From Plumapathes pennacea (Eukaryota; Cnidaria; Anthozoa; Antipatharia; Myriopathidae): a stretch of 64,000 bases of DNA. Location: positions 18,910,683-18,974,682 of the forward strand of contig OZ038468.1 of NCBI GenBank assembly GCA_964036295.1, read 5' to 3'. Positions 1 to 64,000 of this stretch are shown here, in pieces. The translations under genes and the position numbers were made by a program. The notes below the pieces were generated by a model that saw only the letters and a list, made by a program, of their open reading frames with translations, did not search any database and was not told the origin of the DNA. Numbering within the stretch: the first letter of the stretch is position 1; each line of letters begins with the position of its first letter.

Positions 1-25
1 CTGTGTTTGTTCCTGACTTCAACAG

Positions 26-7156
<7,131 letters not shown>

Positions 7157-8141
7157 ACTGAACCTCACATTATGTAAAACCCTATATATTGACCAACATG
7201 AAGGATACCGCAAGACGATTTCATCGCGGGCGCGCGAAGACATACACGAAGACGAACAACCAGCAGAGCGGAAGAATATGCGTACACAGCTGTTGCTCAT
7301 AGCAACAGAGTGTGGACTGTTTTGTTAACTTCTCTTGGTCGCTTGACAAACATTGAACAATACCTACATAGCTATTGCTCAGAGCAACAGAGTGTGACAA
7401 GTATCTTCACTTGTTGGCCATGTGAGCCCAAGAGTTTGAAGCCGAGGAGACCCAGGGACTAAAGAGCAAATGTATTTTATTTATTTATAGAATTTGAGTT
7501 CTAGCTATTATGACATCGAGCTTGAAGGGTTGCTATGACAACCTCCGGATTATCAGTCCTATTACTCGGTTATTTATTCGATGTTAATAATAATTCAATT
7601 TTAAATTTGTTGTAAAACGTATTGTTAGCAAATTAAACGTAATTTGTACTTCCAACTTGCTCTTGCCTTCAGTTGCTCTGACCAAGGGCTTACGCTCAGA
7701 GCACTAGCTAACACATTTATTCACGATACGATTTATATATTAGAAAGCACATATATATGAACTGCAGATAGAGAATAACAGTGAAAGTTATTTTTGTAAC
7801 ATGGCAAATGGTTTGAACCCAGGAGTGTGAACAGTAGGTTGGTTGTGATCGTCCGGGTTAGAGTAGTCTCCAGAAAGACTGTTGTTGGTGACTGACGTTT
7901 CGACTACCTGATACCAGGTAGTCGAAACGTCAGTCACCAACAACAGTCTTTCTGGAGACTACTCTAACCCGGACGATCACAACCAACCTACAGTTATTTT
8001 TGAAGTTAAGCAGTTGCAACGATATTTATTCACAGTGTTCAATAATGTCCGTCGTCTGATCAGCTGGCATAAGACGACTGATCCTAAAAATCAAACCACT
8101 AAACATCTGCAAAACCTACGTACTTTATGCCTTAGTTGAAC
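7157..8141. other. Spacer between the RasGRF and TSP1 genes
   Basis: Convergent 3' ends of RasGRF (+) and the TSP1 gene (-). It holds RasGRF 3' UTR sequence, two related quasi-palindromes (7292-7306 and 7374-7388) and the 77-bp foldback at 7834-7991. I see no coding signal. Confidence 0.7.
7834..7991. repeat. Perfect foldback: 77-bp arms, 4-bp loop
   Basis: The left arm 7834-7910 (GTAGGTTGGTTGTG to CGACTACCTG) is repeated as an exact reverse complement at 7915-7991, separated only by ATAC. The complementarity stops abruptly on both sides. It has the look of a foldback or MITE-type element, and a transcript through it would form a near-continuous hairpin. Confidence 0.95.
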
Positions 8142-10917
8142 TTAGTTGAACTTATACACAAAGTTGGCGTCCGTTTTGCCGAGTCCTTTCCAGCAGTTGG
8201 TGCTTTTTCCGTGTTTGCTGTATTTCACGTTCAGTCCGCTGTAACACAAACCGTAATCCTGCAGTCCGAAGTACGACCAGCCTTTCTTGTGGACCAGTTG
8301 TGCGCATGCCTGGATTGTCTTGTTCAAATTTTTCCAATCCACCTGCATTTTTAAATCTGCCACGAGGTCAGGAAGGGCACGGTCTGATTCCACTTCTTTG
8401 TAACAACCAACTTTTTCGAATGTGATCTTGGCTGCAAGATTTGTAAAAGATGTGTAGTGAAACTATATATATATATATATATAGTTTCGGGAGGATGGTT
8501 TGGGAGACTCCCTCTTCCTACCAAAGGAGGGTAGGAGAATTCATGGGGATTATTTTTTTCTAGAGGCACATGAAAGTGCAACTATCTCAAACCCACGATA
8601 TTATATTTTAACTGAAAGCAGGTGGTGGAAAGTCGCTTCCAATTTTATTTTATTTATTTATTTTTTTTGGATGCCTCTTCTTCCCCCTGCCGAGCCGACG
8701 ATTACTTTTTCAAAGCGGCTTCAAAGAAGATTAAAGAAGTTTAGAATTTGATTTTTGCCTGTCTAAAATTACCAAAAGTCCCTCCATTCCCTCATCCTCG
8801 GGAGACCCAGGGGCAGACCGTAGGGCGACAGGCAAACGGAGTCTCCAAGGATGCCATTCCCTAAACAAACATGGCTGAAGTGTTGCGCATGCGTCTTACC
8901 TGGACACTCTGTCTTCTTGCATTTCTTTGCTTCAGTCGTGGGCTCATTTCCACACAGCTCTTTCCCAGGTTCCTGGACGACGCACTTCCGAGTGCGTGAC
9001 TCTTGACCAGTCCCACACGTCACACTACACGCGGTCCAGTCCGACCAAGGACCGCAGTCACTCACAACTGGACGACAGAAGGAAATTAAAGTTGAAAGAG
9101 TGCTGAGCAGCTGAGGAATGAAGTTCAGTCAGCTTACGTTATCAAATGGCGCAAGCTGTCCTTGAGACAAGGTTGTGCCTAAATCGTACCAGCGGGAAGG
9201 ACAGCGGGAAATAATCAGACTATCCATGTTTAACCGTATCTTCAGTCGAGGATATACAGAGTAAAACGTACAATTTAGTTCGCCACGAGGTTCAATATGT
9301 ATTATAATCGTCTAAACTATGATGAAAAGAAGCGATGTTATTTCACTTAACTCAATAAGGCTTGTTCATTTCATCGTTCGATGAAATATGAAATACAGAG
9401 AAGACAGCCATCTTGGATTTACCGACATCGTCCGATTCTCGGTCGTGAGGCGATCGGGTCTAAACCCGTTTTCAGTCTTGCGCGGCTGTCCTTCCCGTTG
9501 GTACGATCCGATTTATGTACCGATCAATTTGAAACTCGCACATCCCCCCCCCCCCCCCCCCCCCCCCGGGGCATTTGACCGCCTCCCTTGCCCGGGGAGG
9601 CGGGAATTTGACCAACCGCTCTGGCCCGGGGTGGGGCATTTGACCACAACCACGGAGGGGTGGGGAATTTGAACTCGTTCCCTCAATTTCGCCCTGCTTT
9701 ACGCGAAAGTGTTTTAGCTGTGCGTGCGTTGTGTGCTAAGTGTTTATTTTGTCTAAATTGAGAGGCATATCAGTGAATGTTCCAAGCAAAACGTTCATTT
9801 ATCGAGGATCAATCTCCGATGTTGCGCCGTTACGATTTAAACAACTCGCAATAAAGCGCTGTTTTGCTCAAGGTATGGTTTGAAACCTTATCATTGGATG
9901 TTAAATTAATACATTTTGTTAGCCGTACGGTTTAAAGAAAAATGTCAACGACTTTAATACCCTTGGCGCGTCGGAACACGACTCGCGGCATTTCTTGTCA
10001 ACAAATGTGTCAATTCCCTTCGACTTTTTTCCCTTTGCCCAGTATATAGTTTATAAATCTGCTTCAGTCTTGCAATCACTCGTATTTACTTCCTACAGTG
10101 TAATTCGCTTAAAGAAACAATTTTAGCCAACGTACTCACCGTTATCGAGCTCGGACGCGCGCGACTTTCACAATAACAGGTCAAATTGTTAGACGTGTAT
10201 CTGTTTTTCAGCGTTTTTTTGCCCCGGGGTGGGGCATTTGACCACTAAATTCAGCCTTAAACCGGGGCATTTGAACAGTCATTTTGGCCCGAGGGTGGGG
10301 GATTTGGCCATCGGAAAATCGAAAAGTTCAAATGCCCGGGGGGTTGCCCGGGGGGGGGGGGGGGGGATGTGCGAGTTTCGAATTGATTGGTACATTAGGT
10401 ACAACCTTGAGACAAGCCCATGACCTTTGGAACATTATCCCGCCAAGATTTCCCGCTCTTTTGCTGATATTCATCATAATAAATCTTTCCCTAATTATTT
10501 CATTTTGATTCGGTTTTCCTATTTCCAGTCCAGTCTTTCGTGTTTTACAATCCACCTCAAACAGAGTTTCGCCTGACTTCAAATCTCCGCGACAGATCAC
10601 TGTCGCCCTCTGCCACGCTTGTTCAAATGCGGTCGCCCAACGACCTCATTACCTGCCGACTGGGTCGCTGCAGTAATTTATAGCTCCCATCGCTTGGGTG
10701 TGCTGCCGCGTTCTTATGTTCCCTCTCTTTCTCTTTCTTTATTAGTTTTTTTCTGGTCTTTTGCTTGTGCGCTTTTAGCATAAATATTCCCCGCTTCCCC
10801 ATTCAAAAGAATTATGAAGTGGATAGTAAATCCTATTCCTTTACCTTGGTGTGACAGCAGGGCAATAAAACAAAGCCTCGTAATGTAGGGCATCTCTTGT
10901 GTTTGTACTTTCGCCAT
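8142..10917 (-). CDS. Small secreted protein: signal peptide, TSP1 repeat, GCYK-type Cys domain
   Basis: Three exons on the minus strand (10917-10845, 9067-8900, 8431-8142) join in phase to give 176 residues. Exon 1 encodes a signal peptide with core LCFIALL. An in-frame ATG at 10977 would add 20 residues but weakens the signal, so 10917 (or 10893) is preferred. Exon 2 is one thrombospondin type 1 repeat with a WSDW C-mannosylation motif and CSVTCG, the O-fucosylation consensus. Exon 3 is a Cys-rich module with GCYKE, RALP, VDWKNL, ACAQL and GWSYFGLQDYG. I associate this module with TSP1-bearing extracellular proteins of cnidarians; it is WSC-like in spacing. The likely location is the extracellular matrix or mucus, and the function is unknown. 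Intron 1 contains the element at 9515-10395. Confidence 0.82.
8463..8484. repeat. (TA)n run with palindromic flanks
   Basis: A TA dinucleotide run lies inside the last intron of the TSP1 gene, framed by GAAAC and GTTTC so the whole block is self-complementary. Probably a microsatellite. Confidence 0.8.
9515..10395. mobile_element. Non-autonomous element with poly-C/poly-G terminal repeats
   Basis: The ends are inverted copies: ATGTACCGATCAATTTG plus AAACTCGCACATC then a C run (from 9515), and a G run then GATGTGCGAGTTTCG with matching distal sequence ending at 10395. Just inside each end, GGGGCATTTGAC-like units recur, often preceded by GCCCGGGGT (about 9570-9670 and 10222-10345). No transposase frame is visible in the 880 bp. 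It sits in intron 1 of the TSP1 gene. Target-site duplications are not clear. Confidence 0.7.
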
Positions 10918-11415
10918 GGAGCGGAGTGGCGGATCGAGGGAATTCGGCCAACCGAAGCAGAAGCGCGCGTCAAACATGCACTTTACAAGGCCTGCGGTAA
11001 TGTGATCGGAGGAACTGTCATAATTGATGCCGGATGATGATAAGCTTGCTGCGAGATATCATGCTGAGAATTAGTCCGACCTGCCGTAAAAATACGTGCA
11101 GTGTATCACTGACATAATGATCAAAACCTATGCCCCGTCCACATTTGGCCAAAAACGAAGACATTTTCGAAAACAATGGTGTGGACCGGGCGTTAGCTTG
11201 AAATTCTGTATGGCCAAGTTGCGAAGAAAAACGGTGTCGCTCTAACATGTTGGTCATGATAATAATGATAACGAGTGGGACCCACGTATTTGGGGAAGTT
11301 TGTTTTAATTATGCAATTATTTTGTGGAGTACTTCAACTTCATGTGCATATGGCCCAAGGGACTAGGAGCCGAGCCAGGCTGTGAAGTCCTGGGGCAGAG
11401 TTTCATGACAATCAC
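10918..11415. promoter_or_regulatory. Shared upstream region of TSP1 gene (-) and GLMP (+)
   Basis: About 500 bp separates the divergent start codons, so both promoters must lie here unless UTR exons extend them. No clear TATA box. A fragment around 11127-11200 (TTGGCCAAAAACGAAGACATTTTCG) belongs to the same ACG/TTTTC-rich repeat family seen near 38.3 and 53.4 kb. Confidence 0.4.
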
Positions 11416-14400
11416 ATGACAAGCTCTCTTTCCTGCTTCAAAATGGTGGAAGGTTTCCTCTCTCTGCCAAAGATTTCTTTTTCTCTTTTGCTGGTGCTGT
11501 ATCTGTGCCTGCCTTCACTGAAAGTCTCTGCAGACAGGACGGTAAGATATCCTCAGATACAATGTTTCTATAGAAAATACCGATTATTTTTACATTGCAT
11601 GCAAGCCGAGGTTGATAAATCCAGTTCCGACGGAAAGACAGCAAATCTTTTGTCACGTTTTGTAGCTCTAAAAATTACACTGCTACTTCTCTGCTCAGAA
11701 ACTGAATATACTTACTTGAACTTGAATAGGAAGGGCAAAGGAATGTACAATAGGAAGACAATCTTTCATCGTCACTGTCTGTCTTGTCTCTGTCTTTGTC
11801 TTTGTCTTTGCCACTATGTGGTGTGTGTCCTTATACTACAGTGAACTCTCTATAAGGCAGACACCCTCTGGACTAGCATTTAATGTCCGCCTTAGAGAGG
11901 TGTTTGCCTTAGTGAGAGTTTAGTTACAGAGAAACACATCAAGAAAGTCAACGAGGACCAAATCTGCATGCTGTTTGCCTTGGAGAGGTGTCTGCTTTAT
12001 GAGAGAGTTGACTGAACATGTATACACACAGGCGGCCCAGACTCCGGGGGTCTGTCTGTCTGTCACGCAGTGATATGTGACACGACCGTTATTGCATAAC
12101 AGAAAATTATAAGGAAAAACCTCGGGGGAGAAACCTCAGCAGGATTTCGGTCACTAACAGTGGCCGTAGTGGCTTGAAATCAACACAAGGGACTCAAGAG
12201 ACCACAAATAACAGTTACACCAGCTTTTATTTTAATTCATTCAAAATCTTACAATTTATCCACATCGTTGCTTTTCCCCATACATTTCCTTATAATTTTC
12301 TGTTACGCAATTACCGTCGTGTCACATATCACTGCGTGACAGACAGACAGACCCCCAGAGTCTGGGCTGCCTGTGGTATACAGTATGTCTGTCTGTCTGT
12401 CTCTAAATCTCAGCTGTGATAATTTGATGAGTTAACTTTTTTTCACAGAGGATGATCAACTGATATTCACCATTCACACCACATTACTGTTATTTTGTTC
12501 CGCAGGTGAAGATTAAAAGTCTAACAAGCCCTGACAAGAAATACAGCATCATTCATGTTAAAGCAAACGACAGCAACCCGGGAAGGAACAACTCCATCCA
12601 CTATTTATACAGCACAATTCGTTCACCCACAATCATCATAGCATACTTTGAAGATGTTCCAGAACCGACACTAACAATCGATTGGAAACTCCTTATCAAT
12701 AATACAAATAGCAAAGCTCTGAAGTTTGATCAGGAATATGACCATTTGATGGCACTTGTAATCCCACGAATAATTGCATTTGAAGACCCAAAAGATGAAC
12801 TCTACTACACAGAGAAGCATGTGAAGGACATAACAACTCATAGCCTTGAGAATGTCTCCTGGGCTGCTCCAAAGATCAAGGGCTCCACTGTGGAATTTAC
12901 AGGAGGTTTTCTTGATGGGGATATCACATTACAGGTAAGAAATCTGGGATTGGTTCATCTGACATTCACAAAGTTTAGCAGAGTTATAGAAATAATTTAG
13001 AATGCCCCACAGCTAGACAGAAACTCTAAGATTTCTTTACAACATGAGTGTGTACAATCAACTCCCTCGTAACAGACATGCCTTTAAGGTGGACAGCTCT
13101 CTAAGACAAACACTTAGTGAGAGTGGTCCCTGTTGTTTCTTCAGCCATTTATTCTGACCTAAAACGGAAAGTTGGCACTGGTCCCGAGGAGTTGACTGTA
13201 CTGTATGCCATATGTATATGTGTAGGGAATGGAGATCGTTTGTGTGGGTATTGGAAGGTACAGAGATGCCAATGGCATGTGATTGTTTGATCTAAGAACT
13301 TTGGTTGCTTCTCTTCAGTGCAATATTTCTGCCAAAGAGGGGCGAGAAGAGGAGCTACCTTCCCTGCTATACACAGAAAACTCCACTAGACTTACCTTCA
13401 CCATGAAACACTTAAAAGGACTCGACGCCTTGAACAAAAAGACTCGTCTTGGCCTGGAACTCTTCTCAGTTACATCACGAAGGAATCGTGATTCAACTTG
13501 TATAGTAGCCCGCAAGACCATTGACGACGAATACACACCAGCTGTGTTTAAAACCATTGTTGTCAATAACACTGGTGTCAGTGGTAATTCATATGTTGCT
13601 TGGAAGCCTGTTGCCTACACAAGCGATGTGAGAAGCCTGGGCAATCAGGTTCCATCCTTTGAATATTTGGTGACTGGACATGTCACAAGTAATGATGAAT
13701 CGAACTGCAAGCCTGTGAGATATTATCCACCTGATTTTAAGAGCATTGCATTTGCTTTTGAGCCAAGTAGCATGAATACATATGGGGTCAACATCTCCTT
13801 TGGCCAGGTAAAGGATGGTTGGTATCAACAATATCAATACCTAAGCTGGTGAGTATTGAATGTATCTCAGAGTTAATGTTGGTTTTGTTTGAGGTCAGAT
13901 ACATAGAGATTACTTCATGGAAAGTGCGCGCGTACGGTTTTTATTCACGAGTTGTGAAGTATCATAAAACGAACGAGCGAGACTTTGCGAGCAAGTGAGT
14001 TTTATGATACGAAACAACGAGTGAATAAAAACTGTACAAAGCACTTTCCATGATGTTTTCTGTTTATTATATACATACTGAGACATTTATGATGGGACCG
14101 GGAAACCCTTTAAAAGTAGTGAAAAATCGTCGTTCGCAGCTTGTGATTGGACGAACGATTTTTTTCACGTGTGAAAAGCGTCGTTCGCGGCCTCTCATTG
14201 GCTAGAACTCATTGGCTAGAACTCATTTGCATACGAAATTTTACGATATGGCTTTTTCATGAGTATGTCTCAGTATGTATATAATAAGAGAGTTTAGGGT
14301 AATTGTTCTAAGTAGTCACTGTCTTAATTCACATCCCCAATATGCATTAGCATGCAGCTGTGGTACACTGGAGTGATAGTGATTCTAGCTGCTTGTAGGT

Positions 14401-14869
14401 GACTGGTGACTGTCCTCTCCTTTGATGTACAGTCAGGTTACTATTCAGACACACTTCAACACAAATTATGGTTTCAACTTTTTGTTTCCATAAATGGCCA
14501 TATTCCCACCTCCCTCCTCTTTTTTTCTTTCTATACTGTATCTTGATTTCTATTGGTGGAGTGACTGTGAGTAAAACACAGTTGAGAGGAAAGAGATATA
14601 CAAGATGAAGTGAACAGTTTGCTTAAGATTTATTGTGTGTTCAGTAATTTGTTGTGATCTTTGTGATTCTTAATGTCTTCTGATGTTTCAGGACTGGACT
14701 GATTGGGTATGGGGAGCCTGAGTTTGACACTTTCTCCTCAACAATACTTATCACCATCATTGCTGGCCTGGGCGCTCCATTTGTTGTTCTTCTCTGTGGA
14801 GGGCTGTTCGTTGGCGTCAGGAAATACAAGGAAAGCAAGATAGCTTCAGCATATAGCAGAATAAATTGA
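11416..14869 (+). CDS. GLMP: Glycosylated lysosomal membrane protein (GLMP/NCU-G1)
   Basis: Exons 11416-11541, 12506-12934, 13319-13848 and 14692-14869 splice in phase to 420 residues, close to the roughly 400 of mammalian GLMP. The product is a type I lysosomal membrane protein; in mammals GLMP is the partner that stabilises the transporter MFSD1. Seen here: an N-terminal signal peptide (core LLLVLYLCLP), a luminal region with about eight N-glycosylation sequons, and the family-type start of the luminal domain (IHYLYSTIRSP, LTIDWKLLINN). Near the C-terminus is one membrane segment (TIIAGLGAPFVVLLCGGL), then a short basic tail ending YSRIN, whose YSRI fits the tyrosine lysosomal-sorting signal. 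A second ATG ten codons in is an alternative start. The introns carry several inverted-repeat elements. Confidence 0.88.
11839..12014. mobile_element. Short TIR element, GAACTCTCT/AGAGAGTTGACTG family
   Basis: It begins CAGTGAACTCTCTATAAGG and ends with the inverse, ATGAGAGAGTTGACTG. Internal units CCTTAGAGAGGTG and CCTTGGAGAGGTG repeat the terminal motif. It lies in GLMP intron 1. A relative is at 13053-13200 and a fragment at about 31185-31239. No coding capacity. Confidence 0.7.
12020..12381. mobile_element. MITE-like element with about 100-bp terminal inverted repeats
   Basis: The left end GTATACACACAGGCGGCCCA is mirrored at the right end, with GTGGTATAC finishing at 12381. The inverse match continues through TCTGTCTGTCTGTCACGCAG and TGATATGTGACACG to an AGAAAATTATAAGGAAA block, so each arm is about 100 bp. 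The about 150-bp centre is AT-rich and non-coding. It directly abuts the preceding element, both in GLMP intron 1. Confidence 0.8.
13053..13200. mobile_element. Second, diverged copy of the GTTGACTG-ended element
   Basis: It begins TACAATCAACTCCCTCG and ends GAGGAGTTGACTGTA, inverse to each other, with AAGGTGGACAGCTC and ACACTTAGTGAGAG inside. It lies in GLMP intron 2, about 120 bp before the next exon. Confidence 0.6.
13916..14287. mobile_element. Two adjacent inverted-repeat elements in GLMP intron 3
   Basis: The block 13916-14052 is a quasi-palindrome (CATGGAAAGTGC at one end, GCACTTTCCATG at the other, with TTTTTATTCAC and GTGAATAAAAA inside). Immediately after, 14064-14287 is bounded by TTATTATATACATACTGAG and its exact inverse. 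Both are non-coding. They could be one composite insertion. Confidence 0.7.
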
Positions 14870-15951
14870 GAATGGAAACTTATGTATATTTTCTCCAGAG
14901 TCAATTACATGTGGACAATTTGGCCCTATTTCCTCATACTTCGACACTTGAAACATTGGATGAATTAGTGCCCATATATCTTGGGGCATAAAGTTTCAAA
15001 GTTGTGAAGCAATAGCAATGCCATATAGCAAAGTTTGATTTGTTAGTTAGAGTCTGAAGTTGATAAAAATGTTTGTTATGGAATGACATTTATAAAAAAA
15101 AAATCATAACAAAGTGTTGTTTGTTTGAATGATGAGCATTTCTGAATTATCAGTTAATGGCCTTTACGCCAAAGTTCAAAATCCAGACTTTCCCAACGTT
15201 TCTAGTAGAAAATGGAGGAATGATGTAATGAAAATAGATATAGTTTGGTCACCTTTGTCTGAGTAAGATATTGAGAGCTAAGTTCTCCGTACTGTGTAAT
15301 ACAGTGAGAAACTGAAGGAGAAAATTGAAGTTGATCACTCATGTGAGTCATCAAGGATTAGAAGTACACCTTTGTTGGTAATGTGCTTGTACTTTATACA
15401 TACAAGCTTTGCCCAAGCTGCCTCTTCATTTTTTTCTGGCAAAGATGACCACAGTTTATCCAGAGTCACTTGACTGTTATGTCATACTTTCAACAGACCT
15501 AAGGATAGGTAACGAAAAATATATATTATTTTTATTTGTAGGAGTAAGTATAGTATGGATTTTTTTAAATAAAGAATGAAGGAGGGGAGTTTTGTAAAGG
15601 CCTTGTCCACTTTCTTTCTCCCTTTATATTAAAAGTCACGAAATACTCAAGAACACTTTCGTAGCTGCTAAACCCTCAAACGTTTAGCACATTTGAAGGA
15701 TGATTGGTAAAAAAAAGCTTGAACAATGCATGTCTTGCAAACGTTCATACTATGCATTGTTGCAGCTTGTCTCTAGTGGCAGACAATTCCACAAAATCGA
15801 AAACAACTGATATTTGGCTTCGTGCAGTGATTACTCCCAAGGGGGGAGGGGAGCGTGGGAAAGATTTTAAATTATGTCCATATTTGGGAGCGAGTTCGGT
15901 CAGGCGCCATATTGCTTGAGCGAAGGAAGGGTGAAGAGGTTCCCTGCAAAA
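14870..15951. other. GLMP 3' UTR and spacer before endosulfine
   Basis: Holds GLMP 3' UTR with a possible polyadenylation signal AATAAA at 15568-15573, and a reverse-oriented partial copy of the RasGRF-intron repeat near 15263-15352. No open frame here looks coding. Confidence 0.5.
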
Positions 15952-16440
15952 ATGAGTGCAGACGCAGCACCAGAGATCAAGTCGGACGAGGTAAGGTTTG
16001 TGTTTAGTTTTAGGAAGGTTCTTCCACCCTCTAACATCTGAAACGTTACTCGAATAGATGAGCGAGGAGCAGAAATTCAAGTCGAAGTTTCCAAACAAGA
16101 AACCAGTACCAACTGACTTTTTGCGCAAGAGACTTCAAAAAGGAGTGAGTATATCCCCCGAATCCCCTTTCTAAGGCAGTGGATTCTTCTATTTGGAGCA
16201 ATACGCAGGAATATGCCGCGTTTTTTGTCGTTACAGGTAAAATACTTTGATTCTGGCGATTACAACATGGCGAAGAGCGAGAAGAAGGGAAATGCGTTGC
16301 CTCAAGGCAAAGGGAATGTGATGAATGTTGGCAGCGCTCATCCAACACCAGACAAGATCCCGCAAAGGAAGACCTCGGTACCGAGTAAGTTACTGACAAG
16401 GGAACAAGAGATTGTTGCCAAGCAGGTTTTGGAGTGTTAA
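15952..16440 (+). CDS. ENSA: Endosulfine / ARPP19, PP2A-B55 inhibitor
   Basis: Exons 15952-15990, 16058-16144 and 16237-16440 join at phase 0 to give 109 residues, the size usual for the family. When phosphorylated by Greatwall kinase, endosulfine/ARPP19 inhibits PP2A-B55 and so supports mitotic entry. The hallmark core KYFDSGDYNMAK is intact and its serine (residue 48) is the Greatwall site. Residue 89 in RKTSV matches the C-terminal PKA site of vertebrate ARPP19. The N-terminal KFPNKKPVPTDFLRKRLQKG helix region is also typical. The single gene cannot be assigned to ENSA rather than ARPP19, which split within vertebrates. Confidence 0.95.
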
Positions 16441-18632
16441 TACTTACAACATGTGGCGCTTGTTTTGGGAAGCGTGGATAATTGTAACTCGGAAACTGTT
16501 GCAGCGAAACTAGTGCTCCGAGTAGCAGAGGATGACGAGATTTTAGGTGGACTAAAGGTCGAGGATAATGTTTGAGTTATTCACGTTCATAGACAAACGG
16601 AGTACACTGTAGTAACTTTAAAATGATAAATCTGTGGAGAAAATCTTAGACGTGTTGTACATTCAAATTATTCTGAGATTGTGGAAGTGATGCATGGACT
16701 CGTTGTTATGCCAGTAGAGTTACTCTCGTTTCTCGTTCATTTTACGATTTTGTATTTTGCTCTGAATGTACAGTAATAATGTACACGCAGTGTGCAAATT
16801 CATGTGCACTGTGTAATCATAGAAATGCTTGCCTTGACGAGCGTTATAGTGCCTAAAAGGCTAAATGTATGTAGTCAGTTGGTTTTGCATGCTACCTTTA
16901 TAAAGAATATTACAGAATTCATCACGCATACACAACAAGTGAAATTGCATGGATATATTGATCAACAATGTACATTCCACATTAATATTAAAGTTGTCTC
17001 CATTAGGAGAATGTTTCAAAAAGGGAGCTACAGTTAAGTGTGGCTCTGCTTTTATGACTTATAAAAATGCCGTTTTGAAGTTACAATCTTATTACTTTTA
17101 TGAAAATTAATTATCATCACTGATAAAGCACAGGGCGGTGATCTTCAAAGGCACAATATTTGTACAGGGTTTAACATCTTAATGGTGGTGTTATGGTTTT
17201 GAATAGCTTGATTTGCCAAAGTGCTTTCTATGTCTTGTGTAAAAACAGATGTTGACGCAGTGTAAGATCTCAAAATAAAGTCTAAATTTAAGAATAAAAC
17301 AAAAAATAAATGCTTTCCTTTTGTCCATTGCAGCAGAACATCAGTATCAGCGAACAAGAAGCGGTGAATACAGGTTTAGCATCTTAACCGAATAATCCCA
17401 GCATGGAGTGACAGCCTTCTCTAACAAGTACAGCTGATGATATATAACAGAAGTAGTTATAGACTAACTACATAAAACCTGTAAATCTGCAGTAATACAT
17501 AATGTGTAAATATAATGTTATTACAGTTTATTATAATATAATATTATTTTGCAGTGTGTTGAACAAGAAAGCAGAGTAAATAGTGCTAATGACACAATAC
17601 TGTAAGACCAGTACTCTCCTTTTGTATTGTAAACTTTCTAAAATTTCCATGTTTTAATTTCCAAATTTTCCATAGGTTAAAGCTTTTTTCTTCTTTGAAA
17701 ATAACTTAGGGTAATTTCATTAATCTAACAACTTGCCAAATAAAAATTAACCAGTAAAATTAGGCTCTATATTTTTATACAGCTGTTAGCTGTTAGCAGT
17801 GCTTTTTAATTTCATTTTAATTTTGTCTGATAGGCAGGCTTCATGAAATGCATGTCCTTTGCAACTAATGCTCTCTATATCCACAGTTATTTTCATTCGA
17901 AAAATTGGGATTCCACTGTTTACTATTATCATTGTCGAAGCTTGCTTTGCATTTTGTTGTGACTTTTGCTCCTGTTGTGTATTTACCTGATGCTGATTCC
18001 CACGGTGCACTTATTGTGGGTCCTGTGAAGCACAGTAAACTGCATTTCAGTGAAGCTTTCATGTGGTTGCTATTTATTCTTGCAATAAATATTGTATTCA
18101 TTTCATAAATTCAGATCATATTTTAGTTTATTGCACAACCCATAAACTTTATAGTTTATAGTAGTCTGCTTGTGTCAGTCTAACATAATGCATGTTTCTC
18201 CTTCCTTGTTAGCACCTCAGTAAATGGCATGAAAGATGATTGTTGTGAGTAAGGAGAGCTGATACTCTAACACCTCTGTACTTCTTCACATGGATTTTTA
18301 TTTTGGTTGTATACTTCTTCTGGGCAAGCAACTGTGATCTACACAATCACAATTTACCTTTCTGACAGAAGGTGTCTCAGTTTATCCAAAATCAAGCTAC
18401 ATAAAGTGTGGTTTGTTGCTAAGGAGGGGAGGTTGTAAATGAAGGGAAGGAGATGGACTGTCCTAAGCCATTTCTGTTTCAAAAGAATTGTCAGTCAGAC
18501 CACAGTTGCTTGCGTCTCAACATTACTTACCTCTGTTCTGTAAATCTGTGTAAAACCAAGAGTAAATTAACCCTTCAACTCTAGAGCTGGCAAATACAAC
18601 TTCTCCTAGCCATTCTTTAGAAAATGGCTGGC

Positions 18633-18663
<31 letters not shown>

Positions 18664-19657
18664 AGTAAACAACTCAGGTATGGGCCATTAGAGGAAGAAA
18701 TGCTGCCTCAGAAACATCTCTTGTTTGTCACTGCATCCTAGTGGATTAAATCCAGTACAAGACGAGATGGGAAATTTTACATGCTCTTTATTGTGTATCT
18801 TTTATCTGAATATTTACTGTGGTCGATGAGAAATTTGAAAAATAAGGTCACACTTTAGTAGTCTGCTTGTCCAGAAATTTATTGAATCTAGTTGTGTTAA
18901 CATTTCAGTCAGTAAGGTCCATCATGTTCCTTTGCTTTGTGTTTCACTGTGGGGAACTTCCAGTGTACAAAAAGAACTCGCTGAGGATCACTGCTTTGAC
19001 TGTCCTTCAGCAATCCTAAATTTGTTCTTTACTACCAAAAAGCAATCACTTTTGAGTCTAATTTGAAAGTGCCCAGTTGAGTTGTCAAAAAGTAAGCATA
19101 TTTGAGATTCAGATACGAAATGGTTTGTACCTTGCAATCAGCACTTCTGTGAAATTTGAAGCTTTTAGAAGTACTGTAATATGAACTTGTAATGACAGAC
19201 AAGGTTCCTTTACTTTCAGTTCTACTGTGTTTACTTGAGTTTTTCATGGTTGAGTTGTCTGCAATAAATAATTTGTGAGAATGTACATAATTAAACATGC
19301 ATGCCAAGTTGTAAATAAAAAAACTATTGTAGTTTGTTGATGATTGTTTGCTTGCATGCAGTAAATAAAATGTTCTTGCCATTCATCTAATTCATGAAAA
19401 ATGAATAGAAGGAGGACAGCAAAATCAAAATCCCTGTTGGCTAAACCCTGGGGGTACTCTTCGTAATTTTGCCGACCCTGGTCATTGGTTTGTCACTATA
19501 ATTATATTTCCAAAACATGATCAAGGACGTCGAAACGCGTATGTGCGTCGCTAATTTTCCTCTTCTTGTTCCCCTGCGTATATCGTTACCCTGCCCTTAT
19601 CGACTTGTTTAAACATTATGCCACTTCCGGTTCACTCTAGAAAGTTCAGTCCATGCT
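16441..19657. other. AT-rich spacer / endosulfine 3' UTR
   Basis: 3.2 kb without a supportable gene. It is AT-rich with scattered AATAAA and a poly-A run at about 18632-18660. Some of it is probably a long endosulfine 3' UTR. The short open frames have no recognisable domain or flanking splice signals. Confidence 0.5.
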
Positions 19658-21231
19658 GACTCACGGGGTTAGCACTCGTTCACACGCTTCAAAAGGAGGT
19701 CATTAAATATTCATGCTGAATCTCATTAGCATTCAGGTCACGCGCCAGCCATGTGATGCGTGATGACGGTGTCTTCCGACAGCTCAACGCTACCTCGTAA
19801 GTTGCAGAAGTCGACTTATCGTATATTGTTCAATTGAAAAGCACAGTGTAAGGGCGGACGGACAGACAGACAGTTGAACCTCGACGGACAACCTCGTTTC
19901 ATGAAAGACCTCCTTTTGAGTGTTGTGACTAATGCCGAACTTGCCGCTGGGCACTTGTTCACACGCCTCAAATGGAGGTTCGCCACAATTTAATGTCCTG
20001 TTCACTGTACGTGTTCAGTTTGAACGACCACGCTTTTTGATAGAAACACTATTTACATTGTCGTGCAGTTTCTCTCCAAGAATTAGGAATGGACCCCAGA
20101 AAATGGGATCTGCTCATCTCTCCACTGTACCTTATGTGGCTTCTTAGCAGGATCTGATGTAATATGAACCCAAGAGACAAGTGAATATTTTTTCAATATT
20201 TCCTTTATTGCTGAATTATTTTTATTGTTTTCAATAAAATACATGGAAAAAATGAGTATGAATGTGAGATAGGGGGAAGAAGAGGGATGGGGATGGAGGG
20301 AAGGGTAGAAGTGAGGTGAGGTTCTCAGTGTTGGCTGCAGGGATGTTCTTCAGGTCTCAAGCCATTCAATACTGGATACAACAACACACGTTTAAAATTT
20401 ACTTTACATAAAGCTGCTCTGGAAAAAACACCCGATGACATATGATCAATGCCAAGCGGTCATGTGATACGATGGTGACATGATACCGGAAATTTCACTA
20501 TCTTGGGCTTCTAATCTTTAGATCTTCCTTTTGCCGTGGTTTAAAATACCAGTATTTAAGTTTTCAGTCAGAAGTGTACTCAGTCACCAATCCTGCCGAA
20601 GTTTTTATCTGAACGGACGTAACAGAATCTGCTCGAAGTTCTTGTCTCGAACGCTTCAATTTTCTCTTTTGCTTCCTCTGCGGTATCCCGGTAGTGTCTG
20701 AGCCATGTTTTGAGAAAGCGCGCGAAGACCCGCGTAAGCTGAGACCACATTTAAGTTATTTAATCAGTCGTTAATTGCGATGAAGTGTACTTTTTATTTA
20801 AACCAGTTCATGTCACTCAGTCTCCGTTGCTTCGATATGCCCAAAATGTTTTATTTTGAACTTCAACTGCACGTAGAAAATTCCCTTTGGCCCTTGATGG
20901 GCTTGATCCCTTGACCTCCGTGTGAGGCGTGTGAACGAGTGCTTAGCGGCGAGTTGACGGCATTAGTCACAACACTCAGAAGGAGGTCTGTGGTGAAACG
21001 ATCGTTATCCGTCTCTAACGTTGTTCTTCTCAACTGAAAAATGTAAAAATATACGATGAATTACCTCGTCTGACAAGTACAAGGATCAAAGCATCTCAAG
21101 CCCACTGTGCGATTGCAGCGTGACCGAGCACTTGGAGTCTGCGTGACACGTTGGTGACACACTAATGAGATTCAACAGGAATATTTAATGAACCTCCTTT
21201 TGAAGCGTGTGAACGAGTGCTAACCGACTCA
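19658..21231. mobile_element. Large nested inverted-repeat element, no transposase
   Basis: The outer arms (about 75 bp) are inverse: GACTCACGG, GTTAGCACTCGTTCACACGC, TTCAAAAGGAGGT and ATTAAATATTC at the left, the mirror image ending near 21231. A second inverse pair lies inside, about 19885-19985 and 20895-21005, and carries related motifs (GAGTGTTGTGACTAATGCCG, GTTCACACGCCTCA, GGAGGT). The centre has no long open frame. It ends about 450 bp before the polyubiquitin start codon. Confidence 0.7.
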
Positions 21232-21504
21232 CGGAAGTGCTGACTGGTGCTGAAACTGCAACTTTTAGCGCTGTGTCAACACAGAAAAACTGCAAGATTG
21301 CGAAAAAAATTAACCATCGCACACTGCAGTGAAAACCTACGAAATTTCACAATCAAAGCATTTATTCCATCAAAGACGGGCTGTTAAATCGGTTCTGAGA
21401 ACAAAATACGTGTACTTCGGGTGATTCTCGATCGAACCGGAAGTCGAATACTGCTCATCATGACGATAATGTAGCCACTCATAATGAAGGCGCAGTCGTC
21501 TGCG

Positions 21505-22599
<1,095 letters not shown>

Positions 22600-23312
22600 A
22601 TTGCAGAACATTCAAGCATAAACTCTGAAATTAATCATGTCAGTAAAACCGTGTGTTTAAATTTGTAAAAGTTTTCAGTGCTTTTGAAAATAAACGTTTG
22701 TGTAATGGGATATTATTTGCCTGGTTTTGTGTGTACTTTGTAAGCAAAACATTTAAAATATATATAATGCAGAAGGTTTTCAAAGCATTCATCATTCCCT
22801 GGACTTGCACTGAAACATGTCTTCTAGTTTTAAAATATTCATGGTCACCAGCAATATATCTAAAGGTTACCACAGGTGGAATTGTATACTTGTCCCCCAC
22901 TGCTCTTGACTATAAAGTTAAAATGTTGTCTTTGGGATCTGAAAATGTTTGCATAATGACTATTTCTGGAGTATTTGTTTGAAAAGATTTGATCAAAAAA
23001 CCTCGAGTAGTGTAATACCTTTATTTTGTGTCGAAACTGGACAATACATTCAATAAAGGACTTGCAAAAAGAATTCCCCCTGCATCATACAACTTGGCAG
23101 TACATCAATCTCCTTTCAAATTTACAAATTCTAATTAAAATCTAAAATCTGGCACTGGTAAAATGATACCTGTAGATATTGGAGATGGCAAAGCCACTAC
23201 AGTTGACATAATAAAACATATGTAATGTCTTTAATCAATGTTATGAAAACCAGAGCTGTTTTGATTTTTGTGCTTGGCCTGCCAGCAAAGTGTTGCTGGA
23301 GTTAATGGTAAT
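22600..23312. other. Convergent 3' ends of polyubiquitin and HACD3
   Basis: Polyubiquitin's poly-A signal is at 22689-22694. TTTATT at 23020-23025 reads as AATAAA on the minus strand for HACD3. No gene is seen between them. Confidence 0.55.
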
Positions 23313-26300
23313 TCAGTTGGCTTTCTTTTTCTTGCCGTATCTCTTCTGTCGCAGTATAAGCATATGCTTCATCATGTAGATACCACCTGGCACAAACCAT
23401 AAATAAGGCAGTGAGTGTTTCACAAAATAAAATCCACAACTAGTTTAAATAAATATTATTTATATGGCACTTGAAGATATATGCATAAAATAGATCCCAC
23501 ATAAACAGTACATTAAAATGAATAATATAAAAAATGTCGCTTACCCAATGCAAGAATGATGATGTAAAATCTCAGAAACCCCGCCAATGAAAAGCTGAAG
23601 TTCAGGGCATTTGGCAAAGTGTAGGAAAATCTACCAGACCTATCCAGAAGAGGTATTGCTTTCAAAATTAGGGCACCTGTAAAGAAGAATACTGTCAACC
23701 TGGGATTCAGGTATGCACTGTGGCAGAAGATGGCTTGGAAGTTATCCTACCTAATGCTAAGAGAAAAGCTCAGAAAGAAGACATGCAATGCACAGATCCA
23801 TGGTAAAGATGAAAAAAAAAAAGAAGAAATTATGAAAAATACTGGTAGAAGAAGATAGCTGGACTGTAGAGAAAAGATCTTGAATTATCATCAGTGTACT
23901 ACACACCTTCGCATATCACACCAACAGGGTACAATGGAATCCAGGCGGAGTACCTAAGCCAGACTAGAGGCTCCAGACAAATCCCAAGCGTCTGAGCAGC
24001 GTAAAATGGATACCTGCCCAGAGATAATTTATGGTAGAGTTATGTGGTATACATACATGAAAAAACTGTGGTTCATAGGTTCATGCCTCCATGGTCTGAC
24101 TAATAGTGTTATCGTTTTGTGTATCCTCACAACTATTTATCCATATTACCATTCTGAAGAAAAAGCATGGTCCTAAATATTTCCATTTTTGTGTTGTACT
24201 GTAACCATAATAATACTGCTATCAATAGAACAACATAAAATCCAACCTGATTATTTCAACGAGAGACCATGCCAAGAAAAGGCCAGTGACCCAAGGACTG
24301 GAGTGGAGTTCCTTGTGAGAGACAATCACAAAGAACAGGACAAGGTTTCTGCCCAGTACCTGCACAAAATAACAATATGAAAAGAAAAGCACAAGTTTCA
24401 AAGAAGGTTTATCATTTCAAAGTAAGATCAGGTACTTCATATCAGAAGTGGTACACAAGCTAAGCAAATGTATTTTTAATGTATAAAAAACGATTTTCAT
24501 ATCCCAACATAAGCTTGTTGTTGTTATTTGTTCCTTATTAGTATACCTGCATTACTGGAGCAAGCAATCCAGTTTTGACGAGTCCTACAGCTGGGTTGAT
24601 GATCTCTAAAAATGCAGCCACTTGACAAGTTGCTAACACATCACTGACAGAATCGTAAATTCCAGGAATAGCATCTGAAATACGAAGAAAATAACATTTA
24701 CAGTATGACAAATAAACGTTATTCAAAAATAATTAAATTATATATTAAATTATATAAAAATATTATTTAACACAATACACAATTACAGATTTACCTTTCC
24801 CATGTGCAGACAAATTCCATATAATTTTAAGAACAATGTAGAGAAAGAGCCCAGCTTGGAGGAGATTGTAGGTGACCAAGTAAAATTTCTTTGTAAACTT
24901 GATAACTGAAACAAAAGCAGCAATATAATTATATATTAGATTAACAGAAAGTTCACAGAAAATAATTATAATGATAAAATTTCCAAACAAAGATTCAGTG
25001 TCATTTATCTACTAGGACAATATTTTGACAACAGTGTATGCCCTAAGGACATGACTAAAAACATTATATATTTCCAGCTGCACTAAAAAAAAAATGCTAT
25101 TGGAATTTAATTGATTACTGAATTTTTTGTTTCCAAAAAACAAAAAAAATAAATATACCTTCTTGCTTTGTCCGCTCAATTTCATCTTCCAGCTGTCGTT
25201 CTCTCATCCTATTCTCGTACACTATATTCTGTAGGAAAGAATGACAAAAAAGTTTTACATTTTAAACAGACGAACAATAGAGTTATTAGGCCATGTTACC
25301 TGAATCCTTGCTCCGGGATCTTGCTCTTCCCCCTCTGCACTATCAGAGTCCTCAGACTTCCAGCGATCAAAGTTCACTTTCAACCAGGCTGGCTTCTTCT
25401 CGTCCATCAAAAGGCGTGGCCAAAACTCCTCTAAATTGGAAAGAAGTGGTCTTCAAGAACTTTGCATTATGACAATTTCTATCTAGTTCCACTTACGTTT
25501 GTCTTCCTTCTTTGCTATGGTGAACTCCACATAGCGATCAAGTATTTTGTGATTACTTGCCTGAAGGTAAAAAAATGTCAAACATAATATTTAAACTGGG
25601 TATGGAGCTGGATATATTTGCCAAAATATTTGACCTGTTGTATAATTTATGGCACTGGTCAAAGCTCTACAACAAAACACTTCTGGTGGTCTACAGAATG
25701 TATCAACATCTCAGAGAGTGCATCTTAAATTTCTCAATGGCTATTTTTTGATCAGGCACAAAGAGTTAATATGATCAAGAGCCACCTGACTTTATTAACT
25801 AATATTAATAAATTATAATGATTAATTATTACCAGACAATCTCAGATGAGCACTGTGTGTTTACGCTGATGCATGAATTGTACCTTCCACAACAGTAAAT
25901 GCAGCCAAGCTGGCTGGTAAGACAATTGAAAAGAAACTCACCTTTGGGTCAATGGGCTCACGAAAAGTCACATCTAACTCATAATTATTCTGCCCTCTTG
26001 CCCCATGTCCATAACCTAAAAACAACGGTGGTTATAGTTTAACTGGCAAACACTAGTGCTAATTTAAAAACAAGACTTTTTAGTAAGAAAACAGGAGAAC
26101 ATAAGTCTATTTATACTTTATATATTTTTTTTGCTATCAGATTAAATTATCATGAGCTACAAATCCGAGTTTGGTGGTAATTTTTATTGCTTTTTTTTTT
26201 TTTTTTTTTTTTTTGGCTAGATGTTTGGTTCAATCAATTACATGTTCTGCCTCGATTGTCCATCATATATAAAGTACTGTCAATATAAAATAATTTATTC

Positions 26301-26640
26301 TTGTATACCGAAAGTAAAAGAATGTGTACATGCAATATATTCACTGTGTGAGGTGGATCGGATAGAAATTACCTAATTTAAACAAGAATAGGCCAGTTTT
26401 TTTTACTGAATGTGATAAATTACTCAGGAAATGCATTACCTTGAAAATGAAGCCGATTATCTGTCAATTCCACCACCGGAAACTATACTCAAAACAAACA
26501 AAAAAGTTTACAAGGCTTTAAAAATCCTCCTCGAAAAATTCCGCTTGAGAACTTACTTGTATATCACTCAGTTCAAGAGTCAGGAAGAGCTTTTCTTTTG
26601 TCTGTGCCCAGCGCAAAATCGGTCTATAAACCTCCGCCAT
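23313..26640 (-). CDS. HACD3: Very-long-chain 3-hydroxyacyl-CoA dehydratase 3 (CS domain + HACD)
   Basis: Twelve minus-strand exons: 26640-26557, 26482-26440, 26015-25942, 25560-25497, 25430-25300, 25228-25159, 24905-24795, 24674-24547, 24359-24247, 24013-23907, 23676-23545, 23386-23313. All are in phase, giving 376 residues (human about 362). The enzyme removes water from 3-hydroxyacyl-CoA in the ER elongation cycle for very-long-chain fatty acids. Residues 1 to about 95 form a p23-like CS domain (LRWAQTKEKLFLTLELSDIQ, YELDVTFREPI). A charged linker with a short coiled coil (QLEDEIERTKQE) follows. The multi-pass dehydratase domain then carries the family's most conserved stretch, AWSLVEIIRYPFYAAQTLG. 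The C-terminus KKAN fits the KKXX ER-retrieval signal. The start codon sits in ACATGGCGG, a YY1-like context. Confidence 0.95.
26192..26213 (+). repeat. Poly-T run in a HACD3 intron
   Basis: A T homopolymer of over 20 bases (poly-A on the gene's strand) lies between HACD3 exons 2 and 3. Similar runs occur at about 44412-44436 and 58008-58033. Confidence 0.8.
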
Positions 26641-27786
26641 GTTTGGTGGCTAGAGAATACTTCATTTAGGCAAACATATAGTAAGCCCCCCAGCAGGGCC
26701 AGCCTGGTTCCCAGATTCCCAAAAATTACGACGCATTGTCAGGGCGAAAGCTTGCGTATTTTAGCATAATCTTACAATGATAGTTTTTATCCTTGAACGG
26801 CAGCGATACATGTAGAGATGGCAGCAAATTGTTTCAGTGCGTGCCATGTGGGTAACTACCACGTAATTTGTGCGGGCTTTTTTTCGGCCTTTTTTCTTTT
26901 CTTGTTAACGCGTGTTGTTAAGTCATACAGGACATACTTCCGAGCTGCTTTTTGTCTTTAATTTAAAACGAAGCCAGCCCAAAGCTTTCATTTGAAAAAC
27001 TAGTTTGAAATGTGAGTCAAACAAATTTCATACTTGAGACATGGCCTCACTTAAAACAGACGCCAAGACAGCTCGGAGATCTACACTTAAACTCTCCCAA
27101 CCTCCCCTGAACAAAACGTATGAGTTGCGTCAGGAGAGTTGATAGTTTGACCAGCTTGATCCCAAGCTACAGTTCACCTTCCATTTTCTCCACACTGAAC
27201 TACATATAATTAACTATATATCGTAAGGAGAATTTTGATTCTGATCAACCTCGGTGCTTTGTATAGCTTCGTTTTGCCCCACTGGAACTTGTCCTTTGTG
27301 ACAAAAAATCTAGCAGGAACAAAAGCACCAGACAAATTACATTTAAATTAACAGTAATAGACTTTACAAGGAATGTTCTGATCTTGCCTCAGATTGCGAA
27401 GAAGCTAAGTTGAAGAACGTTACATTTTACACTCAAAGCTAAGCATCACGGTTTGCGGAATATTTTCGACTTGCTAATCTTACAATCTGCCCGAGCGATG
27501 ACAATTTGACCAATAATGTTCAGCGCTTTGTAGCCTATTGTCATATGTGCTGTTACCCCAGAAAAGCGATTGTGATATTTTCAAAGCAACTACGTATAAA
27601 ATAGAGCTTCCTAAAGTGCTTTTATGCACGTAACAAAAGCTCTCAACATTCACGTCCAAGGTTCTAAAAAGGCACTCCTGTTGTCCAAAGCTACACTGTA
27701 TATCTACAGTAAGACAGATAAAACCTCCAGTCTCTTTGGGTAAAGTTCTAAATTTCCAGTAAAGTTCGTCTCTGCTTGGCAGCATT
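26641..27786. other. Spacer between ubiquilin 3' end and HACD3 5' end
   Basis: The two minus-strand genes are in tandem here. The spacer holds the HACD3 promoter and ubiquilin 3' UTR, plus a reverse-oriented copy (about 27068-27250) of the dispersed repeat found in RasGRF introns. No coding signal. Confidence 0.55.
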
Positions 27787-30700
27787 CTACGCAAAGCGAG
27801 TTTGCGTCTCGTTGAGTAGGCGCTCAATGGCTAAATTTACGTCGCCACCAGTTGCGGCCAAAGCTGAAAAGAACAAAAACGAAATCAAATTCAACTACGA
27901 AAGAAATACCTCTGCTCACCACAAACCAACCTCATCCACTAAAATAACTTCAGAAGGTTAAAGCGAATTCTCAAATTGTGTTTCTTCCAAAGTGCATCAT
28001 TTTATCGTACCGCACCTGCAGTTACAACAAATTCAGACTCCAAAACTCACCCTACTCCTTTACGTATGAAAAACAGGTGCCATGAAAATTGTACCGAGGA
28101 TGTCCAAAAAGCTTTCAAAAACAAATGAAAACGAACCCCGTTTTGTCGCACTTTTTTACCTTGTATATTCTTGGCGCGATCCACAAATCCCATCGCGGCA
28201 AGTTGCTCCAGTTGGGCGCGGTATGTCACTTCAGGGTTCTGAGCCTGCGTGAAAAGTGCAGTTCACGCACAAAATCACGCACGCAACAAAGCACAACACG
28301 TCAAAGTTCACGCACAAAATCACGCACGCAACAAAGCACACCACGTCAAAGTTCACGCACAAAATTTCGCACGCAACAAAACACAACGCGTCAAAGTTAG
28401 GCCCAGCAAACAGGGCTCAAAATATCCCCTAGACCTACACCCAGGGCTAGCAAGAAATAAAGGTGAACTAGTACTAAAGATCTTTACGGGAGGAAGCGCC
28501 CATCACGTAAAGAACGTGGTTTTCAGGGAGTTCGAGATAACTAGATTTTGACTGCGTCGGCGTAGAGAATAACGTGACGTGTATAATGAATCGACTAAGG
28601 GTTGATGTATGAAACTAGACGCCGCGAACGAATTTGAAGCTGACGTTTCCAGCGATAGCCCTTCGTCTGAGCATAATCGTTTACCTGTGACATGGTCTGC
28701 ATCATTCGCCCCATTAAGTTCCCCCACTGTTCCTCGTTGATCCCAGCTACGAGAAAATCACAACACGAAATCAAAAAACGTTCCACCGATAGTAGCCTGC
28801 GTTTTCGATTTTGGCCGCGCGAAACGTGGGGCGAGGGGGGAAGGGGGGAGGTTTCCTTCTCACCTCCCCCCCTCCCCTCGCGTCCTTTTTGCGCTCGCCC
28901 CGATTTTCGCGCGGCCAAAAATCGAAAAAGTTGTCGTATGCGCTCAGAAACCTACGGAAACGCTTGCTTCTCAGGCTACACCGATATAAGCCCTGCCTCA
29001 CTCCAAAGTTCATGATGCCTAAATCTCCCAGCCAGTCTGAGTGGAAGACCAACAAAAGAGTTTCAAACGGCTCTCAGTAACAACACACATGTCGGAATAT
29101 TCACCTAGAGGCGGTGTAGAGCTGGCTGGTGTAGAGCTGGCTGTTGTAGTGGGTACTGAACTGCTGGAAGACGATGCGTTCACGCTGGTGGCGGGTGGTG
29201 GCTGCGGAGGTACTCCCACACCACTCGGCCCACTGCAAAAGGAAGGAGAGATAATGTGAGCATAAACTGGGCCTGGGGTGCATGCCACCGGACAGAACTA
29301 ACAGACAGACCTTCCTTCTGGCAACAGGCCTGGCGCCTCCTGACGAAGCTGCTGCATTCCTTGTTGAATCTGCATTATTGCTTGCATCACTCGTGGATTG
29401 GACATCGCCTGGCGAACCTCAGGGTTCCTCATCTGTGCTGCTACTTCTGGAAGTCTTGTTCGAAACTGAAAAACATGGTAAAGTGCTTGAATGAGTATTC
29501 TTTTGACGCTCGCGACGTGGTCGGTACATGTTCGGTGAAGTAGATGGTACGTGGTCGGTGATAGCTGTATTTTGGTGCATCTTCAAAGCCATGTACAAAA
29601 CAGCGTAAACAACCAGTAGCCGCTGTTTAACAGAGAAGTGAGACAACACTCACCTCTTCAGCCAGTTGGGGGTTACTTTGTAACAAAGGATTGTTCCTGA
29701 GCATCTGTAAGGCAAGCAAATAGCAATGAACCAATTGCTACCGAGCTTCGACATTGTTAAAAACACAGGGGGACAAACTGAGCTAGTATCATCGCAAAAT
29801 GGGAGCACAACAACTTGAACCTTTCCAACTTTGCTCAACTAGTGAACACAACTTGCTGTTAGAATGTTCTCAATGCTAAACCATTCGAGTGGGGAAGCCA
29901 TTACAGGTTTAATTTGACAGTTTAGAAGTCTCCAAGTCAAAGTTTCTTTGGCAATGAACGGGAAGTGACCCCTTTACTCACATTGGCCATCAAATCTGGG
30001 TTCTGGGTCATCTGATTCATCATCTGCTCCATGTACGGTGACTGCATCATGTTCTGCATCAACTGTGGATTGCTCAGCATCTGCTGCGTAAGACTTTGCA
30101 TCCCAGGGGACTGGAAGATCCCAGATGCCGCAGATGGTGTCTGAGCACTTTAAACAAAAATTGTAGAGAACAAAATAATGAATTACATGGCCATTTTTCA
30201 GCCAATCAGAAGTGTTAGCTTACATCCAGGAACATGAAAATAATTACTGTAAAAGATGTCTGAAACTGAATTGTTTCAAGTTTAACACAAACCTCTGTGC
30301 AGTGGGAGCAGTTGAGGTAGTTGTAGTAGGTGCTGCTTGTGGCTGTGTGGTGGTCGAGGCTCGCTGAGGAGTGGTGGGTGCAGGGCTTTGTCCTGGTGGA
30401 GCCCAAGGATTAGGCAAGGGAGAGGTGTTCTCTGTTCCTCTTTGTGGATTAGCTTGGGAAGAATCAGTGAACAGCACTAATGTCAACAAGGTCAGGGAAA
30501 CATAAAACGAACACAAAACACCCAAACTCCTTTCCAGGTGGGCCCTTTACAGATAAAAGTCACGTCATATAGCTGCTTCTTATGGATCATGGGGGTATAG
30601 TTGCCCTAAAATGATTTCAACTCTGGTGGGATGGTTTTCTATCACCAGCAGTGTAAAATGACAAGTAAAACAGCAGATTTGAAATTGAAACTCATTTCTA

Positions 30701-33700
30701 CCTTGATCCAATACTTTGGACAGACAAACAAACAATGTGATCACTGATGGTGAAATACCTGCATTGTTTCCTTGGTCTCCAAAAAGTGCGGAAAATGGAT
30801 TACTTTGTGCTTGCTGAAGCTGGAGAGATATCAGGCATACAACAGGAAGTGAGCATACCCCCACAGGCACTCTAATGACACACAATAATTTGCCTATTCA
30901 AAATTTCACTTAAACAGGCCATAGCTAAGAAATACAGCCAATTTGTCTATTACCTGCTCCTGGGCCGCACTCAACATGGGTTCTTGGATGTCTGTGTACA
31001 TTCTTTGTAAAGCATTGAAACCCCCAGGTAAACTCTGATGAGAAAAAAAAAATTTAAAATATTTGAAGCACGTAAGTAATGGAAAACAAAGGAATTCTAG
31101 TACTTGGGAGAACAAGATGGCATAAAAAGGAGTTCAACGTGGAGAAAGTTTAGATACAGACCAATGTATGTGAAACCCTGCCTGGCTTATAGAGGTGTCA
31201 GTCTCATAATGGTGTCCGTCTAGAGGGAGTTGATTGTACTAATACTCACCTCCAAGTTGCTCATAGCTCTGTCCTGGCTTCTCATCATCTCCTGCATCAA
31301 CGCAGGGTTCCTGGCCATCTCCATTGTCTAAAGAAACAGCATTGTTTACACCATCCCTATGCAACTAATACTCACTGATGTTTTCAAAGCTGTCAGCTTT
31401 CTATTGATTGCAGGTTTTCTTGAACATTTGAGCACAGTGTCAAATCGGGACTGTCTGATTACTGACCAGGGTAAGATTCTTTGTTTTACAACTTGTAAAT
31501 CACAGCCTGGGCCCAGTTTTTCGAAAGTCAAAAAATTCTTTCTCTCAACCTCTCTGCCAATAAACTGCTGGGTTTTGTTCGAAGATGGATTAGAAAGCTT
31601 GTTCCAGCTTAAAACATTATCAAGAAAGTCGTTGTGGACGAAACTTTCATGTTTTCAGGCTAAAAAATGACAAGAAAGTTTAGACCTAATCCAGGATTAG
31701 CCTAATCGTGCTTTGAAAAACCGGGCCCTGCACTTTTCAATCCATAGATCTTCTCCAATAAGTCTTTTAATCAATATGGTACTTTTTAAGTCAAAATAAG
31801 TGACATCATACGTATCGTACTGTACCTACCTGTCTCATGAGCTCAGGATTATTCAGTATGTGAGATAATTCTGGATTTCTCTGCAAAGACAGAGAAACCA
31901 AACAAGAATAAATTGTTATGTGAATAAACTTCTGAAGACAAATAGAAAGGCAAAAGCTGCTTTTAGCCATCATTCCTGCTTTCAACATGTTCACTACCTG
32001 CAAAGTTTCACCCTCATAACATAGCAAACCAGACAAAAGAACAGTTTGTCAATAGATTTTCAGTTCATTTTCTAGCAAGGTACATTCTTTGGTACATACC
32101 TCCATGAGTTGCTGCATCTGTGGATTGCTTAATATCAACTGCCTCACCAGATCTGGGTTGGACATCATGCTCTGAAGAACGAATGACCAATCAAGACAAC
32201 AATATTAGATGTACCAAGTGGTATGTGAATACAAAATTCTGGGCACTCCAACTTGTGCTTACAAATCTATACACAACAAACAGGTGTAAGGTAAAACATC
32301 TACATGTCTGTTTATGAACACAAAGAAATATTCCTGGAACTCAAGACAAATTCTGTGAAAAAAATACTTGGCTTTACCTGGACCATGGGGTTTTCCATAA
32401 GTTGTCTCATCATATCAGGATTTGACAAAAGCTGCAAGTAAAAGTAACAGAATTTATTGACAGAGGCAATGTTGTACACTGCAAATCCCTTATCTACAAC
32501 GTGCAAGGGAATCATTGACAGTCTGACTAAAATCACTTACTTGTTGTTGAATTTCCTGGAATGAACCTGCAGCAAAGACAGTATCTCACTTAGCATGGGA
32601 AACTCTTAGGAGTCACATGAAGTGCTATAGGTTCATATCTCTTTTGTCCTACAATGGAAAGCTAGTACTTGGCAGAACTAATTCTTGACTGTATCAGTTA
32701 CTGAATGCTGTTAAAAAGTTTGAGCTGACATTTCATGCTTTAGCCCTTTGTTGCAGGGATGTGGCCAAGAAAAGAGAGTGCTGCTTTAGTTAGAATTTGA
32801 AGTCAGCCAGATATCAGTAGAAGGTACTCTGCTTAATGCCCTTTATCGGGTAATCGCTGGCCAAATTTCAGCTGGCAATGTGGTGTTTCTCATCCAGTGA
32901 AATTTGCTAGCAGTTGGAGCTTAGCAACTTCCCTGCTGTCGGAGCAAGGTTCTTTCATCCTACCTTGATTTGCATCCATTCCACCAAGTGACCCCAGTCC
33001 CCCTAACCCAAAGAGACTTGTGGGATTGGGGGCTGCTGGGGGTTGTTGACTCTGGCTTGACAATGGAACTGATGGAGCAGGGGTGGCTGCTGAAGAGGAA
33101 GTCGTATGATTCTACAGCAGAAGAAAAGTAGAAAACATGTCAAGTCAACTGAGGGTACAGTGCAACTTATAAATGAAAAGTAAGTAAAAAAAAGTTTGTT
33201 CAAACTCCAGTTGAACTGAATCCTAGCATGGGAAAAACATGTGACATTTTTTTGCCCTGTGAAGCAAACTGTGAAATATAGAATACCCTTTTGGTAAAGG
33301 TGCCTTTTCCATGTGAATAGGGGGAGCCCACTTTCACATGATTAGGTGAAAACCCTGTGAAAATTCTGTGATTTACTATGTGAACTGGGTGAAATTTCAC
33401 AGGTTTTTCACTTTGCTAAGAACCAACAGTGAATGATGTGATGAGCAATCCTTGGCACTTTTTCCTCTTGATATGCTCCTGTAGACCTCCTTCCCCCTTA
33501 ACCTATTATACAAATCATGTACATGAACCCCAAGTATTCCAAGCCCTTGTTTATTATGACATTCAGCACTGTGCATGATGATGACAGTTAATTCTGACAG
33601 TTATCCTCACTGCTGATCCCTGCGCACAATTTCTTTCTTTTCCATTTTTAAATTTAAAAATACATACGTTTTATACCTGTAATGATTATTACCTGAGATG

Positions 33701-34880
33701 CATGGCTGGCCGCTTGCTGTTGGGCCTGTAAACAGTATTAGCAAATATAAAAAATAAAGTACAGTAAGAATCAGTAAAATAAGCCTGTGATTCTCAGTAT
33801 TCATCAACTCCGATTTCCTCTTTCAGTTTCTTCTCATAGATAGGGTGGAATTTTTAGATGACCATTGGAAGTAACAACCACAGTAATAACATTTGCCACT
33901 TCCCTGCCTAAAATTTTTTTTGGTAATTTTTAGGATGGACTTACAGTGCATGACACATAACAAATTTAGCAAACTAACACCAGATAATAAAATAAATTAG
34001 CCAAAAGTGACTGCAGGTAAGGTTATAGGATAAAGCAATTATTACAATTTATTCATTAGATGACACATAAAGACTGACATTAAGAAGTAAAGGCCAAGGC
34101 CAGCGAATATATGATTTATGTCACTCAGGTCCCTTCACTACCACGAGATGACATCATACAATCATTGCGACACAACAAGAGTGAACAAATTTTACGTGAA
34201 ACACAATAAAGATCAAAGCTATTTATTATTAGCTCCTTTGCCGGATATGCACTGAAGAAACTTATTGCAAGTACAACTCAGAGAGCTTATAAGACATTTT
34301 TTTTAGAAATGGGTCAACCGTACGATCGTATTCTGAACAAGTACGTTTGATGATGATCCAAAAGAAAGACTAAGAAATGTAATAACTATACAATCAAAGC
34401 ATTAGTGGCTCCATAAACCATACTGCCTTAAATTTATTTGGGAATGCTTTAAGACAATAAATACAACGTCACCTTGTTTTCAGACTTGATAACCAAGTGG
34501 ATCGTGAGTCCATCTTTCAATGCTGTAAGTTTTCCCCATACAATTCGAAAGCGAATTACAGTTAGGTCGCTCAAAAAGGACTGGATTATCTACAGAAAGT
34601 TGATAAACTTACAGTACGTTTCCAGCTGGTCCTGATCTTTAAGAATTCGCCCGGCAAATATTAGGCACAGCTGCCCTACCGGCGCATTGAACTTTGATGA
34701 GATCGCTTCCTTCAACTAAAAAAACCCTGCATTACTTAACAAATCCACCCATAAAACGCCCACACAGAGACGCAGAAATACCTCTTTTATCGTGGCAGTG
34801 GGTTCTATTTGGACGGACTCCTTTGCTTTGGACGTCTTGACGTGTAATGTTATCTTTCCTGTTGCTTCAGAGTCGGCCAT
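27787..34880 (-). CDS. UBQLN: Ubiquilin, proteasome shuttle receptor
   Basis: Twenty minus-strand exons: 34880-34782, 34715-34613, 34522-34473, 33725-33693, 33111-32964, 32566-32541, 32431-32378, 32171-32100, 31880-31830, 31327-31250, 31034-30954, 30819-30759, 30452-30293, 30147-29982, 29704-29654, 29465-29311, 29232-29105, 28746-28685, 28244-28160, 27863-27787. They give 579 residues (human UBQLN1 589). The N-terminal ubiquitin-like domain ([31 protein letters not shown]) docks on the proteasome. STI1 repeats follow ([46 protein letters not shown]). The C-terminal UBA ([27 protein letters not shown]) binds ubiquitin. The exon starting at 30452 could instead start at 30476 in the same phase. 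An upstream in-frame ATG at 34901 is possible but non-conserved. Confidence 0.95.
28260..28394. repeat. Three 45-bp tandem repeats in a ubiquilin intron
   Basis: The units 28260-28304, 28305-28349 and 28350-28394 each begin AGTTCACGCACAAAAT and end CGTCAA, with a few substitutions. The array begins about 15 bp from the exon at 28244 and is read through as one open frame, but it is intronic. Confidence 0.9.
28793..28979. mobile_element. Inverted-repeat element with TAGCCTG ends
   Basis: It is bounded by TAGCCTGCG and its inverse CAGGCTA, with a strong inner inverted pair, CGATTTTGGCCGCGCGAA against TTCGCGCGGCCAAAAATCG. A C/T- and G-rich centre lies between. Intronic in ubiquilin, no coding capacity. 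Confidence 0.65.
31509..31728. mobile_element. Short element with GGGCCC-TTTTTCGAAAG inverted ends
   Basis: The left end GGGCCCAGTTTTTCGAAAG is mirrored by CTTTGAAAAACCGGGCCC at the right. The 220-bp body has no coding capacity. It lies in a ubiquilin intron. Typical of small non-autonomous DNA elements. Confidence 0.7.
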
Positions 34881-34976
34881 GATGAATAAGAAGAAATCCA
34901 CGCAATCTTGTGCTCAGGTCCGCGCATTTACTTTATAAGTGCGCAGACTGGACCCTAGTTCCTGTGTCAGGCCAAG
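34881..34976. promoter_or_regulatory. Bidirectional promoter of ubiquilin and COMMD10
   Basis: Only 96 bp separates the two divergent start codons, so the transcripts must start from a shared core or overlap at their 5' ends. The COMMD10 ATG sits in AAGATGGCG, a YY1-type initiator context. TTTATAAG near 34930-34937 is the only TATA-like string. Confidence 0.7.
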
Positions 34977-35613
34977 ATGGCGCTGATGTTTCAAGCCACA
35001 GCGAGGTTAGTGTGTTCTATTTTGCTTTGTTTATTGATTTCCGTACCTTAGGTAAGATAAAGTTTAAACTCCTGAGAATGTCTAACTTCTGTTTTCCTGA
35101 GATATCTCGCACAGTATGGAGAATTTGGTGTTTTTAGCGGTTCAGTTCAGATACAAAGTTTCTTAGGCACCACATCCCATCGCTCCCTATTAGGCGGTGA
35201 CTTTTAGGGACTAGCTCCAACTGTCCGTTTTAAAGAAGTATCTGTCCTAAATAGAGTTCAGTTGGAGTAAATGAAGAAATGGCAAGGACCGCTCCTACCA
35301 AGTGTTCGTCTTGGAGAGCATAAAGTTGCATGGCTGGTGTATCTTCACTTTCACTTTGCAGGCTGAAGAAGGCAGTGTCACTGATAAATGACTTGGATCC
35401 TAGCAGGTTCCCTCTGCTGTTAAGTAGGATAATACAAAAACTCCATTTAAGGGTAAGCCATCAATCTTTTACCTTTTTAATAAATACCTAGTGACTTCGA
35501 ACCTCTTCAGGCACTTGTTAATGTTTTTATTTTCAGTACATTGGTATATTTTATTGTTTAATTGCTCTGTGTTTTTGGTTTGCCCACTCACTGAAGCCTA
35601 CAGAAAATATCAT

Positions 35614-35648
<35 letters not shown>

Positions 35649-37719
35649 GAGGGCGGTGGGGGTACTCCAAAGTGTATCATAATATTATTTTGTCTGAAAT
35701 ACCAGTAGTCAGGTCTAAATATCAACTCACATATTTATCCCACCCCACCCCACCCCTCCCCCGAATAGGATGAGCGGCCCTTCTCAGATCAAGAGGAGGA
35801 GAAGTTACAGGGAGCTCTAGGGATTGATGCTGATGATCTGCAGGTGGTACTGGAAACCTCTGCCTTCCTTCTAGAACAGGTTTGTGTTACAAGTCAACTT
35901 CTACCCCCTTCCTGCTGGTAATTTCCCCTTCTCAAGATTCAGCTACATGTCTGTCATCTGGCAAATACATTATTTTGGTCAATCGTTTACTTTTGCTCAG
36001 ATTTTCTGTCAGAGCTGTTTATCCATTTCTGACCCCACCCATAGTGCACATATAGAGCATACCAGTATATATATATATATATACAGTCGCTTCAAAAAAG
36101 GTTGACCCTCAAAAATAGCAAATAGGCAAATACCACGTCCGAAAGGGATGTTGGGATTCGTGATTAATTTCAGTTTGTTTACTGAATAGCCGGGAATTTA
36201 GGCAAATATAGGCAAATATGTTATTCCCCAGCAAAGTTCACACTCTACACACACGACATGACTTATTAGAATGTGAATATTATCAGATTCATATCATTGC
36301 ATTTATTTCACAGAATCCCTTTCGGTCGTGGTATTTTTGAGGGTCAACCTTTTTTGAAATGACTGTATATATATATATTTTTTTTTTTTTTTTCTTTTTT
36401 TTATTCCTGCAGGCAGCTTACCACAATGCCAAACCAGCTGTGTTAAAACAACAGTTGGGGAACATTTCACTGGCTGAAGACAAGGTACGGACATGTTGTA
36501 ATATTAAGTAAATGTTGACAGGCATGAAATTTTGGCCTTGAATTTAACATTGTACCTCGATTACCATCAAGGCGTTTTGAATGATGAGAATCAAACAGAC
36601 TGCTAAAATTCATATCCTTGATAATAATCAAGTTCTTTATTTACTCTGATTCATTTTTGTGCAGGGAACAGACTTAGAGAGTACTGCAATCAATCATTCT
36701 GGGTACAGTTGCAGGTTAAATCTTTAGCAGTGGCTTTAGTGGCTCATGTAATGTAATATGCTTACCCTCCCCTCCCTAGGGTTTCCTGCTTTCTATGTAA
36801 TCACGTGACAATCCGGAATAAACAAGTTCTTTTCAACGCCAGCCTGGCAAGTGTTTTATTTTACAGCTTGTTCTCTCTTGTAGATTGAAGCAATAGTTGG
36901 AGTTTGGTCTGAAAATTGTAAGTCTGTCATAGAAAAGCTTCGGCAAAGAAGTCTTGCACCAAAACAGGTACAGTGACAGATCAGACTGCTTGCTTTTAGT
37001 ATCTTGTTATTACAACACCCTGAACTCCAAACGCATCTTCTCTTTTCTTCTCATCACCACTTTCTTTTATCTACTCACCCTTTTCCTTCTCGTCTTCCCT
37101 TTCTTTTCCCTTCTTGTTTTTTTCTCATCTTTCTCTCCATCTCTTCCCTATCTGCTCATTTTTCTCTGATTCTTCTCCATTGTTCCCTTCTTTTGACCCT
37201 TCTCATCTTTCCCCCTCACTCTCTTTAACTCCCATCACTTCTCACATCGTTTCTTTCACTTGTTTTCCATTTTCTCTTGCTTACTATTGTTCTCATACTC
37301 ATCAGCTGGAGTCTGTGAACTGGCGTCTGAATCTTCAAATGGCTCAAGCGAACATGGCCAAGATGAAGCTGCCCAATGCAATGTTTGACTTGCATCTCTC
37401 CTCTGGTGGTCAGGTCAATATCTAGTTTATAGTAATGGCATCAAATTCATGTTCATTTTTCACGTTTTAACTAAAGATTTTTTTAACATGTTTATCTCTT
37501 TGTATTAAAGAACCAGGAGAAGATTCAAGTGGAATTCACTCATGAAGAGCTGTACGCATTTTACAATCAGGTTTGTGTTATAGTTGAAAAGTCCGTCCGG
37601 GCCTTCTTTTTTTTTTTCCTTTTTTATTCTTTTTTTTTTTTTTTTTTTCATTCAATTTTTTTTTCTTCGCCTTTGTATAGCTTGAAACCATTCAAAGCCA
37701 GCTGGATTCCCTTGGTTAA
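34977..37719 (+). CDS. COMMD10: COMM domain-containing protein 10
   Basis: Eight exons: 34977-35005, 35362-35452, 35769-35879, 36413-36484, 36884-36967, 37306-37413, 37511-37570, 37681-37719. All are in phase, giving 197 residues (human about 202). COMMD10 is a subunit of the COMMD ring of the Commander complex, which works with retriever in endosomal cargo recycling. The N-terminal helical part shows [35 protein letters not shown] and a KPA turn. The COMM domain (about residues 129-197) has [13 protein letters not shown] with the conserved Trp, [14 protein letters not shown] and the terminal [12 protein letters not shown], each matching COMMD10 rather than other COMMDs as I recall them. AATAAA at 37915-37920 may be the poly-A signal. 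Confidence 0.95.
35617..35647 (+). repeat. Poly-G run, 31 bases
   Basis: An uninterrupted G tract lies in COMMD10 intron 2. Other G/C homopolymers are at 9544-9567 (C), about 51258-51277 (C) and 56080-56107 (G). Confidence 0.95.
36083..36366. mobile_element. MITE with ACAGTCGCTTCAAAA-type inverted ends
   Basis: The left end ACAGTCGCTTCAAAAAAGG plus TTGACCCTCAAAAATA is mirrored at the right end, which finishes ...TGACTGT at 36366. TATATA runs flank both sides, consistent with TA target insertion of the Tc1/mariner kind. About 284 bp, in COMMD10 intron 3, non-coding. Confidence 0.75.
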
Positions 37720-40700
37720 CCTAACTTCAGCTGGTAGGTGGACAGAACGTTAATGGAACAGAAGTTGTCGCAAGTCAAGAAATACGCGGTTCTCTCTGTG
37801 ATCGCCGGGTGAACTCCGATCTTCCTTAGCATGATTGTCACATTTTTGCCATTTTCTAAACCTCTGGCTCACACTGAAGAAGCAACTAAAGTAATTCACA
37901 CCCCATTCACACCAAATAAACCTGTTGCGCTAGTGGCTACACGGATTTTCAACCAGTTTAATTACCGCGCGTGTGTTGTGAACAGCAAGTCAATGTTTTA
38001 AATAGGTGTAACCGTCAGTGGGAACGGGGTGTAAATCTTTACGAAAATTATTCAAAATCAGTCACTTGCTTTGTGGCTATCAAATCCTCAAACCTAGGTT
38101 CTGTTCTCATTTTTTTGTATTTTGTAAACATTTAAATGTATAAAATCTATAGTAGTTTTCAGTGAATAATTAAAGGAACAGTCATGAAACTTTTTTGTTT
38201 AACTTTTTTATGTGTTTAACGTTGAAATATCTGAAATAAGTTCAAGCAAATTTTTTTCCCGCACATGCTAATCTGTTTTCGTTTGAAAACGCATACTCTT
38301 TTATGCGTTTTTGCTTTCCGTCCACACTAAAACGATGACCTGAAAACGGAGGTTTTCAAAAACGGTTCCCAAAGTGAAGACTTTTGAAACCGGATGCGTT
38401 TTCAAATGAAAACGAACTAGTGTGGACAAGCGACTAGCCTTAAGGAAAGTTTTTTTGAACGCTCAGTACAATCTACGAAGGAATGACTTCAATTCTTGGA
38501 AAAAGAACCCGTTATACTCATGCAGATGATATTTATTTGTTTTCTCCGGACATCAACAGAAATGATCCAAGTCTCCATTCGCTAGTGGGTTAGTAGCTCT
38601 ATCAAGCAGCGTGTATGGAGATGTTGCTGCATTTCTCGTGGTAAGGTGTGCGTGCTTTCAAGTAAAGATAGTTTGTTTATTAAATATTTCGTCTGTATCC
38701 TTTATATAGAGACTACAATACAGTCTCGTTTAAAAAGTTTAGTCTCTGGAGGGATTAACGGCTTTTTTAAGCCAGAACTATTTAAATTGTTGACGAATTG
38801 TGGCAAGAATCTTGTGACTCCGTTGTCTCCGACGGGAATGCTTATTTTTTCCGCTTGTTTTTGCGTTGTCCCAACGCATTCACTAAAAAGGAGGTAAGTA
38901 CTCCTTGTTTTGTTTGTGATTGTGTTGCCGCGTGATTATTTTTGTGCTTAGGGCTCATTTGAGATGAACAGATCGATAAACGACTGAAATATGGATCGTT
39001 GAACGTAGAACGTGATCCCTTTTAAACTTCTTTCGGACAAAAATTTCATCCCATAGAACAGCAACTGCCTCCCCCACGTGTTCTTCGATCAGAGGGGAGC
39101 GCAAGGAGGCTGGGCACGAGCGCGAAGAGCGTCCCATCTTCCCTCGCGCGCCCTGCTTGGAGCGACTGGGGACGAGGCAGGTGCTAGAAATTTTGCACGA
39201 CTGTCCATAGCCTTTCACCAGCTTATTAGGTATTTGAAGACTGATGACGTCACACGTCGGTACTTTGTCGTGTCAGTAATATCAAGTGAATCCATAAGAC
39301 TAGAGGCTCTTGATATGAGACAGAACACGCTTCAATCACACCGGCCAAGATCTTGCGCATTAGCTACTACAAACTTGATTCGAAAAAGATGCAAATTACG
39401 TTGCCTTTTTGCGCAAAACCCGGCACTTGTTTACCTCGCGTGATTTGTTGAGTTCTACTTGACCTCAGTTTGAGAGCTTAACAACCGCGCTTCATTTCTC
39501 GTGACTGTGCAGTTTTAAGCGGCTAAATTGTGTCGCAATATCAGAGGTTAATTTAAAGGACTACACGCTCCTTGATATAAGACATACCGCTCAAGAGTAC
39601 TCGCTTTAATCACGCTATTCTCCTCTTACTTTTCAAGAACTTCGGGGAAACTGCGTTATGATACGAGAGTACTTTTACAACAACTTTCAAGTAATACACA
39701 ATTAAAATGATAAACTATGCGCCTTTTTGCGAGCTTCTATGACAATCACAAGCCAATCCCGAAAACCGTGACGAAAATAGTCTTAGCAGCTGACTAAAAC
39801 ATTTCAGTTGATTTTATCGTATTGTCAGCGAGAACAATATTCATGTGGCAGCTTCAAGTGGCCGCAGTTGGTCCAGTTAAGAGTGCGAGAGAGTGACTTT
39901 CTCCTGTATATCCGAAAGAAACATCATTATATTACTATAATCAGTTCACAGAAGAATCCCGGCTGGTTTATCTCTCTGGACCTTGTACTGGAAATATATG
40001 TTTTCAAATTCTTACTTTATTTTGTGTAGTTGAGCGAGGTGTGTCAGTAGGTTACCCCACCTGTAGCAGGACAGTTTAAAACGAGAGCTACTACAAAATG
40101 GAAGCGATTCAATATGTGGCTTTACATACTTCATATCCAAACCTTTAGTCTGTTAAATCCAACCAATTCAGTGCAATGCATCGCGGATTTAAACCTTGTT
40201 TTGTGAAGTGCTTATAGGTTGATCTAAAGTTGGAAAAATATGTGTTTACGATTATACCCTTTCTATGGCGGCTCCAAACTGTCGATAACACGAATCATCA
40301 TAAAGGCCGCTATCTTTAGCTGTGTCTCGCGCAGGAATAACTGGCGCCGGAGAATTTTCTTTTGGAGAACTAATGTACGTGATTATACCCGAGCAGCATT
40401 TAAAATTAGTAGCATCTTTAAAAACTTCTTTTGAACTGGGACCAGGATTAAGTCAAAGTAGTGCATAAATCTTCAGATTTATATTTACATTTTGTTTGTT
40501 CGTAAATCCCCCGTCTAATCCGGGAATTGTGTGGAGTTTTTAAACAAAGCCTAAAGGACTAGACCTGAAGTTTAGATAAACTCCGTAAACCAGAGTTAGC
40601 CAATGGTTTAATTTGCTTTTTTCAGAACATGGATAGGTGTCGATTTATACAGACCATGTTTTAGCCGTGGTCCGATAATCATGGCAATTGTTTAAATCTT

Positions 40701-43700
40701 GTTTAGACCAGGACTCGCGGTGCAAACCTTATTCGGCCCATAGTTCTCTAATATCCATACCAAACACACGAAAATTTTTTGCGCAGACTTCTTAGAGTTA
40801 TAATTAAAACTTCGGTATTGGACTCGTAAAAAGCAGCCATCTTCAGTACCTTCACGAATTGAACGGCCTTTAATAACACTTTTAATGATCATTTTGGTTA
40901 TAGCCTTCATGTGTCGCTGCTGTCTGTGTGTAATTTGCCGTCTGCAAAGGCCGACATTATGTTCCATTTGCACTTATTTGGGGAACCTAAAAAGAAATCA
41001 AGCGTCTTTGAGTCTATCCAGTCTCCTCTCTTACACTACTAAGGTCCCAGGCCCTCGCTTCAGCTCGGCACCAGACCACTTTGTTGCCCGAAGTTTGAGG
41101 TATAAGTCAGAGCAGGCATGTATGCTCAGTTTTACTTTTCGTTATTTCACGTTTGTATGGTTAAAAGCTTGAAAGTTATTCTCGCCAATTTTGAATTCCT
41201 CGACTGTCACAGCTAAGCAACAGCTAAGGTGCCATCTTTGCAAGTCATACTCGCTGATTAAAGCCGCAGACAGAAATATTGCATTTTGAGTTTGTTCAGC
41301 GTCTGTTTGCTCGAGTCTGGCGGTCCAGTTGCCCATGAACTCAACTCAAGAGCAACGTTAACACACAGAAAGCTTTCATTTTAATCCTGACATTGCTTGG
41401 ACAAAGAGTTTATAGTCTCCTGGTTGAGTTGAAATTTGTGCTACAAAGTGCATACCATCTGAATACAATCCAATTCACTTGAGTTGAAAGTTTGTTTTGA
41501 CTTATTCGAGAAAACCAATCGCTATGTGGTAGTTACAAATGGCTGCACAAACGATTCACGCCGCAAGGGATTCAACAACTGAAGCAACCCGGCTCGCGTC
41601 ACGCGACTCAGCGTGAGCAAAAAAACCCCGCGGAGAAATAACTGATTAGCAAACATTCGGCTTCCCCGGACAGGAGCGTCTGTTATGTCGACTCGTGAAC
41701 AAGACCATTATGGGATTACCCTTTACCTGTAACTTCAACGTTTAAACAAGCCATGTGCCGGCGTCAGCACTTGTGCTCGTTATAACTTGGGATGAGACGC
41801 CAAGTCTAATTAGTGGCGTTGACTACTTTGGCATGCCCGATAGACTGTGACCCTACATGTGTATCATGCATGTTTTATCAATGCCATAGCGAGAACAAAA
41901 TATACTTGAGCGCAGGTGCTTTTTCCCGCGCTAAACATTTTTGTGAAAGCGTTTAATACCCGCCTTCAGAGGTATAGAAACTACAAGTTGAACAACTAGA
42001 GCCCATGTAGGGTGCTTTTATTAGTTTAACCATTCTTTGCGATACATTTTTCTAGCTCTCCAGTACTCATTCAAGTGGAAACAGCCACACTTCAAACAAA
42101 GCGTAAAATGACAATGGAATGTTTAACTCACCTGAACCATCGTTCAAGTGATATGCGCTTCAAACTTAAAAAATAACTTAAAATCTTGTGATTGCTTTGA
42201 TTAAACCGCCCTCGCTTTTTCATGATATTCGATCTGCACACGCCATCTTGCGCCGTGCGTGTAGACACGTGCAGGTTGAACGAGCGTTGAGTCAATTCTG
42301 CTTTGAACCTGCAAAATGGCAAACAAAGATGTCGAAGCCGAACCCCACTGTGAACTAATTGATGAACACACCGTCGAGTCAATACTCGCTTTCATTACTA
42401 CTGAATGACCTTGACTATAGCCAAATGTTCTTGTGTTTGTTGGAACTGAGAGAAAATGCTGAATATTTCCTCTCTGGCCGTAAGGGATGAGCATTTTGTT
42501 TAACAAAGATGAGGGACTACTTTAGTTGGTTTGCTAATTTTACATTTTGTCCTTTGCTTGGCTTATACGTCAAAATAAGACTAATGAGTGCGCACTTTGT
42601 ATGAAATGCAAGCGGGTGAGCTCAGGTTTTGCATTCCAGTTGAATGAACGACATCTAAAGCGTTTTTCGGGCAACTTTACGCCTCTTACTTCAATAATAT
42701 TCACTTTGTAATTGGGATAATTATGGGGTACAAGTGGTTCTGGTGAGGCTGTAGTTGCTTTGCGGTTTCCCCGCTCAAGTTCCAGACTGAATGGCGACGA
42801 CGACTGTGTGCTCGCCCGTGATTTATTAAAATCGATTTTAAAAAACCAAAAGCATGAGGTAACTAATTAACGAGAGCCAGGCGCCTTTTCCGTCTGTGTA
42901 TGTCCTCTCTTTAATTTGTAGACCGCTTTGAACATATATTTATGTGTTTAAAATAATTGTATCAAGAAGCCGATTAGCTGCAGGTCAGTTTATCTTAGCA
43001 TATCATAGCCCTAAAGATTGCGTACGACAACACCCATATATCTAATTTTATCTTACTTCTGAATACTGCAAGTTCAATATTTTGCCTTTTCATATATATT
43101 GACTTCTAAAACTCGCAAAAGCCTCTTTCGATTGAGTGAAGATGTAAACGTTGCCTTTTCAGTTATGCGAAATGTATAGGTTCATGCTGTCAATGAACTG
43201 TCCAGGTTCCTGTCGCTCTTAGCTTTTGCTTAACCTAGTGCCCTATAATGATCTCTTTTAACTGGTCCATTTTGTGAGAAGCTTGGGCAATACATCACTG
43301 AAGCATGTTTAGGAAAATCGTGCGATTCTACATTTATTTAGTTAGTCGTGTTTATAGTCTTTGGAACCACGTTACAAACTATGCATTTGTTTCTGTGAAA
43401 AGTGAAAGGAAACCGAGAAAAGCAGGTTTATATATGCTAGGACGTTTTTGAGCTTTACAACTAAGCTTCATTCCCATCCCAATTGTTTTTAGCAGTTTTG
43501 ATTTACCCATAAAAACAGCCTAAAGCCAAATAGGCCATAAGTATCATTGTTAGAAAATGACGCTAATCTAACACCGATCCTTTAATTAGGAGTCGCCTCA
43601 CAAGACGCTCGTCTTTGGGAGCTGTCACTAGTGACTTGTAGTTGCTCATTACCGGCAGAGAAACAGATGGGACATGCCTTGTATATTAAGACGCTGCGAC

Positions 43701-44091
43701 ACCTGTATAGTGACTGCCGGAACACGTGACACCAAGCTCGTCCCGAGTTACTGTTAGCGCTATTTAGTGACCAGCGTGACAACACGTCCAAAATATCGTT
43801 CGTTGGTTTCAATATAGATTTCACACCCTCTACAGATGCGAGACATCCTGGCTCCTGCATGGCTTCCACGTGGTAACTTTTAAAGCTCTACTTCATTATA
43901 TTTGCTCGTGGTTTTGGTTAAATAAACGATTTTTTAGTTAATATTCAGTGTGTTTTTTTCTTTTTTTTTTTTCTGCTCTCTTGGGGAACATGCAAAGTAC
44001 AAAGATTTTAAATAGTTTTTTTTTACCTTTTACATTAGCCTCTTTGTTCATTTGATCAATACATCGAGCCGCAGAAGAAAAATTAAACATG

Positions 44092-44243
44092 ACAGTTTAA
44101 GAATGATAGATATCATAGTTATCTTGTGTGTTATATTAAGCCTTTGGTCGTACGGTTATGTCCTGCATGAACAGACACTCCTGAAGAACCCTGGAAATCC
44201 GCTTGGTAAAACAGTACTGCGGCACAAGACGTGCTCCGGTTAA
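44092..44243 (+). CDS. Candidate short secreted peptide (uncertain)
   Basis: From the ATG near 44104 the frame gives a strong hydrophobic N-terminus (IDIIVILCVILSLWSYG), then a short polar tail ending KTCSG. A possible splice donor (CTTG/GTAAAA, about 44203) lies in the tail, so this could be a signal-peptide exon of a longer gene rather than a complete frame. No domain is recognised and no promoter is evident. It may be a chance frame. Confidence 0.2.
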
Positions 44244-45196
44244 ACTTGTGCCGTGTCAGCTTTGTACGATTGAATCGTGAGTAAGTAAGAAACGACGTGC
44301 AGTGAGAACGGAAATGCACACTTGCACAAGAACAGCCGCAATGTCAGAATTCGCTGAAAAGTGCAAGCCTATCAGCAATATTTCTCTCGCATATCGACAC
44401 CGTGACTGCAGGTTTTTTTTTTTTTTTTTTTTTTTTAAGGACATACTATGCTTAATTAGGGAGCAATAAGCTAGGGATTTGAAAAGAACTGAAAAGGGTT
44501 ATTGGCAGGGTGCAAAAAAAGAAAGGGAGGCGTTTCTTTACCAATATCATTAATGGCAAAGCTTTGGATTATAATTAGGGTGTGAAACGAGGGATTATGA
44601 GCTTTTCACACGCAGGTAATTGCCATTCTTCTCTCGCTAACCAATTTCTTTTGTAAAGTCTTCTGCTGTGGCGGTTGCGAGGACATTAACTATAATAAAT
44701 CTGCTCAGATAATAAAATTGATGTGAATACGGGAACAAGGCTAAATTAATTCCTCTTTGAAAATCAGTTTTGCTTGGTGGAAACAACTGAATAGACTGGA
44801 GTGTGGCGACAACTTGGCCCAGTGCACGTAAAGAAATGGCAGCCGGGCAACCAATACAAGACCTGTGAATTATCACCCTTCTGAAAAATGACCACAGGTT
44901 GGATTACTTCACTGCGGGTTGCAGGAAAACTTGTTTGTCAGTCAGTCATCTTTGTTTTTCGTTAGCAGCCACATATCGCATCAATACAAAAAAAACAAGT
45001 CCTCTCTATACTATGGTTACCTTAGGCTCTTCTGGATAACTTTAGGAATAAGATGTATTTTTTGCGCAATCCTATAGCTCATGGTGCGTTAAATGAGGAG
45101 CGTAGAGGGTCAAACGAGGGCTAGATAAGAAAGTGCCCAAGACAAAGGTAGAATTTGGCCTCGAGGAAGCTAAGCCGCTGATAAAATCAAACAGAG

Positions 45197-45849
45197 ATGA
45201 ACGCCATTGTAATCTTGTCATTATTGTATTTATTTCATGGCCTTGCGGTTTCAGTAAGATGCCCAAACGAGAAAGGCTGTAACTGTCGCCAAGTTGTGTA
45301 TGAGACAACTCAAACAAGTGGTTTAACTGAACCAACAAAAAAGAAGCAGCCACATGCGGTCATGCAGCAGTTGCAATCGCTCCGAAATGTTAGGAATTTT
45401 CAGCCAATAAAGACTTTGGAGGCTTTTTATTGAGCTTTGTTAGAAGGCAATATCTGCTGGTAAGAAGAAGCAACCATCCAAAGCAAATATATACTGTTAT
45501 TGAAAAACAAACTCTTTGTAGTCCGGTGTTTCGTGGTTGCCAGCATTTCAAGAATGTAGGAATCAAAGTAAGCTTCTATTCTTATGCGCCCCATGAACTA
45601 AAAATGAATGGCCAAAAAAAAAGCAAGAATCTTGAGTATGTTGTAGCAAGGACTCCCACGGTGTACGCATACGAATCAAACGGTAACGTCAATAAATGCG
45701 AGTGTGCTTTTTTTCTGCTTGTTAAACCCGCAAAATTTCCCGATAATGGAACCGTATACCCGAGACATTTTGAAAAAAAAAATCTAAATCTTTTAGAAAG
45801 CAAGCAGGAAGATCTGATACAGCTTCACTGTCTCTATTCTTTCTTATGA
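45197..45849 (+). pseudogene. Orphan secreted-protein candidate, two offset frames
   Basis: The first frame (45197-45433) starts with a signal-peptide-like sequence (MNAIVILSLLYLFHGLAVS) followed by RCPNEKGCNCRQVVYE. A second frame, shifted, runs 45430-45849 (139 residues) and contains CSPVFRGCQHFKN and NVNKCECAFFLLVKP, a Cys pattern that could belong to a small extracellular ligand. The two frames abut with only four bases of overlap. This fits a frameshifted gene, or exons with introns I cannot place: GTAAGA at about 45257 and GTAAGC at about 45568 are donor-like. I do not recognise the family. Confidence 0.25.
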
Positions 45850-46963
45850 TCGGCGCAGAGCTTCAAGATGAACGAATAGTGAGGGCTTTAAGTGTCATCA
45901 AGAAAATGATGTCTCTTCTGTTGCACTGGAAATCTCCATTCTAGTTTTACTAAAAAGAAGTCCCAGACGAAGAAAGCGGCTAAAGCAATAATAGCTATTA
46001 GCCTTTTCTTTGCTGTGAGTTTATGAACACGAAATATGGCGAGAGGCGCAACTGTGACTAGACAATTTATCAGCACACGGCCGCGAGTTTCGCTTAGTAC
46101 TTTTTTGTTAGTCAGCCAGTAACGCGTGCATATTGTAGCACGAAAACAGCACTGAAAGGAACTTTCGTTCACCCCTTTTTCGTCCTCCTTTCCTCTCTTT
46201 CTTTCTCTCTCTATCTCTCTTTCGTTAGTGATAGAACTGAGGCTAACTGGCCGCCTGTGACACATCACCTGCTTCTTGTGCTTGACTTTCTGCTTCATCT
46301 GTGCGATCTTTGCTCTGTTACGTTAAACAGGCCGACGGGTCGAAGACAAGAGTTATGAAATCATGAGCACAAACCGAAACACCGGTAGTGCCATTAAATT
46401 CACTAAATTTAACACACTGTTAAATTAATAAATGGCTATAGAATGCAATGGTCAAAACCCAACTTATGATTTTTCTTTTGGCTAAAACCCTCATACATTA
46501 TATGTATACATAACATTGCCACAACTTTTCTTATTTCTCTTTTGATTCTTTCTGGAGTAATCTAATAAAATATTGAATTGTACAAGTCTTTACTAAAGCT
46601 ATACACTGGACGATTATTTTTGGAAAGCCGGGACAATCATAACTCGATCATAGCCTTGAAATATTATTCAATCTTTTCATTGATCCCAGTTACACTAAAA
46701 ACTCTAATGTTTACCAGTTCTTGAGTCTTACATCTTTTCACTATTCTTTTTCTATGGTATTTTTCATATCAAAATCGCACTCTGGCTGTAATTGCATAAA
46801 CCTGGCAACCTCCGCTCAAAGGAAAAGAAGAAAAAATTTTCAATGTGAAATCAAGGTAAAAACATATTCGATCAAACTATTCTAATTTACAGGTAACAAG
46901 CTGTGGTCCTTAAATCAAATAGTCATTTAAGATCAGTTTTCGTGTGAAACACAATTTTCGCAC

Positions 46964-47785
46964 TCAAATCCTCAAATATGGATGAACATGTTTGGAACTC
47001 TCGCAGAGATTACACTGAGGACAGTTCATGTGCTGATAATACGGCAGGAAAGGAAGCTGTGATCGCATGAACAGCGGATCCGAACCCATTGAATTGGAAT
47101 GATTGTAATATGACTGGAAAGGCAGAAAGGGCGCAAGCCCTGGCAACTTTGGCGGATCCAATGAACTAAAAGCGCCAATCGGAGAGGGAAGAAACGAAGC
47201 TCCCGCACCGAGGTGGCTCTGGAAATCGGCGGAGGGTGAAAATGTTGGCCGGCCAGTCGGGCCAGTTAGCACCTTGTTATCTATCGTGCTCGGATCCTGT
47301 CGTTTGAATCTGGTCTTTCTCCTCAAGAAGCTTCCGTTGTCGAACATGTTGTAGCTCTCCGGGTCCAGCGTCCAGAAGTTTCCCTTCAAAGGTTCGTCCG
47401 ATTTGATTCCTGTCTTGATAAAGCAATCGTTCAGAGACAAGTTGTTGCGAATGCAGATTTTCCACGACGGGTAAGTCTCCCGGTAAAAGGAAAACCGGTC
47501 CCTGATAAACTTACAGATGCCGTCTAAGGTCAGACGCTTCTCCGGTGAATTCTGTATTGCCATCGCGATCAGAGCGATGTAGGAGTACGGAGGACGTCGA
47601 CGTGATTTACGGTTGGTTCGTTGTTTCTTATTCTCTCCGCCACTTGCTTCATGTCTCCCCTCTTCGCGTTCTTCACCGCCTTCAGCTGAACTGTTACAAC
47701 TCGCTTCTTGATGTCGAAGAGCTTCTTTCTCTTGGTTATTCTCATCAACCGCTCGCTCGTTTCTCTGTGTATCTATTCCCTCCAT
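46964..47785 (-). CDS. Divergent forkhead (Fox) transcription factor, single exon
   Basis: One 273-residue open frame with an acidic N-terminus, a forkhead domain at about residues 64-160 and a Pro/Phe-rich C-terminus. Fox proteins bind DNA through a winged helix. The start [20 protein letters not shown] and the wing [14 protein letters not shown] and RFKR are canonical, closest to FoxD/FoxE-like class I domains as I recall them. The recognition helix is not canonical. The usual W-x-N-S-I-R-H-N-L-S reads [10 protein letters not shown], so the base-contacting Asn and His (here Ile110 and Asn114) are replaced. The frame is intact and the rest of the domain is well kept, so this looks like a functional but altered factor rather than a pseudogene. 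The subfamily is unresolved. Confidence 0.88.
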
Positions 47786-50136
47786 TTAGCCGGTGTTGTG
47801 TGCGAACTCGTCTGACTTGAGTGGCTTTGATTGCGGCGCTCAGCGGCTGGAGTAATATCACAAGTTGACAGGACGCGTGTCAAGTTCGTAAGAAACACGT
47901 AGGAAGTCGAGACGAGTGAGAGACTCTTTAAACTGGCGTCTAACTCCTCGTGGTGCAACCTGTAATAGCGAATACCATGTGTGCAAACAATCATTAAGGG
48001 GCCAGTTCGCAGGTGTAAATGGGCTGCTCGGGAGAACACACCTCCCTAATGCGATGTTTTGTGTTCGAACAACTAGCTGATAATAGAGTAATGTCCAGTG
48101 GGCCTTACCTTAAATGACACCTTGGCTAAGGCTCCAAAAGTGACTCGGTCCTAATTAGCTGTGCTTTGTAAAGGAACGTGGAAGAATAGTGTGCCGTTGA
48201 GTTTGGCGCACGGCTTGATTTGTTTAAAAGCGCGTCCGGTCTCCAGTTGGCACGTGGGAGAGTAAATACTCGGTTCCCTCCTTCATTCAGCTCGTCTCTG
48301 CTTAGAGTGATTGTGTGTGGAGCCTTTACCCAGGGGCAATTTGGTTTTAATTGAAAGTGTGTAACAAATGCCAAAATAGATGTGAGGCTTTATTCAACTA
48401 GAAAGAACAACATCTTTTGTCTGCAATTCAATAGCATTTATTGCCATCTAAGGCCAGGCTATCTAATAATAATCCAGGGTATGACGGACTCACTAAAATA
48501 TCATTTAATAGTTGTTTTGTACATGCTTCCCAGCTGTTCTGCTTATGAGATACTTTTTGGCGTGTTTAATGGACAGTTTTGATATAGTCACTCGGAGGTA
48601 ACGTTTACATCGAGTCGCATCCAATAAGTCCTTCGTTTTTGCCGAAAATGCGTTGAAATTACAAACGTCCAGAAAGTCCTTTTGGGTTCGTTGTTTTTCT
48701 TTAGAAAAAAGGTTCACCCGTAGCGGCTCTGTTGTGCCCTTCAATTCATTACTCATCATTGACATAAATGACATAAACATATGCAATGTTCGAGTTCCAA
48801 AGACTTCAACAACTGACTCAGATGAAGTACTTGAAAAAAATTGACTAGCAACTTTGCCTGCGTCCATTTGTTGCTGTAGGTTACCGGCAAGCTCAATCTG
48901 TACTAATGTACGTAATTGCTGAACGGAGAAACAGTGTTCGCGTAGCTGTTAATAAAACTATAGTGATTGTTGTGCTCGAGTGCGACTTATAGCTTTTTTG
49001 CTTTGTTCTCGCTTTCACTATAAATGCGCCCTGCTGACCTATGTGTGTTTGAAACTGCGGGGAAGCAATTGTTAGATTTGGAGCGATGACGAACGAACCA
49101 GCGGGTGTGCTTTTTAGCCCCGGTTTGGTTTACTTTTCGGCTTGTTCAAACAGCACGCGCAGCGGTCGAGCTACCAAATTAGACCGCACTTTGTTAAGAG
49201 TACAAATCATCCTTTTTTCGCAACGATGATTAGGCACTGCTCAAATTGGATATCCGTGAAAAAGGGACAGGAAAATGGCTAAGTGTCAGCTCTCGAGCCT
49301 GTCATATGACAATAAAAGAAAAAAGGTTGCCTTCAATCTACTGTAAATCGCTCTGACTAAGCTGTGGTGTTTGCACATCATTATCACCCTTCTGTTGAAT
49401 GTGCTGTCTGGGGTGTTTAAATTAACATATGAAAGGCTTTTCAACACATTCTCTCTATTAGCTTTATCACTCGATTAACGGTCACCATATCCAAATTTAT
49501 GTTCCTGGAGGCTTTTCTTTCTGGCTCCTCTCAGAAAGAGTCCGTTTACCGCAAATATAGGAAGACAGACGTTAATAACTTTATGTGCTGACCTTCCGGT
49601 AGCGTACGAGTCATACTGTGTAAACAAAATTTTGCTTTAGTTACCAATTAGTTTGAACGTCGAGTTTCTAAAGATCACAATCACCACGATGGGCTCTTAT
49701 CCTGTTATTTTTTGAAGAGTTAGACTCCTAAGTATGTTACTGGAAAACTGAGCATCTGTGTTGACGCTCTAGGCCTTCAAAACTGCGCCCATGAAATCTA
49801 TCTCGGTTCGATATTAATATTAATACTTAAACCGATAGGTGTTTTTCACCCTTCGTTTGTATTTCTTCCTGCGGCATAAATTGTATGTAGGTTTTAGATG
49901 CGAGATAGTGAAACAGGTTGAGCTTTGTTTTTCAGCTGAAAAGGGCGAATTAAAGTATTATAATTTAAGTTGAACACTATTACTGTGACCGGAGCGTGCG
50001 TGTTTCCGCTCAATAACCGGTCATTTGAGACCTGTTCATAATTAAGACCTCCTATTGTGACACGTGACATGTGCATAAAGAAACAGCTAAATAAACTCAC
50101 AAACCCTGCTGAAGGGAAGCCCAAAATACAGTCACC

Positions 50137-50430
50137 TTAGAATCCCGAAGCTCTATTAGCTTTTCCAAGTCTTTTTAGGTGTTCAATTGCAGCTTTTTTT
50201 TCTCTTAAACGTCGAAGCCATTTCGTCGCAATCTTTCCACGGTACCCTAATGGCGAGAGTTTGATCGTATTCAACTTTCTTCTTCCAAACATTGAGTCAG
50301 TTTTGAAACTTGGGTGCCACCAACAGCCCTCGTATCCAACAGAACCTGCAACAAGACATATCAACCGAAGCTTCCATGTCCATTTTTTTACCGTTGTAGG
50401 ATACTGTTTGTCTTGCTCAAGTGTATAGTC
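50137..50430 (-). CDS. Possible unplaced exon (uncertain)
   Basis: An open frame on the minus strand encodes ...GSVGYEGCWWHPSFKTDS followed by a strongly basic amphipathic stretch (ATKWLRRLREKKAAIEHLKR) and ends at TAA. There is no good ATG at its start. TTGTTGCAG at about 50348 is a plausible splice acceptor, so this could be a terminal exon. No partner exon was found upstream and no family is recognised. Confidence 0.2.
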   Translation of the reverse strand, partial: DYTLEQDKQYPTTVKKWTWKLRLICLVAGSVGYEGCWWHPSFKTDSMFGRRKLNTIKLSPLGYRGKIATKWLRRLREKKAAIEHLKRLGKANRASGF

Positions 50431-50827
50431 GATCTATTGTTCTATCATGTGTCAGATTAGTCGCTCCAAAACAAAATCAGGTGTTGACGCTTACTCTAGC
50501 GCGTCTTTAGCTTCCATAACACTTTGCTTTGAGTTCCTCAGCTCCTAAACACCCTGGGTATATGACTGATTTCATCTTTATTTATTTTTTTCTACCTGTA
50601 TTTAAGTGTTTTCTCTTGTTCATCAACTTGTTTTATTTGATACGTTTCTTGCGGTACAGCTTGGACATTCTCTGCGCTACTTCTTAGCTAATTAAGTTGA
50701 TTTTCTTAATTTCCACGTTTCAACTGATTTTTATATGTTGATCTTAGTTCACATTCAACTAATTATTGTTTAATTTAATTTCTGTTTGAAAACAAAACAG
50801 TAGTCACACATCAGGATAAACTGACCG

Positions 50828-50961
50828 CGCTATTAGAAATCAGTTGTCTGTTCAACACACGGCTACGATAAACAAGACACGAATTTCAGAATTCGCCATT
50901 AGAAATCAGTTGTCTGCTCAACACACGGCTACGTTAAACAAGAGACACGAATTTCAGAATG
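50828..50961 (+). repeat. 66-bp tandem duplication
   Basis: Two nearly identical head-to-tail copies (50828-50893 and 50894-50961), each beginning CGC-ATTAGAAATCAGTTGTC and ending ACGAATTTCAGAAT. The second copy has a small insertion. Non-coding, and recent given the high identity. Confidence 0.9.
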
Positions 50962-51109
50962 CGCAATGACTTTTGTCTGGCGGCCATGATCTTTTTTTTT
51001 TTTTTTTTTTTTTTGCATTTTCTTTGTGTTCTGACGCTTTTTGGAACCAGATACCGTTCCTTCTTCTTTTACTATTATTTCTTTCCCCTCTTCCTGCTTG
51101 TTCCAGTTG

Positions 51110-51277
51110 TCCTTCTTGTTCTTGTCCTCCTTATCTTTATTTTCTTGTTCTTGTTCTTGTTCTTGTTCTTGTTCTTGTTCTTGTTCTTGTTCTTGTTCTT
51201 GTTCTCCTTATCTTTATTTTCTTGTTCTACTTATCTCTATTTTCTTGTTCTTGTCCTCCCCCCCCCCCCCCCCCCCC
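51110..51277 (+). repeat. (CTTGTT)n array followed by a poly-C run
   Basis: Hexanucleotide CTTGTT units fill about 51143-51204, followed by imperfect TTATCTTTATTTTCTTG units and a run of about 20 C. The Leu/Phe/Ser-rich frames over this stretch are repeat artefacts. Confidence 0.9.
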
Positions 51278-51653
51278 CTTTTTTTCTGGGCTTCTTCTTC
51301 GCGGCTTCTTCTTTGGCACATACTGTTGACCACGCTTAAAAGCTAAATCTTGAATTACGTGTAAATTTTAGTGTCATTTTAAGCTTGATCATGGGAATGT
51401 TTCGTCGGTATGTTTTGGGCTGGTACAAGTCTTTCAGTCGATTTTTGATCAAAACCCTGCTCACAGTTTGTTGGCGAAGACAAATTTGTGAAAGGTGGAT
51501 TACTCAATCGAGTTTTGAACATTTCAGCGCCTTCTGATTGAGTTTTTGTGCCAGATTGTAGGTGCAACAGCTTTAAATGTTCAGACACTTATCAACAGAT
51601 AAAGATTATAAAGCCATGTTTGTTGGCACACTGTAATCGAAGATGAAATATTT

Positions 51654-51837
51654 AAGAAATATATAACGCGTCACCGTGTAATATAGCCTCATCTAAACAC
51701 GCGGGAAGTTGGGAGAACACGAGAGTAGCGTAAGGAAACCACGAGGCCGAGTGGTTTCCGCGCTATTTGAGTGTTCTCCCAACTTCCCAAGTGTTTAGAT
51801 GACGCTATATTGCACGGGAACACGTTATATATTTCTT
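51654..51837. mobile_element. Palindromic MITE with about 76-bp arms
   Basis: The arm AAGAAATATATAACG...AGTTGGGAGAACAC is mirrored at the right, ending CGTTATATATTTCTT, with about 85% identity between arms and a short centre containing CCACGAGGCCGAGTGG. A partial relative (GCGTCAGCGTGTAATATA then CTCATCTAACACGG) lies at about 52664-52705. Confidence 0.75.
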
Positions 51838-51847
51838 TTATAAAATA

Positions 51848-52639
51848 CAGTCAAACCTCTATTAAGCGGCCCTCTCTTAAGTGGTCACCCTCTCTTAAGC
51901 GGTCACTAATCAAAGTCCCGGAATTTGCTTCACTGAATTACTATAAACTTGACCTCTATTTAACGGTCACCTCTATTAAGCGGACGCGGTCACCGTTTAG
52001 ATTCCCCAATTGGCTAATTTTATTGTATTTCACCTCTATTAAACGGTCACCTAGTTAGATTACAATGCGATATCGCATGACGATAGCCAGGCATATCCAG
52101 TTTACATTTTACAACATTTTACACCTCATCAAACAACATGTAGTCAGTATGAAAGTGTCATTATTGTTCAGGCTTGTGTGGGTCCACCGCAGTGCAGGTC
52201 ATATTTCTCGGATCTAAATTCCTCTTTTACCAGCTTCCGTTCTAGCCAGCCACAAGAAAAACTGTCACCTTCAAATATGTACTCGCCTTGATTATGACTT
52301 TTCCGCAGTTCGTAGGCCTCTTCAAAAACTTGCTAACCATATAGCCATTAGTTTTGGAGCATGACCAATAACTTCAAAGTTATCAGTCAGGTTATTCGGG
52401 TGAACGTCGAAAGTTGTTTACAGTGTTTCCACGTCACCAGATTTTTCTCTTACGACCGCCACAGCATTTGAGTCCGTTATATTGTGTGCGTTACGTTGTT
52501 GGTAACACTGGTAACATTTTAGTTCAAATTTTCACGTATTACATGCTAAATTTTAGAAAACCTCTCTTAAGCGGTCAACCTCTATTAAGCGGTCAGTTGG
52601 CTCAGTCCCAAGGGTGACCGCTTAATAGAGGTTTGACTG
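51848..52639. mobile_element. Non-autonomous pogo/Tigger-like element
   Basis: It begins CAGTCAAACCTCTATTAAGC and ends with the inverse (CTTAATAGAGGTTTGACTG), flanked by TA on both sides. CTCTTAAGCGGTCA-type units repeat inside both ends. Ends of this kind are characteristic of pogo/Tigger-class elements of the Tc1/mariner superfamily. The 790-bp body has no transposase frame. Confidence 0.75.
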
Positions 52640-54484
52640 TAATTAGTCAAGTAAAAAGCATCGTGTATCGCGTCAGCGTGTAATATACTCTCATCTAACA
52701 CGGTTATTTAGCCAATCAGGGCGCGCGTAGCATCATGATAGTTATTTTATAAAGTCGAATCGAAGTGCTCTCGCTTTCTGAAGGCTATAAGTCCGTAATT
52801 CTGAGCACCAGATACGTGCCGAATAGCAAACGAGTATGCTGTGAATCAGTATTGATAGTCTGCTGTTGTCAAATATATAGAACATTTTCCTCCCTGGAAA
52901 GTGTCTGATCAAGCGATATCCCCCTTAAAAGCGGGAAGTCGAAGACTGTTCGACAGATGGAAATTACCAGCTGACATGTTAGCATTTATTGAGGTGATAG
53001 TGGCAATAGAAAGTTAAAATTATCAAAAATATGGATAATGCTTTAAAAGGTAATATTTACATATCTTTTCAATTGTCGTCAATTGAAAATTGAGAATTGC
53101 TCTCAATCTAGCCGCATATAGTGCGCATTCAGCCAGGAAATTACGAGAATGCAAAATTCAATACATGAAACAAATACGCACGTAGTATAAAGCTGAGTCA
53201 AAAACCGAAAGATTAAAGACACAAAACGGTAGTTTAGAGCACGGATTAGGTCTGAATTTCATCGTGTCATTATAATCCGGAAATAGGAACTTGTATGATA
53301 TGATATGTACAGGTAATCGCATGATTTTGAGTGCAATTTGGAGCAAATGAGCATCGTTTTCAGATGAACAACCGTTCTCAAAAGTTTGCGTTTTCAGTTA
53401 AAATTATCCGTCCAGGCGAAAACGAATTGAAATGTTTGCGTTTTAACCCTTCAAAGGTGTCCACCCTGGAGATCGTTTTCAAAAATTTCCGTTTTCGTGA
53501 CCGTATTCACCGGATACGTGTACACGGAAGGCTAATCCGCAAAGAAAAGTTTGCTTTTTCGTAGAAAACGGATAGGTATGGACGGGACTTAAGACAGGTG
53601 GTAATGGGCGCGACGTATCTCTGGAAGTCATTTATTGCGTCCGACTTTTTGGTGCACGAGCTGATGAAACACGAACTGCTCAATCATAGAAGCCAAAACT
53701 TTGCCCCTACTACTTCTGTATTGACCTGACTCTTGAAGATGACTATCGTGGAAAACCGCGACAGCTAGCACAGAATATCATTGTCGTGATCATGACTACA
53801 ACAGTAGTTATAATGAGAGACAGCGTACTTGCCGAAATGATATATTAAACTCAGCATTACTCAGTTTGCATGCACTTGTTGCTAATATTTGTAGAAGTCT
53901 TAACGGGCGACATACTATCACCTCAACACGATTTAAAAAGCATAGGGAGTACCCCACCGGCATCAGATAGGAAAGATAACCGGTCAAGATGAAACCGCCA
54001 TGGCGATATCCAGAGAGTAAGCACAGTTGATTGCCATCTAAATGCCTCACGGATAGATCTAATTACTCACCATAAAACACGAATCATTGCGGTGAAGCAA
54101 CTTATTGGAAGATTTCAGTTGAGGTTTGGTTTGTGGGGCGAGTGATGGAATTCCGAGGCACAGAACTATTAAATTTGTGTCAGATTGGGCCGTTTATTGA
54201 ATGATGCTTCCTGATTCTTGTCATGCCTGCGGTGAATCAGCCAGTAATCCCTGCACGTAACTACTGACTGACTTTCGACGTTTAACCCGGGCCTAAAACA
54301 ACATCTTACCTGTCCGCTTAAATGTTCGATTGTGAGTGTAAGTTTTGCACAGAAATAAACTGTAGGTCTCTCGGCGCAGGTGCACCACAGTTTCATTGTG
54401 ATACAAAGCACCTGAGGAAGGATTATATCCTGTAATCGGGCCGAACGTTTTACAAAATGCTACTGACTTTTACTTTGTCAAAGA

Positions 54485-54552
54485 GGCGGCGTGGCCGAGT
54501 GGTTGGGCGTTGGACTTCAAAATCCGGAGGTCCCAGGTTCAAGTCCAGTCCA
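54485..54552 (+). repeat. tRNA-derived sequence (SINE head or tRNA relic)
   Basis: TGGCCGAGTGG (54492-54502) fits the RNA polymerase III A box and GGTTCAAGTCC (54536-54546) fits the B box, at the spacing of a tRNA. The acceptor stem cannot pair (5' GGCGGCG against 3' CAGTGTC), so it is not a working tRNA. Most likely the head of a SINE. Confidence 0.6.
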
Positions 54553-54800
54553 GTGTCTGACCACAACCTGAATTTAGAACACGTCGACCACCAGCTCTGC
54601 TGAATTACTTACTCGTAGAAGCTCCTCAATGGAATTACTGCATTAAACGCAGTTTTGATATCGAACGAGTGGCAACAGGTGATTTGGACGGAAATACTGA
54701 CATAAGATATACAAGCAAGCATCTCAACATCCCGCCAAGGTCAAACTTAGTCAGAGTGTAAGCTTCCTGATTTTCCTTTTGTTGAATACTGATTTTGGTC

Positions 54801-54858
54801 CAGTTTCTCTCAGCACAGTAAGTTTATCTCAGCAAAGTAAGTTTCTCTCAGCAAAGCA
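54801..54858 (+). repeat. Short tandem repeat, 19-bp unit, three copies
   Basis: GTTTCTCTCAGCACAGTAA, GTTTATCTCAGCAAAGTAA and GTTTCTCTCAGCAAAGCAA lie head to tail. No coding or structural role is apparent. Confidence 0.85.
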
Positions 54859-56079
54859 AAAACTGTTGCTCAGATTAACTAAATGTTCAATTAAATCTCT
54901 CGACACAGTCGTAGGCTCTTGGCACTTGCGCCTTGTGGAAAACGGGTTTTGACATAGGCGATATGCTCGACAGCTCGCAGGGCGGAACTACTTGTCACCG
55001 AAATCTGCGCAGTATATCTTTGTCGGTAAAAGATCATGTGTCGTGGTTCCTGTTATCAAACAAGGCCACGTATCAGTCCAGTTTGACTAGATTGACAAGA
55101 CCACCCGGATTCCCCAGGTGAGTTTGTAGCCAGGTGGCTTTGAATGTGTAAAAAGTTAAAAAATGCATTGTAAAGATGTGTTATGAGTACTCAAACCTTA
55201 CTGCTGCTAGGGAGGGAAAGGATTTTTTTCCTGTTTTGCTTGACAGTGTGCGGCTTTGCAAATGTGTTCAGCAATTAGTAAAGAGCCCCCCGGCACAGGA
55301 ACTCTATTCAGGCTATGGCTAAGCGAATCGCAGAGGAAAGCTTTTTTCATTGATGATGAGCGGTTTTCCTGTTTCCTTGAACACTTTACGACATGAAAGC
55401 TAGGCCAACTTCAGCACGAACGATAGAACGATTCACAATCATGTCAGTCATAAATAAGCATAATATACAGGAATATGATTAGTACATATCATAGATTTAC
55501 AGTGCTCAGCCAATGTTTGTTGCGTCCAATCGGTGTGGCTGTACTTCTGTAAATGTTTTGCTAAGGGCTTGGGTTGTATATAGGCAGTAGCATCTGTGTA
55601 TAATAGCCACTGCCACTTTGATGGCAGAAGTCTCATCGCGCGAGTACAATGAACAATTATTGATGGGCAGTGAACGTTGGCATTCCCTTCATGAGTTCAA
55701 ATACGTTCAGTTTGTTCTTGGTCTTCTTGTCAAAGAAACGCATTGTAAATTTTGTCTTTACTTCGGCCAAATATTCAGTATGCACCGAGTGCTTTCAATT
55801 ATATGTGCGACAGGAGTGGATTTACGGGGGGTGGGGGGCGTGGATTGGGTGGCTAGCTCACCCCTCCCCCCCCTTTGGAGTAGCGAAACAAAAAATTTGA
55901 ATATTATGACAGAAAATAAATGCAATCAATCTGTGAAGGTGTCTCAATATAAGTAATTTCGTTTCACAGTTGTACGTAAAATAAAAGAGTATATCGCATT
56001 TGATAATAAGACGGTCTTTACTCTGCTTTACTCTCCAAAATTGTCTCAAAACACGGGAAATGCCATTTAAGAGATCTGA

Positions 56080-56107
56080 GGGGGGGGGGGGGGGGGGGGG
56101 GGGGGGG
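56080..56107 (+). repeat. Poly-G run, 28 bases
   Basis: An uninterrupted G tract in the gene-poor region, followed by TTGTTTAAAAATC. The Gly-rich and Pro-rich frames across it are artefacts. Confidence 0.95.
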
Positions 56108-58000
56108 TTGTTTAAAAATCTTCCAGACGAAGATGCGTCCATTATATCTGACAGAATATTGTCTTTTCTATGGCGGTTCTGTGTGACTACTGTGCTTCTG
56201 TGCTTTTTGACTTTTGATTCAGTTGATGTTTTGTGTGTGATCAAACATTGTCTTTTCTAAATGGCTCTCTCTGTGTTTACATACTTCTGCTCTGTACATT
56301 CCTGACCATTTCTAGCACCGTCTTCTATGTATGCTTAATATTAGTCACCTATGGTGTTTTGCTAGTAAGTATTGATTTTCTTTATTAAGTCTCGTGTGTG
56401 GTGATAAAAGGGTGTTTCGTATGGCTCTCTCGGTGTGTGTATACCTCTATGTGTTCGCCATTGTTTTCTCCGTGTGCGCGACATCACTGTCTTACCGGTT
56501 TCTGCATGAGTGTTGGCCGCGGTGGTGCGTACCGCACCCCTTGCTTTTCAGTTAAATGCATTGCCTACTCTATGTCCTCTATTTGGTCCCAGATCTGTGT
56601 TTAAATTCCTCTTATATTTTGTGAAATATTCTCCGGTATGTCTGTAAGCCTTTCTTTTTAAGAGTAAATAGAGCTTCTCCCACACAAAATAATGCTTTGA
56701 AACTAACTTATTATGTGTTTTTTCATTGTCTTCTCTACTATGTATTTCGACTTCTATACTATACATTTTCGCCCCGTGAGTCAGTGGGTGAAGTATATCA
56801 AACCCGTCTTGTCCTATTGAGGTTAAAGAATTATTGTCCGTAAAATCAGAAATCACCGCATTATTAAGAACCTGTGTACTTGAATAGAAAGCATGAGGCT
56901 CGTAATCTTTTAACACAAACTAATTTCTTTAGATAACCTTGTCTTGATCCAACTGGCTACCACTTCACCTTCGCCGAGATTTTCAGCCGATTTTTCCTTT
57001 TCCATCTTGTTTGTTCAGTTCTCTTTTTCCTCACTCGTTCTGCAAGCAACTCAGTGCAAATTAAATCCGTATGTAGCTATACATGTATCGTATAATGTAA
57101 GTCACCTTCTCTCTTTCTTCTCGCTGCATCCTCACTAAACAATTCAGTTAGGTCGGATGCGAAGCAGGCATAATGCGACTCTTTTTGTTTCTTAATTTGC
57201 GACACAAATACTTATCTCAATTGTGAACGCCTAAAATTCACTTGGCTTACGCAAACGAAGAACGTGTGTGCACTTAGTCCAATTACACTTCGTTTAAATT
57301 AAGCACAAGACAACTTTAAAATACTCAAATCTCAAGAGTAGTCCTTCTGGAAGTTTTCACTTTCTTGACCGCATCCAGCAAAAGTGGATTTTATGTTACT
57401 GTGTTGCATCTCGAAGACTCTTAATATACGCTAGTGGCGAGGAAGCCTAATAGAAACTAGAAAAGTGTATGGATAATATATAAGCAGTGTTTTGTTACCA
57501 TATAACGAATTGCGGACGTGACCTGAGTTCCATAAAGCAAGCAGACGAGTTATATCAGTCGGACTATTAACAGAAAAATCGTGTCTTTATCTCAAACTTC
57601 GTCGTCAGTCACCTTCTTGCCGCCAGGCTATGTTTGTCCGATAACTTAGTGACGTCATGCACTTCGAGAAGGCCACACCGCAAGAATGCCAGTCAATCTT
57701 AAGATCAAAGTACGACAATATACTGACACTTCGCTCATCCAAAATTAGTTAATTATAGTTGACTGAGGCTTCCGCGGTTGGGTCCACTTCCGGTCATTTA
57801 TGAGCAGCTACTGCAAACGTGACTGACTCTATCAAGCTGAGCATAAATAACCCTTTGCTATTTTGTGTTATCTATTCCTGTGGACGTGTGCGCGGCGCGG
57901 GATATAATATTGCATTAGGATTTTACGCTGGCGACAGAGCACTTCAATTAATGTCATGGGCTATATTACAATTACCCAACAAGAGAACAAATGTTGCAAC

Positions 58001-58033
<33 letters not shown>

Positions 58034-60569
58034 GGCGTCACGTTTCAGTTTCTCCGCGCCTGTTCGTTTTGTTCAGTCTCAATGCGTGCGGTCTCCATCC
58101 ATTAGCTGGCCAGATCACTAGAACACTTAGAACGTCGACCATCAATTAACCCATGACAACCAGCCTCCTCCCTCCTCCCTCCTCCCCCAATCTAATCAAC
58201 GGACACGATGAAGTAAAACTGAATCAGACTAGAGACTCTAGAAACTTTAAAAAATTGGGTACATTCCAAGAATGACTAAACTAAATCGTTACTCCCCCTC
58301 GCCCCAACAGTTGCTAGACTGAGAGTCAGGGTAACAAGAAATGAACGTGCCGAATAAAACAACCCATTGTGATTAAATCAAAGCTTTTAATTGTTGCAGT
58401 TAGAAGGCTAGAAGTATGCTAATATGAGTGTCCGGCTATACAGTTTGGCTAAAAGATATCTGGTCGGCGCACAACATTGAACTATCGCCGAACAAGAAGC
58501 CTTGATCTTTCAAGCAGATCTAATATTAAACCAGGGTATTCCGGCTATTCTAAACAACAAAGCAATTTTGAAACTAGTTTTGGTTGCTCGTGGCTTTGTA
58601 AGTGCGTTGAATTGAACCTAGATTGCGTGAAATGATCGTAGAAAGGCGACCGTAAGTATTCAATGCAAAGGCTGACTCTGAACTCAGTGATTGTTCGGAA
58701 GGAATAGCATTTAAGAAGTGGCGACAAAGACTTGGTATTATACTTGGTGCTGACCTGGTGCTTACCCACAGATTTTCGTTCCAAAAACTACACCTTTAAG
58801 CCTTACAAAGCCAGTTTTCTCTCCTTTAGAGTAATTCCTTGTTGATTTGTGGTTCTTTATAGCCTGAGCGCGTTTCTTTGGGCCTATTCGGGAATAGGAA
58901 TAACAGTCATGGCTGATCTGCGTTAATTATTCCGGTTTTAGGGGTTTGGCTTCATTACTGATGTATTAGGAACCGTTTGCAGTGTCTTACAGCTGATCAG
59001 GCCATTCGTGCTAGTCTTCGTGTATGAATTTGATTCTTACGAAATTCACCCTTAGCTTCAGTATATGTTGAATATGTAATTTGCTCATCTTACTTAATAT
59101 TTTAAGTATCAAATGTTATATCTGTAACCTTGAGAGCGCAGAGTTCTCTAGATGGAACTTCAGGTTAATATTGAGCTGGTTGTTGATAGACTGTTCTTCC
59201 TTTGAGTACTGATTGATACTTTCTATTTTTTATGAGGTGCGCATTCAGTGCAACTGAATTACGAAGTATGAATATACTAAACCATAAGGCAATTATTTAT
59301 GTTCTTTAGCCTGTTGTCAAACAGTTTTGTTGCTTAAATTGTCCAAGGGAGATCATGAGTTTAAAAGGTGTGGATGATACGGTGAAATCCCCCGGTATTA
59401 AGTCACTTGATTGCCCTATGAGACAGAAGCTGTAGAGGAAAAAAGTATGAAATTATATCCAGGCACAATCCTGCAGCTGGTTCTACCGCATGCATGTAGT
59501 TTGAAAGCATGAATATGAAAGCAGCGGTATAATTTTAACTAATGAACGCACTAAGCCCTAAATTACCCTTTTCCTGCCTTACGGTTCAATGGCACTGCGT
59601 CGATGATACAGCATTTTTCTTTTGTTAACTCGCAACCAGTATTCCTTGTAAGTCAATAGCCCTTAACTTCCAGATAATTCGAGATTGTTTTAAACAAAAA
59701 CTAGACATATAGCTAAACTTGTTGGAGAACAGATGTGGTATCGATTCAGGCCAAATGCAACGTGCACTTGGTTGCGTTGGCTGAATATGAACTCGGACAT
59801 TGAAACCGTTGTACGATAGTTTAATTAGTAGTGTAGAGTTTGAAGGTTAGCGTAGCTCAGTAAGCTTTCCTGGTCAGTAACTTCCTTCCTGTCTCTTCTA
59901 TAATGACCTGACTCCTGAGAACCTATTCATATAGAAGCTCGGTCTCACATTCGTACGCTTTTCCGCTACTTGTTGCCCGTCAGTCTGACCAGTATACGCC
60001 AGGTTTTGAGATTTAATGCGGGAAATCCGTTCAACAAAGTGCTTCATATTTTAGAGTTTACTTTCTACCGGAAACATACCTTGCATGAGTTACTGACAAT
60101 AAGGATTTTGGAGACTTCATAACAGTTTCATGACCAAAAGCTAACCTGTCAGTCCGCGGTTCTTACACGAGAAAGGATGCCATATTTTTTAGACCATTTA
60201 CAAGTCATATAGTTTTTGCGGCAAGAGTGAGTAGGTTGTTCCTTTTTTTTCCTGAACATCATCATACTTGATGAGCCCCCTTTTCATCGGAATTCACTCG
60301 AGGATAGCGAGTGCTCCAATTTCCGCGATAATTAAGTTGGTGTTACTCAGCATGTGGCTTCGTTTCTACTCTCTTCTCACCCAACTCGTCCAAACTAGTG
60401 TGAATGAGCCGGGGGCGCGTCACAAAAAAACTTTTTGTTTCCTATTGATTTTGTAAAGTGTGATCATGAAGCTAAATTATCCGATAACTTGCCCCACCGT
60501 TGTATCACTCGTGACTTGTCACATGTATCGCTCATGACTTGTCACAAAGGCAAAAACAAACCAACACTT

Positions 60570-60600
60570 CACAAAAACAAAAACAAAAACAAAAACAAAC
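60570..60600 (+). repeat. (AAAAAC)n microsatellite
   Basis: Four to five AAAAAC units in the spacer upstream of the Pax gene, read as Lys/Asn in one frame. Not coding. Confidence 0.85.
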
Positions 60601-62554
60601 AAGCAAGGCTAAAACAAGAAAGATCAAGTCAATGGGAAACAAACTGGAGAAGGCCTTGGGTATTTATAGAATGAATTATTTGATGGCCAGTTTATTGAAT
60701 TTTGAATAGTCGAACGTGATCACAATTCACTGATGACTCTGTTATCTTTGTGAATATTGTGCCATTGTGATATTGCGATTGGAAGGATCCAAAGTCTACT
60801 GGTGCCAGCACAGTACAGTGACTCAATTATAACGCTGTTCCTAAATCCTCAGAAATCATAAATAGAATGCATGCTTGTTCAATAAGCTGACGGATAACAG
60901 CTTCTGCCACATATGACGTGCTTTCGTATCGGGTGTGACTGACAAAAATATTTAAGATTTGAGACTTAAAATAAAAGTGCGCACTCAATTGTGAAAATTA
61001 ATTACTCTTGACTACAGATATCAATTCCTTGCGAATAGCATTTTCTCGTTAGCATTTCAAGTGTATTTAATTTTAATTTACAAGTGTTTTTCTTAGTCTG
61101 ACTCTGCGCATTTTTCTAATCTAAAATATCTATTAGTCCGTTTTCTTCAAACAGTAAATAGAAACTCAGCAAATAAATAAAAGGGAAGCAAGGGATTGGT
61201 TTAAAAAAAGCTTTTGCGTCCGACTCTGCTTAGTCACGGTGTATTCTGGTGTAAGGCGGTAGTCTTAGCGAAGCGAATGATCCGTGCCCTACAGTTCCTG
61301 TCCGCCATTTGGGCAGTCAAGAGGCTGTTCCGCAAACAATATTTATCCGTTCCTATCAAAAGTCCAAATTTACAAACAACAAACATGTTGAAGTAGAGAA
61401 GAGAATTGTCATCGTTGGGATATTTCTGTCAAAAACAGTCGACACCTTGTCTGTCTTCTGGGATCAATACCCGACTTGCTGCACACTTCCCGTGAGCAGT
61501 ATGCTGCATCCGGCAAAGCAATGATTTTTTAAAAAGTGCATGTTTTCAAAGAAAAGCTTTTTTCTGCTTAGGAGAACTCGGTTCTTCCATATTTGGTCTT
61601 TGGTCTAATTCTTTTAAGACTTCAATCTTGCTGTGTCATGCCCGAAATTTTTCCTTCTCACGTGACCAGAAGTGAAGTAATAGTTGCGTGACGCGCTTTG
61701 CCCGGTTGTCATGGCAATTTTCCTATTTGTGTTAGCTCCCGTGCTTTTTGACGTAAGTTGGTTCGTTACAGGCGATTAAGTGCATAATCAGGTTGATTAG
61801 ATAAAACATTAATATGCCCAGCACGTACCAACAAACTGGAACATATTTTGGGCTGATAATAACCCAGAATGTACTACTAAATGATGTATTAGAGAGTAAA
61901 GATTGCTAAGTGCCGCGCCCGTTAAAATCAAGCGCTACCTTTCATTTTTAAAGTTTTCCATGCATTTTCCACCATCAAAAATTGACTTTAAAAAGTATTC
62001 CAACTCTTACTGGAGTGGGTCAACTGTTTAATAAGAAACAGAGCAATATATTTGAAGTGACTCAGCAAGAGAGCCGAGATTTCGCTAATGTCAATCACTG
62101 TTTAATTTTAGAGCGATATTGAGTTGACATGGCTTTGCCCCGTCCCAAGAAAAGACCGCCTGCTTGTAGTCCAAGCATTTCCTTTTCTACTATTTTTTGT
62201 TGGAAAAGAAGCAACTTTATAGTTATTTAGTTCCCACGCATTCTGCTAAGTGCGTGATGAGACGAACTAACATGTAAATCAGATCATTAAAGCTTTTGTT
62301 TGTTTATAACTTTAGAGTTATTCTACAATATAGAACAGGAAGAGTTAGAGGCCCTTTTCTTTTAATTAGATTGTTTCAGTGACTGACGGAGAAGCTAAAA
62401 CAAAAGCCTGTTACGTCATAGTAATGATGATAAATCCTTATAACAATCGTTGTTGCACAGATCTCGCACTTCTCTCAGCGGAACAGTCGGCGCAACACTC
62501 GCAGCCCACACTGAAACGGGAAGATATATTTTGTCCGTTGTGTTTTCCAGGAAA

Positions 62555-63350
62555 ATGGACTCCTTTGCTTTTTCGGGTAAGCCTCTTCTTCAAGACTTTA
62601 TTACCCTTCAGAATAATATCACTCAAACAGATGCATGACATTTTCGAATCCTTTTTTCAAAACTACGGCCAAATAAGAGATTGTTTTAACTTTAAACAAC
62701 GTTTGACGAACTGACGAAACAACTTAATATGGTATGTTTGATTTAATGCTGTTTATTTCTTAAAGACATTACTGAATTTGTTGCTTCACCAGGACAAGGT
62801 CGAATGAACCAGCTTGGCGGAGTGTTTATCAATGGCAGACCTTTGCCCAAAGTTCTGAGGTGGCGGATCATCGAGTTGGCACAGTTAGGGGTGCGACCTT
62901 GTGATATCAGCCGCCAACTCAGGGTATCCCACGGCTGTGTGAGTAAAATCTTGTGTAGATACCAAGAGACTGGATCAGTGGAACCAGGCGCTGCTCCATC
63001 CAACAAACCCCGAGATGTAACGCCGGAGATAGAACACAAAATTGATGAGTATCGCCAGCAAAACGGAGGAATGTTCTCATGGGAGGTTCGAGATCGGCTT
63101 CTACGCGATGAAGTTTGCTCTAAAACCACAGTGCCCTCCCTAAGTGCCATCAGCCAGATCCTAAAGAGCAAGATAGTCCAAGAGACAGCGCAGAGAGAAG
63201 ACGGGTTGGCTAGGAAGTCAGAGGCAAGTCGAAGCAAGAGCTTCACGGAGGAGGAAGTGATAGTGAAAGAGGAGCCGATGCAAGATGAGGGAAGCCACGA
63301 ACGCGACGTTCCCAGCCCGAGCGACAGTCCCCACCGCTCTTACTCGCCAG
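62555..63350 (+). CDS. Pax transcription factor, 5' part with paired domain
   Basis: Exon 62555-62576 (MDSFAFS plus one base) joins exon 62793-63350 in phase to give [17 protein letters not shown], the normal entry into a paired domain. 193 codons are in the window and the gene continues past the right edge at the donor CCAG/GTGTGT. Paired domain, about residues 8-135: [63 protein letters not shown]. The CRYQETGS stretch is Pax3/7-like, so the cnidarian PaxD class is the best guess, and a homeodomain would then be expected in later exons. After the domain, VIVKEEP fits a SUMO-acceptor site and an SP-rich segment follows. TTTTCCAG just before 62551 suggests a 5' UTR exon spliced to this one. 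Confidence 0.9.
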
Positions 63351-64000
63351 GTGTGTATAAACAAAGTGAATCAGCTTGGGTGAAGTATTTTTACAGCTAA
63401 AAACTATTTTACAGGTGAATTTACGATACTCTATGGGGTGCGTTTTTAATATCTTTCCGTGCTCTGAGCCGTTAGAAAACAAGCTAGCGTTGCGTGAATT
63501 TTCCCTCAATGCATTATCATCAATCAATAAGTGTAGATATCGGCCCCACTTCAGGCGATTATCAGGGAAAAGCCGCATAAGTATAAACCACGTAGTCACG
63601 ACATCATGAACACGCCGGATCAGCCCAACGCAGCACTTAAGTTTTACTCGATATTTTCGCCGCATAAAAAGAGAAAGGAATTCATCTTTCTCGACATAAC
63701 AAGGTTGACTTGTCGCTGACGTGTATTTAGCCACGCGAATCACGCCGCGTTACCGGTGTTTTGTTGCGGGAAGAAAGGATCACTTGATAATCAAGGAAAT
63801 GCAAGAGATATGTGAAGTCATTGAGAAACAAAGCTTATGACAGTATAATTACATCTCCCACTGAATGAAACAAACCTTTTTCCTCGTGAATGATACTTGT
63901 TTAGCCCCATTTATCATGCTTGGACAAAGAAACTCCTGTCTTTCTTTTGAGAACCACTTCAGATACAACCACACTATAGTGATCACAATGGAAAAACAAA
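63351..64000 (+). other. Pax intron, to the window edge
   Basis: Sequence after the Pax donor at 63350. No further Pax exon is recognisable before the edge. Open frames on either strand here lack domains. Confidence 0.6.

Follow-up and report, generated by a model that had tools for sequence, protein, structure and literature searches.

An intact animal forkhead gene encodes a recognition helix with replacements at two of its three base-reading positions

Forkhead helix 3 reads DNA through three residues: an Asn at position i, an Arg at i+3 and a His at i+4 (PMC9701222). The Asn makes a bidentate contact with adenine, and the His bonds with thymine (PMC7062188). The helix-3 Asn is present in 47 of 49 human FOX proteins (PMC9701222), and all FOX members of a human alignment carry the His, which is termed invariant there (PMC12135187). 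A forkhead gene in a 64,000-nucleotide stretch of Plumapathes pennacea DNA, the whole of which is called the window here, was initially annotated as encoding a protein that has lost both the Asn and the His. This locus raises the question of whether such a protein is genuinely encoded, and of how a forkhead with this helix might meet DNA.

The coding region and the recognition helix (H3) were located as follows.

46964-47785, minus strand: forkhead gene ORF, single exon, intact, 273 aa, with a Pfam PF00250 match and an in-frame TAA before the ATG
47297-47596, minus strand: forkhead domain, residues 64-163, aligned without gaps to FoxD3 (2hfh) and FoxC2 (6ako)
47513-47515, minus strand: C91 in helix 2, placed by alignment at the site of the Arg-restraining Tyr of most Fox proteins
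47435-47464, minus strand: recognition helix H3, W108-S117, from codon reading
47456-47458, minus strand: I110 (ATC), replacing the canonical Asn (position i)
47453-47455, minus strand: C111 (TGC), replacing Ser (i+1)
47447-47449, minus strand: R113 (CGC), the base-reading Arg (i+3), retained
47444-47446, minus strand: N114 (AAC), replacing the His described as invariant (i+4)

The ORF contains no internal stops, and the TAA lies immediately 5′ of the ATG. Residues 64-148 match Pfam PF00250 (Forkhead) over profile positions 2-87 of 88 with an E value of 1e-30 and a score of 106.1 bits, which exceeds the curated cut-off of 27 bits and places the protein in the forkhead family. The top PDB matches of the ORF are FoxD3 (Genesis, 2hfh; 5.7e-42) and FoxC2 (6ako; 7e-42), to which the domain is 66% and 64% identical, respectively. 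A FoxQ2-type forkhead was considered and set aside on these matches, from a comparison without a FoxQ2 sequence. A tblastn search with the domain revealed no second forkhead copy in the 64-kb window, the three other matches having E values of only 5.3-6.9. As expected for an animal gene, no relatives were confirmed in IMG/VR or in GTDB prokaryote genomes among 3, 35, 36 and 94 pattern matches.

The window contains 211 stop-to-stop ORFs of at least 70 aa, of which 31 were scanned with Pfam. The scans and repeat analysis gave the following additional features.

2027-3241, plus strand: 405-aa stop-to-stop ORF with no Pfam match
3503-4059: CAT trinucleotide array of ~186 copies with 85% matches, crossed by long ORFs on both strands
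6352-6822, plus strand: RasGEF-domain ORF
8772-9128, minus strand: thrombospondin type 1 (TSP1) ORF
12464-13849, plus strand: two ORFs matching successive parts of the lysosomal protein NCU-G1, probably two exons
21616-22596, plus strand: polyubiquitin gene of four head-to-tail 228-base units
28260-28398: roughly three tandem units of 45 bases each, with 93% matches
37024-37422, plus strand: COMM-domain ORF
62747-63397, plus strand: single uninterrupted exon with a paired-box (Pax) domain (PF00292 match at 4.5e-59; nearest PDB entry Pax5, 1.2e-53), ~15 kb from the forkhead gene

The Pax, polyubiquitin, NCU-G1, TSP1, RasGEF and COMM-domain exons are consistent with an animal genome. Scanning the window for tRNAs and for Rfam families gave no hits.

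The canonical Fox H3 reads W-x-N-S-I-R-H-N-L-S. In the window protein, three positions of this motif are changed (N110I, S111C and H114N), and the remaining codons are W108 (TGG, 47462-47464), K109 (AAA), I112 (ATT), N115 (AAC, 47441-47443), L116 (TTG) and S117 (TCT, 47435-47437). Where the canonical helix has Asn, Arg and His at i, i+3 and i+4, this helix has Ile, Arg and Asn; the Arg alone is kept. The codons and the 273-aa stop-free ORF thus bear out the initial annotation of a helix without the canonical Asn and His in an intact frame, and published work agrees with its identification of these two as base-contact residues (PMC7062188, PMC9701222, PMC12135187). Its claim that both base-contact residues are lost holds for the Asn and the His but passes over a third base reader, the retained Arg at i+3. 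The span that it gave for the motif, 47441-47464, covers W108-N115, whereas the full motif that it quoted extends to 47435. The Fox protein of this animal gene is thus intact, and two of its three base readers have been exchanged.

Each odd H3 codon is one base off the canonical codon (ATC for AAC, TGC for AGC and AAC for CAC). Three separate one-base differences rule out a single frameshift as the cause of the odd residues. That these differences fall at three functional positions also makes it very unlikely that the helix reflects an error of sequencing or assembly or a gene copy in decay, as do the 273 codons free of stops and frameshifts, the 21 of 24 near-invariant domain columns that are intact (see below) and the GC content at third codon positions (GC3), which is 0.67 in the domain and 0.53 over the whole ORF in a window with 41% GC. 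On the side of error or decay are the unevenness of GC3 along the ORF (0.34 5′ of the domain and 0.50 after it) and the sequence 3′ of the stop, where, of the four polyadenylation signals sought in 500 bases, the variant AGTAAA alone is present.

The rarity of the H3 residues was assessed by eye in the alignments of 31 out of 46 distinct forkhead sequences listed from the PDB. Among these 31 rows, position i is Asn in 28 and Asp in 3, all of which are FoxH1; at i+1, 26 rows have Ser and 5, each of them a FoxP, have Ala; and positions i+3 and i+4 are Arg and His, respectively, in every row. None of the 31 rows compared has Ile at position i. The helix-2 site of C91 is Tyr in 26 of 31, Cys in 2 (the FoxD3/Genesis sequence) and Ile or Leu in the 3 FoxH1 rows. 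In the literature, neither RICIRNN nor a 22-residue stretch was found in the running text of 5.39 million papers, although alignments of this kind are mostly printed in figures, and titles on atypical, divergent or degenerate forkheads contained, among the matches listed, no animal Fox protein without both the Asn and the His.

A second comparison used 13 near Fox domains, 5 from the PDB and 8 human rows entered by hand. Across these rows 24 columns are invariant, of which the window protein keeps 21 and breaks 3, all in H3; each of the 13 rows, given the same treatment, shows 0-2 breaks. H3 holds 6 of the 24 invariant columns, and three random breaks would all fall within it about 1 time in 100, whereas pooling H3 with wing 1 gives a Fisher p of 0.017; both chance figures (~0.01 and 0.017) serve as guides and are not probabilities in the strict sense, since these very residues are what singled the protein out and most of the rows (8 of 13) were hand-entered. 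When the comparison is limited to the 15 rows from the PDB, invariance holds for 10 columns, and the window protein departs from it only at the His; when all 23 other rows are used, 8 columns remain invariant and the His is again the sole break. The smaller number of breaks in these other row sets indicates that the three-break result leans partly on the hand-entered rows and on the omission of distant Fox classes. The departure is real and, for so well known a family, unusual, because it does away with a residue regarded as invariant.

The two wings of the domain differ in their conservation.

47375-47413, minus strand: wing 1, diverged, residues 125-137, 4/13 identical to FoxD3 and 3/13 to FoxC2
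47297-47344, minus strand: wing 2, basic and conserved, residues 148-163, 13/16 identical to FoxD3

The earlier description of the rest of the forkhead as conserved therefore stands for wing 2 and for the 21 of 24 near-invariant columns, and fails for wing 1. Three features go beyond that description: the retained Arg at i+3, the helix-2 Cys in place of Tyr (as in FoxD3) and the divergence of wing 1. The window protein differs from FoxD3 at 4 of 10 positions in H3, at 9 of the 13 wing 1 positions and at 22 of the remaining 77; the corresponding values for FoxD3 versus FoxC2 are 0 of 10, 6 of 13 and 23 of 77. In a 14-row tree, the terminal branch of the window protein is 0.53, compared with a median of 0.25. 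Removal of the H3 columns alone gives 0.47 (median, 0.29), and removal of the H3 and wing 1 columns together gives 0.19 (median, 0.22). These values indicate an ordinary rate of change for the scaffold, with the excess confined to two segments that face the DNA. Most of this excess comes from wing 1, and the breaks of otherwise invariant residues come from H3.

The window protein is sister to FoxD3, with support of 87/85 in a 24-row tree and 86/87 in the 14-row tree, FoxD being represented by one row only. A constrained grouping with FoxC2 is not rejected (p-AU of 0.20), and one with FoxE, represented by two hand-entered human rows and no cnidarian FoxE-like sequence, is borderline (p-AU of 0.055). 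Without H3 and wing 1, the protein is most similar to FoxC2 (71% identity). The protein shares with FoxD3 (Genesis, 2hfh) the helix-2 Cys (GIC) and a Pro-x-Trp before helix 3, and it differs from FoxD3 in having I/C/N for the helix-3 N/S/H and in its diverged wing 1. Many FoxD proteins have an EH1 Groucho-binding motif (PMC1939712); the 273 aa contain no match to F.[IV]..[ILVM] or FS[IV]. This absence is a weak criterion for FoxD here, because EH1 is missing also in FoxD- and FoxC-related proteins of N. vectensis and in a cnidarian FoxE-related protein (PMC1939712). The nearest kin thus appears, not decisively, to be FoxD3, and we label the protein FoxD-like (class I) rather than a member of FoxD. 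A possible counterpart in Nematostella is a Fox duplicate restricted to hexacorals, which goes by both NvfoxE-like and NvfoxD3-like and was placed in FoxE (PMC13345560, a 2026 preprint). Cnidocyte gene expression in Nematostella requires NvfoxE-like, which was undetected in Stylophora cnidocytes (PMC13345560, preprint). The window gene may be an orthologue or relative of NvfoxE-like, which is a lead only; the passages of PMC13345560 used here are silent on its helix-3 residues.

A different DNA site, weak binding and no specific binding had all been proposed as outcomes of the altered helix, and the comparisons lend this range partial support. Judged from its sequence, the window protein probably departs from other Fox proteins in how it reads DNA or in how strongly it does so, the binding then being weaker. 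FoxH1 (7yz7, 7yzb and 7yzg) offers a natural parallel, as a Fox protein in which the helix-3 Asn and the helix-2 Tyr are both replaced and the Arg at i+3 is freed. In most Fox proteins the helix-2 Tyr partly ties up this Arg, whereas in FoxH1, which has no such Tyr, the Arg grips guanine directly (PMC9701222). With Asp at i and Leu or Ile for the helix-2 Tyr, FoxH1 reads GG/GT sites through the freed Arg (PMC9701222), a precedent that shows that a changed Asn can yield a new site. The parallel is incomplete: FoxH1 has Asp at i and keeps the His, a combination absent from the window protein, and it is not the sister of that protein in the tree.

For the position of the His, the comparison is FOXC2 H122N, which carries the identical His-to-Asn change at i+4 (PMC12135187). 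It differs as a mutant made in the laboratory, which lung cancers are also reported to carry (PMC12135187), with an otherwise canonical helix and the Asn at i present. Its binding is weak and pH independent, with KA values as printed of 0.14 at pH 7.0 and 0.10 at pH 7.5, compared with 0.75 and 0.18 for wild-type FOXC2 (PMC12135187).

On balance we lean, with roughly even confidence, towards a functional FoxD-like forkhead factor that has a remodelled DNA-reading surface on an ordinary scaffold and an altered or relaxed, Arg-centred recognition. Helix 3 would still dock in the major groove through backbone contacts and wing 2. Arg113 would be the main base reader, unrestrained because Cys91 takes the place of the helix-2 Tyr; Asn114 would offer a weaker hydrogen bond than His and no pH response; and Ile110 would be incapable of the bidentate adenine contact. 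The binding expected from such a surface would be weaker and pH independent, with a relaxed or shifted core in which the TGT half is still the anchor, rather than the canonical RYAAAYA. Weaker, pH-independent and Arg-centred recognition is favoured by the effect of the His-to-Asn change in FOXC2 and by the predicted lack of an adenine contact at Ile110. The pattern of retention (Arg at i+3, 21 of the 24 near-invariant columns and the basic wing 2) and change (Asn, Ser, His and wing 1) speaks for remodelling, as do the intact ORF, the strong forkhead match and the concentration of excess change in H3 and wing 1. Against it, the branch shortens chiefly on removal of wing 1, which is variable in ordinary Fox proteins too; Ile at i is without precedent in the 31 rows; and FoxD3 also has the helix-2 Cys, so a freed Arg alone need not create a new site. 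The AlphaFold2 single-sequence model of the protein was poor (mean pLDDT of 56.0 and pTM of 0.47).

A forkhead that no longer reads DNA by sequence, and that acts through partners or competes with ordinary Fox proteins, is the main alternative, though a rather doubtful one. FoxO1 N208A/H212R, altered at the same two positions, did not activate G6pc or Apom (PMC8970673), a loss at the two targets tested that also counts against remodelling; FoxOs can act also as transcriptional coregulators (PMC8970673), and wing 1, another DNA-contacting part, has likewise diverged. Release from DNA binding would be expected to bring loss of the Arg at i+3, Ser117 and the basic wing 2, all of which are retained, and a corepressor motif of the EH1 type was not found in the 273 aa, although other partners are possible. 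It is less probable still, and in our view unlikely, that the ordinary forkhead site is simply bound more weakly, the changes being near-neutral, with Asn substituting for His and wing 2 giving affinity. FOXC2 H122N still binds the canonical site (PMC12135187), and FOXO3 H212R still induced cell death, less than the construct without H212R (PMC6919977). In the window protein, however, three conserved residues are altered together, Ile is predicted to be unable to make the adenine contact of Asn (described in PMC7062188) and wing 1 is altered as well.

The His has been described as a pH sensor, and the authors of that work considered a domain-swap test with members lacking the His inapplicable to FOX (PMC12135187). 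A natural Fox protein that has Asn for the His and no helix-3 Asn would supply the natural test that is missing for how forkhead specificity and pH response arise, and could reveal the way in which Fox duplicates stay clear of one another's targets. It is possible, and we suggest it only tentatively, that a lineage of animals keeps a conserved Fox protein without the pH-sensing His and the adenine-reading Asn, and with it a new pH-insensitive code built on a freed Arg and an Ile/Cys/Asn surface.
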